Below are positions 1-64,000 of a DNA stretch of 64,000 nt, piece by piece; the stretch's first letter is position 1, and each line of letters begins with the position of its first letter. Origin of the DNA: Tsukamurella paurometabola. Its GTDB lineage: Bacteria > Actinomycetota > Actinomycetes > Mycobacteriales > Mycobacteriaceae. Position numbers and translations under genes: made by a program. Under the pieces are notes generated by a model. That model searched no databases and had not been told where the DNA came from. It worked only from the letters and a program-made list of their open reading frames with translations. The stretch lies in NCBI RefSeq assembly GCF_900631615.1, contig NZ_LR131273.1, positions 1,798,001-1,862,000 on the forward strand. The letters run 5' to 3'.

Positions 1-764
1 TCGGCGGCGTAGCCGGCGATCAGCTTGCCCGTGGTGGTCTCGCCGGTGAAGGCGATCTTCCGGATCCGCTTGCTCGACGCCAGCGGCTTGCCGGCCTCCA
101 GGCCGAAGCCGTTGACGATGTTCACCACGCCCGGGGGCAGCAGGTCGCCGATGAGCGAGAACAGGTACAGCACCGACACCGGGGTCTGCTCGGCCGGCTT
201 GAGCACGATCGCGTTGCCGGCGGCCAGCGCGGGCGCCAGCTTCCACACGGCCATGAGGATCGGGAAGTTCCACGGGATGATCTGGCCGACCACGCCCAGC
301 GGCTCGTGGAAGTGGTACGCGACGGTGTTCTCGTCGATCTCCGACAGGCTGCCCTCCTGCGCGCGCAGGCACGAGGCGAAGTAGCGGAAGTGATCGATCG
401 CGAGGGGAATGTCGGCGTTGAGGGTCTCGCGGACCGGCTTGCCGTTCTCCCAGGACTCGGCCACGGCGATGGCCTCGAGGTTGGCCTCCATCCGGTCGGC
501 GATCTTGTTGAGAATGGTGGCGCGGACCGTCGGGGAGGTCTTGCCCCACGCGGGAGCGGCCGCGTGCGCGGCGTCGAGCGCCAGCTCGATGTCCTCCGCG
601 GTCGACCGGGCCACCTCGCAGAAGGTCTGGCCGGTGACGGGCGACGGGTTCTCGAAGTACTGGCCCTTGACGGGCGCGACCCACTCGCCGCCGATCAGGT
701 TGTCGTAGCGCGACTGGTAGCTCATGAGTGAGCCGGGGGCGCCGGGGCGTGCGTAAACGGTCAT
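1..764 (-). CDS. Aldehyde dehydrogenase, 3' end cut by window
   Basis: NAD(P)-dependent oxidation of an aldehyde to the carboxylic acid in the cytoplasm. About 254 N-terminal residues are visible. They contain the ALDH landmarks IIPWNFP, a KPAEQTP cofactor-binding stretch and the FTGETTTGK turn before the catalytic loop, which lies outside the window. The beginning ([20 protein letters not shown]) resembles the AldB/ExaC acetaldehyde dehydrogenase group. The ATG at 764 follows a GGAGGTC ribosome site. The upstream gene on the same strand is a GAF-domain regulator, a pairing common in actinobacteria, and an inverted repeat lies in the 119-base gap. The exact substrate is inferred only. Confidence 0.93.
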
Positions 765-822
765 GAGGACCTCCAGATGAGTGGCGTGATGTCAGTCACA
801 GTCCACCGTACGCAGTGACCGT

Positions 823-847
823 TGCAACAACGTTGCAGCCGGTTGCA
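823..847. promoter_or_regulatory. TGCAAC-N3-GTTGCA operator-like repeat
   Basis: A perfect inverted repeat TGCAAC-AAC-GTTGCA (823-837) is followed by a third half-site GTTGCA (842-847), in the gap upstream of the aldehyde dehydrogenase. A related arrangement precedes the CocE-type hydrolase at 4247-4274. This is probably the target of the neighbouring GAF-domain regulator (inference). Confidence 0.5.
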
Positions 848-883
848 TCCCTGATCAGCCCAGGTCAGATGCCCCGCGCCCGG

Positions 884-2119
884 TCAGACCAGGTCGATCG
901 CGATCGCCGCGAGACGGCCGTCCGCTTCGGCGCGGGCGCGCGCATCGCCGTGCGCCCGCAGCACCCGCCAGCCGTGCTCGTCGTCGCGCGCGTCGGGGAG
1001 GTCGAGCCACCGTCGGAGCAGGCCCAGGTCCCGGCTGGCCAGCACCGCCGAGCGGAGGCTGCCCGCCAGCTCGGTGCGGAGCCGTGCGACGCCCGGCGCC
1101 GCCGAATTGGGCAACAGCGGCCCGCGGTAGACGGCGAGCGCGTCCGCGACCCGGCCCTCGCGGATCGCGTGCGCCGCGTCGTCGGCGTCCGAGTCCAGCC
1201 GGCCCAGCAGCCGGTACGGGCGCGACCCCAACAGGTCGGCGCCGACCGTCTTGCGCAGCCGCGACACCTCCGCACGGACCGTGACGACGTCGAGGTCGCG
1301 CTCGTCGAGGAGCAGCGCGAGGTGGTCGGCGGTGAGGCCCTCGGGATGCCGCGCGAGCAGCGCGAGGATGTCGGCGTGCCGCCCGGTGAGCGGCACCTCG
1401 CGCCCGTCCTTCTCCAGCACCGGGCGACCGCCCAGCAGGCGGAGCCGGGGCGCCGCGGCCGGGGCGGGCGGGGCCAGCCGGAGGATCGCCAGCTGACCCT
1501 CGACCGCCAGCGCGGCGGCGCGCACCAGCGCCAGGGCCTGCGGCGTCGCCACCTCGGGGCCGCCCGTCACGTCGAGCACCCCGATCGGCGTACGGGTCAC
1601 CGGGTCGTGCACGGGCACGGCGGTGCAGTTCCACCGGTGGGCGCGGCGTGCGAAGTGCTCCGACCCCGCGATCTGCACCTCGGTGTCCAACGCGAGCGCC
1701 GTGCCGGGCGCGTTGGTCCCGGCCGCCGTCTCGCTCCAGTTCGCCCCCGGAATGAAATTCATCGCCGCGGCCCGGCGCACGGCGGCACCGTCGCCCTCCA
1801 CCCACAGCAGCGTGCCGTCGCGGTCGCCCACGGCCACCATCGCACCGGCGGAATCGTCCACGAGCAGGCGGCGGATCACCGGCATCACACCGGAGAGGGG
1901 GTGCCGGGCCCGCAGCGCGTCGAGCGCACCGTCGCCCGACGACGGTGCCGCGCCGTCCGGGTTCACGCCCACGGCGCGGCTGCGCTGCCAACTCTCGGCG
2001 ATGAGGTGCCGCAGCTGGGACGCGCGCAGCGCGGCCTCGTCGACCGCACCGTCGACGAACATGCTGTGCAGCCGCGCGGCCGCACCAGCGGACGCGACGG
2101 CGGGGGAACCGGTCACCAT
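884..2119 (-). CDS. GAF-domain transcriptional regulator with winged-helix C-terminus
   Basis: Cytoplasmic one-component regulator of 411 residues. The middle (about 80-205) looks like a GAF sensor domain, with GANWSETAAGTNAPGTAL and the NCTAVPVHDPVT block seen in AcoR-like activators. The AAA+ sigma-54 domain of AcoR is absent. Instead residues about 226-305 (LTGRHADILALLARHPEG, VRAEVSRLRK) look like an OmpR-type winged helix, followed by a helical tail. It sits between an aldehyde dehydrogenase and an S15-type hydrolase on the same strand, 31 bases after the latter, so it probably controls them through the TGCAAC repeats. The ligand is unknown. Confidence 0.85.
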   Translation of the reverse strand: MVTGSPAVASAGAAARLHSMFVDGAVDEAALRASQLRHLIAESWQRSRAVGVNPDGAAPSSGDGALDALRARHPLSGVMPVIRRLLVDDSAGAMVAVGDRDGTLLWVEGDGAAVRRAAAMNFIPGANWSETAAGTNAPGTALALDTEVQIAGSEHFARRAHRWNCTAVPVHDPVTRTPIGVLDVTGGPEVATPQALALVRAAALAVEGQLAILRLAPPAPAAAPRLRLLGGRPVLEKDGREVPLTGRHADILALLARHPEGLTADHLALLLDERDLDVVTVRAEVSRLRKTVGADLLGSRPYRLLGRLDSDADDAAHAIREGRVADALAVYRGPLLPNSAAPGVARLRTELAGSLRSAVLASRDLGLLRRWLDLPDARDDEHGWRVLRAHGDARARAEADGRLAAIAIDLV

Positions 2120-2150
2120 CGTGCTGTCGACGATAGCCCGGAACGGGCGG

Positions 2151-4178
2151 TCACCAGCCCGGATCGCCCACGATCTGCAGGCTCACGTACGACGGCTGCT
2201 CGGGGCTGAGCAGCACCGTCTGCTTGCCGAACCGGGTCTTCACCAGGTCGGGGACCGTCGCGAGGTAGCGGGGCACGCTGCCCGCGTACACGTCCACGCG
2301 CAGGCGGTGGCCCTCCTCGAGCAGGGCATCGGTGGGCACCACGTCGATGTCGAGTTCGATCGTCTCGCCCGGCACCACCCGCTGCTTCGCCGACCAGGTG
2401 AGCGGGTGGAAGGCGCCGAGCAGCTCGCCGTCGAGGTCGTAGCTGCTGCGCGCGGGATCGACGGCCCGGTTCGAGGCCATGAGGGCGCCGCCGGAGAGCA
2501 CCGTCGACGTGCCGTCGGGCGCCACGTCGTTGACGGTGACCGTCCAGATCGCCTCCTCGCCCTCGCACTGCGTCACCAGGTGGACGTTGATCGAGCCGCT
2601 GAGCTGCACCGGCACCGCGGCGGGAGGCGAGGTGAAGGAGATCGCGCCGCGCTCCTGCATCCCGGCGCTCTCCAGCGCCGGGACGGCCTTCGTGAGGCCG
2701 GCGAGCACGTGCGTCAGTTCGGGCGAGGCCAGGCCGCGCAGGTCGATCCGCGTGGACGCGGACGCGCGCCGGCGCGAGGGGTAGGTCGCGAGGCCGCCGT
2801 CGTACTTCGCGTGCCCGGCCGTGCCCGACGATGCCGGGGTGGCGTAGAGCCGCTGGGTACGGGCCCCGGCGCGGGGAAAGGCCTCGCCGGCGCTCCAGCC
2901 GCCGCCCTGCTGCTGCAGCGTGACGGGGCCGTACCGGTCGACGCCGTTGTCGATGCCCTTGAGCCAGCGGTCGTACCAGGCCCGCTCGAGCACGTCGATG
3001 CGCGGCGGCGCCTGGGTGCCGCCGAATCCGGCGCCCATGTCGAAATGGAAACCGTCCGTGATCACCATCTGCTTGCGCCCCGCCGGGAGGTTCAGGCGCG
3101 AGTACATGCGCGGCGTGCTACGGCCGAAGAGGTCGTGCCAGCCGCCGAACAGGAAGGTCGGGGCCGTGATCGCCTCGATCTTCGCGTTCCGCTCGGTGAA
3201 GTACGGGTTGTCGTTCACGCGGGGGTCGCGGCCGGTCAGCACGCCCGTCACCACGGACGAGATCTCCGTCGCGGGGGAGGTCAGGCGGCTGTGCAGCCAG
3301 CGGAGGACGTTGCCGTTGACCGTGTCGCGGAGCAGGGTGCGCGGGTTGTACAGCCACTTCAGGGCGTTCACCGCGCCCAGCCACAACGGGATGAACACCG
3401 ACGGGAGACCGCCCGTGATGTAGATGTCGCGGACGATGTCCTCGCTGCCCTCGATCGCGAAGACCGCGCCCAGCCCCTCCGGCGCGTGCCCCGCGGCCTG
3501 CAGCGAATTGATCGCGGAGTACGACCAGCCGCCCATGCCGAGCGTGCCGTCGCACCAGTCCTGCGCGCGCGCCCAGCGCAGCACCTCGATCGAGTCCTGC
3601 TGCTCGCGCGCGCCGAGGATCTGCCACACCCCGTGCGAGGTACCGGTGCCCCGGACGTCGACGATCACCTGCACGTAGCCGCTGCGCACCAGGCGCCGGT
3701 TGATGCCGAAGCCCTGCAGCAAGCCGCCCGAGAAGTCGACGGTCCCGCCCGTGAGCGTCCGCGAGGCGTTGGTCAGCGCCGGGCCGACGAACGCCGCGTG
3801 GGTGGTCTCGTCGATCGCGTCGACCACCATGCGGTTGTACGGGTTGAGGTTGAGGATCGCCGGATAGGGCCGCGTGACGGGCACCCCGTCGAGCTCCGCC
3901 GGCCGCACGACGGTGGCCCGCAGGACCACCCCGTCGGACATGCGGATGTCGACGTTGCGGTCGATGTGGACCCGGGGGTACGTGAGCCTGCCGTCGACCG
4001 CCTCGCGCCAGGCCAGGGCGTCGGCGCCGCCGGTGGGGTCGCCGAGGGGGAGCGTGTGGTCGACGCGCGGGTGGTGCTCACCGCCCGACGGGGCGGGCAG
4101 CGCGGGGCTGCGATCCCAGCGCGGGAAGCGCACGCCGGACAGTCGCGCGTTCGCTCTACCGGATCGGCTGGTCACCAT
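2151..4178 (-). CDS. CocE/NonD family hydrolase (S15 X-Pro dipeptidyl-peptidase-like)
   Basis: Serine hydrolase of 675 residues acting on an unknown ester or amide. The alpha/beta-hydrolase domain carries VRGTGTSHG and the nucleophile motif GGWSYSA (Ser219), then GGWHDLF (acid region) and DGFHFDMG (His region). The C-terminal third is the jelly-roll domain typical of the S15 family. I chose the ATG at 4178 because GGAAGGGG lies just upstream; an in-frame ATG 18 bases earlier has no ribosome site. No signal peptide is evident. It leads a minus-strand series with the GAF regulator and aldehyde dehydrogenase, so a shared catabolic role is plausible but unproven. Confidence 0.88.
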   Translation of the reverse strand: MVTSRSGRANARLSGVRFPRWDRSPALPAPSGGEHHPRVDHTLPLGDPTGGADALAWREAVDGRLTYPRVHIDRNVDIRMSDGVVLRATVVRPAELDGVPVTRPYPAILNLNPYNRMVVDAIDETTHAAFVGPALTNASRTLTGGTVDFSGGLLQGFGINRRLVRSGYVQVIVDVRGTGTSHGVWQILGAREQQDSIEVLRWARAQDWCDGTLGMGGWSYSAINSLQAAGHAPEGLGAVFAIEGSEDIVRDIYITGGLPSVFIPLWLGAVNALKWLYNPRTLLRDTVNGNVLRWLHSRLTSPATEISSVVTGVLTGRDPRVNDNPYFTERNAKIEAITAPTFLFGGWHDLFGRSTPRMYSRLNLPAGRKQMVITDGFHFDMGAGFGGTQAPPRIDVLERAWYDRWLKGIDNGVDRYGPVTLQQQGGGWSAGEAFPRAGARTQRLYATPASSGTAGHAKYDGGLATYPSRRRASASTRIDLRGLASPELTHVLAGLTKAVPALESAGMQERGAISFTSPPAAVPVQLSGSINVHLVTQCEGEEAIWTVTVNDVAPDGTSTVLSGGALMASNRAVDPARSSYDLDGELLGAFHPLTWSAKQRVVPGETIELDIDVVPTDALLEEGHRLRVDVYAGSVPRYLATVPDLVKTRFGKQTVLLSPEQPSYVSLQIVGDPGW

Positions 4179-4246
4179 TGCAACCCCTTCCTTCAATCGT
4201 CAACTTAGAGCACGGGTGACGTACCTCACAAACCAGAGGTGTCGTT

Positions 4247-4274
4247 GTTGCAGATCCGATGCAGAACAGTTGCA
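4247..4274. promoter_or_regulatory. GTTGCA half-sites upstream of CocE-type hydrolase
   Basis: GTTGCA occurs at 4247-4252 and 4269-4274. The second belongs to a 15-mer TGCAGAACAGTTGCA (4260-4274) that matches the perfect palindrome at 823-837 at 11 of 15 positions. A further TGCAAC (4179-4184) abuts the hydrolase start codon. The 200-base gap also holds the promoter of the divergent gene at 4379. Confidence 0.4.
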
Positions 4275-4378
4275 TTCCCGGCGGGTCCCGATCAGCGCGG
4301 ATTCAGCACTCCACACGCCGTCGGGAGGCCCGATAAGCTCGTTGTCGCAATCGACCGCGCAAGCCCCGGAGGTACTCC

Positions 4379-4819
4379 ATGTCGCTGACCACCACGCTCC
4401 TCGATCCCGCGCGCCAGCCGGCCGTCGTCGCCGACTTCGCGTCGGTCGTCGAAGCCGAGGTGAACGACAAGAGCGGACTGTCGGGCACCGTCATCAAGAC
4501 CGCGTACACCGCGGTCAAGAAGGTCTCGCCGAACGTCATCGAGTCGGCGCTGACCAAGCTCCTCCCCGACTTCGCCGCGGCGCTCGACCCCTTCTGGACC
4601 GAGTTCCAGGCGCAGGGCCCCGGCGACTTCGGACAGTTCCTCGCCGCGCGCGGTGACCAGGTGGGCGACGCCCTGCTCGCGGTGACCGACAAGAAGGCCG
4701 AGTCCACCAGCCAGCCCGCGCTGCGCAAGGCCTACTCGAGCCTGCGCGGCAAGGCCAAGGAGAACGTCGTGGCGGCGCTGCCCCGCGTCGGCGCGGCCGT
4801 CCAGAAGAACGCCGCCTGA
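4379..4819 (+). CDS. Conserved actinobacterial protein of unknown function (DUF6918-like)
   Basis: Cytoplasmic protein of 146 residues with no signal peptide or membrane segment. It is mostly helical, beginning with SLTTTLLDPARQP and ending in a basic Lys/Ala-rich stretch. The make-up resembles the small family named DUF6918 in mycobacteria and relatives, from memory and unconfirmed. I see no catalytic motif. A strong ribosome site (GGAGGTACTCC) precedes the ATG. It ends 2 bases before the RidA-like gene, so the two are surely co-transcribed. I offer no function. Confidence 0.7.
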   Translation: MSLTTTLLDPARQPAVVADFASVVEAEVNDKSGLSGTVIKTAYTAVKKVSPNVIESALTKLLPDFAAALDPFWTEFQAQGPGDFGQFLAARGDQVGDALLAVTDKKAESTSQPALRKAYSSLRGKAKENVVAALPRVGAAVQKNAA

Positions 4820-4821
4820 TC

Positions 4822-5214
4822 ATGGGGAAGGCGCAGCTCCACGGCTCGGACCAGCTGACCACCGCGGTCGCGCACGCGTACAGCGCGACGGTGCCCGCGG
4901 GCGACACTCTGCACGTCGCCGGGGTCGCACCCCTCGACCAGGGCGGCACCACCCTGGCGCCCGGCGACGTGCAGGGCCAGGTCCGCGCCGCCGTCGCCAA
5001 CCTGCGGGTGATCCTGGGGGAGCGCGGCGCCGAGCTGTCCGACGTCGCGCGGCTCACCGTCTTCGTCGCCGAGCACCTCCAGGTGGATCTGCAGGTCGCC
5101 GCCGACACCCTGGCCGAGGTCTTCGTCGACCTGCCGCCCGTGTCGATCGTCGGCGTCAGCCGGCTGCGGTACGACGATCAGGTGGTCGAACTCGAGGCCG
5201 TCGCCGCGCTGTAG
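4822..5214 (+). CDS. RidA/YjgF/Rid family protein
   Basis: Protein of 130 residues in the Rid superfamily, whose best-known members hydrolyse reactive enamine/imine intermediates released by PLP enzymes. Visible family features are the YSATVPAGDTLHVAGVAPLD strand region, the QVRAAVANLRVILGERGAELSDVARLTVFVAE segment (split here as in all members by the trimer core), and the C-terminal PPVSIVGVSRL. The canonical catalytic Arg near the C-terminus of RidA (in the IEVDAVA context) is not clearly present: the end reads VVELEAVAAL. It may therefore be a Rid subfamily without imine deaminase activity. It is translationally close to the upstream DUF gene. Confidence 0.85.
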   Translation: MGKAQLHGSDQLTTAVAHAYSATVPAGDTLHVAGVAPLDQGGTTLAPGDVQGQVRAAVANLRVILGERGAELSDVARLTVFVAEHLQVDLQVAADTLAEVFVDLPPVSIVGVSRLRYDDQVVELEAVAAL

Positions 5215-5311
5215 CGGACGACGACGGGTGGGCCCCGTGTGAGCGCCGGCACAGCGGCTCCGCGGGGCGCCCACCGGCCACAGGGGTTCGTTCGCGCCGG
5301 AACCGAGGGGT

Positions 5312-5317
5312 TACCGT
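5312..5317 (+). promoter_or_regulatory. -10 element for leaderless start at 5325
   Basis: TACCGT ends 7 bases before the GTG start codon. No ribosome site lies between them, so the mRNA probably starts at or next to the GTG. Confidence 0.45.
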
Positions 5318-5324
5318 AGACGGC

Positions 5325-5939
5325 GTGAGTACCCCTTCATCCGCAGACGCAGTGGCCACCGTGATCACCGGCGCGAGCTGGCCCAGGATCCTCACCTGGC
5401 GGTCCGAGGACGGGAACCTCCTCGAGTCGGTGCGCGTGCAGCTCACGGGCGACCGGATCAAGGCCTACGGCCGCATCATCGCGGCCCCGTCGGCCGACGG
5501 CCCCGCCTTCAACGCCTCGTACGACCTGGTCACCGACGACGAGGGCATCACCAAGCGGCTCTCCGTGCACGCCCTCACCGAGGCCGGCGAGGCGCAGGTG
5601 ACCATCGCCCGCGACGGCGAGAACCACTGGCTCGTCCAGGGCGCGCAGGGCTCCGAGCGCGGCTTCTTCTCCGGCGCACTCAGCGTCGACGTGCTCAAGT
5701 CCGCCTTCTTCAACGCCCTCACGATCCGCCGGTTCGACCTGCAGAGTCACCCGGAGGAGATCGACGTGCCGGTCGTGTACGTCGACCTGCCCAGCCTCGC
5801 GGTCAAGGAGACCGTCATCAACTACGACGGTGCCGCCGATGGCATCACGGTGATCTCGCCGATCAGCAGCTCGAAGGTGTCCGTGGACGCCGACGGCTTC
5901 ATCATCGACTACCCGGGCCTGTCGTCCCGCGTCGAGTAG
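5325..5939 (+). CDS. Putative glycolipid-binding family protein
   Basis: Protein of 204 residues, predominantly beta-strand, without signal peptide or membrane helix. Features such as GRIIAAPSADGPAFNASYDL, GEAQVTIARDGENHW and the C-terminal IDYPGLSSRV resemble the glycolipid-binding domain family (formerly DUF1089, PA1994-like). That family has a lipid-binding beta-barrel fold similar to LolA/LppX proteins. Physiological ligand and role are unknown. The GTG start sits in a leaderless context (TACCGT 7 bases upstream). The gene ends exactly where the convergent tyrA ends, with no spacer and no visible terminator. Confidence 0.75.
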   Translation: MSTPSSADAVATVITGASWPRILTWRSEDGNLLESVRVQLTGDRIKAYGRIIAAPSADGPAFNASYDLVTDDEGITKRLSVHALTEAGEAQVTIARDGENHWLVQGAQGSERGFFSGALSVDVLKSAFFNALTIRRFDLQSHPEEIDVPVVYVDLPSLAVKETVINYDGAADGITVISPISSSKVSVDADGFIIDYPGLSSRVE

Positions 5940-6899
5940 TCAGCCGAGCGCCGTGATCACGCCCCCGGCGTGACCGGCCGCGCGCAGCGCCCGCTGCCAC
6001 CCCGCCCCGTCGAGCACGGGGAGGAACGGGGTGCGGCGGGCGTTCTCGTACCGCTTGCGCGCGGCGTAGCCGCGCTCGGTGATCGCGCCGACGGTGCCGT
6101 GCCCGGCGAGTTCCGCCCGCGCGGCCTGCAGTTCCGCGATGGTGTCGTCGAGGGCGTCGAGCAGGGCCGCGGCGTTCGCCTCGCACATCGCGTTCACCAG
6201 CGACGGGGCCGTGCCCGCGACCCGGGTGACGTCGCGGAAGCTGCTCGCCGCGAGCGACAGGGCCAGCTGTTTCGCGGCCGGGTCGAGTTCCGCGGTGATC
6301 GCGACGGCCTCCGCGACCACGTGCACCGAGTGCGAGATCCGCGCGACGGCCGCGTCGTGTTCGGCGGAGCCGGCGGGGACGATGACCGCGCCGCAGTCCA
6401 GCCCGACGGTCGCGGCCAGGCGCCAGGCCTGCGCGGGCGTCTCGTCGTCGGCGGTGACCACCCAGGTCGCCCCGTCGAACAGTGCGGCGTCGGTGGCCTC
6501 CCAGCCGGAGTGGGCCGTCCCGGCCATGGGATGCCCGCCCGCGTAGCGGCCGGTCAGGCCCGCGGCGGCGACGCGACGCGCGACGTCGCCCTTGACGCTC
6601 ACCGCGTCGGTCAGCCAGGCGTTCGGGGCGTGCTCGGCGACCGCGGCGAGCACGCCGTCGAGCGCGGGGACGGGCACCGCGACGACGATGACGTGACCGT
6701 CGGCGTCGGCGCGACGCAGGGTCGCCGCGAGGTCGGAGGAGGCGTCGAAGCCGGCGGCACCGGCGTCGTCGACCGCGGCGACCGAGCGGTTCCAGCCGTA
6801 GGCGGGGCGGCCCGCGCGGCCCAGCGCACGGAGGATCGAGCCGCCGATCAGGCCGAGGCCGAGGACGCACACCGGGACGTCGGAATGAGGAGTGGACAC
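5940..6899 (-). CDS. tyrA: Prephenate dehydrogenase
   Basis: Converts prephenate to 4-hydroxyphenylpyruvate with NAD(P)+ in tyrosine synthesis. The 319-residue protein starts with a Rossmann fingerprint (VCVLGLGLIGGS) and carries GRYAGGHPMAGTAHSGWEA, the characteristic HPMAG substrate-binding block of TyrA. The helical dimerisation half follows. There is no ACT domain at the C-terminus, so feedback control by that route is not expected. It diverges from the tadA pair at 6979 and converges with the glycolipid-binding gene at 5939/5940. Function is well supported by motifs. Confidence 0.93.
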   Translation of the reverse strand: MSTPHSDVPVCVLGLGLIGGSILRALGRAGRPAYGWNRSVAAVDDAGAAGFDASSDLAATLRRADADGHVIVVAVPVPALDGVLAAVAEHAPNAWLTDAVSVKGDVARRVAAAGLTGRYAGGHPMAGTAHSGWEATDAALFDGATWVVTADDETPAQAWRLAATVGLDCGAVIVPAGSAEHDAAVARISHSVHVVAEAVAITAELDPAAKQLALSLAASSFRDVTRVAGTAPSLVNAMCEANAAALLDALDDTIAELQAARAELAGHGTVGAITERGYAARKRYENARRTPFLPVLDGAGWQRALRAAGHAGGVITALG

Positions 6900-6978
6900 T
6901 CCGCTAGCGTTTCACAACAGCGTGAAGAAGCCGGATGAGACGTGTCGCGGACGCGCGTTTACGGATACGGTTTCAGGC

Positions 6979-7497
6979 ATGGCCGCAGAGACCTCACCGG
7001 AGCGCTACGACGACACCGACGGCTACGCCGTGGCCGTGACCCGCGGGGAGACCACCTGGACGGTGCACCTGCTCGACCCGGGGGCGCTGGGCAGCATCGC
7101 CAAGGCCGAGCAGGAGCTCAAGGGGCTGCGCGCGACGGGCGCGGTGTTCGGCCTGCTCAACGTCGACGACGAGTACTTCGTGATCGTCCGGCCCGGCCCG
7201 TCGGGCACGCGGCTCCTGCTGTCCGACGCGACCGCCGCCGTCTTCGACGAACTGGCCGTGCAGGCGCTGGAGCGGCTCAACGTCGAGGTGCCGGACATCG
7301 ACCCCGAGGAGATCGAGGACACCGACCCGTGGCCCGAGGGGGATCTCGGCATCCTCGGCGACCTCGGGCTGGGCGAGCAGGAGCTCAGCGTGCTGCTCGC
7401 GGACCCGGACCTCTACCCCGACGAGCAACTGCAGGTGATCGCGGAGCGGCTCCGGTTCGACTCCGAGTTGGGTGCGATCCTCGATTCGCTCGGCTAG
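6979..7497 (+). CDS. tRNA adenosine deaminase-associated protein
   Basis: Acidic cytoplasmic protein of 172 residues, always found next to tadA in actinobacteria and named for that. Its biochemical role is not known. Strand-rich N-terminal half (GYAVAVTRGETTWTVHLL), then a very acidic linker (DIDPEEIEDTDPWPEGD) and a helical C-terminus. I chose the ATG at 6979, which gives the usual length. The open frame continues upstream, but that part is not homologous in character. Its stop codon overlaps the GTG start of tadA (TAGTG), so the two are translationally coupled. Confidence 0.82.
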   Translation: MAAETSPERYDDTDGYAVAVTRGETTWTVHLLDPGALGSIAKAEQELKGLRATGAVFGLLNVDDEYFVIVRPGPSGTRLLLSDATAAVFDELAVQALERLNVEVPDIDPEEIEDTDPWPEGDLGILGDLGLGEQELSVLLADPDLYPDEQLQVIAERLRFDSELGAILDSLG

Positions 7498-7961
7498 TGG
7501 CGCTGCTCGACGCCGAGCGCACGGCGATGGGTTTCGCGCTCGAGGCCGCGGGGCTCGCCGGGCCGGAGGACGTGCCCGTCGGTGCCGCGGTCCTCGGCCC
7601 CGACGGGGCCGTGCTGGCGCTCGCCGGGAACCGTCGGGAGCAGCTCGGCGACCCGACCGCGCACGCGGAGATCCTCGCGATCCGCGAGGCGGTGACGCGG
7701 TTCGGCGACGGCTGGCGGCTCGGCGGCTGCACCCTCGCGGTCACCCTCGAACCGTGCGCCATGTGTGCCGGCGCCCTGGTCGCGGCCCGCATCGGCCACC
7801 TCGTCTTCGGCGCCTTCGAGCCCAAGACCGGCGCGGTCGGCTCGGTGTGGGACGTGGTCCGCGACCCCCGCGTGACCCACCGGGTGACGGTGCGCGGCGG
7901 CGTCCGGGAGGCCGAGTGCGCCGCCCTGCTCACGGAGTTCTTCGCCCCGCACCGCTCCTGA
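7497..7961 (+). CDS. tadA: tRNA-specific adenosine deaminase
   Basis: Zinc deaminase that converts A34 to inosine in the tRNA-Arg(ACG) anticodon. The 154-residue protein shows the deaminase signature HAE (residues 56-58; His zinc ligand, Glu proton shuttle) and PCAMC (86-90; two zinc cysteines). The length is normal. The start is the GTG at 7497, overlapping the stop of the upstream partner gene. A longer open frame upstream is only a shadow of that gene. tRNA-Ser(CGA) follows 46 bases later. Confidence 0.92.
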   Translation: MALLDAERTAMGFALEAAGLAGPEDVPVGAAVLGPDGAVLALAGNRREQLGDPTAHAEILAIREAVTRFGDGWRLGGCTLAVTLEPCAMCAGALVAARIGHLVFGAFEPKTGAVGSVWDVVRDPRVTHRVTVRGGVREAECAALLTEFFAPHRS

Positions 7962-8007
7962 CCTGCCGATTTAACGCTCGGGTCGTCTTCCGGTAAAGTT
8001 TCGCGAC

Positions 8008-8095
8008 GGTGGCGTGTCCGAGCGGCCGAAGGTGCAGCACTCGAAATGCTGTGTGCGGTAACCCCGTACCGAGGGTTCAAATCCCTCCGCCACCG
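8008..8095 (+). tRNA. tRNA-Ser (anticodon CGA)
   Basis: A class II tRNA with acceptor arms GGTGGCG/CGCCACC, anticodon loop CTCGAAA (anticodon CGA), a long variable arm (gcggtaaccccgt) and T-loop GGTTCAAATCC. It decodes UCG. The 3' CCA is not encoded. A rho-independent terminator follows. The 3' end is overlapped antisense by the end of the DUF2306 gene (stop at 8077). Confidence 0.95.
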
Positions 8096-8760
8096 CTGAG
8101 AGAGACCCTCTCCGACCCCGGTCGGAGGGGGTCTTTCGCGTTTCGGGGCTGCGTGCCCGGCGTGCGGCGCCGCGGGGTGCGCCGCAGCCACCACTCGCAG
8201 AAGCCGATCGCGATGAGCCAGCTCGGCCAGGCGACGATCGCCGGCCCCCAGGCGTCCATGAAGGACTCCGGCACGCCGGCGGCGTCGAGCACGAGGAACG
8301 CGACCGGGCCCAGGATCCGGTTGATGATGACCGAGTACATCAGCGCCGCGCTGCGCAGCATCCACCGGCGGTGCGCGGCGACGTCGCGCCCGACGATCGC
8401 GCGCACGCCGAGCGCCGTGAACAGCAGCATCAGCGAGCCCAGCGTCACGTTGGACGCGGCGTTGACCGGCCCGAACGGCGTCACCGTGCCGATCGCGATG
8501 GCCGCGAGCCCGACGGGCAGCGCGCACGCGACGTAGATCCGGCCCGCGATCCAGTGGTACTTCGCGAACCAGCGGCGCCCCAACTGCACCAGCCCGGCGA
8601 GCATCGCGACGGACCCGAGCAGGATGTGCCCGACGAGCAGCCCGTAGTACCAGTTCGGCTGGTCGTCGAGCGGGACGCGGCTGCCGCCGGTGAGGTAGGG
8701 AGGAAGGGAGTAGGCGAGGAAGACGAGCACCAGCAGGGCGCCCACCAGCAGTTTCTTCAT
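8077..8760 (-). CDS. DUF2306 family membrane protein, 3' end antisense to tRNA-Ser
   Basis: Integral membrane protein of 227 residues with about six hydrophobic segments, starting with MKKLLVGALLVLVFLAYSL. The pattern HILLGSVAMLAGLVQLG ... YHWIAGRIYVACALPVGLAA ... VAAHRRWMLRSAALMYSVI is characteristic of DUF2306, whose function is unknown. The last 35 or so residues (RRTPRRRTPGTQPR onward) read backward through the tRNA terminator, and the TGA at 8079-8077 lies inside the tRNA gene. That tail is probably not functional sequence. The start ATG at 8760 is clear. It diverges from the N-acetyltransferase gene. Confidence 0.8.
   Translation of the reverse strand: MKKLLVGALLVLVFLAYSLPPYLTGGSRVPLDDQPNWYYGLLVGHILLGSVAMLAGLVQLGRRWFAKYHWIAGRIYVACALPVGLAAIAIGTVTPFGPVNAASNVTLGSLMLLFTALGVRAIVGRDVAAHRRWMLRSAALMYSVIINRILGPVAFLVLDAAGVPESFMDAWGPAIVAWPSWLIAIGFCEWWLRRTPRRRTPGTQPRNAKDPLRPGSERVSLSGGGGI
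8104..8136 (+). terminator. Rho-independent terminator after tRNA-Ser
   Basis: Stem GACCCtCTCCGACC / GGTCGGAGgGGGTC followed by CTTT, starting 8 bases after the tRNA. It lies inside the antisense coding region of the DUF2306 gene. Confidence 0.75.
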
Positions 8761-8870
8761 GCGGGGAACGCTAGGGACGGATCCAGCGGCGGCGGATCAC
8801 CCGCGCGGGTGGACCTGCGTAGTCCGCACGGGTGAGGCACCATGTCCGCGGGGCCTTCGAGGAGGAACGC

Positions 8871-9707
8871 ATGAACGACGACGCTGCCTGGGGCGCCCCC
8901 GCCCTCGACCTGCCGCGCTACCTGCACCGCATCGGCCTGCAGGCCCCGCCCGCGCCCGACCTCGCGGGCCTGTCCACGCTGGTGCGGGCGCACGCGCTCA
9001 CCCTGCCGTGGGAGAACTTCGACGCCGTCCGCGGCATCCCGGGCGAGCTCACGATCGACGCCCTGCAGCGCCGCATGATCGAGGGGCGCCGCGGCTACGG
9101 CTGCACGGGTCACGTCCCGCTGCTCGCCGCGGCCCTGCAGCGCACGGGCTTCCGGTTCGGCGCCGCGTCCGGGCGGGTGCTGGTCGACGGTGGCCCGTCC
9201 GCGAGCACGCACGCCCTGCTGATCGTCGAGGTCGACGGTGCGCCGCACCTCGCGGAGGTCGGCTTCGGCGCCGTCCCGCTCGCACCGTTGCGGCTGGAGA
9301 GCGGCCTGGAGCAGGACGCCGGCGGATGGCGCTACCGGCTCACCGCCGAGGCGGTCGGTTTCGGCGAGGAGTGGCGGCTCGACTTCCTCGACCCGAGCTC
9401 GGGGCAGTGGCGGCCGCAGTACCGGTTCGCGCTCGCCGACCGCACGTGGTCGGACCTGCGCATGACGAACTTCTACGTCGCGACCTCGCCGCACTCGCCG
9501 TTCCGCGGCCGGCTCATGGCCGTGGTCAACCGGCCCGGCGAGCGGCACGTGCTCACGCGGGACGCGGTGATCAGCACCCGTCCCGACGGGTTCCGGGAGA
9601 CCGTGCCGTACGTCGCGGCGGACCGTCGGGCGATCCTCGCCGAGAGCTTCGCGATCGACCTGCCCGAGGACGAGGCGGCGGCGCTCGCGGCCGTCAGTGG
9701 GAGCTGA
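8871..9707 (+). CDS. Arylamine N-acetyltransferase-like protein (atypical active site)
   Basis: Member of the NAT fold that acetylates arylamines or hydrazines from acetyl-CoA; 278 residues. The start at 8871 follows GGAGGAAC. The N-terminal LPWENFDAVRG block, the catalytic-cysteine region (RRGYGC, Cys78) and THALLIVEV (His114) match the family. Two points differ from classical NATs: the RGGxCxxxN motif reads RRGYGCTGH, and the third triad residue, normally Asp in DVGFG, is Glu129 (EVGFG). It may be a NAT relative with altered activity, like the amide synthases of rifamycin pathways. The 3' end overlaps the convergent lipoprotein gene by 14 bases. Confidence 0.78.
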   Translation: MNDDAAWGAPALDLPRYLHRIGLQAPPAPDLAGLSTLVRAHALTLPWENFDAVRGIPGELTIDALQRRMIEGRRGYGCTGHVPLLAAALQRTGFRFGAASGRVLVDGGPSASTHALLIVEVDGAPHLAEVGFGAVPLAPLRLESGLEQDAGGWRYRLTAEAVGFGEEWRLDFLDPSSGQWRPQYRFALADRTWSDLRMTNFYVATSPHSPFRGRLMAVVNRPGERHVLTRDAVISTRPDGFRETVPYVAADRRAILAESFAIDLPEDEAAALAAVSGS

Positions 9708-10089
9708 AGAAGCCGATCGCCTTGTCGCCGCTGTCGCACCGCGCGAGCATCCCCGGCGTCTGCGGGAACGTGCAGTTCCAGCCGTCGACGGTGACGGGCT
9801 TGGCCTGCGCGATCTGCGGCCCGAAGGCGTTGGCGACGCGCATCGCCTCGGCGCAGTCGACCTTCACGGTGCCCAGCGCGTGCACGTACAGGGCTCCGTC
9901 GGGGCCGCGGGTCTGCCCGCACATCTCGGCGCGGGTCTCGGCCGCCGTCGCGGTGGCCGACGGTGCGCCCGAGGGGGTGGGGCTCGCGGCGGGATCGGAC
10001 GAACTGCCGCAGCCCGCGAGGAGCAGGCCGCACACTGTTGCAGTTGCGACGGCTGTGACAGGCGTTGCGAAGTGCTGAAATGCGGTCAT
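9694..10089 (-). CDS. Small secreted lipoprotein of unknown function
   Basis: Protein of 131 residues with a lipoprotein signal: hydrophobic TAVATATVCGLLLAGC with lipobox LAGC. A Ser/Pro/Ala/Thr-rich linker follows, then a small domain with three further cysteines (CGQTRG, VDCAEA, WNCTFP) that could form disulfides. It is expected on the outer face of the plasma membrane. I chose the ATG at 10089; the frame is open further upstream but only this start places the signal peptide at the N-terminus. No known domain recognised. Confidence 0.75.
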   Translation of the reverse strand: MTAFQHFATPVTAVATATVCGLLLAGCGSSSDPAASPTPSGAPSATATAAETRAEMCGQTRGPDGALYVHALGTVKVDCAEAMRVANAFGPQIAQAKPVTVDGWNCTFPQTPGMLARCDSGDKAIGFFSSH

Positions 10090-10232
10090 GCCCTGCAGGC
10101 TACCCGTCGTCCGGTGATGAGCCTCACAAAAGTGCCGGTCAGCGACATTATTGCGGGCGGCAACGATCGGTACACTCGAACACGACCCGCATCGCGCAGC
10201 CCGTCGCGCCTCGACGACTCGGAGTGACTCGC

Positions 10233-13200
10233 ATGGCACTGTTCCTGTACCGGCTGGGGAGGTTCGCCTACCTCAATCGTTTCAAAGTCATCGTGGCGTG
10301 GCTGCTGATCTTCGCCGGCATGCTCACCGGTGGCGCGGCGCTCAAGGGCGCCACGGTCGACAACTTCTCGCTGCCGGGCCTGCCCTCGGCGAAGGCGACG
10401 GACATCGTGTCCGAGAATTTCGGCGACAGCGGCGGCGACCCGTTCACCACCGCCTCGGCGACCATCGTCTTCCACGCCAAGGACGGCAAGCTCACCGATC
10501 CGGCGGCCGCGGCGGGCATCGACCGGACCATCGCCGACATCAAGAACCTCACCAAGGACCAGGACGGCCAGAAGGTCTCCGTGGTCCAGGACCCGGAGCT
10601 GCTGCACAACCCGACGGGCAAGCTGGACCCGAACGCGCTGACCCCGGAGCAGCGCTCGAAGCTCGAGGCGGCCACGGCGCAGGCCAAGGACATCGCGTCG
10701 ACCAAGACGCAGGCGCAGAAGGACGCGGACGCGGCGGCCACCTCGTCGGTGAGCCCGGACGGCAAGACCGCGAAGATCACCGTGAACTTCATCGGCAAGG
10801 TCACGGACCTGCCGGACACCCTCTCCGAGGACATCACGAAGGCCCGCGAGGCGGGCGAGGCCGCGTCGAACGGCACGCTGCAGGTCGAGGCCGACGGTTC
10901 CGCGGCCCGCGGCGCCGAGGACATGGGCATGACCAGCGAGATCATCGGCATGATCGTCGCCGCGATCGTCCTGATCATCACGTTCGCCTCGCTCGTCGCC
11001 TGGGGGCTGCCGCTGCTGAACGCGATCATCGCCGTCCCGGTGGCCATCGGCGGCGTCATGATCGCCTCGCACTTCATCGAGCTCGGCACCTTCCCGACGG
11101 TCCTGACGTCCATGATCGGCCTGGCCGTCACCATCGACTACGCGCTCTTCATCGTCTCGCGATACCGGCACGAACTCCGGCGCCTCGGCGCCACCACGAA
11201 GGAGCAGCGGGCCGAGGCCGCGGGCATCGCCGTGGGCACCGCCGGCACCGCCGTGATCTTCGCCGGCCTGACGGTGATCATCGCCCTCGCCGCGCTCGCC
11301 TTCATCGGCATGGACTTCCTCGGCCAGATGGGCGTCGCCGCCGCGTGGGGCGTGTTCATCGCCGTCATCGTGGCGCTGACCCTGCTCCCGGCCCTGCTGG
11401 GCCTGTTCGGATCCAAGGTGTTCGCCGGCCGGGTCAAGGGCCTGCACCCGCAGGACACCGACCAGGGCGAGGGCCGCGTCGCCAACGGCCTGCGCTGGGC
11501 CAACCTGGTCAAGAAGGTCCCCGTCGTCACCCTCGTCGCGGGCGTCGCCATCCTCGGCATCCTCGCCATCCCGATGAAGGACATGAAGACCGCCCTGCCC
11601 GGCTCGGGCATGAGCGAGAAGAGCACGTCGGAGCGCCAGGCCTACGACCTCATCGCCGACGCCTGGGGCAAGGGCGCCAACGGCACCCTCCTCGTCGCGG
11701 TCGACGGTGCGGGGGCCCAGCCGAATCAGCGCCTGGGCGCCTACAAGCAGATCGTCGACCAGCTGAACAGCAACCCGGCGATCGCGCCGCTGATCGCGAA
11801 CGCGCAGCTCGCGCAGCTCGCCGCGGACAACAAGGCCGCCACCATCATGGTGACGCCCAAGTCCGGGCCCAACGACGACGACACCAAGACGCTGGTGACC
11901 AAGCTCCGGAACATGGTCAACGGCGACGCCGGGACCAAGGCCCGGCTCGGCGTGGATCTCGGTGTCGCGGGAAACACCGCCATCGAGATGGACATCTCCG
12001 AGAAGCTCGGCGATGCGTTGTGGATCTACCTCGGGATCGTGATCGGGCTGGCGTTCCTGCTGCTGCTCCTGGCGTTCCGGTCGATCCTGGTGCCGCTGAC
12101 CGCGGTCCTCGGCTTCCTGCTGTCGGTGGTCGCCACGTTCGGCGTGACCTCCGCGATCTTCACCGACGGTGCCCTCGGGCTCATCGACAACACGCAGCCG
12201 CTGGTCTCGTTCCTGCCGATCTTCCTGATCGGCATCGTCTTCGGCCTCGCGATGGACTACCAGGTGTTCCTCGTCTCCCGCATGCGTGAGGAGTTCGTGC
12301 ACACCGGCGACGCGACGAAGTCGGTCGTGACGGGTGTGCAGTACGGCGCCCGCGTGGTGACCGCGGCCGCGATCATCATGATCTCGGTCTTCGCCTCGTT
12401 CATCCTCAACGAGCAGGTCTTCATCAAGGAGATCGGCTTCGGCCTCGCCGCCGCCGTCCTGCTGGACGCCTTCGTCGTGCGGATGGTGATCATCCCGTCG
12501 GTGATGACGCTGCTCGGCAAGTGGGCGTGGTGGCTGCCGAAGTGGCTCGACAAGATCCTGCCGAACGTCGACATCGAGGGCGAGGCCCTCGTGGCGCAGC
12601 TCGGACGCGGCGACGCGAACGCGGACACCGCCGGGTTCCCCGCGCCGATCACGGCGGAGATCCCCGTGCCCACTGAGCCGCTCGTCGCCGCCGGCCCGAC
12701 GGACGTCCACGCGCGCGGCGCCGCCCGGGTGGAGCCCGCAACGGTGAACGGCCACGTCAACGGTGTCGACCGGCCCACGACCGCCCCGACGGCACCGGTG
12801 CCGCTCGTGCCGCTCGGCAAGGACGACGAGCACGTGACGGCGCAGGCCCCCGTGTACGCCGACACGGAGCAGGTCGCCGCGGCGGCGGAGACGCCGGCGA
12901 CGACCGCGCCGGACACCGGCGAGTACCCCGTCGCCCGGCCCGGGACGCCGCACCCGGACCAGACCGTGACCGGGCCGATCCGCGCACGCGACCGGACGCG
13001 CGACGAGATCGCGCAGCTGCGCGAGCAGAACAGGGCGATCGCGGCGGAGCTCAGCGCGCTGCGCTCCGACTACCGCTCGATGGCCAGCCGCACGCGGCTG
13101 CAGAGCGAGCACATCAGCGACCCCACGCGGTTCGAGATCGAGGGTCGCCTCGAGGGGCCCGACGGTCCGCTCGGCCGCGCCGGCCGGCTGCTCACGCCGC

Positions 13201-14384
13201 ACGGCGAGATGCTGACCCCCGCATTCATCCCCGTCGGTACCAAGGCGACGGTGAAGACGGTGCTGCCTGAGGCGGTCTCGGAGCTGGGTGCGCAGGCGGT
13301 TCTGGCGAATGCGTACCACCTGTACCTGCAGCCCGGGCCGGAGATCGTGGAGCAGGCCGGCGGCCTGGGCGCGTTCATGAACTGGGACGGCCCCACGTTC
13401 ACCGATTCCGGTGGCTTCCAGGTGATGTCGCTCGGCTCCGGCTTCAAGAAGGTCATCGACATGACCGGCGGCGGTGAGGAGTTGCAGGGCGACGACGCGA
13501 TCGCCGAGGGCAAGGACCGGCTCTCGCGGGTCGATGACGACGGCGTGACCTTCCTCAGCCACCTCGACGGCACGGAGCACCGGTTCACGCCGGAGCGCTC
13601 GATGCAGATCCAGCATCAGCTGGGCGCCGACGTGATCTTCGCGTTCGACGAGCTGACCACGCTGCACAACACGCGCGCCTACCAGGTGGAGTCGCTGGAG
13701 CGGACCCGCCTGTGGGCCCGGCGCTGCCTGTCGGAGCACAACTGGCTCACCGCGCAGCGGCACGACGCGATCTCCCTCTGGGGTGTGGTGCAGGGCGCGC
13801 AGTACGAGGACCTGCGCCGCAAGGCGGCCCGCGACCTGCGGGCGCTCAGCGAGGAGGACCGGCTCGCCGGCGGCCTCGGCTTCGGCGGCTACGGCATCGG
13901 CGGCGCGCTGGAGAAGGCGAACCTGTCGACCATCGTGCGCTGGGTGAATCAGGAGCTCGAGGAGGACAAGCCGAAGCACCTGCTGGGCATCTCCGAGCCG
14001 GACGACATCTTCGCGGCGGTGGAGCAGGGCATCGACACCTTCGACTGCGTCTCGCCGTCGCGCGTGGCCCGCAACGGCGCGATCTACTCGCTCGACGGCC
14101 GGTACAACGTGACCAACTCGCGGTTCAAGACGGACTTCCGGCCGCTGGACCCGGAGACGGAGAACTACACCTCGCAGTACACCCGTGCGTACATCCATCA
14201 CCTGTTCAAGGCGAAGGAGAGCCTGGCGGCCACGCTGTGCACCATCCATAACGAGCAGTTCATCGTCTCGCTGGTCGCGAAGATCCGGCAGTCGATGCTC
14301 GACGGGACGTACTGGGAGTTCAAGGAGGAGTTCCTGGGCCGCTACTACAAGGGCACCCAGCAGCACCTCGCCACGTCCGACTAG
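10233..14384 (+). CDS. MMPL-family transporter fused in frame to tRNA-guanine transglycosylase
   Basis: One uninterrupted frame of 1383 residues. Residues 1 to about 783 are a complete MMPL/RND transporter: a first membrane helix, a soluble loop, a helix bundle with the GLAVTIDYALF signature, a second loop, and a bundle with GLAMDYQVFLVSRMREEF. Such proteins export lipids. Residues about 784-915 are an Ala/Pro/Thr-rich linker and 919-950 a probable coiled coil (RDEIAQLREQNRAIAAEL). From about 960 to the end is a full TGT, the tRNA base-exchange enzyme, with DSGGFQ (Asp1058), VVQGAQYEDLR and nucleophile motif FDCVSPSR (Asp1271). The zinc cysteines expected at 1309, 1311 and 1314 are Thr, Asn and Ser; His1339 remains. 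An internal ATG at 13080 could start a free 434-residue TGT, but has no ribosome site. The C-terminus of MMPL proteins is cytosolic, so a tethered TGT is topologically possible. Confidence 0.85.
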   Translation: MALFLYRLGRFAYLNRFKVIVAWLLIFAGMLTGGAALKGATVDNFSLPGLPSAKATDIVSENFGDSGGDPFTTASATIVFHAKDGKLTDPAAAAGIDRTIADIKNLTKDQDGQKVSVVQDPELLHNPTGKLDPNALTPEQRSKLEAATAQAKDIASTKTQAQKDADAAATSSVSPDGKTAKITVNFIGKVTDLPDTLSEDITKAREAGEAASNGTLQVEADGSAARGAEDMGMTSEIIGMIVAAIVLIITFASLVAWGLPLLNAIIAVPVAIGGVMIASHFIELGTFPTVLTSMIGLAVTIDYALFIVSRYRHELRRLGATTKEQRAEAAGIAVGTAGTAVIFAGLTVIIALAALAFIGMDFLGQMGVAAAWGVFIAVIVALTLLPALLGLFGSKVFAGRVKGLHPQDTDQGEGRVANGLRWANLVKKVPVVTLVAGVAILGILAIPMKDMKTALPGSGMSEKSTSERQAYDLIADAWGKGANGTLLVAVDGAGAQPNQRLGAYKQIVDQLNSNPAIAPLIANAQLAQLAADNKAATIMVTPKSGPNDDDTKTLVTKLRNMVNGDAGTKARLGVDLGVAGNTAIEMDISEKLGDALWIYLGIVIGLAFLLLLLAFRSILVPLTAVLGFLLSVVATFGVTSAIFTDGALGLIDNTQPLVSFLPIFLIGIVFGLAMDYQVFLVSRMREEFVHTGDATKSVVTGVQYGARVVTAAAIIMISVFASFILNEQVFIKEIGFGLAAAVLLDAFVVRMVIIPSVMTLLGKWAWWLPKWLDKILPNVDIEGEALVAQLGRGDANADTAGFPAPITAEIPVPTEPLVAAGPTDVHARGAARVEPATVNGHVNGVDRPTTAPTAPVPLVPLGKDDEHVTAQAPVYADTEQVAAAAETPATTAPDTGEYPVARPGTPHPDQTVTGPIRARDRTRDEIAQLREQNRAIAAELSALRSDYRSMASRTRLQSEHISDPTRFEIEGRLEGPDGPLGRAGRLLTPHGEMLTPAFIPVGTKATVKTVLPEAVSELGAQAVLANAYHLYLQPGPEIVEQAGGLGAFMNWDGPTFTDSGGFQVMSLGSGFKKVIDMTGGGEELQGDDAIAEGKDRLSRVDDDGVTFLSHLDGTEHRFTPERSMQIQHQLGADVIFAFDELTTLHNTRAYQVESLERTRLWARRCLSEHNWLTAQRHDAISLWGVVQGAQYEDLRRKAARDLRALSEEDRLAGGLGFGGYGIGGALEKANLSTIVRWVNQELEEDKPKHLLGISEPDDIFAAVEQGIDTFDCVSPSRVARNGAIYSLDGRYNVTNSRFKTDFRPLDPETENYTSQYTRAYIHHLFKAKESLAATLCTIHNEQFIVSLVAKIRQSMLDGTYWEFKEEFLGRYYKGTQQHLATSD

Positions 14385-14406
14385 CGCGGCGGCCCGGGTC
14401 CGGCCG

Positions 14407-14412
14407 TAGGAT
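14407..14412 (+). promoter_or_regulatory. -10 element for leaderless start at 14419
   Basis: TAGGAT ends 6 bases before the ATG of the GlxA-type regulator; no ribosome site is visible. Confidence 0.45.
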
Positions 14413-14418
14413 TCGGAC

Positions 14419-15408
14419 ATGCCCCACGTCGTCGCGCTGCCCGTCTGCGACGGGATGACGATGCTCGAATACGGCACGGTCGTCGAAGCGCTGGGCTTCG
14501 CGTGGAACGACCTGCCGTCGCTCGGGTACGACGTGCGCGGCTGCGGCCCGGTCGACGGGGTGCGGACGCTCGGCGGCGCCGTCCTGCACCCGGCGTACGG
14601 CCTCGACGAGATCGCGGGCGCCGATACCGTCATCATGACTGCGGTCACGGACCCGCGGACCGACTCGAACCCGGAGTGGCACGAACCGCTGCGCGCGGCC
14701 GCGGCGAACGGCGCGCGGATCGTCTCCATCTGCACCGGCGCGTTCGCGCTCGCCGGGGCGGGCCTCCTCGACGGTCGGCGCGCCACCACGCACTGGCGGC
14801 ACGCGGGCCTGCTGCAGTACCGCTTCCCCCGGGTGCACGTGACGCCCTCGGAGCTGTACATCCAGGACGGGCCGGTGCTCACCGGCGCGGGTTCGGCGGC
14901 GGGCCTGGACCTGTGCCTGCATCTGATCCGCAGCGACCACGGCGCGGGCGCCGCGAACGAGGTGGCGCGCCGCCTCGTGGTCGCGCCGCACCGCGACGGC
15001 GACCAGTCGCAGTTCGTCAACATCGACACGCTCCGGCCCGATATGGACAAACGCTTCGCCGACTTCCTCCAGGGGCTCGCGCACGGCATCGGCGGCGTCA
15101 AGGGGCTCGACGACATGGCGGCCCGCGCGGGCGTCTCGCGCCGGACCCTGCACCGCCGGTTCCGGCAGTACACCGGCGTCGCGCCACTGGAATGGCTGAT
15201 GCGGCAACGGGTCTACCGCGCGATGCGCCTGCTGGAGACGACCAACGACTCCGTCACGGCGATCACCGGCCGCGCGGGCTTCGACGCGGAGGAGACGCTG
15301 CGATACCACTTCAAGCGGCAGACCGGGTTGGCCCCGACGGCCTATCGCGAGCGGTTCCGCGGTAGCGAGGTGGGCCGCAGCGCGGGCCGGCCCGTGGCCG
15401 GATCTTGA
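14419..15408 (+). CDS. GlxA family transcriptional regulator (DJ-1/PfpI plus AraC HTH)
   Basis: Cytoplasmic regulator of 329 residues. The N-terminal half is a DJ-1/PfpI domain with the nucleophile-elbow-like SICTGAFALAGAGLLDGR and the following TTHW block. The C-terminal 100 residues form an AraC double helix-turn-helix (DDMAARAGVSRRTLHRRFRQ, then AGFDAEETLRYHFKRQTG). Members respond to small molecules such as amines or reactive compounds. The target here is unknown, and no regulated gene is obvious beside it apart from a possible 68-residue gene downstream. A -10 element 6 bases before the ATG suggests leaderless translation. Confidence 0.9.
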   Translation: MPHVVALPVCDGMTMLEYGTVVEALGFAWNDLPSLGYDVRGCGPVDGVRTLGGAVLHPAYGLDEIAGADTVIMTAVTDPRTDSNPEWHEPLRAAAANGARIVSICTGAFALAGAGLLDGRRATTHWRHAGLLQYRFPRVHVTPSELYIQDGPVLTGAGSAAGLDLCLHLIRSDHGAGAANEVARRLVVAPHRDGDQSQFVNIDTLRPDMDKRFADFLQGLAHGIGGVKGLDDMAARAGVSRRTLHRRFRQYTGVAPLEWLMRQRVYRAMRLLETTNDSVTAITGRAGFDAEETLRYHFKRQTGLAPTAYRERFRGSEVGRSAGRPVAGS

Positions 15409-15465
15409 GGAATTCCGGCACCGCACACCTGGGCGGCGCCGCGCGGCGCGGATAGCGTTCAGGCC

Positions 15466-15672
15466 ATGCGGATTCAGCAGATGAGGAAGGTCTTCGGCGG
15501 CACCCGGGCAGCGCCGACGACGAACGCGCGCCCGGGATGGATGCGGGAGTTCGCCTCCGGCATCGCGGCGGGCAACCTCGTCCGCCACGGTGCGGGCGTG
15601 CCCGGCTCGCACGGCTCGCGGATCTGCGAGCGGCCCCGTCTCGCGCCGGCGCGGCCCGCGTCAGAGCGGTAG
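15466..15672 (+). CDS. Possible small basic protein (68 aa), leaderless
   Basis: A short frame in the 252-base gap between the GlxA-type regulator and gluQ. Support: TAGCGT (15453-15458) ends 7 bases before the ATG, the same promoter geometry as neighbouring leaderless genes, and third codon positions are strongly G/C as in real genes here. Against: no recognisable domain, no ribosome site, low complexity, and a 12-base convergent overlap with gluQ. The product would be basic (many Arg). I do not recognise it and it may be noncoding. Confidence 0.28.
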
Positions 15673-16557
15673 CGTCCAGGGCTCGCGGGGCAGCCGCGCG
15701 GGGTCGAAGCCGTCCAGCATCTCCCGTGGCGTGCGCCCGCGCAGCCCCAGGCTCGCAGCGAGTTCGGGTAGTACCACCGCCGGCCCGCCGCGCTGCGCGA
15801 GGGTGACGGCACCGTCGCGCTTCGCGAGCCGGGCGCCGGTGGGCCCCAGCACCATCGGCACATGTGCGTACGACGGTGGCGGGTCGCCGACGAGCCGCCC
15901 CGCGACGGCCGAGCGCGGTGTGGCGGACAGCAGTGTGCTCAGGTACGCCTGGCGGGGCGCGGAGGAGAGCAGGTCGTCGCCGCGCACCACCTGGTCGACG
16001 CCCTGCGCGGCGTCGTCGACCACGACGGCCAGGTTGTAGGCGTACGTCCCGTCGCCGCGGCGCAACACGAAATCGTCCACCGCGCCGGTGTACTCGCCGT
16101 GCAGCAGATCCGTCACGGTGAACGACGAGACCGTCGACCGCAGGCGCACCGCCGCCGGCCGCTCCCGCCGCCGGACCTCCCGCTCGGCCTCCGTGAGGTC
16201 GCGGCAGGTGCCGGGGTACGCCCCCTCCGGGGCGTGCGGCGCCGACGGGGCCGCGAGGATCTCCCGCCGCGTGCAGTAGCACTCGTAGACGTCGAGCCGG
16301 TCCAGCGCCGCCGCGTAGCGGTCGGTGCGCTCGGACTGCCGCACCACGTCGCCGTCCCAGTCGAGGCCCAGTGCGGCGAGGTCGGCGAGCTGGCGGGCCT
16401 CGGCTCCGTCGGCCGTGCGGGCGGTATCGAGGTCCTCGATCCGGAGCAGGAAGTCCCGCCCCGTCGAGCGGGCGAAGAGCCACGCGAGGAGCGCGGTGCG
16501 CAGGTTCCCGACGTGCAGGTCGCCCGAGGGGCTCGGCGCGTACCGTCCAGCTGTCAC
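15661..16557 (-). CDS. gluQ: Glutamyl-Q tRNA(Asp) synthetase
   Basis: Paralogue of the GluRS catalytic core (298 residues, no anticodon-binding domain) that attaches glutamate to queuosine-34 of tRNA-Asp. Class I motifs are present: [14 protein letters not shown] (HIGH-type HVGN, residues 15-18) and [10 protein letters not shown] (KMSKS-type). The zinc site CYCTRRE ... YPGTC is intact, unlike that of the TGT domain 1.3 kb away. The start is GTG at 16557, which gives the [13 protein letters not shown]-terminus typical of the family. A 9-base gap separates it from the WYL regulator upstream on the same strand. Its presence implies that queuosine-containing tRNA is made or salvaged. Confidence 0.93.
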
Positions 16558-16566
16558 CGTCCCAGC

Positions 16567-17517
16567 TTACGAGCGCACCCGCGCGAGGTTCCCCGCCCAC
16601 CGCTCCAGGTGCGCGGTCAACTCGGCCGGTTCCACGACGGTGACCTCCGCGTCCAGGACGGCGATCGCCATCGCCGGCCAGTCCAGCGTGTCGGCCTCCA
16701 TCCGCACGACGGTGCCGCCCGGCACCTCCTCGAGCCGCGCCCAGCGACCGATGAGCGAACGAACGTGCTCGATCGGGGCGGCCACGCGGAACTCGATCCG
16801 GTGCGTGGGCGTGCGCTGGCCGACGGACGCCCTGACGTAGGCGGCGGCGTCCTCGGCGGGGAGCTCGCGCGGCCGGAACCGGACGCCGGTGCGCGACGGT
16901 CCGCTGATCCGGTCCAGCCGGAAGCTGCGCCAGTCGTGGCGGTGGAGGTCGTAGGCGACGAGGTACCAGCGGCGCCCGAGCGGCACGAGGCGCATCGGTT
17001 CGGCGAGCCGGTCGGTGCGCGCACCGTCGGCGGCGGTGTACCCGAACTCGATCCGCTCCTCAGCCCGGCACGCCTCCGCGAGGCCGGTGAGCACGCGGGG
17101 GTCGACGGCGGGCCCGCCGGTGAGCGCGGCGGGCTGGGTCACGGCGCCCAGGGCCTCGACGCGCTTGCGCAGTCGGGGAGGCATGACGGCGGCGACCTTG
17201 CCGAGCGCGCGCACCGAGGTCTCGGCGATGCCCGCGATCCCGCCCTGCGCCGCGGTCTGCAGCCCGACGGCGATCGCCACCGCCTCCTCGTCGTCGAGGA
17301 CCAGCGGCGGTAGGGCGGCGCCGGCGGCGAGCTGGTAGCCGCCGTCCACGCCGCGCGTCGCGGAGACGGGGTAGCCGAGGTCGCGCAGGCGCTCGATGTC
17401 GCGCCGCAGGGTGCGCACGGACACTTCGAGCCGGTCCGCCAGCTCGGAGCCCGGCCAGTAGCGGTGGGTCTGCAGGAGGGACAGCAGCCGCAGGGTTCGG
17501 GAGCTCGTGTTCGCCAT
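16567..17517 (-). CDS. YafY-type HTH/WYL-domain transcriptional regulator
   Basis: DNA-binding regulator of 316 residues: N-terminal DeoR-like helix-turn-helix (RTLRLLSLLQTHRYW, then LEVSVRTLRRDIERLRDLGYPV) and a WYL domain (GYTAADGARTDRLAEPMRLV, WYLVAYDLHRHDWRSFRLDRI) that senses nucleic acid or nucleotide ligands in some relatives. I take the ATG at 17517; an in-frame ATG at 17538 lies upstream without a ribosome site. It diverges from a DinB gene 63 bases away, its most likely target. Half-sites TGTCAGTTTCTGTC lie in the shared gap (minus strand reading). Confidence 0.88.
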   Translation of the reverse strand: MANTSSRTLRLLSLLQTHRYWPGSELADRLEVSVRTLRRDIERLRDLGYPVSATRGVDGGYQLAAGAALPPLVLDDEEAVAIAVGLQTAAQGGIAGIAETSVRALGKVAAVMPPRLRKRVEALGAVTQPAALTGGPAVDPRVLTGLAEACRAEERIEFGYTAADGARTDRLAEPMRLVPLGRRWYLVAYDLHRHDWRSFRLDRISGPSRTGVRFRPRELPAEDAAAYVRASVGQRTPTHRIEFRVAAPIEHVRSLIGRWARLEEVPGGTVVRMEADTLDWPAMAIAVLDAEVTVVEPAELTAHLERWAGNLARVRS

Positions 17518-17567
17518 GTTTTCCAGTGTGTTCTGCATTAAGGACAGAAACTGACACTAATCGCTCG

Positions 17568-17573
17568 TAGCCT
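17568..17573 (+). promoter_or_regulatory. -10 element for leaderless start at 17581
   Basis: TAGCCT ends 7 bases before the ATG of the DinB-family gene; no ribosome site lies between. Confidence 0.45.
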
Positions 17574-17580
17574 TTGTGAC

Positions 17581-18111
17581 ATGACCGAGACACAGACCCT
17601 CTCCGCCGAGCGCAACGACATCCTCAGCCTCCTCGCCGAGCGCCGCCATTTCCTGCGTTTCACCGCGCAGGGTCTGACGGACGAGCAGGCCAACACCCGC
17701 AGCACCGTCAGTGAGCTGACGGTCGGCGGCCTCATCAAGCACGTCACCGAGGTGGAGAAGGGCTGGCAGGACTTCGCCCTCGGCAAGCCGCACGCCACGG
17801 CCGACATCGACTTCGACAACCCCACCCCGGAACAGATCGCCGCGTTCCAGGACACCTTCCGGCTCACGGACGGCGAGACTCTCGAGGGTGTGCTCGCCGA
17901 GCACGAGAAGGTCGCCGCCGCGACCGACGAGTTGGTCCGGACTCTGGATCTCGACGTCGCGTACGAGCTGCCGGAGGCGCCCTGGCAGCCGCCGGGGGTG
18001 TTCTGGACCGTCCGCCGCGTATTCCTGCACATCGCCGGAGAGACGGCGCACCACTCCGGCCACGCCGACATCATCCGGGAGAGCATCGACGGCCAGAAGA
18101 GCATGGGCTGA
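17581..18111 (+). CDS. DinB family protein (metal-binding four-helix bundle)
   Basis: Cytoplasmic helical protein of 176 residues. The histidines of the DinB/DUF664 metal site are visible: one in GGLIKHVTEVEKGW and a pair near the end in HIAGETAHHSGHADIIRE. Many actinobacterial members are thiol-dependent (mycothiol or bacillithiol) transferases or detoxifying enzymes; the substrate here is unknown. Its only close neighbour is the divergent WYL regulator, suggesting a small inducible unit. A GC-rich hairpin follows the stop codon. Confidence 0.85.
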   Translation: MTETQTLSAERNDILSLLAERRHFLRFTAQGLTDEQANTRSTVSELTVGGLIKHVTEVEKGWQDFALGKPHATADIDFDNPTPEQIAAFQDTFRLTDGETLEGVLAEHEKVAAATDELVRTLDLDVAYELPEAPWQPPGVFWTVRRVFLHIAGETAHHSGHADIIRESIDGQKSMG

Positions 18112-18125
18112 GGGTGCGCCCGGGC

Positions 18126-18149
18126 GGGGCCCCGCGGGTGCGGGGTCCC
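18126..18149 (+). terminator. GC-rich hairpin after the DinB gene
   Basis: GGGGCCCCGC and GCGGGGTCCC pair over ten positions (one G-T) around a GGGT loop, 15 bases after the stop codon. The T-run is weak, so termination is likely but not certain. Confidence 0.5.
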
Positions 18150-18179
18150 GCTTACGGCCCCGTCGTCGGTGCTCGGACC

Positions 18180-18185
18180 TAGGAT
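18180..18185 (+). promoter_or_regulatory. -10 element for leaderless start at 18192
   Basis: TAGGAT ends 6 bases before the GTG start of the DNA ligase gene. Confidence 0.45.
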
Positions 18186-18191
18186 CGAGGC

Positions 18192-19220
18192 GTGGACCTC
18201 CCCGTGAACCCGCCGCTCGATCCGATGCTCGCCAAGGCCGCGAAGGCGGTGCCCGGCGAGGGCTACTCCCACGAACCGAAGTGGGATGGCTTCCGCGCCC
18301 TGATCTTCCGCGACGGTGACGAGGTGTTCATCGGTTCCCGCAGCGGCAAGGATCTCGGCCGCTACTTCCCCGAGGTGGTCGCCGCGGCGCGCGACGAGCT
18401 CCCCGAGCGCTGCGTGCTCGACGGGGAGATCGCCGTCGCCGTGCACCGGGAGGGCCGCAAACGCCTCGACTGGGAGTCGCTGTCGGCCCGGATCCACCCC
18501 GCGGAGTCACGCATCGCCAAGCTCGCGGAGGAGACCCCGGCGATCTTCATCGGCTTCGACGCCATCGCGATGGCGGACGTCGACCTCACGGGCAGGCCCT
18601 TCAGTGCCCGCCGCCAGGTGCTCGTCTCGGCGTACGCCGGCACCGGGACCTGCAAGATCAGCCGGGTCACCACCGACGCGGACGCGGCCGGGGACTGGTT
18701 CGAGCGGTTCGAGGGGGCGGGCCTCGACGGGGTGATCTCCAAGCGGGTCGACGGCCACTACCTGCCGGGCAAGCGCGAGATGATCAAGGTCAAGCACGCC
18801 CGCACCGCCGAGGCGGTGGTCATCGGCTACCGCCCGCACAAGTCACAGCCCAATGCCGTCGGCTCGGTGCTGCTGGGGCTGTACCAGGACGGGCAGCTCC
18901 TGCCGATCGGCGGCATCGGCGCCTTCACCGCCGCCAAGCGCGAGGAGTACTTGCAGCTCCTCGAGCCCATGCGCACCGCCGACTCCGTACAGGGTGAGCC
19001 GAACCGCTGGGCCACCCCGGAGAAGACGGGGGAGTGGGTGCCCGTGCGCCCCGAGCTGGTCGTCGAGTTCGACTACGACCAGATGGAGGGCATGCGCCTG
19101 CGGCACACCGCCAAGTTCAAGCGCTGGCGCCCCGACCGCGACCCGTCGAGTTGTGGCTACGAGCAGCTCGAGGTCCCCGTCACCTACGACCTCGACGACG
19201 TCCTGCAGGAGGGTGAGTGA
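18192..19220 (+). CDS. ligC: ATP-dependent DNA ligase, LigC type
   Basis: Seals nicks in DNA with ATP. The 342-residue protein is the two-domain core: nucleotidyltransferase with the lysine motif EPKWDGFRA (Lys30), LDGEIAV, GLDGVISKR and KVKHARTAEAV (motif V), then an OB-fold domain (HTAKFKRWRPDRDPSSC). The length and the adjacent primase-polymerase gene match the LigC/Prim-PolC pair of mycobacteria (Rv3731/Rv3730c), which acts in gap repair independent of Ku-LigD. The GTG start is leaderless. The stop overlaps the next start (TGATG), so translation is coupled. Confidence 0.93.
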   Translation: MDLPVNPPLDPMLAKAAKAVPGEGYSHEPKWDGFRALIFRDGDEVFIGSRSGKDLGRYFPEVVAAARDELPERCVLDGEIAVAVHREGRKRLDWESLSARIHPAESRIAKLAEETPAIFIGFDAIAMADVDLTGRPFSARRQVLVSAYAGTGTCKISRVTTDADAAGDWFERFEGAGLDGVISKRVDGHYLPGKREMIKVKHARTAEAVVIGYRPHKSQPNAVGSVLLGLYQDGQLLPIGGIGAFTAAKREEYLQLLEPMRTADSVQGEPNRWATPEKTGEWVPVRPELVVEFDYDQMEGMRLRHTAKFKRWRPDRDPSSCGYEQLEVPVTYDLDDVLQEGE

Positions 19221-20311
19221 TGGCCAAGGCCCCGGCAGCCGAGGTGATCGTCCCCGGGCCCGACGGTGACCGTCCCGTCCGGGTCTCGAGCCCGGACCGG
19301 ATCATCTACCCCGCCACCGACCTCACGCCCGAGGTCTCCAAACTCCAGGTGGCGCAGTACTTCGCCGCCGTCGGCGAGCCGCTGCTCGCGGCCATCGGCG
19401 ATCGCCCCACCGCGCTCGAGCGGTGGCCCGGCGGGGTCCACCCCGGCGGCCGGCTCGCCCAGGGCCCGCAGGACAAGGACGCCGACGGCTTCTACCAGAA
19501 GCGGATGATGAAGGGCGCGCCCGAGTACGCGCAGACGGTGCGCATCGCCTTCCCGTCCGGCCGCCCCGCGGACGAGCTGTGCCCCACCGAGATCGCGATC
19601 GGAGTGTGGTGCGCGCAGATGGGCACCATCACCTTCCATCCCTGGCCGGTGCGCAGCGCCGATGTGGACCATCCCGACGAGCTGCGGATCGACCTCGATC
19701 CGCAGCCGGGCACCGACTTCCGCGACGCCGTGCGCGTCGCCGGGATCGCCCGCGAGCTCGCCGACGACCTCGGCCTGCGGGCGTACTGCAAGACCTCCGG
19801 CAACCGGGGCGTGCACGTCTTCATCCGCATCGCGCCGCGGTGGGACTTCGTCGACGTGCGGCACGCCGCGATCGCCTTCGGCCGCGAGCTGGAGAAGCGC
19901 GATGAGGGCGTCACCACCGCGTGGTGGAAGGAGGAGCGGGGGACAAGGATCTTCGTGGACTACAACCAGAACAGCCGCGACCGCACCATCGCCTCCGCCT
20001 GGTCGCTGCGGGCGGTCCAGGGCGCCACCGTCTCCACCCCGCTCACCTGGGACGCGTTGGCCGAGTTGAAGGACCCGCACGAGCTCAACCTGTTCACCGT
20101 GCCCGACCGCCTCGCCGACGGGAATCCGTGGGCCGACATGGACGAGGTCGCCCACGACCTCACGCCGCTGCTGGACCTGTGGGAGCAGCACCCCGTCGAG
20201 CTGAACTACCCGCCCGACTACCCCAAGATGCCCGGTGAGCCCCCGCGCGTGCAGCCCAGCAAGAAGGTCGCCGAGCACTGGGACGCCGAGGGCAACCGCA
20301 TCGCGGACTAG
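19220..20311 (+). CDS. Prim-PolC, LigD-polymerase-like primase/polymerase
   Basis: Archaeo-eukaryotic primase superfamily polymerase of 363 residues, homologous to the polymerase domain of LigD. The metal-binding acidic pair is in RIDLDPQPG. Other landmarks are YYPATDLTPE-like SSPDRIIYPATDL, the GGVHPGGRLAQ loop, KTSGNRGVHVFIRI and DYNQNSRDRTIASAWS. Mycobacterial homologues fill short gaps and work with LigC in base-excision repair. The start ATG overlaps the ligC stop codon. No ligase or nuclease domain is fused. The C-terminus is the usual short basic tail (PSKKVAEHWDAEGNRIAD). Confidence 0.92.
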   Translation: MAKAPAAEVIVPGPDGDRPVRVSSPDRIIYPATDLTPEVSKLQVAQYFAAVGEPLLAAIGDRPTALERWPGGVHPGGRLAQGPQDKDADGFYQKRMMKGAPEYAQTVRIAFPSGRPADELCPTEIAIGVWCAQMGTITFHPWPVRSADVDHPDELRIDLDPQPGTDFRDAVRVAGIARELADDLGLRAYCKTSGNRGVHVFIRIAPRWDFVDVRHAAIAFGRELEKRDEGVTTAWWKEERGTRIFVDYNQNSRDRTIASAWSLRAVQGATVSTPLTWDALAELKDPHELNLFTVPDRLADGNPWADMDEVAHDLTPLLDLWEQHPVELNYPPDYPKMPGEPPRVQPSKKVAEHWDAEGNRIAD

Positions 20312-20368
20312 GTGCCATCGCCCCCCGCCGCGCGTGGCGGTGACAGTGGCTTCGGCGCGTACAAGATC

Positions 20369-20402
20369 TTGACAAGACCTCGTGTCAACATCATGATGAC
20401 AC
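20369..20402. promoter_or_regulatory. TTGACA/TGTCAA/TGACAC operator cluster
   Basis: Three half-sites lie immediately before the mpaB-tetR-mpaB operon: TTGACA (20369-20374), inverted TGTCAA (20383-20388) and TGACAC (20397-20402). The middle one also forms GTGTCA-N9-TGACAC with the last. The last abuts the ATG at 20404. This is probably the binding region of the TetR regulator encoded inside the operon (inference). Confidence 0.5.
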
Positions 20403-20403
20403 C

Positions 20404-21321
20404 ATGAAAGTTATCGACGATTCTCGGGTGCTCCGGCGAGCCGGTGGCGATGCCGAATCCGTCCTCGGGCCGGAATCCTTGACCTGGACGCGGTTCGGAG
20501 ACTGGAGGACGTCCCTGCTGATCGGCTGGGCGGGCACTCTGCAAGTGATGCACCCCGTCATCAGTGCGGCGCTCGTCGAGCACTCGTACTTCCTGGATAC
20601 CCCCATGAAGCGGCTGCTCCGGTCCGCGGTCCCGATCACCCGGGCCGTCTACGAGGGGCCGGCGGTCGGCAGGTGGATCCGCGACGAACACGCGAACATC
20701 CGTGGTCGGTACTCGGCCCACGGCGACGCGACGGCGGACGGAACGGAGTACCACGCGCTGAATCCGGAACCGTTCTTCTGGGCGCACGCCACGTTCTTCA
20801 TGATGCAGGTCGCCGCGGCCGGCGTGTTCGCGGAACCGCTCACAGCCGACCAGAAGGAGCAGCTGTATCAGGAGTCCAAGACGTGGTACGCGCAGTACGG
20901 GATGTCGACGCGGATAGCGCCGGAGACCTTCGATGACTTCATGCGCTACTGGGATCGCACGATCGAGACGGTGCTGACGAGGACCGAGCTGGTCGATCGC
21001 GCGGCCGGCTTCTACGCCGGCGAGCCGGGACCGAAACCCGTGGGCGCCGTTCCCGGATGGCTCTGGCGGCTCATCGCACCACCCGTCACGCGCCTGCAGG
21101 TGTGGGTCTGCCGCGCGCTGCTTCCGGAGCCGGCGCGCGAAGCGCTGGGGTGGACGTGGACCGCGGCGGACCAGCGGCGGTTCGATCGGTTCGCCCGCGT
21201 CGTGCGGTTGGTGTTCGCCGTGCTGCCGCCGGGCCTGCGACTGTCCTGGATCGCCCGGCGCGGATATCGGCGCGCGCGATGCGCGGACGGCGGACACGGT
21301 GCGATGGGAGGCGGTCGATGA
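20404..21321 (+). CDS. MpaB/DUF2236 family putative oxygenase (first copy)
   Basis: Member of the DUF2236 superfamily, which includes latex-clearing protein and the fungal oxygenase MpaB: heme-dependent enzymes that cleave isoprenoid carbon-carbon double bonds. The 305-residue protein has the family heme-pocket signature HALNPEPFFWAHATF (His128 the likely axial ligand) and the conserved RWIRDEHANIRG helix. The substrate is unknown; polyprenoid lipids are a guess. First gene of a three-gene operon. The last four bases overlap the TetR start (ATGA). The second copy at 21986 shares the same layout. Confidence 0.85.
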   Translation: MKVIDDSRVLRRAGGDAESVLGPESLTWTRFGDWRTSLLIGWAGTLQVMHPVISAALVEHSYFLDTPMKRLLRSAVPITRAVYEGPAVGRWIRDEHANIRGRYSAHGDATADGTEYHALNPEPFFWAHATFFMMQVAAAGVFAEPLTADQKEQLYQESKTWYAQYGMSTRIAPETFDDFMRYWDRTIETVLTRTELVDRAAGFYAGEPGPKPVGAVPGWLWRLIAPPVTRLQVWVCRALLPEPAREALGWTWTAADQRRFDRFARVVRLVFAVLPPGLRLSWIARRGYRRARCADGGHGAMGGGR

Positions 21322-21989
21322 CTCCCTCCAAGTTGTCCCGCGAGTGGCGTGGAGTCGGGCCCGACGAGCGCATCGCGCACCGACGCCAGACGCTCATCGA
21401 CGCCGGTCTCACGGACATCACGGACCGCGGCGCCGCTGCCGTGTCCATCAGCGGCGTGTGTGCGACGGCGGGATTGACCCAGCGGTACTTCTACGAGAGC
21501 TTCCGCAACAAGGACGAGTTCCTCCTGGCGGTCCTCGACACCGTTGTACTGCGTGCCCGCACCGTGATTCTCGAAGCGCTCGAGTCCGCCCCCACCGACG
21601 CTGCTCCCGCAGTCGTGCAGCACCTCGTGACCGCGTTCACCGAGTACCTCGACGAGGATCGTCGGCGCCCGAAGCTCATGTTCCTGCAGACCCGCAGTCA
21701 TCCCGCACTGGCGTTGCGCGGAAACGAACTCGCGCGGGAGTTCATCGAGCCGATATCCCTGGCCTTGAAATCGCCTCTTTTCCATCGACCCGCCAGTGTC
21801 GACGTCCCGACGACGGAGATCCAGGTGACCGCCCTGGCGATCTTCGGTGCGATGTCGCAGCTCTACGCCGCGTGGACCGTGGGGTTCTTGGACGTCGATT
21901 CGTCGGACCTCGTCGCGCACGTGACGTCGGTCGTCGTCCGGTGCCTGGAGTATCCCGGGGTCGCCACTCACATCGAGGAGCCGTCGTGA
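21318..21989 (+). CDS. TetR family transcriptional regulator inside the mpaB operon
   Basis: Regulator of 223 residues with an N-terminal TetR helix-turn-helix (GAAAVSISGVCATAGLTQRYFYESFRNKDEF; recognition helix TQRYFYESF) and a variable ligand-binding half. It is coupled on both sides: its ATG overlaps the stop of the first mpaB (ATGA) and its stop overlaps the GTG of the second (GTGA). It most likely represses its own operon through the repeats at 20369-20402. The longer open frame upstream of 21318 is only a shadow of mpaB. Confidence 0.9.
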   Translation: MTPSKLSREWRGVGPDERIAHRRQTLIDAGLTDITDRGAAAVSISGVCATAGLTQRYFYESFRNKDEFLLAVLDTVVLRARTVILEALESAPTDAAPAVVQHLVTAFTEYLDEDRRRPKLMFLQTRSHPALALRGNELAREFIEPISLALKSPLFHRPASVDVPTTEIQVTALAIFGAMSQLYAAWTVGFLDVDSSDLVAHVTSVVVRCLEYPGVATHIEEPS

Positions 21990-22876
21990 ACGCTCACCGT
22001 TCGTCCGCCCCATCCGTGACCAGTGCGGGGGTGCTCTCGCCCGACACCCTGCTCTGGCAGTACGGATGCGACAGCAGGATGCAGTTGCTCCGCGGCTACA
22101 CGGGGATCCTGCAGAACATGCTTCCCGCGATCGGAACCGCGCTGGTGGACCACTCGGCGTTCTTCCGGGACCCGTTCGGCCGCCTCGCGCGGTCCACGCC
22201 GCAGGTCATCGGGTCGATCTACGCCGACGACGATCGGCTCGCTCATCGCATTCGCGACTATCACCATCACATCAGCGGAATCGATCAGCACGGCCGGCGG
22301 TACCACGCTTTGAACCCCGACGTCTTCTGGTGGGCGCACGCCACCTTCGTCGAACGCATCATCCGGACCCAGGACCTGTTCGGAACCCCGTTCACGAATC
22401 AGCAGAAGGACCAGATCGTGCAAGAAGGGGCGATCTGGTGGGCGTCGTACGGCCTGAGTGATCGACCGGTCATCCGCGACTACCCGTCGTTCCGGAACTA
22501 CTGGAACACGATGCTCGACAACGAGCTCGGGCACAACCGGACCACCACGTTCGCCACCAGGACGGTGCGGCAGACCAGAATTCCGGCACCCGGTCCTGTT
22601 CCGGAGTTGCTGTGGCGAATCGTCCAGAGCCCCGCGATCGATGCCATGCTCTGGATCACGACGGGCGCGCTCGATCCTCGGTGTCGAGAGATCCTCGACC
22701 TGAGCTGGACTGAACGGGATGCGCGGCGCTTCGAGCGGTTCCAGGAGGTCGTCCGCAACGTGCACCCGCTGTTGCCGGTGCGTCTGCGCTACATGGAACC
22801 GGGGCGCACCCCGCTGCTCGCGTCGCGCGGCGAAGGGCACCAGAACGTCCCGCGAGGAGGGGCTGATCCCCGCTGA
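21986..22876 (+). CDS. MpaB/DUF2236 family putative oxygenase (second copy)
   Basis: Second member of the DUF2236 heme-oxygenase superfamily, 296 residues, paralogous to the gene at 20404 with the same signature (HALNPDVFWWAHATF, His118). The N-terminal TSAGVLSPDTLLWQYGCDSRMQLLRGYTG-type region is split differently from the first copy, and overall identity looks low. This suggests old duplication and different substrates or a heteromeric pair. The GTG start overlaps the tetR stop. The C-terminus ends in a Gly/Arg-rich tail. No signal peptide. Confidence 0.84.
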   Translation: MNAHRSSAPSVTSAGVLSPDTLLWQYGCDSRMQLLRGYTGILQNMLPAIGTALVDHSAFFRDPFGRLARSTPQVIGSIYADDDRLAHRIRDYHHHISGIDQHGRRYHALNPDVFWWAHATFVERIIRTQDLFGTPFTNQQKDQIVQEGAIWWASYGLSDRPVIRDYPSFRNYWNTMLDNELGHNRTTTFATRTVRQTRIPAPGPVPELLWRIVQSPAIDAMLWITTGALDPRCREILDLSWTERDARRFERFQEVVRNVHPLLPVRLRYMEPGRTPLLASRGEGHQNVPRGGADPR

Positions 22877-22924
22877 CGCCCGCGATCCACGCACGGTTCA
22901 CGGAGGTCTGGTAAGCACAGGGGC

Positions 22925-24448
22925 ATGCGCTCGAACCGCCGCCTCGCCGTTGCCCTGGTCGCCGTCCTCGCGGGCGGGTCGCTCGCCGCCTGCTCCTCGG
23001 GCGGGGGCGAGGACGCCGCGAAGCTCGACCTCAAGACGGGCACGAATTCGCCGCTGACGATCACCGCGGCGCAGCTCGCGGGGCTCGCGCAGGGCGGCGC
23101 CGTGGTCGACGTCAAGCCCACCGCGGACGGCACCGTCGAGGCGGCGAAGGGCGGGGCCCTCGTCTTCAAGCCCAAGGCGGGGTTCACCGGTTCGACCCAG
23201 CTCAAGGCCGTCGTCTCGCCCGCGGTCTCGCTGTACGCGTCGAACATCCCGCCGCTGGCCACCGTCGGCGGCGTCTCGGTGGACGGGAGTGGCTACGGCT
23301 CGGCATGGACGCCGGTCCCCGGCGCGCCCGGCGAGTTCTACGGCCTCACCGACCGCGGCCCCAACGTCGACGGCCCGAACAAGGACGAGAAGGTCGCGGT
23401 GACGCCCGACTTCACACCGCAGATCGGTCGGTTCAAGCTCGAGGACGGCGCCGCGGTGCTGCAGAGTGTCATCGTCCTCAAGGGGCGCGACGGCCGCCCG
23501 TTCAACGGCCGGAACGACACCGCCGCGCCGACGGGGGAGAAGATGCTCGACCTCGATGGCGCCGAGATCCCGCCCACCGACCACGGCATCGACTCCGAGG
23601 GGCTCGTGGCCCTGCCCGACGGCTCGTTCTGGGTCTCGGACGAGTACGGCCCGTTCCTGATCCACTTCGACGCCAACGGCCAGGAGCTCGAGCGTCTCCT
23701 CCCGGGCAGGGGGCTGCCCGAGATCCTCAAGAGCCGCACGCCCAACCAGGGCATGGAGGGCCTGACCGTGACGCCCGACGGTAAGCGACTGGTGGGAATC
23801 ATGCAGTCCGCCTTGAACGTTCCCGGCCTGAGCGGCAACGCCAAGGAGGTGCCGGTCACTCGCATCGTCGCGATCGACCTCGCCACCAAGGCCGTCCAGC
23901 AGTACGCCTACCTGCTGGACAACCCGAAGGATACGAAGAAGGCCGTCTCCGAGATCACCGCGATCTCCGACACGGAGTTCCTCGTCGACGAGCGCGACGG
24001 GAAGACGGCGCCCAAGGCGAACAAGACGATCTACCGGATCAGTCTCGACGGCGCGACTCCGCTCGGCGAGCAGAACCCCGAGACCATCGCCGGCGTCACC
24101 ACCACCGCGGAGGCCGAGACAGCGCTCAAGGGGGCCGGGATCACGCCCGTGCGCAAGACCGTCGCCCTCGACCTCAGCGGGCTCGTCGACAAGCTCAACC
24201 CCGCCGGGAAGTTCTTCGGTCACGACAAGGTCGAGGGGCTCGCCACGACGGACGGCGGCAAGACCCTGTTCATCGCGAACGACAGCGACTTCGGCCTCGA
24301 GGGGATCGCCGGACCGAAGACGCCGTTCCAGCTCAAGGCGAAGACGCTCGCCAACGGTCTGCAGGACAGCCTCGAGGTGCTGAAGGTCGACACCACCAAG
24401 CTCGGCGAGCCGACCTCGGAGCGGACGATCACCGTCACCGTCGGATAG
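22925..24448 (+). CDS. Secreted lipoprotein, phytase-like esterase family
   Basis: Surface lipoprotein of 507 residues: signal peptide RRLAVALVAVLAGGSLAAC with lipobox LAAC, then a beta-propeller-like domain of the esterase/phytase-like family (PF13449 type). Landmarks are GEFYGLTDRGPNVDGP, GIDSEGLVALPDGSFWVSDEYGP, QGMEGLTVTPDGKRLVGIMQS and VEGLATTDGGKTLFIANDSDFG. Family members are annotated as acting on phosphate esters, but activity is rarely shown. It stands alone in a 5'-3' direction between the mpaB operon and arsR. No metal site can be confirmed by eye. Confidence 0.84.
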   Translation: MRSNRRLAVALVAVLAGGSLAACSSGGGEDAAKLDLKTGTNSPLTITAAQLAGLAQGGAVVDVKPTADGTVEAAKGGALVFKPKAGFTGSTQLKAVVSPAVSLYASNIPPLATVGGVSVDGSGYGSAWTPVPGAPGEFYGLTDRGPNVDGPNKDEKVAVTPDFTPQIGRFKLEDGAAVLQSVIVLKGRDGRPFNGRNDTAAPTGEKMLDLDGAEIPPTDHGIDSEGLVALPDGSFWVSDEYGPFLIHFDANGQELERLLPGRGLPEILKSRTPNQGMEGLTVTPDGKRLVGIMQSALNVPGLSGNAKEVPVTRIVAIDLATKAVQQYAYLLDNPKDTKKAVSEITAISDTEFLVDERDGKTAPKANKTIYRISLDGATPLGEQNPETIAGVTTTAEAETALKGAGITPVRKTVALDLSGLVDKLNPAGKFFGHDKVEGLATTDGGKTLFIANDSDFGLEGIAGPKTPFQLKAKTLANGLQDSLEVLKVDTTKLGEPTSERTITVTVG

Positions 24449-24522
24449 GGCGAGCGGGCGCCCGTGGACTCGCGGGGCTCTCGTCCGATCGTGATCGCGT
24501 CAACCCCCTAAATTCAGTCTCG

Positions 24523-24534
24523 ACTTATATAAGT
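24523..24534. promoter_or_regulatory. ACTTATATAAGT palindrome before arsR
   Basis: A perfect 12-bp palindrome in an AT-rich patch 21 bases before the GTG of the ArsR-type gene. It is a likely operator for that repressor, in the typical position overlapping the promoter. Confidence 0.55.
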
Positions 24535-24555
24535 GAAGAGTGAAATACTCGATCC

Positions 24556-24906
24556 GTGCACGCCTTCGACATCCTCGGTGATCCCGTCCGCCGCCACCTG
24601 ATCGAGCTCCTGGCTCGGGGTGAGCTCTCGGCGGGGGAGTTGAGTGATGACGTGCGTGCGCGTTTCGGCATCAGCCAGCCCGCGGTCTCGCAGCATCTCA
24701 AGGTGCTCCGGGAAGCCGGGTTCGTCACCGTCCGGCCGGAGGGGACGCGCCGCCTGTACGCGGTGCAGCCCGAACCCCTGCGGGAGGTCGACGACTGGCT
24801 GGTCCCTTTCCGGCACTTCTGGGAGCCCAAGCTGTGGGCCCTGGGAACGGAGATATCGCGCGGCAAGAAGGCGCGCCGAACGGCTACCGAGAAGGACGAA
24901 CAATGA
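24556..24906 (+). CDS. ArsR-type helix-turn-helix repressor
   Basis: Winged-helix regulator of 116 residues. Starts with HAFDILGDPVRRHLIELL, then the recognition region GISQPAVSQHLKVLREAGFV and wing VRPEGTRRLYAV. The metal-binding cysteine motif of classical ArsR is absent. It belongs to the group that pairs with SRPBCC/AHSA1 proteins (SdpR-like, PLREVDDWLVPFRHFWEPKL tail). It overlaps the next gene by 4 bases (ATGA), and the pair is presumably autoregulated through the palindrome at 24523. Confidence 0.9.
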   Translation: MHAFDILGDPVRRHLIELLARGELSAGELSDDVRARFGISQPAVSQHLKVLREAGFVTVRPEGTRRLYAVQPEPLREVDDWLVPFRHFWEPKLWALGTEISRGKKARRTATEKDEQ

Positions 24907-25544
24907 CGTACGACATCGATGATCTCGCTGCGGCCCAGCCCGCGGCGGTCACCCGGCGCGCCGAGGTGCGCGACAGCGGCGAGGGGGACGTGTACGTCTC
25001 CGGCTCGCTCAGCCAGACCTACCCCACCGACGTCGCCGACCTGTGGGACGCGGTGACCAGTGCCGAACGCCTGCCGCGCTGGTTCGCGCCCGTCCACGGC
25101 GAACTCGCCCTCGGCGGCCGCTTCCAGGTGGAGGGCAACGCCGCCGGCACCGTCCTCGAATGCGACGCCCCGCATCGCTACCTCGTCTCCTGGGAGATCA
25201 TGGGCGGCACCTCGCAGGTCGAGGTCGTCGTCGAGCCCGACGGTGACGGCGCCCGCCTCACGCTCACCCACTCGGGCGAGAACGTGCGGGACTTCTACGA
25301 GCAGTTCGGCCCCGGCGCCACCGGCGTCGGCTGGGACCTCGCCTTCCTCGGCCTCAATGCGCTGCTCACCACCGGGCAGGACCGCCCGGAGGACGCCGAG
25401 GCGTTCTTCGGGACGCCGGCGGCCAAGAACCTGGTCGCGGCGTCGGCCAAGGCGTGGGCCGAGGCGGCGATCGCCGCCGGTGTGCCCGCGGATCGGGCCA
25501 CCGCGCAGGGCGAGCGCACCGCCGCGTTCTTCTCGGGCGAGTAG
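24903..25544 (+). CDS. SRPBCC (AHSA1-like) domain protein
   Basis: Ligand-binding helix-grip protein of 213 residues. The START/AHSA1 pattern is visible: SQTYPTDVADLWDAVTSAERLPRWFAP, GGRFQVEGNAAGTVLECDAPHRYLVSWE (split across strands), then LTHSGENVRDFYEQFGPGATGVGWDLAF. A C-terminal extension of about 50 residues is Ala-rich and helical. Co-translated with the ArsR repressor; such pairs are common, and the SRPBCC partner may sense or modify a small hydrophobic molecule. No enzymatic residue can be assigned. Confidence 0.88.
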   Translation: MTYDIDDLAAAQPAAVTRRAEVRDSGEGDVYVSGSLSQTYPTDVADLWDAVTSAERLPRWFAPVHGELALGGRFQVEGNAAGTVLECDAPHRYLVSWEIMGGTSQVEVVVEPDGDGARLTLTHSGENVRDFYEQFGPGATGVGWDLAFLGLNALLTTGQDRPEDAEAFFGTPAAKNLVAASAKAWAEAAIAAGVPADRATAQGERTAAFFSGE

Positions 25545-25548
25545 CCGC

Positions 25549-27093
25549 TCAGGCTGCGGCGGCCGCCACCACCGGCTCGTCCGCGGCGGGCTCCGCGGGC
25601 TCGGGCTTCTGCTCGGTCGCCGTCGGCGCGGTGGTCTTCTCCGTCGCGGTCGCGGCAGGTGCGGCGGTCTCCGCTGTCGTCCGCTCCGCCGAGGTTCCGG
25701 GCTCGGCCGGCTGACTCGTATCCGCCGGTCCGCTCGTTCCGACGGCGCCGGACGGCGCGGCCGCAGAGGAGGGATCGGACTGCGGCTCGGTGGTCTTCGG
25801 CTCGGAGGCCGTCGCGAGCTGGAGCGCCGGCGCCTGCTCCCGCGTCGTCTGCGGGGCGGAGGGCTCGGTGGTCTTCGGCGAGGTCGGCTCCGCGGCGTCG
25901 GTCGCCGCCGGCGCGGTGGGCTTGGGCGCGAGGTACTTCGACGCATCGCCCGTGCCGGTCGCGGCCTGCCCGACACCCTGCACCGCGGCGCCGATCAGGT
26001 CGACGCCGAGGCGCAGCGGATCGATCGCGGGGAACAGGCCGAATGGGCTGGCGGCGCCGTAATCGCGCCGGTCGTAACCGGTCTCGATGAGTACCCGGGC
26101 CACTGGCGACACCAGATCGACGAACGGCGTCACCAGTCCGGTGGTGCCCGTGGCCTTGCCGAGATCGAGCAGCGGCAGCATGAGCGGCAGGATCTTCGCC
26201 GGCAGGGTCACGTAGCGGGTGTCGCCACTCACCTGGCAGTACGTGCCGGCGCTGCAGTTCGCGGTGGCCGCCGCGACGGCGGCACGAACCTCGTCCGGCG
26301 TGTATCCGATCGGCGTCGCCGAGGGGGCATCGGTTCCCTTGGGCGCGAGCATCTTCCCGTGCACGTACCAGAACCCGGCGAGGGCGTTGGCGGTCGCCAG
26401 CAGGTTGACCGGGTACTTGGGGAAGTCGGTGACACCGTCGTACTGGAACGCGACGTCGGTGGTGTTGACCGGACGGGTCGCGGCGCCGGTGTTCGTCGGC
26501 GTGCCGGGACCGAAGGTCACGTCGAGGATCGGGATGTGTCCCAGGAACGAGGGCCGGGTGAAGAGCCCGCCGTTCGGGCGGCTCGCGTTGCCGATGAGGA
26601 CGAAGGAGACGGTGTCGGGCACGCCGCCGTTCTCGGCGAGTTGCTTCTTCACCGCCGTGACGACGGTGCCGCCCTGGGAGTACCCGAAGATCACGATCGG
26701 GGAGTCCGCGTCGGCGGCGGCGTACTGCTCGTTCAGGCTCGTGACGCCGCTCGCGACCGAGTCGTCCCATTTCGCGCCCTGCAGGCCGCCCCAGCCGGAC
26801 AGCGGGATCGGCCAGAACTCGGCGATGTACGGAACCGGCTGCGCGACGCAGGCGACGTCGCCGCACGCACCCGTCGGCGCGACGTAGTAGCCGACGACGT
26901 TCTCCTGATAGTCCGCCACCTTCGACGGATCCTTGGTGCCGGTGCCGGGCACGACCAGCACCGTCGTGGCGGCCCAGGCGACCGCCCCGGCGAAGGCCGT
27001 TCCGAGGGTGAGGGCGATCGCTCCCAGCAGGGCGACGAGCGCTGTGACCAGGCGGCGGGGAACAGGTCGGGACGTCGATACGAACTCGGGCAT
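25549..27093 (-). CDS. Secreted PE-PPE-domain serine esterase with Pro/Thr/Ala tail
   Basis: Exported alpha/beta hydrolase of 514 residues. The signal peptide spans about residues 14-41 (LVTALVALLGAIALTLGTAF, then AWA). The PE-PPE domain (PF08237 type, cutinase-like) holds VVPGTGTKDP near its start and the nucleophile motif GYSQGG (Ser139). The last 120 or so residues are low-complexity Thr/Pro/Ala/Glu/Ser, likely spanning the cell wall. In mycobacteria this domain follows PE or PPE modules; here it has an ordinary Sec signal and no PE/PPE. A carboxyl esterase on envelope lipids is likely. Convergent with the SRPBCC gene, 4 bases apart. Confidence 0.88.
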   Translation of the reverse strand: MPEFVSTSRPVPRRLVTALVALLGAIALTLGTAFAGAVAWAATTVLVVPGTGTKDPSKVADYQENVVGYYVAPTGACGDVACVAQPVPYIAEFWPIPLSGWGGLQGAKWDDSVASGVTSLNEQYAAADADSPIVIFGYSQGGTVVTAVKKQLAENGGVPDTVSFVLIGNASRPNGGLFTRPSFLGHIPILDVTFGPGTPTNTGAATRPVNTTDVAFQYDGVTDFPKYPVNLLATANALAGFWYVHGKMLAPKGTDAPSATPIGYTPDEVRAAVAAATANCSAGTYCQVSGDTRYVTLPAKILPLMLPLLDLGKATGTTGLVTPFVDLVSPVARVLIETGYDRRDYGAASPFGLFPAIDPLRLGVDLIGAAVQGVGQAATGTGDASKYLAPKPTAPAATDAAEPTSPKTTEPSAPQTTREQAPALQLATASEPKTTEPQSDPSSAAAPSGAVGTSGPADTSQPAEPGTSAERTTAETAAPAATATEKTTAPTATEQKPEPAEPAADEPVVAAAAA

Positions 27094-27211
27094 GGTTCGC
27101 TCAGCTTTCGGCGGGGAGTCGGCTACGGCCTTCAGCTTCGCACAGTCTGCAGTTGCACAACCCCGGATCGTGGCCGGATCGCACAGAGTTCACCGGACTC
27201 TCGCGCGCACG

Positions 27212-28126
27212 TCACCCGGAGCGGCCCGACGGTGTCGAGAGGAACCGGGCGAAGTCGACCACCGGCGCACCGTCGGGAACGTCGGTGGCGGTCACGATGA
27301 CCACCGACCGCATCGCCGCGGGATCCGTGAGTCGCACGTGACCGTGGGGGAACGGCGGGTCTCCCGGCGCGGGGCCGGGCACCAGGGCGAGGCCGAGTCC
27401 CTGCTGTGCCATCGCGCGCGCCATCGCCATGTCCTCCGTCTCCAGGACGATGCGAGGTTCGAAGCCCGCGCCCCGGAACACTGCGTCGGTCGCGGACCGG
27501 GTGCCGAGGCCGGCCCGCGCCAGGATGAAGGCCTCGTCGGCCAGTTCGGCCAGTGATACCTCCGAGCGCGCCGCGAAGGGTGAGTCCGGCGGCGGGACCA
27601 GCACGAGCGCCTGATCGAACAGGGGGGTCACGGTGAAGACGTCGGCCGCTGGGGGAGGCGAGACGAGGGCCGCGTCGATCCGGTGTCCCGTCACCGCGTC
27701 GAGCAGGTCGTCGGTCGCACCCAACTCGAAGACGAACTGGACGTCGGGATGCGCGCGGCGGTAGCCGGCCACCGACCGCGGCACGAACGAGGCGCCCAGG
27801 GTGCGGATGAATCCGAGTCGGATCAACGGGGCCGGCGAGGCTTCGAGATCTGCGCGGTGCAGGCCGAGGGAGATGCTGTCGAGGGCGCTCTCGGCGTAGC
27901 GGGCCAACTCGACGGCAGCGGGAGTGGGGGTGATGCCACGGCCCTGGGGCTCGAACAGGCGTAGCCGAAGGCGGTGCTCGAGGCGGTGGATCGAGCGGCT
28001 CACGGTGGTGGGAGTCAGGCGTAGTTCGGCGGCCGCGGCGGCGAAGCTCCCGGTGCGGATGACGGTGTGGAACTCGGTGAGGCCGGGCGCGAGCGCGTGC
28101 TGCCGTTGCGACATCGACTGCTGCAT
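27212..28126 (-). CDS. LysR family transcriptional regulator
   Basis: Regulator of 304 residues with LysR HTH (EFHTVIRTGSFAAAAAELRLTPTTVSRSIHRLE) and the periplasmic-binding-like effector domain (IRLGFIRTLG ... FVPRSVAGYRRAHPDVQF). I chose the ATG at 28126; another at 28114 is possible, and the frame is open further upstream without coding character. It diverges from a TauE/SafE transporter 94 bases away, the probable target. An imperfect palindrome TGCATATTTGCA overlaps the start region (28123-28134) and could be the autoregulatory site. Confidence 0.88.
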   Translation of the reverse strand: MQQSMSQRQHALAPGLTEFHTVIRTGSFAAAAAELRLTPTTVSRSIHRLEHRLRLRLFEPQGRGITPTPAAVELARYAESALDSISLGLHRADLEASPAPLIRLGFIRTLGASFVPRSVAGYRRAHPDVQFVFELGATDDLLDAVTGHRIDAALVSPPPAADVFTVTPLFDQALVLVPPPDSPFAARSEVSLAELADEAFILARAGLGTRSATDAVFRGAGFEPRIVLETEDMAMARAMAQQGLGLALVPGPAPGDPPFPHGHVRLTDPAAMRSVVIVTATDVPDGAPVVDFARFLSTPSGRSG

Positions 28127-28220
28127 ATTTGCATCATACTGAGGCGAAAGAGGTGGTTTTCCTGCTGATTGGACATGAATACCCTGGAAGGTAGTTAGCC
28201 GAGCGACAGAAGAGGGTGGC

Positions 28221-29078
28221 ATGACTCAGGCAGAAGCTCCGACGGTGACCGGATCAACGGTGTCGACGCCGCAGATCCCCGGCCCGCGACGGTCCGCGTC
28301 GATCGGCTTCCTGGGCGGCATCTCGGGCGGCCTGCTCGGCGGCGGCACCGGGGTGGTCACCGTCCCCGCCCTGGACCGGCACTCGACGCTCTCACGCCAC
28401 GTCATTCACGGCACCTCCACGCTCGCCAACGTCTCCGCGGCCGTCGTCGGCTCGATCGTCTACGCCCTGCGCGGCGGTCACGTCGACGTCGTCCCCGGAG
28501 TCGGACTCATGATCGGCGGCGTGCTGGGCGCCTACCTGGGCGCGCGCTGGGTGTCGAAGGTCCCCGAGGTGGTGCTCCGCTCGCTCTTCGTACTCGTACT
28601 GGTCCTCTCGTCCACGAAGTTCCTCCTGCAGGGCTTCGGGATCGCGGTGGGCTCGTCGACCGGGCTGTTCGAGGGCACGGCGTTGATCATCGCGGTCGCG
28701 ACGGTGACCGGCCTCGTGGTCGGGGCGTACTCGGCGGCCATGGGCCTCGGGGGCGGTCTCCTCGTGGTGCCGGTGATGGCGGTGCTGTTCGGCGCTGATC
28801 TGCACACCGCGGCCGGCACGTCGCTGCTCGTCATGTTGCCGAACGCCGTCGTCGGCGCCGCCACCCACATCCGGCACGGCAGCGCCGATCTGCGGGTGGG
28901 CAGGCCGCTCGCACTGGCCGCCCTACCGGGGTCGCTGGTCGGCGTGAGCCTCGCGCTCGCCCTGCCGGAGCGGGGACTCGCGGTGGTGCTGGGGACGTTC
29001 ATGGCCTTCCTCGCGGTCCGCGAGGTGCTGCGCTGGCGCCGCACGGTGCTGGCCGAGCGCGCCGAGCGTATCGCCTGA
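28221..29078 (+). CDS. TauE/SafE family sulfite/organosulfonate exporter
   Basis: Integral membrane protein of 285 residues with about eight hydrophobic segments in two repeated halves, each with the family Gly-rich helix (GFLGGISGGLLGGGTGVVTVPAL, and SAAMGLGGGLLVVPVMAVLFG, quoted in part). TauE/SafE proteins export small organic anions such as sulfite or sulfoacetate; the solute here is unknown. Divergent LysR regulator upstream. The start at 28221 is preceded by AGAGGGTGGC, a moderate ribosome site. The N-terminal 25 residues are polar and unlike the family core. Confidence 0.87.
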   Translation: MTQAEAPTVTGSTVSTPQIPGPRRSASIGFLGGISGGLLGGGTGVVTVPALDRHSTLSRHVIHGTSTLANVSAAVVGSIVYALRGGHVDVVPGVGLMIGGVLGAYLGARWVSKVPEVVLRSLFVLVLVLSSTKFLLQGFGIAVGSSTGLFEGTALIIAVATVTGLVVGAYSAAMGLGGGLLVVPVMAVLFGADLHTAAGTSLLVMLPNAVVGAATHIRHGSADLRVGRPLALAALPGSLVGVSLALALPERGLAVVLGTFMAFLAVREVLRWRRTVLAERAERIA

Positions 29079-29180
29079 CCTGCCGGTTCGTGTTCTCGGC
29101 TCGTTCCGGGCCGAGGCCGCTCGCGCGCACGACACGAAAGGAGCCCGGTATGTCCTCCGTCAATGATTCGTATGAGAAAG

Positions 29181-29198
29181 CGACTGGTAGTAGAATTC
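29181..29198 (+). promoter_or_regulatory. Shared 18-bp element upstream of the XRE gene
   Basis: CGACTGGTAGTAGAATTC matches the element at 30631-30648 at 15 of 18 positions in the same orientation. Its TAGAAT (29191-29196) is also a good -10 element ending 7 bases before the ATG at 29204. It is likely both promoter and operator of the XRE regulator. Confidence 0.5.
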
Positions 29199-29203
29199 TC
29201 GCC

Positions 29204-29653
29204 ATGACAGGCGGGGAGGCGGAAGCGGCGCCACTGCTGCTCGCCCAGCGCCTCAACTCGCTCTTCGAGCGCGAGGCCAAGGCGGGGCGCCCGCGCACCA
29301 ACAACGCGGTCGCCGAGCAGCTGCGTGAGCGCAATCCCGGCCTGCGGGTCTCCGGCGGCTACCTCTCCGCGCTCCGCAACGGCGGTCGCGCCAATCCGTC
29401 GATCGAACTGCTCCGCGCACTCGCCGCGTATTTCGAGGTCCCCGTCGACCACTTCACCGCGCCCGGTACCGACGACGAGGCCGCGCTCGCCGCGGAACTG
29501 GTCATGCGTGAAGCCGGCATCCGCGCCCTGGCGTTGCGCGCCGAGGGGCTCGGCGAGGCCAGTCTGGCCAGCATCGCCGCGATCATCGACAACGCCCGGA
29601 AGCTGGAGGGCCTGCCGGTCGCAGGGGAGCAGACGCAGAACCCGACCGACTGA
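29204..29653 (+). CDS. XRE-family helix-turn-helix regulator (EspR-like)
   Basis: DNA-binding protein of 149 residues. The N-terminal HTH has the extended EspR/NsdA-like form: LAQRLNSLFEREAKAGRPRTNNAVAEQLRERNPGLRVSGGYLSALRNGGRANPS (given here only as landmarks LFEREAKAGRP and GGYLSALRNGGRANPS), then LLRALAAYFEVPVDHF. The C-terminus is helical. Start choice: ATG 29204 sits 7 bases after a TAGAAT -10 box. The codons between an upstream ATG at 29150 (which has a good GGAG site) and 29204 have A/T-rich third positions unlike coding DNA here. Such regulators accompany IrrE-like and DUF6545 genes in related genomes, and both lie 1-3 kb away. Confidence 0.82.
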   Translation: MTGGEAEAAPLLLAQRLNSLFEREAKAGRPRTNNAVAEQLRERNPGLRVSGGYLSALRNGGRANPSIELLRALAAYFEVPVDHFTAPGTDDEAALAAELVMREAGIRALALRAEGLGEASLASIAAIIDNARKLEGLPVAGEQTQNPTD

Positions 29654-29694
29654 TCGTCGGCCGGGCTCGGCGGATTGCTCTGCTGTGCAACCGA

Positions 29695-30621
29695 TCAAGC
29701 GGCGGATCTGAGCTCCAGCGCGGCGAAGTGCCGCACGATCTCGGGCCCGGCTTCGCGGATCGAAGCCGCGTGGCCCGCTCCGGTGAGGACGGTGAAGCGA
29801 GCTGCCGGCATGGTCCCGGCGAGCAGCCAGGAATCGGCCAGACGCTCGGTGTCGTGCTCGCCGGCGATGAAGAGCGCGGGCGTGAACACTGCTGCGTAGT
29901 CATCGATCTCGCGTCCGGCGTCGAGCTCCTGCGAGTCGAAGAATGCGGCCAGTGCCCCCGGCTCGTTGGTGCGCAGTCGCTCACGGGCCGATGAGCTGAG
30001 GGGGCGTTCGCGCTGGGCGTCCCAGTGGTCCATGAAGGTGTCCATCGAGCCGCTGTCGAGCGCGGCCCGGGCACCGGGGAAGAACACTCGATCCGCCATC
30101 GAGGGCTGCGGGCGGTGCGAACCGCCAATGCACACCATCGATTCCAGGCGATCCGATGCGAGGAAGGGCAGCCGCAACGAGGTGCGGGCACCGAGTGAGA
30201 AGCCGACCGTGTGGAACCGGTCGACGCCCAGCTGATCGGCGATGCCGAGCACGTCGTGGGCCATCGTCTCGATCAGGTACTGCTGGGGGTCGACGGGCTT
30301 GTCGCTGGCGCCGTGGCCGAGCATGTCGACCTCGATGAGCGGGCGGTCACCGCGCAGCGCATCGACGACCCCGACGGAGTGCCAGACCCGGGCCGACTGG
30401 AACGTCCCGTGCAGCAGGAAGACGGGGGTCTGGTCGCCGGTGTGCGCGGCCGCCGGCGTGAAGCGGTAGGAGATCCGGGCGCCGTCGGGACGCCGATAGG
30501 TCTCGGTACGGGTATCGACTACGGAATTCTCGTTCATGGCGAGCACCTTGTGGTCGTGGATGTCCCTGTCGCGGGAGAGCGGGAGTGCAACGTCCGGCGG
30601 CGTCGGCGGAACGTCTGCCAT
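29695..30621 (-). CDS. Alpha/beta-fold hydrolase
   Basis: Hydrolase of 308 residues (280 if it starts at the ATG at 30537, which has AAGGTG upstream). Landmarks: VFLLHGTFQSARVW (oxyanion loop), nucleophile elbow GFSLGA, acid region FIAGEHDTERL and terminal LTGAGHAASI with the catalytic His. Substrate unknown. I kept the longer form because codons 30537-30621 have coding-like G/C third positions. Then the start lies 9 bases from a palindromic element also found upstream of the XRE gene. It follows the DUF6545-type gene on the same strand and converges with the XRE gene 41 bases apart. Confidence 0.83.
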   Translation of the reverse strand: MADVPPTPPDVALPLSRDRDIHDHKVLAMNENSVVDTRTETYRRPDGARISYRFTPAAAHTGDQTPVFLLHGTFQSARVWHSVGVVDALRGDRPLIEVDMLGHGASDKPVDPQQYLIETMAHDVLGIADQLGVDRFHTVGFSLGARTSLRLPFLASDRLESMVCIGGSHRPQPSMADRVFFPGARAALDSGSMDTFMDHWDAQRERPLSSSARERLRTNEPGALAAFFDSQELDAGREIDDYAAVFTPALFIAGEHDTERLADSWLLAGTMPAARFTVLTGAGHAASIREAGPEIVRHFAALELRSAA

Positions 30622-30630
30622 CCACGGTAT

Positions 30631-30648
30631 CTACTGACAGTAGAATTC
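30631..30648. promoter_or_regulatory. Shared 18-bp element with CTACTG-A-CAGTAG palindrome
   Basis: CTACTGACAGTAGAATTC contains a perfect 13-bp palindrome (30631-30643) and matches the element before the XRE gene (29181-29198) at 15 of 18 bases. It lies between the DUF6545-type gene and the hydrolase, 10 bases before the hydrolase's longer start. It is likely a binding site of the XRE regulator. Confidence 0.5.
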
Positions 30649-30675
30649 GGTAGTGACACGAATCACTTGGGGAGC

Positions 30676-31827
30676 TTATTTACGGTTCGTTAACGATCGG
30701 TACTCCCGCGACACCGAGCGCACCCAGGAGATCTGCTGGTCGAAGGGGAGATCGGGGCGACGCGCGATCTCGCCGAAACCGGACTCCCCCTCGAGTGATG
30801 TGCCCGATTCATGGAGTTGTAACACGGCGCCGCGGATCTCCCGAGCGAAGTCGGCGCTCGACTGCGGGTGTGATCGCTCGCCGGAGCCGGGCAGGAACGG
30901 GGCCAGGTGGATCAGCCCGTCGTGGATGTCCACCATCATGCGGTAGACGCGGATCTCGGGGTGTGCCGTGCGGAGCCAGGGCGCGGGTGCCGCGCCCCGA
31001 CTGGAGTTCAGGTCGGTCCACAGCGGAGTGAGCGCGCGGCAGGTGCGCCGCGCCCGGGCCCACCGTCGGGCGTCGATCCAGCGGTGCCGAGCCTCTGGGT
31101 AGGCGAACCCGAGACCCAGGAGTGTCGCCGCAACGATCGCCGTTGCCGCGGTGAGGTACTCGAGCATGACGATCGGCGTTCCGTTGGCGCTGGAGAGCGC
31201 CTTCGCGGCCTGGTTGGCGGCGAAGGCGAGATCGAGGACGACGCCCACCGAGATGATCGAGACCGCGGTGCGCACCGCCGGCGTCGCTCTCTCGCCCAGG
31301 CGGTCGGTATGGAACCGGCAGGCGCCGAGCAGCACCACCAGCCCGAACGACATCGTGCCCGCGTAGGTGAGGATGAGCGCCGTCCCCGTGGCGGTCTCGG
31401 CGAACTTCGCGCTGACGGATCCGACGAGGTCCGTGCGCGGTGTGTGCCACCAGAGCGCGATCATCGCGAGGGTACTGGCGAGCGCGGCACCGCCGATGCT
31501 GTAGCCGAACGCCCGGGTGACGGAACCGTGCCGCCAAGCGCGGGCGACGAGGATCATCGCCGCGCACCAGACCGGAGAGATGGCGTAGGTGACCAGGAGG
31601 GATGCCGAGTCCTCGAAAACCGCGTTCACCCGGCGCACGATCCAGGGGGCGGCGCTGGCGAAGCCCAGGCCCTTGAGCGCGAACGAGGCCGCCAGCCACC
31701 GGCGCACTCGCGCCGCGCGCCCCGGGGTGAGACTGGTGGCTGCGATCAGGAGGGCGACGACGGCGCACGCTATCGCCGCTCCGGAGAACAGGACGTCGTT
31801 CAGGACGACGACGGCGGGCGGGGGCGG
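30676..31827 (-). CDS. DUF6545 / MAB_1171c-type putative membrane transporter
   Basis: Membrane protein of 383 residues with seven or so hydrophobic helices in the first 230 (for example AIACAVVALLIAATSL and AVRTAVSIISVGVVLDLAFAA). A soluble C-terminal domain follows, with LTPLWTDLNSSRGAAP and the EIRVYRMMVDIHDGLIHLAPF pattern that I associate with the MAB_1171c family (DUF6545). Function is unknown despite the transporter label. I take the GTG at 31827, 10 bases after the IrrE-like gene; a longer form from 31887 would overlap that gene by 50 bases. Co-transcribed with the IrrE-like gene. Confidence 0.78.
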   Translation of the reverse strand, partial: PPPPAVVVLNDVLFSGAAIACAVVALLIAATSLTPGRAARVRRWLAASFALKGLGFASAAPWIVRRVNAVFEDSASLLVTYAISPVWCAAMILVARAWRHGSVTRAFGYSIGGAALASTLAMIALWWHTPRTDLVGSVSAKFAETATGTALILTYAGTMSFGLVVLLGACRFHTDRLGERATPAVRTAVSIISVGVVLDLAFAANQAAKALSSANGTPIVMLEYLTAATAIVAATLLGLGFAYPEARHRWIDARRWARARRTCRALTPLWTDLNSSRGAAPAPWLRTAHPEIRVYRMMVDIHDGLIHLAPFLPGSGERSHPQSSADFAREIRGAVLQLHESGTSLEGESGFGEIARRPDLPFDQQISWVRSVSREYRSLTNRK

Positions 31828-31837
31828 CACGTCGGCC

Positions 31838-32308
31838 TCATCGCGACAGCAGGTGAGGGGCCAGGGTGGCGATGAACCCGCCGTCATCGGCGAGGCGGCC
31901 GCGCCGGCGCCCTCGCTCCGAGCGGACCTGCGCGAACGCCGTCGCGAGCAGCTCCGCCTCGTGTTCGTGTGCCGGATCGGAGTGGGCGCTGCGGAACTGC
32001 ATCCGATCCTGTGGTCCGGTCGTGACTTCGTCGAGGTGTCCGCAGAGCAGGTGCCCCAGCTCGTGGAAGATCACGTGCTCGGTGAAAAAGGGCGGCAGGC
32101 CGGTCGCGTGGACGATGGTGTCCCGGTCGAGCCCGGCGAGCACCGTTCCGGTGATCCCGGTGCCCGTGAGGTCGGTGGCGGTCACGCCGATCGGTCGGTC
32201 ACGCCGCTCGGCGACGATCTCCACCAGCTCGGATGCGCTCGACCAGGAATCGCCCAGGCCGCGCGCGAGCCTCATCGCGTCGGCGAGGTCGATCACGGTC
32301 CACTGCAT
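31838..32308 (-). CDS. ImmA/IrrE-type metallopeptidase-like protein
   Basis: Zinc-metalloprotease-like protein of 156 residues with the gluzincin motif HELGHLLCGH (His82, Glu83, His86) and a downstream glutamate in HEHEAELLATAFA as likely third ligand. In phage ImmA and deinococcal IrrE, such proteins cleave an XRE-family repressor. The start ATG at 32308 follows GGAG by 6 bases. Upstream, TAAACT on the minus strand (around 32346-32358) may be the -10 box. It leads an operon with the DUF6545-type gene, and the XRE regulator 2.2 kb away is a candidate partner. Confidence 0.8.
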   Translation of the reverse strand: MQWTVIDLADAMRLARGLGDSWSSASELVEIVAERRDRPIGVTATDLTGTGITGTVLAGLDRDTIVHATGLPPFFTEHVIFHELGHLLCGHLDEVTTGPQDRMQFRSAHSDPAHEHEAELLATAFAQVRSERGRRRGRLADDGGFIATLAPHLLSR

Positions 32309-32575
32309 CACTGTCTCCGGGGCGGGGGCACGGGTGCGGATGCCAGTTAAGTTTAGTGAGCCTTCGGTTCGAGCGCAGCACGAGAAGGTCTTGTGTGAGG
32401 GACTGCACGTGACGGCGCGGTCACGCGCCGGCCTGGACGGACACGCGCGAATGGCACGGTGTCCACTGCACTCGGCGGGGAAGGTTCCTCCGGTCCCACC
32501 GACGGGGGATCCGTTCCGGTCCGGCGAACGACACAGGGGCGGCTCCCGATGTGCTCGGAAACCGCCCCTGATCTG

Positions 32576-32661
32576 CGGAGGATAGGGGATTTGAACCCCT
32601 GAGGGCTATTAACCCAACCCGCGTTCCAGGCGAGCGCCATAGGCCACTAGGCGAATCCTCC
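32576..32661 (-). tRNA. tRNA-Ser (anticodon GGA)
   Basis: Class II tRNA: acceptor GGAGGAT/ATCCTCC, anticodon stem CTCGC/GCGGG with loop CTGGAAC (anticodon GGA), long variable arm GGGTTAATAGCCC, T-loop GGTTCAAATCC. It reads UCC and UCU. CCA is not encoded. It stands alone between the IrrE-like gene and the divergent SRP RNA. Confidence 0.95.
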
Positions 32662-32713
32662 GTCGACCATCGTAGACGAGACGCCCCCGTCGACCCAAAC
32701 CAGCCCGTACCCG

Positions 32714-34140
<1,427 letters not shown>

Positions 34141-34168
34141 GGCGCGCCTGAGCAGGAGGATCGCGCCG

Positions 34169-35473
34169 GTGGCGGACGAGAACAGCCGGCGGTTCCCCCG
34201 GCAGTGGTGGGTGCTGGCCCTGTTCGCGGTGGCCGCGGGCGCGGCCGTGTGGCAGCAGTTCGTGCGGATCCCGTTCTCCACGCCCATGTACGGGCTCTTC
34301 CACAATCAGATCGACGCCGAGGTCTACCGCAAGGGCGGCGAGATCGTCGCGCACGGCGGCGACGGCCTGTACGACGGTCCGCTGCTCAACGGCATCCTGC
34401 CCTTCACCTACACACCGTTCGCGGGCGTGCTGTTCGTCCCCCTGAGCTGGATGTCCACGGACGTGCTGCGCTGGGTGTGGTCGATCGCGGTGATGCTCGC
34501 GCTGCTCGCCTGCATCCTCATCGCGCTGCGGCTCGTCGGCTTCGTGCGCGACGGCCGGGTGTGGTTCGCCGCGATCTGCCTGACGCTGGTCGCGACGGTG
34601 CTTGAGCCCGTCCGCACCACCCTCTGGTTCGGCCAGATCAACGTCTTCCTCATGCTCCTCCTGCTGTGGGACCTCGGCCGGCCGGCCGGCGCGCGGTTCA
34701 AGGGTTTCAGTATCGGAATCGCGGCCGGGATCAAGCTGACCCCGCTGTTCTTCCTGGCCTACCTCGTGGTCACCCGGCAGTGGCGCGAGGCCCGCACGGC
34801 CCTGGTGACCCTGGCCGGCACCGTCGTGATCGGCTTCCTGGTGATTCCGAAGGAGTCGTGGCAGTACTGGTCCGGCACGTTCCTCGACGCGAACCGCGTC
34901 GGCGAGCCCAACCAGGTGGGCAACCAGTCGATCAACGGTCTCATCGCCTTCCTCACCAACGCGGAGAAGCCGTCGACGGTCGTCTGGCTGGCGGTCGCCG
35001 TCCCGGCTGCGCTGGCGGGCCTCGCCATCGCGGCGTGGGCGTACCGCCGGGGCGTGGTCCTGCTCGCCGTCACCGTCGTGGGGCTCACGGCCTGCGCCGT
35101 CTCCCCGTTCTCCTGGGGGCACCACTGGGTGTGGATCGTGCCGCTACTGGTCCTCCTCCTCGCCCTGGCGATGCTGACCGACGATCCGCGCCGGCGGGCG
35201 CTCGCGCTGGTCGCGGCGGCAGGGCTCGTCGCCGCGACGTTCATCTGGGTCACCTACTTCCCGACCCTGCAGCCGACCGGCGTCGAGGACGTCCACGACA
35301 CCTACGCGATCGGCATCTTCCTGCGGCCGATGGACAACCCGGTGCTCAAGGTCCTCGCGAGCGGTGTCTACGTGTGGGTCTTCGTCGCCACCCTCATCGG
35401 GTCGGCCTGGTACCTGCGGAGCACGGACGGATCCGTGTCCGCGAGCGCGGAGCCCGCCGCCCGTGCAGCCTGA
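34169..35473 (+). CDS. GT87 polyprenyl-phosphate-mannose-dependent mannosyltransferase-like protein
   Basis: Integral membrane glycosyltransferase of 434 residues, about ten hydrophobic helices (for example WWVLALFAVAAGAAVWQQFV near the N-terminus). The first loop carries NQIDAEVYRKGGEIVAHGGDGLYD, with the Asp typical of GT-C alpha-mannosyltransferases such as PimE and the LM/LAM branching enzymes. FTYTPFAGVLFVPL and GIKLTPLFFLAYL are further family blocks. Expected to add mannose to lipoglycans on the outer membrane face. The GTG start has AGGAGGATCG upstream. It overlaps thrE-like downstream by 11 bases. Confidence 0.85.
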   Translation: MADENSRRFPRQWWVLALFAVAAGAAVWQQFVRIPFSTPMYGLFHNQIDAEVYRKGGEIVAHGGDGLYDGPLLNGILPFTYTPFAGVLFVPLSWMSTDVLRWVWSIAVMLALLACILIALRLVGFVRDGRVWFAAICLTLVATVLEPVRTTLWFGQINVFLMLLLLWDLGRPAGARFKGFSIGIAAGIKLTPLFFLAYLVVTRQWREARTALVTLAGTVVIGFLVIPKESWQYWSGTFLDANRVGEPNQVGNQSINGLIAFLTNAEKPSTVVWLAVAVPAALAGLAIAAWAYRRGVVLLAVTVVGLTACAVSPFSWGHHWVWIVPLLVLLLALAMLTDDPRRRALALVAAAGLVAATFIWVTYFPTLQPTGVEDVHDTYAIGIFLRPMDNPVLKVLASGVYVWVFVATLIGSAWYLRSTDGSVSASAEPAARAA

Positions 35474-36686
35474 CCGGGTCGACGACGACCGCCGCCTCCT
35501 CGCCTACCTCGGCGCCGCCATGATCGCGGGCGGCCAGCCCGTGCACGAGGTGGAGGACGAGCTCAAGAGCGTCGCCACGGCCATGGGGCACCCGCTCGCC
35601 CAGATCGGCGCCACGCCCACCGGGCTGACGCTGGGCCTCGAGCCCGGCGCCGCCGCCACCTTCGAGTCGGTCGACGGTCCGCTGCGGCTCGACCAGTCGG
35701 CCGTCGTCGCGGATGTCCGGCGGGGCCTCGCCGCTCGCACCCTCTCGGTCGACGAGGCGTTCGCCCGCCTCGGCGCCCTCCGCTCCCTGCCGCACCACTA
35801 CCCGCAGTGGGTGCAGGACCTCTCGTGGTCCGTGATCGCCGTCGGCATCGCCATGCTGCTGCAGCCGGGATGGCCGAACATCGCCGCCGCCGCGGTCGGC
35901 GGCGTCGTCGTGATGCTGCTGGTCAAGCTGGCGGGGCGGGTACGGCTCGCCGCTACGCTGCTCCCCACGATCGCCGCGTTCACGGTGGGCACGGGGGTCT
36001 TCGCCGCCGCGCAGGCGGGCTGGCTCGACGGTCCGCTGCGCACCCTCCTCGCGCCGCTCGCCGTTCTCCTCCCGGGCGCGCTCATGGTGACCGGCATGTC
36101 GGAGCTGGCCGCCGGCGCGATGGTCGCGGGCAGCGCCCGCCTCACCTTCGGCACGGTGCAGCTGCTGCTGTTCTCGCTCGGCATCCTCGCCGCCACCACG
36201 GCACTGGGCGTCGGCCCGGAACTGCTCGTCAACGAGCGGGTGAACCAACTCGGCTGGTGGGGGCCGCCCGTCGGGCTGGCGCTGATCTGCGTCGGGGTGT
36301 GCCTCAACGAGGGCGCGTCGATGCGGCTGCTTCCCGCGATCGGCCTCGTCGTGGCCGCCGCGTTCGGCGCGCAGATCGCCGGGCAGCACGTCTCCGGGGC
36401 GGTGCTGGGCGGCTTCCTCGGGGCGATCGCCGGCAGTCTCGGCGCCGCATTGGTGGCCGCCGTGCGACCGCAGTTCCCCCGCCTGGTGGTCTTCCTCCCC
36501 GCGTTCTGGGTGCTCGTCCCCGGCAGCCTGGGGCTGCTGTCGGTGACGTCGGTGGGCATCGACCCCGAACAGGGCGCGCGCACCGTCGTGGATGTGGCGG
36601 CGGTGATCTGCGCGCTCGCGCTCGGCCTCCTGTTCGGTTCGGCGCTGGCGCAGGCGATCGTCGCGCGGGCCGAACGGGTGCGGTAG
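35463..36686 (+). CDS. thrE: ThrE-type threonine/serine exporter
   Basis: Membrane exporter of 407 residues. The N-terminal cytosolic half ([36 protein letters not shown]) is the ThrE/DUF1212 domain with [14 protein letters not shown]. The C-terminal half has about nine to ten hydrophobic helices, ending before ARAERVR. Corynebacterial ThrE exports threonine and serine. The start is the GTG at 35463, inside the end of the mannosyltransferase gene and in the [13 protein letters not shown] context; this gives the usual length. The longer open frame upstream is a shadow. Confidence 0.85.
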
Positions 36687-36701
36687 CGGCGCCCACGAGA
36701 A

Positions 36702-36734
36702 GTTCACCTTCCGACCGATTCATGTTCACATGCG
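36702..36734 (+). promoter_or_regulatory. PHO-box-like 11-bp direct repeats
   Basis: Three consecutive 11-base units, with GTTCACC at 36702-36708, a weaker middle unit (GACCGATTCAT), and GTTCACA at 36724-36730 exactly 22 bases after the first. This is the spacing of actinobacterial PHO boxes bound by PhoP/RegX3-type regulators. It fits phosphate-starvation control of the alkaline phosphatase that follows. Confidence 0.6.
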
Positions 36735-36751
36735 CATGTTTCGCTGCAGCA

Positions 36752-38221
36752 ATGACGAATCTTGGTAGGGGAAGGGCACGGGCGGCGCTGGCCGTCGGTG
36801 CGGTGGCGGTCCTCGGCGTGGTCGGCGCCTGCGGGAGCAACGACAGCGGTCCCGGCACGTCCGGTGACACGGCGTCCAAGGTGCAGATCGACCGCCGGGC
36901 CGCCGGCGACATCACGACGCACGGCGGGGCGAAGCGCCTCGACGGCGACCAGACGCAGGCGATCGCCGAGTCGATCCAGCGGTCGAAGGCCAAGAACGTG
37001 ATCCTCGTGATCGGCGACGGCACCGCCAACCAGGAGCTGACGCTCGCCCGGAACTACGAGTGGGGCGCGGGCGGCAAGATCCCCGGCATCGACGAGCTGC
37101 CGCTCTCGGGTGACTACACCACCTACGCCCTCGACAAGAACACCAAGAAGCCGGACTACACGACCGATTCCGCGGCGTCCGGATCGGCCTGGGCCACCGG
37201 CACCAAGACGTACAACGGTGCCGTCGGCGTCGACGTCAACGGCAAGCCCCAGCGCTCGATCCTGGAGATCGCCAAGGCCGACGGGCGTAAGACGGGCAAC
37301 GTCACCACCACCGAGCTGCAGGACGCCACCCCGGCCGTGCAGGTCGCGCACGTCGCCCAGCGCAAGTGCTACGGCCCCGTCGCCACCAAGGAGAAGTGCA
37401 GCTCCGACGCGCTCGAGAACGGCGGCCTCGGGTCCATCACCGAGCAGCTGATCGCCGCGCGCGCCGACGTCACCCTCGGCGGCGGCTGGAAGACCTTCCA
37501 GGAGACCGCGACCGCCGGTGAGTACAACGGCAAGACGCTCGAGGTGCAGGCCAAGGAGCGCGGCTACCGGATCGTCCGTTCGGGCGAGGAGCTCGACGGC
37601 GTCACCTCGGCGAACCAGGATCAGCCGCTGCTCGGCGTCTTCGCCGACGGGAACCTGCCGCGCCTGTGGGACAAGGCCACCGCCACCAAGGAGGGCGGCA
37701 AGGAGCCCGCGGTCACGTGCTCGCCCAACCCCGCGTTCGGCGCCACCCCGAAGCTCGCGTCGATGACGAAGAAGGCCATCGACCTCCTCAAGGGCGACAA
37801 GGGGTTCTTCCTGCAGGTCGAGTCCGGCTCCGTCGACAAGGCGAACCACGACGCCGACCCCTGCGGCCAGATCGGGGAGACCGTCCAGCTGTCGGAGGCC
37901 GTCACCGCGGCGCTCGAATTCGCCAAGCAGGACAAGGACACCCTCGTCATCGTGACCGGCGACCACGCGCACACCAGCCAGATCATCGAGGCCGGCACCG
38001 TCACCCCCGGCCTGACCCGTGCGCTCAACACGAAGGACGGCGGTGTGCTCACCGTCAACTACGGCACGTCGCTCGATCCGGGCGAGGAGCAGCACACCGG
38101 CGGCCAGGTCCGCATCGCCGCGTACGGCCCCGGCGCCGCCAACGTCGTGGGACTGACCGACCAGACCGACCCGTTCTTCTACATCACGGACGTGCTCGGC
38201 CTGGACCGCGACAAGAAGTAG
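36752..38221 (+). CDS. phoA: Alkaline phosphatase, PhoA type, lipoprotein
   Basis: Secreted metal-dependent phosphomonoesterase of 489 residues. The lipoprotein signal ends in VVGAC (Cys27). The active site is recognisable: metal Asp in [10 protein letters not shown], nucleophile in [13 protein letters not shown] (Ser140), [17 protein letters not shown] with metal ligands, TGDHAHTS, and a final His in EEQHTGGQV. It releases phosphate outside the membrane. The start at 36752 is the last Met before the signal peptide; an in-frame ATG at 36722 is possible. No ribosome site is clear. PHO-box repeats lie upstream and a hairpin downstream, and its 3' end is partly duplicated at 38250-38284. Confidence 0.93.
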
Positions 38222-38284
38222 ACAAGAAGGAGGCGGGTGGCCCTTCGGCATCACGACGTGCGTGGCCTGGACCGCGACGAGAAG
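38183..38284 (+). repeat. Near-duplicate of the phosphatase gene's last 36 bases
   Basis: Bases 38183-38218 (the final codons of the phosphatase, [12 protein letters not shown]) reappear at 38250-38284 with about 32 of 36 matches and one base deleted. The two copies are 66-67 bases apart. The second copy lies outside any gene, between the stop codon and the terminator hairpin. It looks like the scar of a tandem duplication. Confidence 0.7.
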
Positions 38285-38302
38285 GCGCCCCGACACCCCG
38301 TC

Positions 38303-38335
38303 AGCGGCGGCCCGGATTCGTTCCGGGCCGCCGCT
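38303..38335 (+). terminator. Strong hairpin after the alkaline phosphatase
   Basis: Perfect 14-bp stem AGCGGCGGCCCGGA/TCCGGGCCGCCGCT around a TTCGT loop. The following tract (CCGGCTTTCC) is only weakly T-rich, but the stem is very stable. Confidence 0.65.
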
Positions 38336-38412
38336 CCGGCTTTCCGCCCTTCTCCGCCGACGGTCCGCCCGCTACCGTGGGTGCAGACGCAAACGTCGAG
38401 GGGGAGGTCCAC

Positions 38413-39003
38413 ATGTATCCGAACGCCGCGCCGCCGGTGCCACGCATCTACCGCGCGCTCGCGCTGATCCAGGCGACCATCGCCGCGCTCACCCTCGTGG
38501 GGCTGGTGATCTGGTGGATGGCGACGTATCCGTCGATGAGCGAGGACTACGACGACGACTTCGGTCTCGGCGTGATGATGTTCCTGATGCTCACGCCCAC
38601 CCTGATCCAGGTGGCCCTGATGTTCGTGCCGCTCATCGGCCTGGCCGTCTTCGTCGCACGCGGTTCCCTGCCGGCCCGGGTCTCCAGCTGCTGCATCTGG
38701 GGTGCGCTGATGCTGCTGGGACTCATCGCCGTGCCGGTGCACCCGGCCTACGTCCTGGTGCTGTTCGTCTCGCTCTGCATGCTGTTGGCGCTCGCCTTCG
38801 CCGACCGGCTCGGCGGCGGCCGTCGCCAGCCGCCGCCTCCCGGTCCGGTCCCCGCGGGCTTCCCGCCGCCCGCCCCGTGCGCGACGGGGCAGTTCCCGGC
38901 GGTCCCGCCGTACCAGACGGGCCAGTTCCCGGCCGTCCCGCCGCACGACTCGGGCCGGTTCCCGGGCCCCTCCATGGACAAGGGGCCCGGCCCCGCGCAG
39001 TGA
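38413..39003 (+). CDS. Membrane protein with Pro-rich cytosolic tail, unknown function
   Basis: Small integral membrane protein of 196 residues with four hydrophobic segments in the first 135 (LALIQATIAALTLVGLVIWW, then VMMFLMLTPTLIQVALMFV and two more). The C-terminal 60 residues are Pro/Gly-rich with a repeated TGQFPAVPP unit (twice, then a degenerate SGRFPGPS). I recognise no family. The ribosome site GGGGGAGG lies 5 bases before the ATG at 38413. It converges with the sugar permease gene, 10 bases apart. Tail repeats of this kind often mediate protein contacts, but that is conjecture. Confidence 0.75.
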   Translation: MYPNAAPPVPRIYRALALIQATIAALTLVGLVIWWMATYPSMSEDYDDDFGLGVMMFLMLTPTLIQVALMFVPLIGLAVFVARGSLPARVSSCCIWGALMLLGLIAVPVHPAYVLVLFVSLCMLLALAFADRLGGGRRQPPPPGPVPAGFPPPAPCATGQFPAVPPYQTGQFPAVPPHDSGRFPGPSMDKGPGPAQ

Positions 39004-39013
39004 GCGCGGGGGC

Positions 39014-40276
39014 TCAGGCTCTGCCGGACGAGGTCCGCGCCCGCCGGCTGAGCGAGTCGATCGCCACGGCGAGCAGCAGCACGCCGCCCGTCACCATGAA
39101 CCGGACCGACGAACCCACGCCGATGATGTTCAGCCCGTTCGAGATCGCCTGCAGCACCAGGATCCCGAGCAGTGCCGAGTAGGCGGAGCCGCGGCCGCCG
39201 AACAGCGACGTGCCGCCGATGACCGCGGCGGCGATGGCCGTGAGGTTGGTGTCCGTCGTACCGGTCGACTGGGAGACGCTGGTCAACAGGCCCGCCGCCG
39301 CGAGACCGCCGAGCGCCGCGAGCGTGGACGTCAGCGCGAAGACGGACATGTAGATCCCCGTGGCCCGGATACCCGAGCGGCGGGCGGCTTCGACGTTGCC
39401 GCCGACCGCGAAGACGTGCCGGCCCCAGGTCGTCCGGCGCAGCGCGAAGTCCATGACGATCACCAGGAACACGAAGAAGACCCACAGGTACGAGAAGCCG
39501 CGGTCGATGTTCACGTAGTACGTGAGGTAGCCCAGGCCGATCGCCAACGCCGCCGTCTTGGCCGCGATGAGCGCGGGCGCCGGCGTGCTCAGGCCCGCGC
39601 GGGAGCGCGTCCGAGCACCCCACAGCTGGCTGCCGAGGAACACCAGCGAGGCCAGGGCGACGAGGGCGTACGAGGCTGCGCCCGTGACGAACTGGTTCCG
39701 TGCGAAGTCGAGCAGGAACGAACCCTGCGGCAGGTTGATCGTTCCGGTGGAGCCCAGGATCCACAGCAGGAGTCCCTGGAACCCCAGGAGCCCGGCGAGC
39801 GAGAAGACGAAGGACGGGACGCCGATCCGCGTGAAGAGCAGCCCGTAGAACAGGCCGATCGCGAGGCCACTGCCCAGTGCCGCGAGGATCGCGAGCGGCT
39901 CGGAGACACCGTGATTGACCATGAGGACGGCCAGCACCGCGGCGGAGACACCGCTCACCGAGCCGACGGACAGGTCGATCTCCCCGAGCAGCAGCACGAG
40001 CACGATACCGAGGGCGATGATGCCCGTCGGCGCCGCGAACTGGGTGATGGACACCAGGTTCCGGGACGAGAGGAAGCTCGGTTCCACCGCGTAGAAGACG
40101 ATCGAGATGACGATCAGCCCGATGATCACGGGTAGGGTGCCCAGGTCGCCCGACTTGATGCGGGCCGCTTGCGACCGGACGAGCCCGCCGAAGCCCTTGG
40201 CGGCGATCAGCCGCTCGTCCGCGAGATCCGCGGCCACGGGGGATGTGGTCGTCGTCGTATCGGTGCCGCTCGTCAT
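39014..40276 (-). CDS. Xylose-type sugar ABC transporter, permease
   Basis: Inner-membrane permease of 420 residues with ten or more hydrophobic helices, of the ribose/xylose (BPD_transp_2, XylH-like) family. The signature EIDLSVGSVSGVSAAV and the loop ANAVGGNVEAARRSGI-like AVGGNVEAARRSGI are present, as is the IAAAVIGGTSLFGGRGS block. The N-terminal 45 residues are Thr-rich and cytosolic. The ATG at 40276 overlaps the stop of the ATPase gene by 4 bases (ATGA). Third gene of a binding protein-ATPase-permease operon reading minus; sugar specificity is inferred from family resemblance only. Confidence 0.92.
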   Translation of the reverse strand: MTSGTDTTTTTSPVAADLADERLIAAKGFGGLVRSQAARIKSGDLGTLPVIIGLIVISIVFYAVEPSFLSSRNLVSITQFAAPTGIIALGIVLVLLLGEIDLSVGSVSGVSAAVLAVLMVNHGVSEPLAILAALGSGLAIGLFYGLLFTRIGVPSFVFSLAGLLGFQGLLLWILGSTGTINLPQGSFLLDFARNQFVTGAASYALVALASLVFLGSQLWGARTRSRAGLSTPAPALIAAKTAALAIGLGYLTYYVNIDRGFSYLWVFFVFLVIVMDFALRRTTWGRHVFAVGGNVEAARRSGIRATGIYMSVFALTSTLAALGGLAAAGLLTSVSQSTGTTDTNLTAIAAAVIGGTSLFGGRGSAYSALLGILVLQAISNGLNIIGVGSSVRFMVTGGVLLLAVAIDSLSRRARTSSGRA

Positions 40277-41100
40277 TCGGCCGCCTCCTCGGTGCGAGTG
40301 GTGCGCTGTGCCCGCGCGGCGACGACGTTGTCGGACGCGCCGGTGATCGCCGCGACGAGCTGTTCGGTCGTGGCCTCGTCCACGCGGAACTCGGCCGCGT
40401 TGCGGCCCAGGCGGAGAACGTAGATCCGGTCGGCGACGGCCTGGACGTCGGCCATGTTGTGGCTGATGAGGATGACCCCGAGGCCGTTCGCCCGCAGTCG
40501 CTCGATCAGGTTGAGCACCTCGGCGGTCTGGGCGACGCCGAGCGCGGCGGTCGGCTCGTCGAGGAGCACGACCTTGGGGTCGCCGACCAGGCTGCGGGCG
40601 ATCGCGACGGTCTGCCGCTGGCCGCCCGACAGCGAGGCGACAGGAATCCGGACCGACGGAATCTTCGCGGACAGACTGCGCAGCAGGCGCCACGCCTCGG
40701 TCTCCATCGCCACCTCGTCGATCACGCCGAGGTGGTTCTTCTCGTTGCCCAGGAAGAGGTTCGCGACGACGTCGAGGTTGTCGCACAGCGCGAGGTCCTG
40801 GAAGACCGTGGCGATGCCGAGCGACTGCGCCGCGGACGGCCCGGCGACGGACACCGTCCGGCCCTCGAGGGTGATGCGGCCCTCGTCGGGCTGGTAGACG
40901 CCGGAGATGATCTTGATGATCGTCGACTTGCCGGCGCCGTTGTCGCCGACCAGGGCGACGACTTCGCCGGCCCGGACCTCGAGCGTGACGTCGGTGAGCG
41001 CCTGCACGGCGCCGAATCGTTTGTTGATGCCGGACAGGGCGAGGACGGCGGCCGAATCGGCCACCGCCCCCGCGTCCTCCGGCTGCGCGGAGTCGCTCAT
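40273..41100 (-). CDS. Xylose-type sugar ABC transporter, ATP-binding subunit
   Basis: ABC ATPase of 275 residues: Walker A GDNGAGKST, Q-loop FQDLAL, signature LSGGQRQTVAIARSL, Walker B VVLLDEPTAAL, and switch histidine in ISHNMAD. It is half the length of XylG/RbsA, which have two ATPase domains, so it probably works as a homodimer, as in the single-domain subgroup of this family. The start at 41100 overlaps the last base of the binding-protein stop codon (TAATG). It powers sugar import with the permease at 39014. Confidence 0.93.
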   Translation of the reverse strand: MSDSAQPEDAGAVADSAAVLALSGINKRFGAVQALTDVTLEVRAGEVVALVGDNGAGKSTIIKIISGVYQPDEGRITLEGRTVSVAGPSAAQSLGIATVFQDLALCDNLDVVANLFLGNEKNHLGVIDEVAMETEAWRLLRSLSAKIPSVRIPVASLSGGQRQTVAIARSLVGDPKVVLLDEPTAALGVAQTAEVLNLIERLRANGLGVILISHNMADVQAVADRIYVLRLGRNAAEFRVDEATTEQLVAAITGASDNVVAARAQRTTRTEEAAE

Positions 41101-42215
41101 TACTTGATGCCCGCCCCCTCGCACGCGTCCTTGTACTGCGGGGTGCAGACCTGGTCGGCCGTGTAGAACTTGTCGGCGAGCACCGTGCTCGCGACGTTCG
41201 CCTTCGTCACCGCGATGGGGGTGAAGATGTACGACGCGACGTCCTGGTACTTCGTCTGCTTGATCCCCGTGGTCGCGGTCTCGGGGGCGGTCTTGCCGCC
41301 CGCCACCGCGACGGCCACCTCCGCCGCCGTGTTCGCCTCGATCGCGATCGGCTTGTACACCGTCATGGACTGCTGGCCGGCGACGATGCGCTGGATGGCG
41401 GCGAGTTCGGCGTCCTGGCCGGTGATCGGCGGGAGACCGTTCGCCGGAACGCCCGCGCCGGTCAGGGCGGCGACCACGCCGCCCGCCTGCCCGTCGTTCG
41501 CCGCGTACACGCCCTGGATGTCCGCCGGCTTCGTGCGGCTGAGCTGATCGTTCACGAACTGCTGCGCCTTGTCGGGGCTCCAGTCGGGGTTGTCGAATTC
41601 GGCGAGGACCTTGATCCCGCTGCCGTCGATGACGCTGTGGGCGCCGGCCTTGAACTGCGCCGCGTTGGGATCGGTCGGCGAACCGTTGAGCATGAGGATG
41701 TTGCCCTTACCGCCCAGCGCGTCCACCAGCGCCTTGCCCTGGATCTTGCCGACCTGCTCGTTGTCGAACGACATGTAGTAGTCCGCGCCCTTGATGAACC
41801 GGTCGTACGCGATCACCGGGATCTTGGCGTTGCGCGCGGCCGTGACCATGCCGCCGGCGCCGTCGCCGTTGACGGGATCGAGCACGAGCACCTTCGCGCC
41901 CGCGGTGATCGCCGCGTCGACCTGCTGGGACTGCTTCGCCTCGTCCTGGTCGGCGTTGTAGTACGACACCTTGCAGCTGCTGCACAGCTCGGCGACCTTC
42001 TTCTCGAAGAGCGGCTTGTCGAACGCCTCGTACCGGGTGGTCTTCGATTCGGGTAGGAGGAGCGCGATGGTGGTGCCCGCGCCGGACGCACCGGAGCCGC
42101 CGGACCCCTTGTCATCGGAGCTGTTGGCATTGCAGCCGGCCAGAGCGGCCACGCCCAGCGCCGCGGCGAAGCCGCCGGCGAGCGCGCGGCGCGCACGTGA
42201 ATGAACCGTGTTCAC
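41100..42215 (-). CDS. Sugar-binding lipoprotein of the ABC transporter (XylF-like)
   Basis: Lipid-anchored periplasmic-binding-protein of type I (371 residues). The signal peptide ends in lipobox LAGC and a Gly/Ser linker. The fold blocks KVLVLDPVNGDGAGGMV, IPVIAYDRFIKGADYYMSFDNEQVGKIQG (landmarks) and GVYAANDGQAGGVV match D-xylose-binding proteins: SYDR/AYDR and NDG positions contact sugar. First gene of the transport operon. The divergent ROK regulator lies 185 bases away with inverted GAACACAA sites between. Confidence 0.92.
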   Translation of the reverse strand: MNTVHSRARRALAGGFAAALGVAALAGCNANSSDDKGSGGSGASGAGTTIALLLPESKTTRYEAFDKPLFEKKVAELCSSCKVSYYNADQDEAKQSQQVDAAITAGAKVLVLDPVNGDGAGGMVTAARNAKIPVIAYDRFIKGADYYMSFDNEQVGKIQGKALVDALGGKGNILMLNGSPTDPNAAQFKAGAHSVIDGSGIKVLAEFDNPDWSPDKAQQFVNDQLSRTKPADIQGVYAANDGQAGGVVAALTGAGVPANGLPPITGQDAELAAIQRIVAGQQSMTVYKPIAIEANTAAEVAVAVAGGKTAPETATTGIKQTKYQDVASYIFTPIAVTKANVASTVLADKFYTADQVCTPQYKDACEGAGIK

Positions 42216-42314
42216 AAGGTCTCCTCAGAGTTCAGGGCGCCCGACTGCGCCGCCGATCGTTCCCCAGCGGAACAGGGATCAGTGTTATACGTCACACGTT
42301 TGCGGTCAAGACTT

Positions 42315-42360
42315 GAACACAAATCCTCGGATGTCTGTTTGATGAAGAAGTCTTGTGTTC
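42315..42360. promoter_or_regulatory. Inverted GAACACAA/TTGTGTTC pair between sugar operon and ROK gene
   Basis: GAACACAA (42315-42322) and its exact inverse TTGTGTTC (42353-42360) lie 38 bases apart in the divergent promoter region. This is the geometry of a looping or paired operator, most likely for the ROK repressor encoded at 42401. Confidence 0.5.
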
Positions 42361-42400
42361 GTCGCTTGACGTTTGTTCCTCGCTGCCCGCACAGTGGGGT

Positions 42401-43588
42401 ATGCCACGTTCCGGCGCCGGATCGCCGTGGTCGTCCTCCGGGTCGACCGCGGCCCTGCGTGTGGCCAATGAGCAACGGATCGTGGGCGTCCTCCGCGCGG
42501 ATCCCGCGTCCCGGCACACCCAGGCGGAGCTGGCACGGGCGACGGGGCTCGCTCCCGCCACCGTCTCGAACATCGTTCGCGACCTGGTGACCGCCGGTCT
42601 CGTCGAGGCGGAGGCGGGATCCGGCCGGCGCGGCGGGCGCGTCCGGCTCTCCCGGAGCGTCGGGCTCGTCGCGGGGGTCGACTTCGGGCACTCGCACCTC
42701 GCCGTGGCGGTCGGCGACGTCACCGGGGCGATCCTGATCGAGGAGCGCCGTCCGCTCCCGCCGGAGCACGCGCACGACACGTCGCTGCTGCTCGCGCGGG
42801 ACGTGCTCCGCGCATCGCTGGCCCGGATGCGGGCGGACCCGGAGAACGACGGGGTGCCGCTGCTGCGCATCGGGATGGCCGTCCCGGCGCCCGTGAGCGA
42901 GGGGGTGATCCACGATCCGGGGATCCTGCCGGGATGGCACGACGTCGATGCGGTGGCCGCGGCGGAGGCGGCCTTCGACCTCCGTGTCGACGTCGAGAAC
43001 GACGCCACGCTCGGCGCGCTGGCGGAGCATCGCCGCGGCATCGCACAGGGGCGGCGCAGCTCCGTCTTCGTGAAGGCGTCCTCCGGCGTCGGCGCGGGGA
43101 TCGTGCTCGACGACCGGATCTACCGGGGCACCAACGGGACGGCGGGCGAGGTGGGACATCTCACCCTCGACGAGCACGGCCCCCCGTGCCGATGCGGCGG
43201 ACGCGGCTGCCTGGAGGCGTACGCCTCCACGGCGGCGGTGGTCGCGATGCTGGCGGGCAGGCACCCCGGCATCGACTTCGACGGTGCGCTCGAACTCGCT
43301 CGCGGGGGCGACGCCGCGGCCCGGCGGGCCGTCGAGGACGCGGGACTGCACCTGGGGTGGGGACTCGCCGGAGTCGCCAACCTCCTGGACCCGGACCTCA
43401 TCGTGCTCGGCGGAGACATGGCCCGGGCCGGGGACCTGCTGCTGGAATCGACCCGCATGGGCCTGCGCCGGAACGCGCTCAGCGCCGTCGCGCGGACCCC
43501 GGTGGCGGTGAGCGCGCTCGGGGAACGCGCCTCGCTGGTCGGCGCCGTCCTCCTCGCCGCCGAGCGGATCGACCTGACGCTCGCCTGA
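42401..43588 (+). CDS. ROK family transcriptional regulator (XylR/NagC-like)
   Basis: Repressor of 395 residues: N-terminal helix-turn-helix (HTQAELARATGLAPATVSNIVRDLVTAGLV, about residues 39-68) and a ROK sugar-kinase-like domain with LVAGVDFGHSHLAVAVGD and the zinc motif CRCGGRGCLEAYAS. Such proteins sense the sugar imported by the adjacent transporter. Many ROK regulators lack kinase activity, and I cannot judge this one. Divergent from the binding-protein gene. The start at 42401 is the last Met before the HTH; ribosome site weak. Confidence 0.9.
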   Translation: MPRSGAGSPWSSSGSTAALRVANEQRIVGVLRADPASRHTQAELARATGLAPATVSNIVRDLVTAGLVEAEAGSGRRGGRVRLSRSVGLVAGVDFGHSHLAVAVGDVTGAILIEERRPLPPEHAHDTSLLLARDVLRASLARMRADPENDGVPLLRIGMAVPAPVSEGVIHDPGILPGWHDVDAVAAAEAAFDLRVDVENDATLGALAEHRRGIAQGRRSSVFVKASSGVGAGIVLDDRIYRGTNGTAGEVGHLTLDEHGPPCRCGGRGCLEAYASTAAVVAMLAGRHPGIDFDGALELARGGDAAARRAVEDAGLHLGWGLAGVANLLDPDLIVLGGDMARAGDLLLESTRMGLRRNALSAVARTPVAVSALGERASLVGAVLLAAERIDLTLA

Positions 43589-43614
43589 ACGGGACCGGTG
43601 TCGGACCCTGCCGG

Positions 43615-43620
43615 TAACCT
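43615..43620 (+). promoter_or_regulatory. -10 element for leaderless dnaX
   Basis: TAACCT ends 6 bases before the GTG start of dnaX; no ribosome site lies between. Confidence 0.45.
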
Positions 43621-43626
43621 GGCACC

Positions 43627-45873
43627 GTGGCTCTCTACCGCAAGTACCGTCCAGCGACGTTCGCCGAGGTCGTGGGGCAGGAGCACGTCACCGAGCCGCT
43701 GAGCACGGCGCTCGATTCGGGCCGGGTGAACCACGCCTACCTGTTCTCCGGGCCGCGCGGCTGCGGCAAGACCTCGTCGGCGCGGATCCTGGCCCGTTCG
43801 CTCAACTGCGAGCAGGGCCCCACGAGCACGCCGTGCGGCGTCTGCAGTTCGTGCGTGGCGCTCGCCCCCGGCGGCCCCGGCAACCTCGACGTGACGGAGA
43901 TGGACGCCGCCAGCCACGGCGGTGTCGACGACGCCCGCGAGCTCCGCGACCGCGCCTTCTACGCGCCGGCCGAATCGCGCTACCGCGTCTTCATCGTCGA
44001 CGAGGCGCACATGGTGACGCCGCAGGGCTTCAACGCACTGCTGAAGATTGTCGAGGAGCCGCCGGAGCACCTCATCTTCATCTTCGCGACCACCGAGCCG
44101 GAGAAGGTGCTCACCACCATCCGCTCCCGCACGCACCACTATCCGTTCCGGCTGCTCGCGCCGAACGTGATGCGGCCGCTGCTGGAGAAGATCACCACCG
44201 CGGAGAACGTGCCCGTCGAGCCGCAGGTGTACCCGCTCGTCATCCGTGCGGGCGGGGGCTCGCCGCGTGACTCGCTGTCGATCATGGATCAGTTGCTCGC
44301 CGGTGCCGGGCCGGAGGGAGTCACCTACCAGCGGGCCCTCGGTCTACTCGGCGTGACCGATACCGCGCTCATCGACGCCGCGGTCGATGCGCTCGCCGCC
44401 GCGGACGGCGGGGCACTGTTCGGCGCCGTCGAGAGGGTGATGGAGGCCGGGCACGATCCCCGCCGTTTCGCCACCGACCTGCTGGAGCGCCTGCGCGATC
44501 TCATCCTGCTGCACACGGTCCCGGACGCCGCGGACCGCGGCCTCGTGGACGTGCCGCAGGACGTGCTCGAGACCATGCGCGGCGAGGCCGCGAAGCTGGG
44601 TCTCGCGACTCTCACCCGGTGCGCCGAGGTCACGCACGCCTCGCTCGCGGAGATGCGCGGCGCCACGTCGCCGCGCCTGCTCCTCGAGGTGATGTGCGCG
44701 CGCATGCTGCTTCCCGCCGCCGACGACTCGCAGGCCGCGCTGCTCCAGCGCATCGAGGCGCTCGAGCGCCGTCCCGCCGGCGCCCCCGTCGACGGTGCCG
44801 CAGCCGCCCCCACCACTGCGGCGCCCGCGGGCGCCCCCACGGCTCCGCAGTCCGACGGTCCGCCGTCCCGTTTCGTCCGGCCCAGCCAGCGGCAGGCGGA
44901 GGCCGCAGCGGCCCCGGAGGCGCACCAGCAGGCCCCGGAGGCGCACGGGCCGGCCCCGCGGTCCGCCGCGCCGGAGAGCGCCCCGCCCGCCGCCGCCCAG
45001 CCCGCTCCCGCCGCGCAGGCCGCGCCGGCGCCCGCCGCGGAGCCCGTGCCGCCTGCCGAGCCCGCGCGCCCCGCCGAATCGGAGCCGGTGCTGCACCGGC
45101 CGGAGCCCGACCCGGAGCCGGTCGCGCCGGTCGCCGCGCCGGAGCCCGCTCCGCCCGCCCGGGAGGCCGACCGCCCCGCTCCGGAGCCCGAACGCGCGCC
45201 CGAGCCCGAGCCGGATCGCCCGCCCGCGCAGGCACCGGCGGCGCAGGCCCCCGCGGCGCACGTACCGTCGGGCCCGTCGGTCGAGGAGGTCCGGACGGCC
45301 TGGCCCAAGGTGCTGCGGGCGGTCAAGGACCGCAGCACGGTGACGTTCGCGCTGATGCCGAACGTGCAGGTGCTCGGCCTCGCCGACGGTGTGCTGCATC
45401 TCGCGCTGCCGATCCCCGCTCTGCTCAGCAGGTTCAGCGACCAGCAGCACGTGGGCAACCTGCGCGACGCGGTCCGCGAGGTCTTCGGTACGCAGTGGGA
45501 CGTCGAGGTCGGCGACGGTAGTGGCGCCCGAACCCAGGGCGCGCCCCCGGCGCCGACACAGCAGCAGCGCCCGGCGGCCGAGCCGCGCAAGGCGCCCCCC
45601 ACGTTCGAGCGGCGCAGCCGCGCCGGTGATCAGCGTCCCGACCCGCGCCCGGCGGGCCGGGAGAACCGCGCACCGTCGCACCACGACGACATTCCGCTCC
45701 CGCCCGAGCCGGACCCCGAGCCGGCGCCGGTCGAGGAGGTCTCCGAGGAGGAGATGATCGAGGCGGCGCACCGCGAGGACGCGGCGTCGGGCGGCAGCAC
45801 GGCTCCTCGTCGGGACCCCGACGAGATCGCGCTGGAGTTGCTCAAGAACGAGCTCGGCGCCCGCCCCATCTGA
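43627..45873 (+). CDS. dnaX: DNA polymerase III subunits gamma and tau
   Basis: Clamp-loader ATPase of 748 residues. The N-terminal AAA+ module has Walker A GPRGCGKTS (42-50), zinc cysteines C61, C70, C73 and C76 (intact), DEAH (125-128) and sensor region ATTEPEKVLTTIRSR. Residues about 380-560 are a long Pro/Ala/Glu-rich linker with near-repeats such as EPEPD. A C-terminal tau-like domain follows (VRTAWPKVLRAVKDRSTVTFALM, HLALPIPALLSRFSDQQHVGNL landmarks). I found no E. coli-type A-rich slippery site, so gamma is probably not made by frameshifting. GTG start, leaderless. Position after ffs and the Rv3722c homologue is conserved. Confidence 0.94.
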   Translation: MALYRKYRPATFAEVVGQEHVTEPLSTALDSGRVNHAYLFSGPRGCGKTSSARILARSLNCEQGPTSTPCGVCSSCVALAPGGPGNLDVTEMDAASHGGVDDARELRDRAFYAPAESRYRVFIVDEAHMVTPQGFNALLKIVEEPPEHLIFIFATTEPEKVLTTIRSRTHHYPFRLLAPNVMRPLLEKITTAENVPVEPQVYPLVIRAGGGSPRDSLSIMDQLLAGAGPEGVTYQRALGLLGVTDTALIDAAVDALAAADGGALFGAVERVMEAGHDPRRFATDLLERLRDLILLHTVPDAADRGLVDVPQDVLETMRGEAAKLGLATLTRCAEVTHASLAEMRGATSPRLLLEVMCARMLLPAADDSQAALLQRIEALERRPAGAPVDGAAAAPTTAAPAGAPTAPQSDGPPSRFVRPSQRQAEAAAAPEAHQQAPEAHGPAPRSAAPESAPPAAAQPAPAAQAAPAPAAEPVPPAEPARPAESEPVLHRPEPDPEPVAPVAAPEPAPPAREADRPAPEPERAPEPEPDRPPAQAPAAQAPAAHVPSGPSVEEVRTAWPKVLRAVKDRSTVTFALMPNVQVLGLADGVLHLALPIPALLSRFSDQQHVGNLRDAVREVFGTQWDVEVGDGSGARTQGAPPAPTQQQRPAAEPRKAPPTFERRSRAGDQRPDPRPAGRENRAPSHHDDIPLPPEPDPEPAPVEEVSEEEMIEAAHREDAASGGSTAPRRDPDEIALELLKNELGARPI

Positions 45874-45889
45874 CCGCGATGATCCGATC

Positions 45890-46336
45890 ATGAGGAGGCG
45901 GCCGGGGCGTGTCGTTGCCGCGATGGTGATCGCTGCGGCCCTCGCCGGGTGCGGACCGGCGGGCACTGCGCCGCCGGTCCCCGCGGTCAGGGAGGACACA
46001 GCGCCGATTCAGAAGCGGGTCACGAACATCGGGGACCGGTTCACCGTCCGCTGGGTGGGTGGGGCCCTCGGCGACGAGCGGGTGCCGGGACCGAACGCCT
46101 CGTGGATCGACGCCGTCGTCACCGTCGGGGACGCGGCCGCGGTGTCGGCGCTCCGGGCTGCTCTGGGACCGTCCGGCGTCGAGGCGCGGCCCGCCGTGGC
46201 CGCGGCGCTCGGTGACCCGGGGGCGGGAATGACCAGTGCCGGGCTCGACGCCTTCGTGGCGGTCGAACCCGGCACCGTGCGAGCGTTCCTCCAGCCGGAG
46301 CGCGGCGTGCTCGTGGTGAAGTACTTCCGGGGCTGA
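45890..46336 (+). CDS. Small lipoprotein of unknown function
   Basis: Lipoprotein of 148 residues: signal MRRRPGRVVAAMVIAAALAGC with lipobox LAGC, then a compact domain with VTNIGDRFTVRWVGGALGDERVPGP and DAVVTVGDAAAVSALRAAL. It is expected on the outer face of the membrane. I do not recognise the family. It begins 16 bases after dnaX on the same strand and converges with the methyltransferase gene 5 bases away, so it may be carried on the dnaX transcript. Start ATG 45890 with a weak ribosome site. Confidence 0.72.
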   Translation: MRRRPGRVVAAMVIAAALAGCGPAGTAPPVPAVREDTAPIQKRVTNIGDRFTVRWVGGALGDERVPGPNASWIDAVVTVGDAAAVSALRAALGPSGVEARPAVAAALGDPGAGMTSAGLDAFVAVEPGTVRAFLQPERGVLVVKYFRG

Positions 46337-46341
46337 TCCGG

Positions 46342-47643
46342 CTAGGCGTCCCACCAGGGGCGCAGCGGTAGGTCGCCCGCCCCGCCCTTGGCGTCCAGCT
46401 TCACCGCGAGCACCTGGTGCAGCTGAACCACGTTGCGCTCGAAGCCCAGTCGGGAGCCGGCCATGTAGAGGCCCCACACGCGGGCGGTGCCCAATCCGAC
46501 CTCGGCGACGGCCTCGTCCCAGTTGTCGACCAGGTTGCGGCACCATGCGGCGAGCGTGAGGGCGTAGTGCTCGCGGAGATTCTCCTCGTGCCGCACCTCC
46601 ATCCCGCCGATGTCCTGGATCGCGGCGATCACGCGGCCCGAGCCGGTGAGCTCGCCGTCGGGGAACACGTACCGGTCGATGAACTGGCCGCCCTTGCCCG
46701 ACAGCTTGTTGTCGTGCCGGGTGATCGTGTGATTGAGCAGCAGCCCACCGGTCTTGAGCTTGTCGCGCAAGGACGTGAAGTACGAGGGGTAGTTGTGCAC
46801 GCCGATGTGCTCGGTGAGCCCGATTGAGCTGATCGCGTCGAAGTCGCCCTCGGGCACGTCGCGGTAGTCGCTGTAGCGCACCTCGGCGAACTCGCCGAGG
46901 CCCTCCGCCTCGATCGCGGCTTGCGCCCATTCCGCCTGTTCCTTGGACAGTGTCGCGCCGATGGCGTGCACCCCGCGGCGGGCGGCGTACCGCACCATGC
47001 CGCCCCACCCGCAGCCCACGTCCAGCAGTCGGTCGCCCGGCTTGAGGCGCAGCTTCTCGAAGACCAAGCGGTACTTGTTCTCCTGCGCCTCCTCGAGCGA
47101 AGCGCCCGCATCGGGATAGCAGGCGCAGGTGTACGTCATCGACGGTCCGAGAACGAGCTCGTAGAACCGGTTGGAGACGTCGTAGTGGTGGTGGATCGCA
47201 TCGGCGTCGCGGGAGCGGCTGTGGCGCAGGCCCTCGGCGATCCGCCGCCAGCGCGGCACGGCCTCCTGGGGTGGAGGCGCGATCGGGATCATGTGCTCGG
47301 CCCCGACCGATCGTGCGATCTGCGCGATCAGCTTGGGGCCCGGCTTGGCGAACTTCAGGTCGTCGGACAGCGCCCGGAGCGCCTCGTAGGGGTCGCCCGG
47401 AGGTGCGCCGGTGAGCTCCAGGTCGCCGGCGATGTAGGCGCGGGCGAGCCCCATGTCGCCGGGTGCCGTTGCGAGGTAGGTGGTTCCGCGCGGGGTGAGC
47501 AGGTCGAGGCCGTACGGCGCGTCGTCCGGGCCGGCCGACGATCCGTCGTAGGCCTTCACCCGGATGGCGAGCTTGCCGCCCGCCACCTTCTCGATGATCT
47601 CGGCGAGGCTGAGCTTGGGGAGATGCTCAGTGGACCGCGTCAA
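46342..47643 (-). CDS. Cyclopropane-fatty-acid-synthase-family methyltransferase (TmsB/Rv3720-like)
   Basis: SAM-dependent methyltransferase of 433 residues acting on phospholipid-bound unsaturated fatty acids. It has a 140-residue N-terminal extension as in CFA synthases, then HHHYDVSNRFYELVLG, SAM site RLLDVGCGWGG (205-215), GLTEHIG and the RYVFPDGEL block. With the adjacent FAD oxidoreductase it resembles TmsB/TmsA (BfaB/BfaA), which make 10-methyl branched acids such as tuberculostearic acid; position corresponds to Rv3720. The start is a TTG at 47643 with AGGAGG 7 bases upstream, 1 base after the stop of the oxidoreductase gene. Confidence 0.88.
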   Translation of the reverse strand: MTRSTEHLPKLSLAEIIEKVAGGKLAIRVKAYDGSSAGPDDAPYGLDLLTPRGTTYLATAPGDMGLARAYIAGDLELTGAPPGDPYEALRALSDDLKFAKPGPKLIAQIARSVGAEHMIPIAPPPQEAVPRWRRIAEGLRHSRSRDADAIHHHYDVSNRFYELVLGPSMTYTCACYPDAGASLEEAQENKYRLVFEKLRLKPGDRLLDVGCGWGGMVRYAARRGVHAIGATLSKEQAEWAQAAIEAEGLGEFAEVRYSDYRDVPEGDFDAISSIGLTEHIGVHNYPSYFTSLRDKLKTGGLLLNHTITRHDNKLSGKGGQFIDRYVFPDGELTGSGRVIAAIQDIGGMEVRHEENLREHYALTLAAWCRNLVDNWDEAVAEVGLGTARVWGLYMAGSRLGFERNVVQLHQVLAVKLDAKGGAGDLPLRPWWDA

Positions 47644-47644
47644 T

Positions 47645-49096
47645 TCACTGCCTCCTGACTGTCTTGTCGTACAGCCCCAGCAGACGATCCTCCGGGTCGT
47701 AGCGGGACTTGTACTTCTCCAAGTGGATTCCGCCGTAGAGCTCGTCGAACTCGGCGCGCTCGTAGAAGGCCTCGGAGTACAGGGACTTGTGTCCACCCAG
47801 CTCCGACACCTTCTTCTCGATCAGGCGGTTCGCCCGGCCCTCGATCTGGCCGGGTTGCTTCGGGACCGCGGACCAGAAACCGATGTTCACGTAGGTCTCG
47901 CGGGGTTCCAGCGGATACAGCGGCCACGGGCGGTCCGGATCGGCTCCGGGCGGCAGCGGATCGCGCAACCGCAACGGGCACAGCCAGATCGGCTCGATGG
48001 GGATCTCGTCCAGGAACCATTCGAGGAATTCGACGGTCTCGTCGATGTGCACCTCGATGTCCTGCACCACGCGCTCGCCGGGCGGCTCGCCCTTGCGCGC
48101 GGCCAGCTTGTCGCCGATGTCCCATCGCCGGTCGAGCGCCACCAGTTTCCAATAGAAGCTGCTGCGCAGCAGCTGCTTCGGCCACAGGCGTCGCACCTTC
48201 GGGTTCTGTGCGCCGAACGCGCGCGAGCACCAGAACCAGTCCGTGTCCCACCGCCACAGGTAGTCGTGCGTGGTGAGTCTGTCGCGCTGCACACCGTCGG
48301 CGTGCTGGATCGAGCGGTAGTAGATCTCCCGGCCGGTGTAGTCGCTCAGCGGTCCGGGCTCGTCGGTCTTGCGGCCGAGGACGAGATACGACTCCGTGGC
48401 GGAGAACACGACCCCGTCGAGGTAGTCGACGGGCTCACCGTCGTGGTCGCGGGTGTCGACGATGCGCGACATCGTCTCCTGCAGCTCGTCGAGGGTGTGG
48501 AAGCGGATGTGCCGCAGCTCGACGTACCGCGCCACCGGCTCCAGCTCGATGGTGAGCCGGGTCGAGTAGCCCAGCGTGCCGTACGAGTTGGGGAAGCCGA
48601 AGAAGAGGTCGGCGTGCGGGCCGCCGGGTGCGGCGGTGACCACCTCGCCGCTGCCGGTGAGGATGTCCATCGACAGCACGGCCTCGTGCGGCAGGCCGGC
48701 CCGGAACGAGCTGGATTCGATGCCCATGCCGGTCACCGCGCCGCCGAGGGTGATGGTCTTCAGCTGCGGCACGACCGTCGGGGCGAGACCGAACGGCAGC
48801 GTCGCGGCCACGAGGTCCTCGTAGGTGCACATGCCGCCCACGTCCGCCGTGCGGGTCTCGGGGTCGACGGAGACGACCGAGGTGAGCCCCGAGACGTCGA
48901 GCCCCGGGGCGTCGGTGGCCGCACGGGCGCGGAACAGGTTCGAGGTCTTCTTGGCCAGGCGGACCCGCGCGTTCGGGGGGATGGCGCGGTAGCTGTCGCG
49001 CAGCCTCGCGAGGCCCTCCTGGTAGGCGGCTTCGCCTGCGATCGGGACCGGCGACGGGGTCCGCGCCGGCGTTGCGTTGCGAGCACTCACGATCAT
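47645..49096 (-). CDS. FAD-dependent oxidoreductase (TmsA/Rv3719-like)
   Basis: Flavoprotein of 483 residues of the FAD_binding_4 (VAO-like) family. FAD contacts are visible in TSVVSVDPETRTADVGGMCTYEDLV and TITLGGAVTGMGIESSSFRAGLPHEAVL (landmarks). It lacks a covalent-FAD His motif at the usual spot. TmsA-type enzymes reduce the methylene-fatty-acid intermediate made by the partner methyltransferase to the 10-methyl acid. Genes are adjacent and the downstream ribosome site lies inside this gene, so expression is coupled. Start ATG 49096; a GTG 6 bases later is also possible. Synteny matches Rv3719. Confidence 0.87.
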   Translation of the reverse strand: MIVSARNATPARTPSPVPIAGEAAYQEGLARLRDSYRAIPPNARVRLAKKTSNLFRARAATDAPGLDVSGLTSVVSVDPETRTADVGGMCTYEDLVAATLPFGLAPTVVPQLKTITLGGAVTGMGIESSSFRAGLPHEAVLSMDILTGSGEVVTAAPGGPHADLFFGFPNSYGTLGYSTRLTIELEPVARYVELRHIRFHTLDELQETMSRIVDTRDHDGEPVDYLDGVVFSATESYLVLGRKTDEPGPLSDYTGREIYYRSIQHADGVQRDRLTTHDYLWRWDTDWFWCSRAFGAQNPKVRRLWPKQLLRSSFYWKLVALDRRWDIGDKLAARKGEPPGERVVQDIEVHIDETVEFLEWFLDEIPIEPIWLCPLRLRDPLPPGADPDRPWPLYPLEPRETYVNIGFWSAVPKQPGQIEGRANRLIEKKVSELGGHKSLYSEAFYERAEFDELYGGIHLEKYKSRYDPEDRLLGLYDKTVRRQ

Positions 49097-49231
49097 CGAC
49101 GCTATACCCCTCGGGCGCGACGCGCGCGGGTCGTTACCGATTGGTTAGGCTGGCATCGAACCCGTCGGCGGTGCCGACATCCACGCCTCCGACCTCGCCG
49201 GAGGCACCGATACTCAGAGGATCGAAGTACG

Positions 49232-49681
49232 TTGGCCCAGGTAACCGCCACTCAGTCCATCGCCATCGCCGCCGCGCCCGAGAAGGTCCTGGCCGCGATC
49301 GCCGACTACACCCGTCGCGCCGAGATTCTGCCTCCGAACTACCGCGAGTACCGCGTCGTGGAGGGCGGGCAGGGCTCCGGCACCGTCGCGGAGTGGGTCC
49401 TGCAGGCTACGGAGAAGCGCTCGCGGAACGTGCGGGCCACCGTCACCGTCGACGGCGCCACCGTGACCGAGACCGACGCGAACAGCTCGATGGTCACCAC
49501 CTACCGCGCCGTCGCCGCGGACAGCGCCGGCGACGCGACCACCGTCACCATCACCACCACGTGGCAGGGCGCCGGCGGCATCGGCGGCTTCTTCGAGAAG
49601 ACCTTCGCGCCCAAGGGCCTCGGCCGCATCTATCGCGAGCTGCTGACCAACCTCAAGGTGCAGGTGGAGTCCAACGGCTAG
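49232..49681 (+). CDS. SRPBCC family protein (Rv3718c-like)
   Basis: Helix-grip ligand-binding protein of 149 residues. Begins AQVTATQSIAIAAAPEKVLAAIADYTRRAEILPP, typical of polyketide-cyclase-like SRPBCC members; the C-terminal helix is GLGRIYRELLTNLKVQVE. Ligand unknown. The TTG at 49232 is the only start that gives the family N-terminus (AGAGG lies 10 bases upstream). Position beside the oxidoreductase pair and the amidase matches Rv3718c. Its stop codon is followed at once by sequence that looks coding in the next gene's frame. Confidence 0.85.
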   Translation: MAQVTATQSIAIAAAPEKVLAAIADYTRRAEILPPNYREYRVVEGGQGSGTVAEWVLQATEKRSRNVRATVTVDGATVTETDANSSMVTTYRAVAADSAGDATTVTITTTWQGAGGIGGFFEKTFAPKGLGRIYRELLTNLKVQVESNG

Positions 49682-49826
49682 GCGGCGCCGGCACCGCGGC
49701 GCGCCCGTCGCGCCGCTGCCGCTGCGTGACGGGGTCGACCCGACCCGGCTCGTCATCGCCGAGGAGGAGGCCGGCCGCACTCTCGGTGAGGTTCTCGAGG
49801 CCAGGTTCCCCGGCACCGCGGAGTAC

Positions 49827-50666
49827 GTGGCCCGGGAGAGCGCGGCCGGGTGCGTCCTCGGCTCCGACGGTGCGCCGCTCGGGCCCGGATCGGTCCTCGC
49901 CGCCAGGCAGGCGGTGTGGATGTACCGCGAGCTGCCGGACGAGATCGACGTGCCGTTCGCGATGCCGGTGCTCTACGAGGACGAGCGGATCGTCGTCGTG
50001 GACAAACCGCACTTCCTCGCGACGATGCCGCGCGGGGCCCGGGTCGTGCAGAGCGCCCTGGTGCGCCTGCGTCGCGAACTCGACGAGCCGCAGCTCTCGC
50101 CCGCGCACCGGCTCGACCGGCTCACCGCCGGCGTGCTGCTGTTCACCCGCGACCCGGCGGTGCGCGGCGCCTATCAGCAGTTGTTCGCCACCGGCGGGGC
50201 GCGCAAGGAGTACGCGGCGCTGGCGCCGGTGGATCCTGGCCTGGAGTTGCCGACGGTCGTGGAGTCGCGCATCGAGAAGACGCCGGGCATCATGCGCGCC
50301 TACGAGGTGGCCGGTCCGGTCAACGCGCGCAGCCGCGTCGAGCTGGAGGCCGAGGTGCCCGACGGTCGGGGCGGCATCGTCGGGCGGTACCGACTGCGCC
50401 CGGAGACGGGTAAGACGCATCAGCTCCGGCTGCACATGTCCGGGCTGGGGGTGCCGATCCTCGGCGACCCGCTGTACCCGGAGCCGCGGGAGTTCGTGGA
50501 CGGCGACTTCTCCGACCCGCTGCGCCTGCTGGCGCGCCGGTTGGCCTTCACGGACCCGATCGGCGGAACCGAGCGGGAGTTCGTGAGCTCGCGTGCACTC
50601 AGCGCCGGGGAATTCGCAGTGCAGCACGAACCTCCGAAGGCGGATTCGGCTTCGGAGGGCAACTGA
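49827..50666 (+). CDS. RluA-type RNA pseudouridine synthase, start uncertain
   Basis: Isomerises uridine to pseudouridine in rRNA or tRNA. From the first canonical start (GTG 49827) it has 279 residues with the active-site block SPAHRLDRLTAGVLLFTRD (Asp in HRLDR), VVVDKPHFLATMPRG and TGKTHQLRLHM. Coding character clearly extends upstream: the same frame reads GAPVAPLPLRDGVDP from about 49701, a region normally present in this family. No ATG, GTG or TTG occurs in frame between the stop at 49644 and 49827. Initiation at a CTG (49716/49722), or a sequence error near 49680, could explain this. Confidence 0.85.
   Translation: MARESAAGCVLGSDGAPLGPGSVLAARQAVWMYRELPDEIDVPFAMPVLYEDERIVVVDKPHFLATMPRGARVVQSALVRLRRELDEPQLSPAHRLDRLTAGVLLFTRDPAVRGAYQQLFATGGARKEYAALAPVDPGLELPTVVESRIEKTPGIMRAYEVAGPVNARSRVELEAEVPDGRGGIVGRYRLRPETGKTHQLRLHMSGLGVPILGDPLYPEPREFVDGDFSDPLRLLARRLAFTDPIGGTEREFVSSRALSAGEFAVQHEPPKADSASEGN
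50631..50658 (+). terminator. Hairpin at the end of the pseudouridine synthase gene
   Basis: CCTCCGAAG and CTTCGGAGG form a perfect 9-bp stem over a 10-base loop, inside the last codons. It may terminate both convergent transcripts (the amidase gene ends at 50692). No T-run follows on the plus strand. Confidence 0.35.
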
Positions 50667-50691
50667 GTGCGGAATCTCCGGGTGCTTCCGG

Positions 50692-51525
50692 CTACCGCGT
50701 CGTGGGCGAGCCCAGGTACGCGCTGATGCCGGCGGCGATCGCGTCGGCGAGCCGCTGCTGGCCGTCGGCGGATTCGAGCACCCTCGCCTCGGTCGCGTCG
50801 CGGAGGTTGCCCGCCTCGACCAGTACCGACGGCACCGTCGCGAGGTTCAGCCCGGCGAGATCGGAGCGCGGGTAGAGGCCGCCGGAGCCGATGTACGAGG
50901 CCGGCGTGAAGCCGCCCGCGACCAGCGCGTCGCGCACCTTCGCGGCGTACGCGGGGCTCGCGGTCTGCTGCGCCGGGTTGAGGGGCGGCGAGGAGAGATT
51001 CACGTGAAACCCTCGGTTACCGGGGGCGGAACCGTCGGCGTGGATGCTCACCGCGGCGTCGGCGCCCCAGGAATTCGCGGCGGCCGCGCGGGCGTCGATG
51101 CACGACGCGACCGAGGTGTCGTCGTTGCGCGAGAGCATCACCTGCGCGCCCGCGGCGGTCAGCGACTGGTAGAGCTTGTACGCCACGGCGTAGTTGAACG
51201 TGTGCTCGGGAACGCCGTTCACGCTGGTCGTCCCGGTGGTCTGGCACGGCTTGGTGCCGCCGCGGCCCGTCGGGACCTGCTTGGTGATCGACGCGTCGTT
51301 CGCGCCGTTGTGGCCGGGATCGACGAAGATCTTCTTGCCCGCGAGGGAGCCCGCGCCGAGCGGGGCCGCGTTGTTCACGAGGGCGGGCCCGGCGGGCGAT
51401 AGGCTGGAGGGTGCGGCCGCGTTCCGCTGCTGTCCGGCGTCACCGATGGTGCAGCCGGAGACGACCAGTGCGGGGAGCACGCCCGCGGCGAGGAGGGCGG
51501 AACAGCGGTTCTTCACGAATCGCAC
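50692..51525 (-). CDS. N-acetylmuramoyl-L-alanine amidase (Rv3717-like) lipoprotein
   Basis: Zinc amidase cleaving the muramoyl-alanine bond of peptidoglycan outside the membrane; 277 residues. The signal peptide [17 protein letters not shown] has a lipobox-like VSGC. The Amidase_3 metal site is visible: VDPGHNG (His), [10 protein letters not shown] (Glu), SIHADGS (His), with catalytic Glu in [10 protein letters not shown] take the GTG at 51525 (MRFVKNRC form); a GTG at 51516 or a longer upstream frame is possible. Rv3717, the syntenic mycobacterial amidase, acts in cell-wall recycling. Divergent from ybaB. Confidence 0.91.
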
Positions 51526-51609
51526 TGTACCGCCCCAACCGGCACAGTGGTAACACAAGTAACACGAATCGGACATAGCGGGTCCTTGGACCGGCGTAGG
51601 GAGAGAAGC

Positions 51610-51918
51610 ATGCAGCCCGGAGGCTCGATGGAAGACCTGATGGCCCAGGTCGGCGCGATGCAGCAGCAGCTCATGGCGGCCCAGCAGGAACTCGCGGTCA
51701 CGACGGTCGACGGCGAGGCCGGCGGCGGCCTCGTCAAGGTCACCGGCACCGGCGACGGTCAGGTGAAGTCCGTGACCATCGACCCCAAGGTGGTCGACCC
51801 CGAGGACGTCGAGACCCTGCAGGACCTGGTCCTGGGCGCCCTGGCGAACCTCGCGGAGAACACCGCCGCCGTCGCGCAGCAGAAGATGGGTCCGCTGGCC
51901 GGCGGGCTGCCCTTCTGA
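51610..51918 (+). CDS. YbaB/EbfC family nucleoid-associated protein
   Basis: Small DNA-binding protein of 102 residues: N-terminal amphipathic helix rich in Met/Gln ([20 protein letters not shown]) and the family core [21 protein letters not shown] followed by [15 protein letters not shown]. Dimers bind DNA and often precede recR. The start ATG 51610 follows GGGAGAGAAG. recR begins 10 bases after its stop, in the usual ybaB-recR operon (Rv3716c-Rv3715c). Confidence 0.93.
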
Positions 51919-51928
51919 CGGTCGGCAC

Positions 51929-52582
51929 GTGTACGAAGGACCCGTTCAGGAGCTGATCGACGAGTTGGCGAAGCTCCCGGGGGTGGGGCCGCGCGGCGCC
52001 CAGCGCATCGCCTTCCACCTCCTCGGGGTGCAGCCCACCGACATCGATCGGCTCACGAACGCGCTCACCCGCGTGCGCAACGACGTGCGCTACTGCGAGG
52101 TGTGCGGCAACGTCTCCGCGGAGGCGCGCTGCCGGATCTGCTCCGATCCGCGGCGCGACGCCTCCAAGATCTGCGTGGTCGAGGAGGCGAAGGACGTCCA
52201 GGCCGTCGAGCGCACGCGCGAGTACCGCGGTCTCTACCACGTCCTCGGGGGCGCACTGAATCCCATCAAGTCCGTCGGCCCGGACAAGCTGAGGATCCGT
52301 GAGCTGCTCGTCCGCCTCGGCACATCGGTCGACGGGGTCGACGTCGATGAGGTGATCATCGCGACCGATCCGAACACCGAGGGCGAGGCCACCGCCGCGT
52401 TCCTCGTGCGGATGCTCAAGGACTTCCCCGGCCTGACGGTGACCCGCCCCGCCGCGGGCCTGCCGATGGGCGCCGAGCTCGAGTTCGCCGACGAGCTCAC
52501 TCTCGGCCGCGCGATGAGCGGCCGTCGCTCGCTGGCCGAGCCGCCCCGGGTGCTCGAGGAGTTCCCGCCCGCGGGCGGGTGA
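51929..52582 (+). CDS. recR: Recombination mediator protein RecR
   Basis: Acts with RecF/RecO to load RecA at gaps. The 217-residue protein has the N-terminal helix-hairpin-helix ([17 protein letters not shown]), an intact C4 zinc finger (C56, C59, C68, C71), and a Toprim domain ([30 protein letters not shown]). The C-terminus is about 15 residues longer than usual and Pro-rich. GTG start. A P-loop kinase-like gene follows 3 bases later. Confidence 0.95.
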
Positions 52583-52585
52583 CGC

Positions 52586-53134
52586 ATGGAGGCACCCGAA
52601 CTGCTGGCCCGGCTGGGCGGGCCCGAAGGCATCGTCGCTATCGACGGGCCGTCCGGGGCCGGCAAGTCCACGTACGCGCAACACCTCGTCGGCGATCTCC
52701 GGGCCGACGGTGCTCGCGTCGCCCTGGTCCGCACGGACCACTACGCCACCTGGGACGATCCGGTCTCGTGGTGGCCGCGTCTCGTCGCCGAGGTGGTCGA
52801 TCCCCTGGTACGCGGGCGCGACGCCTTCTACCGCCCCCTGGTCTGGCGCGACGGCGTGCCGACCCCGGGGGAGGAGCTGCGCGTCCCGCGGGCCTCGCTC
52901 ATCGTGATCGAGGGCGTCTCCAGCGCACGCCGCTCGTTCTTCGACCGTCTATCCCTGGGGCTCTGGCTCGACGGTGGCACCGCGGAGCAGCGGCTCGAGC
53001 GGGCCGTCGCCCGCGACGGTGAGGAATCGCGGGCCGAGCTCGTGCGGTGGCAGGAGTTCGAGCGCGGGTGGTTCGCGGTCGACGGTACGCGCGAGCGCTG
53101 CACCGTCGTCGAACCCCGGGGCGTCGACGCCTAG
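52586..53134 (+). CDS. Uridine-kinase-like P-loop protein
   Basis: Small P-loop NTPase of 182 residues, with Walker A GPSGAGKST near the start, TDHYATWDDPVSWWPRL (the DxxY-type substrate region of uridine kinase-like enzymes) and LIVIEGVSSARRSFFDRLSLGLWLD for the second half. Substrate unknown; AAA_18/uridine kinase family annotations are likely. It starts 3 bases after recR and is probably part of that transcript. A hairpin follows the stop. Confidence 0.8.
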   Translation: MEAPELLARLGGPEGIVAIDGPSGAGKSTYAQHLVGDLRADGARVALVRTDHYATWDDPVSWWPRLVAEVVDPLVRGRDAFYRPLVWRDGVPTPGEELRVPRASLIVIEGVSSARRSFFDRLSLGLWLDGGTAEQRLERAVARDGEESRAELVRWQEFERGWFAVDGTRERCTVVEPRGVDA

Positions 53135-53141
53135 AACCCGT

Positions 53142-53159
53142 CGGTGCCGTGTGGCACCG
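53142..53159 (+). terminator. Short hairpin after the kinase-like gene
   Basis: CGGTGCC-gtgt-GGCACCG, a perfect 7-bp stem 8 bases after the stop codon, before the DinB gene at 53167. No T-run; termination or mRNA processing are both possible. Confidence 0.35.
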
Positions 53160-53166
53160 TCGGAGC

Positions 53167-53763
53167 ATGGACGCGCGGACCGGCGAGGACGGCATGAAGG
53201 CCGACCTCCAGCACTACCTGGATCAGGCGCGTGACGCGCTGCTGTGGAAACTCGAGGGCCTCCGCGAGTACGACCTGCGGCGCCCGCTCACGCCCACGGG
53301 CACCAACCTCCTCGGTCTGGTCAAACACTGCGCGATGGTGGACTCCGGCTACCTCGGTGGCTGCTTCGGCATGCCGTTCACCCATCCGTACCTCCCGGAT
53401 CCGGAGGCGCCCGACTACGCCCCGGACGACGACCTGTGGGTACGCGCCGACGAGCCGACCGCAGCGATCGTCGACCTGTTCACCCGGTCCCGCGCGCACG
53501 CCACGGCGACCCTCGCCGGACTCCCGCTCACGGCGACGGGCTCCGTGCCGTGGTGGGGCGAGCGTGGCAGGTCGGTCACCCTGCACCGGCTGGCGATGCA
53601 CACCTTCTACGACCTCGACCGGCACGCAGGCCAGGCCGACATCCTCCGCGAGGCGATCGACGGTGCCGCGGGGTTGCAGGCCGGCAACAGCAACCTCCCC
53701 GACGGCGTCGATCGGACCGCGCACCGCGCGAAGGTCGAGGCCGCCGCTCGCGCCGCGGAATAG
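53167..53763 (+). CDS. DinB family protein (DUF664-like)
   Basis: Four-helix bundle protein of 198 residues with putative metal histidines: LLGLVKHCAMVDSGYLG, then LHRLAMHTFYDLDRHAGQADILREAIDG near the end. This is the DUF664 form found widely in actinobacteria; activity (thiol transferase or hydrolase) unknown. I take the ATG at 53167; the ATG at 53194 (MKADLQHYL) is an alternative closer to the usual family start. It is distantly related to the DinB protein at 17581 but the two are not recent copies. Confidence 0.83.
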   Translation: MDARTGEDGMKADLQHYLDQARDALLWKLEGLREYDLRRPLTPTGTNLLGLVKHCAMVDSGYLGGCFGMPFTHPYLPDPEAPDYAPDDDLWVRADEPTAAIVDLFTRSRAHATATLAGLPLTATGSVPWWGERGRSVTLHRLAMHTFYDLDRHAGQADILREAIDGAAGLQAGNSNLPDGVDRTAHRAKVEAAARAAE

Positions 53764-53766
53764 GAT
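53761..53766 (+). promoter_or_regulatory. -10 element for leaderless start at 53773
   Basis: TAGGAT (overlapping the previous stop codon) ends 6 bases before the ATG of the SRPBCC gene. Confidence 0.4.
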
Positions 53767-53772
53767 CGAGCC

Positions 53773-54261
53773 ATGCGCCTGCGCGACCATCCGACCATCG
53801 AGGTCTCCCGGAGACTCGCCTGTCCGCCCGAGGTGGCGTGGCGTCTCGTCACCGACATCACGCTCCCCACGCGGGCGGCGGGGGAATTGCAGCGCGTCGA
53901 ATGGCTCGACGGCGCGACGGGCGTTGCGGTGGGTGCGCGGTTCCGCGGCCACAACGCGGATCCGGAGATCGGCGAGTGGTTCACCGAGCCCGAGATCACG
54001 GAGGTCGAGGACGGCCGGCGGTGGGTCTGGCGGGTCGGCCCCGCCGAGGATCCTCTGGCCACCTGGGGGTTCGAGGTCGAACCCGCCGAGGGCGGCTCGC
54101 TGGTCCGGCAGTGGGCGCGCGCGGGAACGGGAACGTCGTCGCTCAGCGAGTACATCGTGCAGCACCCGGAACAGGAGGCGCGGATCATCGACTTCCGCCT
54201 CGGCCTCTGGCGCGATTACATGGCGGCCAACCTCGACCTCATCGCCCGCGAGGCGGGCTGA
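53773..54261 (+). CDS. SRPBCC family protein (polyketide cyclase-like)
   Basis: Helix-grip protein of 162 residues: begins HPTIEVSRRLACPPEVAWRLVTDI, has a central strand set with GVAVGARFRGHNADPEIGEWF, and ends in a helix with IIDFRLGLWRDYMAANLDLI. It is expected to bind a hydrophobic ligand; no catalytic residues can be named. The start is in a leaderless context. It is followed 1 base after its stop by the ogt gene, so the two are co-transcribed. Confidence 0.83.
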   Translation: MRLRDHPTIEVSRRLACPPEVAWRLVTDITLPTRAAGELQRVEWLDGATGVAVGARFRGHNADPEIGEWFTEPEITEVEDGRRWVWRVGPAEDPLATWGFEVEPAEGGSLVRQWARAGTGTSSLSEYIVQHPEQEARIIDFRLGLWRDYMAANLDLIAREAG

Positions 54262-54262
54262 C

Positions 54263-54787
54263 GTGACCGTCGGGTACGCCCTGTTCGAGACCGCCGTCGG
54301 GCGGTGCGGGATCGCCTGGGGCGCCGACGGTGCCGTCGCCGCGGTCCAACTGCCGGAGGCCACCGATGCGGAGACCGCCGAACGCGTGGCGGGCGGTGCG
54401 CAGGTCGCCGAGCCGCCGGCGGGTGTCGCAGGAGTGGTCGCCGCGATCCAGGCGCTGGTCGACGGAACGAACCTCGACGACGATCTCGCCTGGGTGCCGC
54501 TGGACATGCAGGGACTCACCGACTTCCAGCGCGCCGTCTACGACGTCGCGCGCCGGATCCCGCCCGGCTCCACTCGAACCTACGGCGAGATCGCCACGGA
54601 GTTGGGCCTTCCCGGCTCCGCCCGCGCCGTCGGTCGGGCGTTGGGCGAGAACCCCTTCCCTCCCGTCGTGCCCTGCCACCGCGTCACCGCGGCGAACGGC
54701 CGCACCGGCGGCTTCTCCGCCGGCGGCGGTGTGGAGACCAAGATGCGCCTCCTCGCGACGGAGCAGGCGGTTCTGGGGCTCTGGTGA
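54263..54787 (+). CDS. ogt: Methylated-DNA-protein cysteine methyltransferase
   Basis: Suicide repair protein that removes alkyl groups from O6-guanine; 174 residues. Active-site motif PVVPCHRV with acceptor Cys138, preceded by the RTYGEIATELGLPGSARAVGRAL winged-helix region with the arginine finger. The N-terminal domain is of the short Ogt kind without an AdaA domain. GTG start at 54263, one base after the SRPBCC stop. Convergent with vapC with no spacer (54787/54788). Confidence 0.93.
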   Translation: MTVGYALFETAVGRCGIAWGADGAVAAVQLPEATDAETAERVAGGAQVAEPPAGVAGVVAAIQALVDGTNLDDDLAWVPLDMQGLTDFQRAVYDVARRIPPGSTRTYGEIATELGLPGSARAVGRALGENPFPPVVPCHRVTAANGRTGGFSAGGGVETKMRLLATEQAVLGLW

Positions 54788-55195
54788 CTACGCCGCGCCC
54801 GGTGACACGACCGGCAGCCCTTCCGCTCGTGCGGCATCGAGCAGTCGCTTGTCGTAGCTGACGAACGCACTGACCAGCTCGCGGATGCTCACGGCCGACG
54901 CCAGATGAATCGCGTCGAGCGATCGCAGACTCGGTGGTCCGATGTGTTCGGCTCCGGCAACGATCTCCTCAGTCACTGAGGCGCCGTTGATCCAGTTCGC
55001 GACATATCTGGCGTGGTCGAAAATCTCGTCGTCGTCGCGGCGCGCAGCCGTGCGCATCAGCTCGATGCGGCCGACGTCGCTGGTCGTCAACGTTTCGTGC
55101 GCTTCGGCCTGCTCTGCAACCCAGACCGTGAGCGCGTCCGATTCCTGCTCGGCGATGATGAGTTTGGTCAACGCCGAGGTGTCCATGTAGATCAT
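54788..55195 (-). CDS. vapC: VapC-type PIN-domain ribonuclease toxin
   Basis: Toxin of a type II system; 135 residues with the PIN acidic residues in MIYMDTSAL (Asp5), DVGRIELMR (Glu45), SLDAIHLASA and a final Asp in VSYDKRLLDAA. VapC proteins cut specific tRNAs or rRNA. It is encoded after its antitoxin with a 4-base overlap (ATGA). The target is unknown. Intact and full length. Confidence 0.9.
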   Translation of the reverse strand: MIYMDTSALTKLIIAEQESDALTVWVAEQAEAHETLTTSDVGRIELMRTAARRDDDEIFDHARYVANWINGASVTEEIVAGAEHIGPPSLRSLDAIHLASAVSIRELVSAFVSYDKRLLDAARAEGLPVVSPGAA

Positions 55196-55473
55196 TCTTC
55201 CCGCATCTCCAGCAGGATCTGAGTCAATGACTTTTCACCAGGCTTCAGTGGCCTCCGCATCGCGACGAGCTTCTCGAGATCGAACGGGTGCTTGGCGGGC
55301 TTGATCTTGCCCGCCGCGACCAACTCGCGGAACTGACGTTCCTTCTCGTTGACCGGGACCAGCCGGGCGACGAGCCTTCCATGGTTGGTCACCTCGATCT
55401 CCTCGCCCGCCTCCACGCGGGCGAGGTACTTCGACGCGTGTTGCCGCAGCTCCCGGACCCCGATCTGCTCCAT
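55192..55473 (-). CDS. vapB: Phd/YefM-type antitoxin (VapB role)
   Basis: Antitoxin of 93 residues. The N-terminal Phd/YefM DNA-binding fold (IGVRELRQHASKYLARVEAGEEIEVTNHGRLVARLVP in parts) is followed by a charged C-terminal toxin-binding tail (KPAKHPFDLEKLVAMRRPLKPGE). I chose the ATG at 55473 rather than 55506, because the latter would place the start beyond the palindromic operator at 55484-55502. It overlaps vapC by 4 bases; the pair autoregulates through that palindrome in all likelihood. Confidence 0.88.
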   Translation of the reverse strand: MEQIGVRELRQHASKYLARVEAGEEIEVTNHGRLVARLVPVNEKERQFRELVAAGKIKPAKHPFDLEKLVAMRRPLKPGEKSLTQILLEMREE

Positions 55474-55483
55474 GCGATCGACG

Positions 55484-55502
55484 GTAGCACTTGATGTGCT
55501 AC
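55484..55502. promoter_or_regulatory. GTAGCAC-TTGAT-GTGCTAC operator of vapBC
   Basis: A perfect inverted repeat with 7-bp arms starts 10 bases upstream of the antitoxin ATG, the normal place for the toxin-antitoxin autoregulatory operator. Confidence 0.7.
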
Positions 55503-55834
55503 TCATGCCGCGCCGTTCTTATCGCGATGGGCCCGACGCCGGAGTCGGGTTGGCTGCCTCGATACGCACTTCGGGCTGCTCGACCGGGATGCGGTTACGC
55601 CGTGGCGTCGGTGCTCCGCGATTCCGCTTCTTCCGCGCGTCCCGCGGTTGTTTGCTGTGCCTACTGCGGGTGACGGAGGCATGCGTCCTGCGTATGGCCT
55701 GCGCATGGCCTGCGTTCCGCAAGTGCCCGCTGAACTGGGCGAACGAAGCCATGCGTCGCACGCATGGCTCCGCGCGGAGAGACACCGCTCCGCGGGCCGG
55801 GCCGACCGCGTGCACCCGGACAGCCCCGGCGGTC
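55503..55834. other. Gene-free 332-base stretch with nested inverted repeats
   Basis: I see no gene here. It holds GCCATGCGT-CGC-ACGCATGGC (55748-55768, perfect 9-bp arms) directly followed by the palindrome CTCCGCGCGGAG (55768-55779). A short tandem motif, GCGTATGGCCT/GCGCATGGCCT, lies near 55690-55715. It is downstream of gatD on the minus strand, so the hairpins may end the murT-gatD transcript. GC content is near the window average but short frames lack coding character. Confidence 0.5.
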
Positions 55835-56572
55835 CTACTTCCGCAGGCGCTCGCGCCGCAACAGCTCGACGTCCGGCAGGTCCAGCGGCTCGAGCGAGCG
55901 CCCGGTCGCGCGGGCGAGGAGGTAGTCGGCCAACTCCGGGTTCCGGGCGAGCGCGGGGCCGTGCATGTACGTGCCGAGCACGCTGCCCTGGACGACACCG
56001 TCGACCGCGGCACCCGCGCCGTTGCCGGTGCCCCGGACCACGCGCTGCAGCGGCGCGGCGTCCGGGCCGAGAGCCGAACCGCCGCGGTGGTTCTCGAATC
56101 CGGTGAGCGGCTGGGTGAGCCCGTCGATCAGCGGCACGCCCTCGATCTCGCCGATCGAGCGGGTCGCCTGAGGGGTGGTGGTGAGGTCGAACAGCGAGAT
56201 GCCGTCCACGCGCTCGCCCTCGGAGGTCTCGTACCAGTGGCCGAGCACCTGGATCGCGGCGCAGATCGCCAGCACGGGAGCGCCGCGACCGGCGGCCTCC
56301 TGCATGCCCGGGTACTGGGTGAGGTGCCGGGTCGCGAGGCGCTGCGCGTAGTCCTCCGCGCCGCCCAGGGTGTAGATGTCGCAGGTCGCGGGCACCGGAT
56401 CGGCCAGCGTGATCGGCAGGACCTCGGCGTCGATGCCCCGGAGCCGCGCGCGCTGGCGCAGCACGAGGGCGTTGCCGCCGTCGCCGTAGGTGCCCATCAC
56501 GTCGGGCAGCACGAGCCCGATGACCAGGGTCGATTCGGTGATCCGGGCCTCGGATCCGGAGAAGTCGATCAC
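55835..56572 (-). CDS. gatD: Lipid II isoglutaminyl synthase, glutaminase subunit
   Basis: Type I glutamine amidotransferase of 245 residues that supplies ammonia to MurT for amidation of the D-Glu residue of lipid II. The nucleophile is in LAICAAIQVLG (Cys104) and the catalytic His in TYMHGPALARNPELADYLL. The GTG start at 56572 overlaps the murT stop by 4 bases (GTGA), the usual coupled murT-gatD operon (Rv3712-Rv3713). Complete and normal in length; the CobB/CobQ-like subfamily is evident from VLPDVMGTYGDGGNALVL. Confidence 0.93.
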   Translation of the reverse strand: MIDFSGSEARITESTLVIGLVLPDVMGTYGDGGNALVLRQRARLRGIDAEVLPITLADPVPATCDIYTLGGAEDYAQRLATRHLTQYPGMQEAAGRGAPVLAICAAIQVLGHWYETSEGERVDGISLFDLTTTPQATRSIGEIEGVPLIDGLTQPLTGFENHRGGSALGPDAAPLQRVVRGTGNGAGAAVDGVVQGSVLGTYMHGPALARNPELADYLLARATGRSLEPLDLPDVELLRRERLRK

Positions 56573-57816
56573 TGCGCCGCACCTCGCTTCGACAGGGCCG
56601 TGTTGAGGTCGCGGAACGCGGTGTAGTTCGCGAGCACCTCCACCCGTCCGGGCGGGCACGAGGCGATCGCGGCCACCGGGTCGGCCACCAGGGAGTGCTC
56701 GGCGCCGGCGTAGGTCAGGCGCACCGCCAGGTCGGCGCCGCGCTCGCCCGACGCCACGACCTTGCCGTTCTCGAACCGCTCGAACTGCACGTCCCACAGC
56801 CAGGAGAGGTCCTCGCCGTCGGGGACCTGCCCGTTCACGGCGATGACCAGACCCTCGGCAGTGCCGTCGATCATCGACATGGCCTCCTGCCAGCCGGCCG
56901 GATTCTTCGCGAGCAGCATCCGCACGGTGTGCTCGCCGACGGTGACGACTCCGTACCGTCCGGCGACCTCGCCGACGGTGCCGACCGCCTCGACCGCGGC
57001 GTGCGGATCGGCGCCCATCGCGACGGCCGCCGCCACGGCCTGCGCGGCGTTGCCGCGGTTGGCCCGGCCCGGCAGGCGCAGGGTGAGCGGCGCGACGAAG
57101 CCGTCGGGCCCGTGGATGTTCTCGTCGTCCACCCACCAGTCCGGCTCCGGGCGGGAGAAGTCGGTCCCCGTCGAATACCAGTGCGCGCCGTCGCGGACGA
57201 TGGGCTCGCCCGAGCGCGGGCACGATGTGGAGTCGCTGGTCCAGCCCGCGCCGGCGGCGACCCAGACGACGTTCTTCGCGTCGTAGGCAACCGAGGTCAC
57301 GAGCACGTCGTCGCAGTTCGCGACCACGGTGAGCTCTGGGTGCGCCTCGACGCCCGCGCGCAGGCGGCGCTCGATGGCGTTGATCTCGCCGACGCGGTCC
57401 AGCTGGTCCCGGGACAGGTTCAGCAGTACCAGGGCCTCGGCGTCCGTCGCGTCCAGGACGTGGGGGACGTGCAGCTCGTCGACCTCGAGCGCCGCGAGCG
57501 GGGCTTTCAGGTGCGCGGTGAGCGTGGCGACGATGCCGGCGTCCATGTTGGCCCCGTCGGCCTGCGTGGCGACCTCGCGGCCGAGCGTGCCGAGGGCGGC
57601 GGCGGTCATCCGGGTCGTGGTGGACTTGCCGTTGGTGCCGGTCACGACCACGGTGCGCTTGCCCGCGGCGAGCCGGGACATGAGGTTCGGCTCGATCTTG
57701 AGGGCCACGAGGCCGCCGATCATCGAGCCCTTGCCGCGCCCGGCGCGCTGCGACGCCCAGGCTGCGGATCGGGCGGCGAGCAGCGCCGCGCGGGCGCGGA
57801 GGGGGAGTCCGGGCAT
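56569..57816 (-). CDS. murT: Lipid II isoglutaminyl synthase, MurT subunit, zinc ribbon degenerate
   Basis: ATP-dependent Mur-ligase-like subunit of 415 residues that activates the D-Glu carboxyl of lipid II. P-loop GTNGKSTT (60-67), ANMDAG, LVLLNLSRDQLDRVGEI and the C-terminal DUF1727 domain (DLAVRLTYAG, VLANYTAF) are normal. The small zinc ribbon inserted in the middle domain of MurT proteins normally has CPxC ... CxxC. Here the residues are Cys199, Ser202, Ser215 and Thr218, so zinc cannot be held in the usual way. Start ATG 57816 with TGGAG upstream. Co-translated with gatD. Confidence 0.92.
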   Translation of the reverse strand: MPGLPLRARAALLAARSAAWASQRAGRGKGSMIGGLVALKIEPNLMSRLAAGKRTVVVTGTNGKSTTTRMTAAALGTLGREVATQADGANMDAGIVATLTAHLKAPLAALEVDELHVPHVLDATDAEALVLLNLSRDQLDRVGEINAIERRLRAGVEAHPELTVVANCDDVLVTSVAYDAKNVVWVAAGAGWTSDSTSCPRSGEPIVRDGAHWYSTGTDFSRPEPDWWVDDENIHGPDGFVAPLTLRLPGRANRGNAAQAVAAAVAMGADPHAAVEAVGTVGEVAGRYGVVTVGEHTVRMLLAKNPAGWQEAMSMIDGTAEGLVIAVNGQVPDGEDLSWLWDVQFERFENGKVVASGERGADLAVRLTYAGAEHSLVADPVAAIASCPPGRVEVLANYTAFRDLNTALSKRGAAQ

Positions 57817-57842
57817 GCGCTCCAGGATAGGCCACCACGCCC

Positions 57843-57848
57843 TACCCT
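57843..57848 (+). promoter_or_regulatory. -10 element for leaderless start at 57855
   Basis: TACCCT ends 6 bases before the ATG of the methyltransferase gene. Confidence 0.45.
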
Positions 57849-57854
57849 GGATTC

Positions 57855-58601
57855 ATGCCCGAACTCCATGAAGATCGGCGCCGCGCTCTCTCCTTCGGTG
57901 CGATCGCGCACGACTACGACCGGCTCCGGCCGCGCTACAGCGATGTCACGCTCGACGCGATCGCGGCCGGCGGCACCGCCCTCGACGTCGGTGCAGGGAC
58001 GGGCATCCTCGCCCGGCAGCTGCGGGACCGCGGGCTGGAGGTGCTCGCCGTGGAGCCCGACGGTGCGATGGCCGCCGTGGCGCGCGCCTCCGGCGTCCCC
58101 GCCGAGGTCGCCACCTTCGAGGAGTGGGAGGCGCGCGGCCGCACCTTCGACCTCGTGACCTTCGGTCAGTCGTGGCACTGGGTCGACGCCGACACGGCGG
58201 TCCCACGCCTCGCGGGCCTGCTCAACCCCGGCGGCCGCGTCGTGTTGCTCTGGAACAAGCTGCGGCCGACCACGCCGTCGAACGACGACCTGCGGGCCGC
58301 GAGCGATGACTACGTCAACGTCGAGGCTGCGGGCGCGGGCACCGCGCACGACCAGATGTACCGGATGGCCGAGCTGCGGGGCCGATTCGAGGCGGCCGGA
58401 TTCACGGTGAGCGAGCGGGAGGACTCCTGGACCGAGACGCAGGAGCGGGACCGGTGGCTGGACCTGGTCTTCACCTACTCGGGCCACTCAACCCTGCCGG
58501 ACGACCGCCGGGTCGCGCTGCGCGCCGCGCTCGCCGAGGTCATCGGCGACGGCGACGTCGAGCTCGCGGCCGGCACCACCGCCCTCATCGCCGAGCGGTA
58601 G
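57855..58601 (+). CDS. Class I SAM-dependent methyltransferase
   Basis: Methyltransferase_11-type enzyme of 248 residues, substrate unknown. SAM motif I ALDVGAGTGILARQL, acidic loop VLAVEPDGAM and GQSWHWVD (a signature of the YcgJ/trans-aconitate-like group: SWHWVDADTAVPRLAGLLNPGG, seen in part). The N-terminus RRRALSFGAIAHDYDRLRPRY is typical. Leaderless start. Its last 114 bases are overlapped antisense by the EamA gene. Confidence 0.88.
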   Translation: MPELHEDRRRALSFGAIAHDYDRLRPRYSDVTLDAIAAGGTALDVGAGTGILARQLRDRGLEVLAVEPDGAMAAVARASGVPAEVATFEEWEARGRTFDLVTFGQSWHWVDADTAVPRLAGLLNPGGRVVLLWNKLRPTTPSNDDLRAASDDYVNVEAAGAGTAHDQMYRMAELRGRFEAAGFTVSEREDSWTETQERDRWLDLVFTYSGHSTLPDDRRVALRAALAEVIGDGDVELAAGTTALIAER

Positions 58602-59483
58602 CGGCGTGGGCCTGCGCAGCATCCCCAGCAGGCAGCCGGTGATCACGATCGCCGCGCCCGCGAGCGCGAGCATCGTCGGGTGCTCGCCGAGCACCACCGC
58701 GCTCGCGGCGATCCCGACGACCGGCACCAGCAGCGTTGCGGGTGCGACCGTCGACGCGGGGTAGCGGGCCATCAACCCGCCCCACAGCCCGTATCCGACG
58801 ACGGTGCTGAGGATCGCGATGTACGCGACGCCGAGGAGCGCGAGGCGGCCGTCGGCACCGTCGAGGCTGTGGGCCAGGGCCTTCCAGCCCGTGGTGGGCC
58901 CCTCGAACGCGGCGCTGAGCGCCAGCATCGGCAGGGGCGGGATCACGGACATCCACAGGGTGAAGCGGAAGGGCTCCGACGGTGCCGCCAGCCGCTGCCC
59001 GATGTTGCCGAACGCCCAGCTGAGGCCGCCGAGCAGGGTGAGGATCACGCCGAGCACACCGACCCCGGCAGCGGCGTCCGCGCGGTCGGCGATGATCAGC
59101 CCCATGCCGACGACGGCGATGCCGATCCCCGCGACCTGCCGGACCGTGAGCTTCTCGTGCAGGAGGACGGCGCCGAGGAGCACGGTGAAGGGCGCCGAGG
59201 ACTGCAGGACCAGCGAGGCCAGGCCGGTGGGCATGCCGATGTGCATAGCCGTGAACAGCAGGCCGAACTGGAAGGTGCCCGAGCCGATGCCGTAGAGCAG
59301 CAGCCACTTCGCCGGCCCCTTCGGCGGGCGCACGAAGAGCAGCACCGGGATCGCCAGCACGAGGAACCGGAGTGCGCCCAGGAAGAGCGGCGGGAAGTAG
59401 TTGAGGCCGTAGCGGATGGCGAGGAAGTTCAGTCCCCAGAGCACGACGACGGTGAGGGCGACGAGGCGGTGGCGGGGGCTCAT
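58488..59483 (-). CDS. EamA/DMT family transporter
   Basis: Ten-helix drug/metabolite transporter of 331 residues. The two EamA repeats are visible: LTVVVLWGLNFLAIRYGL near the start and LGVILTLLGGLSWAFGNIGQRL in the middle. Solute unknown; amino acids or related metabolites are common. ATG at 59483 (GGAGG lies 2 bases before it); a GTG at 59492 would put GGGAAA upstream instead. The last 36 or so residues lie opposite the methyltransferase gene and are polar, unlike the family. Divergent LysR regulator shares its promoter region. Confidence 0.87.
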   Translation of the reverse strand: MSPRHRLVALTVVVLWGLNFLAIRYGLNYFPPLFLGALRFLVLAIPVLLFVRPPKGPAKWLLLYGIGSGTFQFGLLFTAMHIGMPTGLASLVLQSSAPFTVLLGAVLLHEKLTVRQVAGIGIAVVGMGLIIADRADAAAGVGVLGVILTLLGGLSWAFGNIGQRLAAPSEPFRFTLWMSVIPPLPMLALSAAFEGPTTGWKALAHSLDGADGRLALLGVAYIAILSTVVGYGLWGGLMARYPASTVAPATLLVPVVGIAASAVVLGEHPTMLALAGAAIVITGCLLGMLRRPTPLPLGDEGGGAGRELDVAVADDLGERGAQRDPAVVRQG

Positions 59484-59537
59484 GTCCTCCACTTTCCCGT
59501 GCCATGAACGGAAGGACAATCGAATACTTCTTGACCG

Positions 59538-59560
59538 TCCATGTAGCTTGACTACATGGA
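59538..59560. promoter_or_regulatory. TCCATGTAG-CTTGA-CTACATGGA operator over the LysR start
   Basis: A perfect inverted repeat with 9-bp arms that includes the start codon of the LysR gene (59556). TAGCTT within it (59544-59549) is a -10 box 6 bases before the ATG, so the gene is leaderless and autoregulated. A LysR T-N11-A type box is contained. Confidence 0.65.
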
Positions 59561-60446
59561 TGTGCACCGTCTCCGGATCCTGCGCGAGCTCGCCGACCGC
59601 GGGACGGTCGCGGCGACCGCCCGGGCGATGGACATGACGCCGTCGGCCGTGTCGCAGCAGCTCAAGGTGCTCGCGCGGGAAGCGGGCGTCGACCTGCTCG
59701 AGCCCGACGGGCGGCGGGTGCGCCTCACCGACGCCGGGCTGGCGCTGGTGGTGCGCGCGGAATCCGTCCTCGGCGAGTTGGACCGGGCCCGCGCGGAGAT
59801 GGACCGCTACCGGTCGACGCCGATCGGCGTGGTCAGGCTGACCCTGTTCCCCTCGGCGGCCGAACTGCTGTTGCCCGGCGTCCTGCGCCGCACCGCGGCG
59901 GCGGGTGTCCAGGTGGCCGCCGCCGACGCCGACCTGCCGGGCACCGAGCTGCCGGCGATGCTCGCGGACGCCGACGTCGTGGTCGCGCACCGCGACGAGC
60001 GCGCGGCGCCGCTGGGCGGCCCGCGCATCGCCTCCCGCGTGCTCATGCGCGAGCCGATCGACGTGGTGGTGCCCGTCGACCACCCGCTCGCCGACGCCGG
60101 CCGGGTCGCCGCATCGCAGCTTGCCGACCTGGACTGGATCAGCGTCCGCGACGGCTTCCCCGTCGACGACGTCCTCCGCTCTCTCGCGACGATCACCGGT
60201 GTGCAGCCGCGGGTCGTCCAGCGGATCAACGACTTCCACACGATCCAGGCGATGGTCGCGGCCGGCCTCGGGGTGGCGCTCGTCGCGCGCCACGCGGTGA
60301 CGCATCCCGGCGTGCGCAGCCTGGAGATCGTCGGCGTGCTCGCCGCCCGCATCCTCGAGGTGGCGACGCGGCCCGGGGCCGACCGCCGGCCCGCGATCGC
60401 CGCGGTGCTCCGCGCCCTCGACGAGGAGGTCGCCGCAGTGAGTTGA
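59556..60446 (+). CDS. LysR family transcriptional regulator
   Basis: Regulator of 296 residues with N-terminal HTH (LRILRELADRGTVAATARAMDMTPSAVSQQLKVLAREAG in parts, recognition helix SAVSQQLKVL) and the type 2 periplasmic-binding effector domain (VVRLTLFPSAAELLLPGVLRR; EPIDVVVPVDHPLADAG). It most likely controls the divergent EamA transporter at 59483 via the palindrome at 59538-59560, which overlaps its own start codon. The MFS gene follows 21 bases after its stop and may also belong to the regulon. Confidence 0.9.
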   Translation: MDVHRLRILRELADRGTVAATARAMDMTPSAVSQQLKVLAREAGVDLLEPDGRRVRLTDAGLALVVRAESVLGELDRARAEMDRYRSTPIGVVRLTLFPSAAELLLPGVLRRTAAAGVQVAAADADLPGTELPAMLADADVVVAHRDERAAPLGGPRIASRVLMREPIDVVVPVDHPLADAGRVAASQLADLDWISVRDGFPVDDVLRSLATITGVQPRVVQRINDFHTIQAMVAAGLGVALVARHAVTHPGVRSLEIVGVLAARILEVATRPGADRRPAIAAVLRALDEEVAAVS

Positions 60447-60467
60447 CGGTCGGCGCCGATTCATCCC

Positions 60468-61754
60468 ATGATTTCAGTGATGACGTCGCGCCCGAACGAC
60501 CCCGTCCCCGCCCCGCTCCGAGCCGTCGGCGCCCTGACCTGCGCCGCCGCCCTGGTGACCATGGGCATCTGCCTGCGGTTGATCTTCGGGAGCGCCTCGG
60601 CGGTACTCGAGGAGATCCGCGACGCCTACGGCCTGAGTGGCGCCGAGGTCGCCCTGCTCACCACCGGCCCGGTGCTCTGCCTCGGCCTGTTCTCGGCCGC
60701 TGCGCCGCGCCTCGCCCGCCGATACACCGCCGTCGTGGTGGCCACCGTCGCCGTCGCCATGATCGCGATCGGAAGCGCGGTCCGGATCGCGCCGAGCTGG
60801 GCCGTGCTGCTCGGTGGCACGATGCTCGCGGGCGCGGGGATCGCGCTCGGGAACGTGCTCGGCCCCGTCCTCGTGCGGATCTTCTTCCCGCACCGGATCG
60901 GCCTGATGACGGGCCTGTTCACCTCGATGGTCTGCCTCTCCACCGGCTTCGCCTCCGCGCTCACGGTGCCCGGCGCGACGGTGCTCGGCGGCAATTGGCG
61001 CGGTTCGCTCGCCCTGTGGGCGATCCCCGCCCTCCTCGCAACCGCGCTGCTGGCCGTGGTCACGGTGCGCTACCTCCGATTCCACCGGGGCGCGGCCGCG
61101 GACGACGGTGCCGCCGGCCGCGGCGCCGCCCGCTCGGTGCTGCGCAGCCCCGTCGCCTGGGCCGTCACCGGGTTCATGGGGCTCCAGTCCCTCCAGGCCT
61201 ACGCCCTCATCGGATGGATCCCCACGATCTACCGCGACCGCGGGCTGTCGGCCGAGACGGGTGGGGCGATGCTCGCGATCGGCGGGCTGCTCAGCGTGGT
61301 GACCGCGCTGACGTTCCCGCAGTGGGCCGCGCGACGCCGCGAGCAGCGGATCGTCGCGGTGGTCGCGGTCGGGCTCCAGGCCGTCGGGGTGATCGGAGTC
61401 CTCGCCTTCGGCGACGGCCTCGGCGCGTGGATCGCGAACGCCTTCGTCGGATTCGGGCTCGGCGCGATGATCTCGTTCGCCGTGACGATGATGAACCTGC
61501 GTGCCGCCACCACCGCCGAGGCGGTCTCGCTGTCGGCGATGTCGCAGACCGTCGGTTACCTGCTCGCCGCGTGGGGCCCGATGCTCATGGGCGTCCTGCA
61601 CGGTGTGCGGGGCGACTGGACCCTCCCGCTGGTCAGTCTCCTGGTCCTGCTCGTGCCCCTGCTGCTGTGCGGGCTCGTCGCGGGCGCCGACCGCACCGTG
61701 TCGCGGCCGCCCTCAGTGCGCGACGGTGTGCAGGCCGGCCGGCAGGAACCGTAG
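60468..61754 (+). CDS. MFS transporter (CynX/NimT-like)
   Basis: Twelve-helix major facilitator of 428 residues, similar in pattern to cyanate/2-nitroimidazole transporters CynX/NimT: RLIFGSASAVLEEIRDAYGLSGAEVALLTTGPVLC at the start (in parts) and the RRREQRIVAVVAV central motif. Substrate unknown. The start at 60468 (MISVMTSRP) could also be the ATG at 60480. It converges with the TetR gene, overlapping its end by 42 bases. It is probably co-transcribed with the LysR gene. Confidence 0.87.
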   Translation: MISVMTSRPNDPVPAPLRAVGALTCAAALVTMGICLRLIFGSASAVLEEIRDAYGLSGAEVALLTTGPVLCLGLFSAAAPRLARRYTAVVVATVAVAMIAIGSAVRIAPSWAVLLGGTMLAGAGIALGNVLGPVLVRIFFPHRIGLMTGLFTSMVCLSTGFASALTVPGATVLGGNWRGSLALWAIPALLATALLAVVTVRYLRFHRGAAADDGAAGRGAARSVLRSPVAWAVTGFMGLQSLQAYALIGWIPTIYRDRGLSAETGGAMLAIGGLLSVVTALTFPQWAARRREQRIVAVVAVGLQAVGVIGVLAFGDGLGAWIANAFVGFGLGAMISFAVTMMNLRAATTAEAVSLSAMSQTVGYLLAAWGPMLMGVLHGVRGDWTLPLVSLLVLLVPLLLCGLVAGADRTVSRPPSVRDGVQAGRQEP

Positions 61755-62294
61755 GAGCAGGTCGCGCGCGGCGTCGGAGTCGCGGTCGACGAGGTGGGTC
61801 AGCTGGACGCCCTCGTACAGCGCGATCGCGTACCGGGCGAGCGCGGTGGCGTCGGCCGGCCCGACGAAGCGGGCGAGGGCGGCGGCGAGCCGTTCGCGGA
61901 GGACGACATCCCGGTCCGTGAGGCGACGAGCGGCGTCGCGATCACGCGCCGCATAGATGGTGAACTCCGTGGACAGCAGCGCCCACCGGCGCTCGTCGGG
62001 GTCGTCGTGGGCTGCTGCGCGCGCAGCGCCGGCGATGGCCGCGTCGAGCGAGTCGGCCCCGTCGATCACGGCCGTGATCCGGCCGATCCGGTCCTCGGCG
62101 TGCCGGTCGAACAGGGCGAGGAACAGCGCTTCCTTGCCGGAGAAGTTCGAGTAGAAGGCGCCGCGGGAGAGCTCGGCGCGGGCGCAGATCTCGTCCATCG
62201 AGGCGGCGTGGAAGCCGCGCTCCGCGAAGACCGCCAGCCCGGCGTCGAGGAACTTCTCGACGGTCCGCGCGCGGGTGCGCTCGCCCTTCGCCAC
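61713..62294 (-). CDS. TetR family transcriptional regulator
   Basis: Repressor of 193 residues: TetR N-terminal domain (FLDAGLAVFAERGFHAASMDEICARAELSRGAFYSNFSGKE in parts; recognition helix SRGAFYSNF). The ligand domain has DERRWALLSTEFTIYAARD. I chose the GTG at 62294 with GAGGTGG upstream; the frame extends to 62336 without support. It diverges from the KstD-like flavoprotein gene with a TAGAC inverted repeat between, so that gene is the probable target. Confidence 0.9.
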   Translation of the reverse strand: MAKGERTRARTVEKFLDAGLAVFAERGFHAASMDEICARAELSRGAFYSNFSGKEALFLALFDRHAEDRIGRITAVIDGADSLDAAIAGAARAAAHDDPDERRWALLSTEFTIYAARDRDAARRLTDRDVVLRERLAAALARFVGPADATALARYAIALYEGVQLTHLVDRDSDAARDLLLRFLPAGLHTVAH

Positions 62295-62349
62295 GTTCCA
62301 CCTCGAATCCGTTGACCGTTCCGGTGCCCCGTGCAAGGATAGCGATAAC

Positions 62350-62365
62350 TAGACCACTCAGTCTA
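62350..62365. promoter_or_regulatory. TAGAC-N6-GTCTA operator between tetR and flavoprotein gene
   Basis: Inverted repeat TAGAC-CACTCA-GTCTA in an AT-rich patch, 18 bases before the flavoprotein's GTG. Typical TetR-family operator size and position. Confidence 0.6.
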
Positions 62366-62382
62366 TTTATCGAGGAGGCGGC

Positions 62383-64000
62383 GTGACCGAGGAACGATCG
62401 CCGATCGCGGAGTTCGAGCCGGACGCGATCGTCGTCGGTGCGGGACTCGCGGGCCTGGTGGCCGCGTACGAACTGTCACGCGCGGGGCGGCGTGTGCTGA
62501 TCCTGGACCAGGAGAACCGCAACAACCTCGGCGGACAGGCGTTCTGGAGTCTCGGTGGCCTGTTCCTCGTGGACTCGCCGGAACAGCGCCGTCTCGGTAT
62601 CAAGGACTCCTTCGAGCTCGCGTGGCAGGACTGGCAGGGCTCGGCGGCCTTCGACCGCGAGGACCAGGATCACTGGCCCCGGCGGTGGGCCCGGGCCTAC
62701 GTCGAGTTCGCGACCCACCGCAAGCGTGACTACCTGCGGCGGCTCGGCCTCGGGTTCACGCCCGTGGTCGGGTGGGCCGAGCGCGGCGGCGGCGCGGCGG
62801 ACGCGCACGGCAACTCGGTGCCCCGCTTCCACCTGACCTGGGGGACGGGCCCCGAGGTCGTCCGGGTCTTCCGTGAGCCCGTCGAACGCGCGGAGAAGCG
62901 GGGCCTGGTGCGCTTCGCGTTCCGGCACCGTGTCGACGAGCTCATCACCGAGGAGGGCGGTGCCGTCGCCGGAGTCCGGGGAGCCGTCCTCGAACCCACC
63001 GACCTCGACCGCGGCGTGGCGAGCCCCCGCGACGTGCGGGGCGAGTTCGAGTTCCGTGCCCCGACGGTGCTCGTCACCTCCGGCGGGATCGGCCACAACT
63101 TCGATCTCATGCGCACGTACTGGCCCACCGAACGGCTCGGTCCCTTCCCGAAGCACATGATCGCCGGTGTTCCCGCGCACGTGGACGGCCGCATGCTGGC
63201 GATCTCCGAGGCGGCCGGTGCCAGCATCGTGAACCGCGACCGGGTATGGGCCTACACCGAGGGCATCCACAATTGGGATCCGATCTGGCCCGATCACGCC
63301 ATCCGCATCATTCCCGGACCGTCGTCGCTGTGGTTCGACGCGGACGGCAACCGCTTCGCCGCCCCGAACTTCCCCGGCTTCGATACCAATTCGACGATGA
63401 AGGCGATCCTCGACACCGGGTACGACTACTCCTGGTTCGTACTCACCGAGACGATCATCGAGAAGGAGTTCGCGCTCTCCGGCTCGGAGCAGAACCCGGA
63501 CATCACCGAGAAGGACCTGAAACTCGCTCTGGGGCGGGTGAAATCGAAGGGCGCGCCCGGTCCCGTCGAGGCCTTCAAGCAGCACGGCGAGGACTTCGTC
63601 GTCGCCGACACCCTCGAGGAGCTGGTCGCCGGGATGAACCGGATAGGGCGCGGTGGGCACATCGACCTCGAACGCCTGCGCACCCAGATCGAGGCGCGCG
63701 ACCGCGAGACCGCTAACGCGTTCAGTAAGGACGCGCAGCTCCAGGCGATGCACAACGCGCGGAACTACCTCGGCGACAAGGTGGTGCGCGTCGCGAAGCC
63801 CCATCGCATCCTCGACCCCGAGCACGGTCCGCTCATCGCGGTGCGCCTGAACATCCTGTCCCGCAAGACCCTCGGCGGGCTCGAGACCGACCTCTCGGCG
63901 CGGGTCCTGGGGGCCGACGGTGCGCCGGTCCCCGGCCTGTACGCCGCGGGCGAGGTCGCGGGGTTCGGCGGTGGCGGGGTGCACGGCTACAACGCGCTGG
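62383..64000 (+). CDS. KstD-like FAD-binding dehydrogenase, 3' end cut by window
   Basis: Flavoprotein oxidoreductase, 539 residues visible. N-terminal FAD motif DAIVVGAGLAGLVAAYELSRAG, then GGQAFWSLGGLF, WFDADGNRFAAPNFPGF (landmarks) and the C-terminal GLYAAGEVAGFGGGGVHGYNAL, the second FAD block of the FAD_binding_2 family. The pattern is that of the Rv0785-like FAD-binding dehydrogenases, related to 3-ketosteroid delta-1-dehydrogenases; substrate unknown. GTG 62383 follows GAGGAGG. TetR-controlled from the divergent gene. The stop lies beyond the window. Confidence 0.9.
   Translation, partial: MTEERSPIAEFEPDAIVVGAGLAGLVAAYELSRAGRRVLILDQENRNNLGGQAFWSLGGLFLVDSPEQRRLGIKDSFELAWQDWQGSAAFDREDQDHWPRRWARAYVEFATHRKRDYLRRLGLGFTPVVGWAERGGGAADAHGNSVPRFHLTWGTGPEVVRVFREPVERAEKRGLVRFAFRHRVDELITEEGGAVAGVRGAVLEPTDLDRGVASPRDVRGEFEFRAPTVLVTSGGIGHNFDLMRTYWPTERLGPFPKHMIAGVPAHVDGRMLAISEAAGASIVNRDRVWAYTEGIHNWDPIWPDHAIRIIPGPSSLWFDADGNRFAAPNFPGFDTNSTMKAILDTGYDYSWFVLTETIIEKEFALSGSEQNPDITEKDLKLALGRVKSKGAPGPVEAFKQHGEDFVVADTLEELVAGMNRIGRGGHIDLERLRTQIEARDRETANAFSKDAQLQAMHNARNYLGDKVVRVAKPHRILDPEHGPLIAVRLNILSRKTLGGLETDLSARVLGADGAPVPGLYAAGEVAGFGGGGVHGYNAL

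What the first reader, a model, noticed from the sequence alone, without database searches (positions are those of the whole stretch)
10233..14384. A complete MMPL lipid transporter and a complete tRNA-guanine transglycosylase in one reading frame
The frame runs without a stop from the MMPL start at 10233 to the TGT stop at 14384 (1383 codons). Both halves look full length: MMPL with both GxxxDY signatures, TGT with its Asp general base and Asp nucleophile. An Ala/Pro/Thr linker and a coiled coil join them. I know of no described MMPL-TGT protein. The MMPL C-terminus is cytosolic, so the arrangement could anchor tRNA base exchange to the membrane or to mycolate transport complexes. Alternatives: a lost stop codon with internal initiation at 13080, or a sequencing error that removed a stop.
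Basis: partly seen in the sequence, partly recalled or inferred. Interest (0 to 1): 0.85.

Follow-up and report, generated by a model that had tools for sequence, protein, structure and literature searches.

The report
Membrane exporters fused to tRNA enzyme
In the bacterial genus Tsukamurella the enzyme that swaps a base in tRNA is fused to the tail of a lipid-type exporter, and damaged copies of the same tail sit on other exporters, so a tRNA enzyme seems to have become a reusable membrane-protein part.

Summary
The frame is real: 1383 codons hold a whole MMPL exporter, a linker, a zipper-like coil and a whole TGT. It is not a lost stop: 14 of 16 Tsukamurella genomes examined have it in one open frame; the other two are broken by contig ends or a frame change. 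Nor is it unreported: Quaiyum et al. 2024 name an MMPL-TGT and an MFS-TGT in Tsukamurella.

My searches found no account of the rest. This genome has three exporter-coil-TGT proteins, and the genus has five kinds. Within the genus only the window's type (A) keeps every tested catalytic residue. The coil's zipper core is conserved in 39 of 39 sequences. An MMPL lies under 500 bp upstream of a separate tgt in 28 of 41 genomes of one related genus and 4 of 34 others, as cmpL4 does in Corynebacterium glutamicum: the fusion joined neighbours.

Best reading: A is the cell's only intact TGT, tied to an exporter and fed by salvaged queuine; the copied tails are zipper-plus-pseudo-TGT pairing modules. 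Tethering follows from topology; pairing between paralogs is inference.

The parts
10233..12590 (+). MMPL (RND) exporter domain, residues 1-786, 12 hydropathy segments
   Evidence: Pfam PF03176; hydropathy; tree places it with tgt-linked MMPLs of other genera, support 87-88
12591..12986 (+). Ala/Pro/Thr-rich linker, fast evolving but coding
   Evidence: GC3 0.95 in frame; linker dN/dS 0.26-0.59 in 10 pairs
12990..13079 (+). Conserved coil; heptad core residues 926-947 with Asn at an a position
   Evidence: Alignment A1; heptad count, Asn at a in 39 of 39 coil rows; genus-specific
13173..14348 (+). TGT domain, residues 981-1372, tested catalytic set intact (D1058, S1059, D1139, Q1187, G1224, D1271), zinc cysteines absent
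   Evidence: PF01702 and TIGR00430; aligned motif columns
13080..13082 (+). ATG proposed for internal start; not present in all orthologs
   Evidence: Met in 14 of 15 A sequences
15661..16557 (-). GluQRS (glutamyl-Q tRNA(Asp) synthetase) gene, conserved neighbour of tgt
   Evidence: NCBIfam TIGR03838 294.5 over 276.7 and NF004315 304.4 over 250; near 8 of 11 stand-alone tgt genes and 10 of 11 named A loci
14419..15408 (+). AraC-type regulator gene between the fusion and gluQRS
   Evidence: FtrA model 314.6, below its cut-off 425; near 8 of 11 named A loci

Best explanation
Supported by sequence: an ancestral mmpL gene lying just upstream of tgt fused with it at the base of Tsukamurella, giving protein A, which carries the genome's only TGT with an intact catalytic set. 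A zipper-like coil stands before the TGT domain. The coil+TGT module was then copied onto other exporters (an EmrB-type MFS, a second MMPL, two further MFS), and there the TGT lost residues of the purine site while the coil's core was kept. Inferred from topology and family knowledge: the MMPL ends in the cytosol, so A holds a TGT at the inner face of the membrane. It exchanges G34 of GUN tRNAs for a salvaged base, most likely queuine, since the genus lacks QueA, has the QPTR transporter family and keeps GluQRS next door. Inferred, less sure: the coil pairs subunits to supply the TGT dimer, and the decayed TGT tails on the other exporters serve as pairing modules that may join A, as non-catalytic QTRT2 pairs with QTRT1 in eukaryotes.
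For: A-type TGT in 16 of 16 genomes of the genus, fused in one open frame in 14 of 16. Outside the genus 108 of 114 family genomes have TGT, one match each, longest open frame 872 (those frames were not each read). An MMPL lies upstream of tgt on the same strand within 500 bp in 28 of 41 genomes of the G017 genus and in 4 of 34 genomes of other genera, 10 of 34 within 5 kb (MMPL hits at E <= 1e-100). A's MMPL groups with tgt-linked MMPLs of three genomes, support 87-88, while C's MMPL sits in another subfamily, 97. Tsukamurella TGTs are one clade (99) and the decayed ones one lineage (100). Tested catalytic columns intact in 15 of 15 A; D156 lost in 14 of 15 B and 8 of 8 C; Q203 lost in 15 of 15 B and 8 of 8 C; D280 is Glu in 7 of 8 C, the change reported for QTRT2 (PMC6165067 passages). 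Heptad with Asn at a in 39 of 39 coil rows. Coil dN/dS is below that of the TGT in 5 of 5 C and 10 of 10 B pairs. QueA 0 of 16, PF02592 16 of 16. GluQRS neighbourhood.
Against: In A the coil is less constrained than the TGT in most pairs (coil lower in only 3 of 10) and reaches 0.57 against sp. 8F; the coil has 38 codons, so single ratios are noisy. The TGT dimer hot spot is only partly kept: F92 is Ala in 14 of 15 B, and the W326 position is Pro in 5 of 8 C. Both catalytic aspartates are retained in most B (14 of 15 and 15 of 15), and one B (L049) keeps D156, so B may have some activity. Coexpressing tgt with cmpL4 did not improve growth of a C. glutamicum mutant in minimal medium (PMC4287177 passage). 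G014's B tail has no MFS within 4.1 kb upstream and G004's C copy lacks the front of its MMPL, so the tail can lose its exporter. QueC models pass Pfam's cut-off in 14 of 16 genomes, though at about 22 bits.
Confidence: 0.6

Rival explanations
1. The fused exporters import queuosine precursors and hand them to the attached TGT (substrate channelling), in line with their listing as transporter candidates.
For: Fusion and clustering of transporters with TGT was the reason for listing them (PMC11130926 passages); MFS, HlyIII and UPS proteins from other bacteria allow preQ0/preQ1 uptake (same passages). The genus should need salvage: QueA 0 of 16.
Against: MMPL and EmrB-type MFS are export families (family knowledge). 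PF02592 (QPTR family) is present in 16 of 16. The attached TGT of B and C lost purine-site residues. MMPL relatives persist in genomes without TGT such as G048 and G058. The Corynebacterium propinquum MMPL tested in that paper did not complement, though its authors allow for expression failure.
Confidence: 0.15
2. The fusion is near neutral: TGT works as elsewhere, its membrane position has no role, and the tails on the other exporters are decaying leftovers.
For: The TGT of the tails has a higher dN/dS than its exporter in 5 of 5 C pairs (0.29-0.38 against 0.08-0.17) and 8 of 10 B pairs; C is found in 8 of 16 genomes; two tails have lost part or all of their exporter.
Against: TGT-domain dN/dS stays below 0.4 in all 25 pairs compared, and the coil is more constrained than the TGT in all 15 B and C pairs. 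The module is found on five exporters, and the B tail is kept in 15 of 16 genomes.
Confidence: 0.22
3. The protein is split in the cell: internal initiation near 13080 or cleavage in the disordered linker frees a normal soluble TGT.
For: ATG at 13080 is just ahead of the TGT domain in 14 of 15 A sequences; the linker is low-complexity and fast evolving.
Against: No Met there in L048; no sigma-70-like site; no purine-rich ribosome site seen by eye before 13080; the coil upstream of that Met is conserved across paralogs. Cleavage cannot be excluded by sequence.
Confidence: 0.1

Closest known systems
Tsukamurella MMPL-TGT Tpau_4044 and MFS-TGT Tpau_0550 (Quaiyum et al. 2024, PMC11130926)
   Same: Same genus and same two architectures; A and B here are probably their orthologs (inferred from gene positions in G009, whose identity as T. 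paurometabola is recalled from its contig length).
   Different: The passages read give the fusions briefly as transporter candidates; they do not mention the second MMPL, the two further MFS kinds, the shared coil or the loss of catalytic residues. Supplement not read.
cmpL4-tgt gene pair of Corynebacterium glutamicum (PMC4287177, passages)
   Same: An MMPL exporter gene with tgt downstream; an MMPL lies under 500 bp upstream of tgt in 28 of 41 genomes of the G017 genus.
   Different: Two separate proteins; CmpL4 is tied to corynomycolate lipids by experiment. Orthology of A's MMPL to CmpL4 rests on gene order; the tree does not resolve it.
Eukaryotic QTRT1/QTRT2 TGT (PMC6165067, passages)
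   Same: A catalytic TGT beside a decayed paralog with the nucleophile Asp changed to Glu, as in clade C.
   Different: QTRT2 is not described there as fused to a transporter, and it also loses the D102 counterpart, which C keeps; heterodimer formation by the Tsukamurella proteins is untested.
QPTR-TGT fusions (named in PMC11130926)
   Same: A membrane transporter fused to bacterial TGT.
   Different: QPTR is a known preQ0/preQ1 importer; MMPL and EmrB-type MFS are exporters.
MmpL10 coiled coil (PMC12183618, abstract and outline)
   Same: A coiled coil drives oligomerisation of an MmpL.
   Different: That coil is a periplasmic extension and the protein is thought a trimer; here the coil is C-terminal and by topology cytosolic.

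Membership tests
Bacterial TGT (TIGR00430), protein A | Score over the curated cut-off | tested here: met
   378.2 against 306.75
Bacterial TGT (TIGR00430), protein A | Catalytic and recognition residues D102, S103, D156, Q203, G230, D280 (Z. mobilis numbers; D102 and D280 appear in PMC6165067, the others are recalled) | tested here: met
   15 of 15 A sequences (the G006 fragment left out)
Bacterial TGT (TIGR00430), protein A | Zinc site of three Cys and one His (recalled) | tested here: not met
   Cys absent in 15 of 15 A, His kept; Cys also absent in 6 of 11 TGTs outside the genus
Bacterial TGT (TIGR00430), protein A | Base exchange at G34 and homodimer | not testable with these tools
Active TGT, proteins B (L070) and C (L071) | TIGR00430 over cut-off and full residue set | tested here: not met
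   190.1 and 111.0 against 306.75; D156 and Q203 lost in both
MMPL/RND exporter, protein A | PF03176 in two repeats, 12 transmembrane segments, DY pair in two helices | tested here: met
MmpL3 (NF052608) | Score over the cut-off 1400 | tested here: not met
   205.0
CmpL4 ortholog | Gene order mmpL-tgt and tree position | tested here: inconclusive
   Order shared; tree weak at the deciding fork
QTRT2-like non-catalytic partner, clade C | Lost substrate site, nucleophile Asp to Glu, second catalytic Asp lost | tested here: inconclusive
   D280 is Glu in 7 of 8; D156 and Q203 0 of 8; but D102 kept 8 of 8
QTRT2-like non-catalytic partner, clade C | Heterodimer with the catalytic subunit | not testable with these tools
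   Needs interaction assay or structure

The most novel reading that the evidence does not exclude
Tsukamurella has turned a tRNA enzyme into a membrane organiser: zipper-plus-TGT tails, one active and the rest dead, pair with one another and gather a mycolate-type exporter and drug-type exporters into one complex around the cell's only queuine-inserting enzyme.
Probability: 0.27. Interest if true: 0.78.

Novelty: new variant of a known kind. Interest (0 to 1): 0.57.

Why it matters
TGT is normally a soluble enzyme. A genus in which the only intact TGT is a tail of an exporter, and in which copies of that tail were attached to other exporters and lost substrate-site residues, gives a natural experiment on how an enzyme fold becomes a protein-pairing part. 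It also makes testable why mmpL and tgt are neighbours in many related bacteria, and whether envelope export and tRNA decoding are coupled.

Tried and rejected
Lost stop, frameshift or sequencing error: rejected by 14 of 16 open frames in the genus and in-frame coding signal. Chance long frame in GC-rich DNA: rejected by Pfam hits in the same frame and by dN/dS under 1 in the linker. Whole-gene duplication of A to make C: rejected, the MMPL parts fall in different subfamilies. A first MMPL tree (simple model) joined C to the long branch L073; the mixture-model tree did not. A stand-alone tgt elsewhere in the genome: none. De novo queuosine synthesis: QueA 0 of 16; QueC models match 15 of 16, 14 over the cut-off of 22 bits, but at 20.7-22.4 bits over 53-56 of 210 positions in 656-1255-codon frames, read as unrelated; QueD, QueE, QueF, QueG and QueH were not searched. 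Coil elsewhere in the family: 22 of 401 genomes rang, 16 strongly (all Tsukamurella, E 1.8e-24 or lower) and 6 weakly (2.4e-5 to 6e-4); 5 of those 6 were read and by eye are neither TGT nor transporter, G304 was not read. A pks13-neighbour check to name the other MMPL of the G017 genus was dropped. Not followed: the other MMPL-like places (L004-L007 and two unfetched places). Rows dropped: L083 (distant TGT, G038) from tree and tallies; L047 (G006 fragment) from tree and residue counts; dN/dS used 10 of 15 other A, 10 of 14 other B and 5 of 7 other C copies.
Full report
WHAT IS THERE. The window frame 10233-14384 (+) codes for 1383 residues: an MMPL exporter (residues 1-786, 12 hydropathy segments), a 132-residue linker, a coil (heptad core 926-947) and a TGT domain (981-1372). 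Third-position GC is 0.95-1.00 in all four parts, so the linker is coding in frame. The second DY motif is GLAMDY; the first is AVTIDY, not literally GxxxDY.

IT IS NOT AN ARTEFACT. PF01702 in 41 genomes, own and relatives, rings in 28, among them 16 of 16 of the genus. ORF analysis shows the A-type fusion in one frame in 14 of 16; G006 is cut by contig ends, so its fusion is unseen, and G014 (83% complete) changes frame in the linker. The search for related loci, with one 10-residue pattern from the coil, names the genus: 37 stretches matched, 26 were confirmed, and 26 of 26 are Tsukamurella, 11 assemblies. In the wider family 115 of 121 genomes have TGT; the 108 outside the genus have one match each, in stop-to-stop frames of at most 872 codons (not each read).

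THERE ARE MORE OF THEM. The own genome holds three TGT proteins, all fused. B (L070) is an EmrB-type MFS plus coil plus TGT. C (L071) is another MMPL plus coil plus TGT. Two further MFS partners occur once each: D in L050 (G007) and E in L063 (G013). By my assignment: A-type tail 16 of 16 (14 in one frame with its MMPL); B tail 15 of 16 (14 with its MFS); C tail 8 of 16 (6 with a whole MMPL); D 1 of 16; E 1 of 16. Misses: G014's B has no MFS within 4.1 kb upstream, G004's C lacks the front of its MMPL, G003's C is cut by a contig end. B's exporter has stand-alone relatives: 23 loci outside the genus in frames of 564-855 codons, none with a TGT match.

ORIGIN. Among 36 family genomes with TGT in both searches, 5 are within 500 bp, 11 within 5 kb and 16 within 20 kb; two of the 36 (G017, G063) belong to that same genus, leaving 4, 10 and 15 of 34 (MMPL hits at E <= 1e-100 only). 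In C. glutamicum cmpL4 has 'the downstream tgt gene', and CmpL4 with CmpL1 serves corynomycolate lipids (PMC4287177 passages; PMC3370651 passages). The mixture-model tree puts A's MMPL with those of G047, G049 and G070, which are tgt-linked, and of G068, which is not (support 87-88), and C's in another subfamily (97); its relation to the Corynebacterium-type gene is unresolved. The TGT tree (51 rows) makes Tsukamurella TGTs one clade (99), the decayed ones a single lineage (100), and E nested in B (91); quick method, long branches flagged. So: neighbours fused, and the coil+TGT module then moved to other exporters.

WHAT DECAYED AND WHAT DID NOT. Columns, kept in 15 A / 15 B / 8 C: D102 15/14/8; S103 15/1/0; D156 15/1/0; Q203 15/0/0; G230 15/14/6; D280 15/15/1 (7 C are Glu). 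Interface: Y330 15/15/7 and H333 14/15/8, but F92 is Ala in 14 B and the W326 site is Pro in 5 C. The hot-spot residues are those named in PMC5395182 (passages); other Z. mobilis numbers are recalled and placed by motif, with the alignment to a PDB chain in view. dN/dS against the own copy: A 10 pairs, TGT 0.04-0.20, coil 0-0.57; B 10 pairs, TGT 0.10-0.37, coil 0.05-0.26; C 5 pairs, TGT 0.29-0.38, coil 0.03-0.09. The coil is the more constrained part in 10 of 10 B and 5 of 5 C pairs but only 3 of 10 A pairs; it has 38 codons, so ratios are noisy. Over all 39 coil rows the a positions read I/L, N, L, Y and the d positions L (one I), I/L/M, L; Asn in 39 of 39. Outside the core it varies: mean column identity of A1 is 66%. 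An Asn at an a position favours a parallel pair in known zippers (general knowledge).

FUNCTION. A has the only TGT with a full residue set in this genome and keeps the tgt-gluQRS neighbourhood (8 of 11 outside loci, 10 of 11 named A loci). The genus has no QueA (0 of 16) and has the QPTR family PF02592 (16 of 16). GluQRS acts on queuosine (family knowledge), so direct queuine salvage is the likeliest source. MMPL and EmrB-type MFS proteins end in the cytosol (family knowledge), which puts every TGT tail where tRNA is. Pairing of tails, and of dead tails with A, is inference; QTRT1/QTRT2 is the model (PMC6165067 passages), and a coil that oligomerises an MmpL is known (PMC12183618 abstract and outline).

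PRINT. Quaiyum et al. 2024 (PMC11130926; passages and abstract) list the MMPL-TGT and MFS-TGT of Tsukamurella as transporter candidates. My searches (open-licence PMC only) gave 0, 3, 1, 1 and 0 papers; of the 3 only this one was opened. The claim that the extra kinds, the coil and the decay are undescribed rests on those searches and on passages, not on that paper's supplement.

VERDICT. A real, genus-wide, already listed fusion that turns out to be one member of a modular set. Interest 0.57.

Noticed in passing
L073, L074, L075, L077, L078, L079 and the Tsukamurella A proteins: TGTs with the tested active-site residues but without the CxCxxC zinc cysteines: 6 of 11 stand-alone TGTs outside the genus and 15 of 15 A. 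A zinc-free TGT branch may exist.
   Followed up: partly
window 15661-16557 and genus: GluQRS present while QueA is missing in 16 of 16 genomes, which points to direct queuine salvage by a bacterial TGT.
   Followed up: partly
L070 (B): The MFS part scores best against oxytetracycline-type efflux models but under their cut-offs (444.1 of 999, 415.1 of 1000); it passes the EmrB model (263.4 over 230.2).
   Followed up: no
   Followed up: partly
L063: E's TGT nests inside B's clade but sits on a different MFS, suggesting a later second transfer of the module.
   Followed up: partly
G421:C1 11373-15022 and 2421437-2425086: Two very similar mmpL-tgt pairs far apart on one contig of a 2.5-Mb genome, perhaps an unclosed overlap of a circular assembly.
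   Followed up: no
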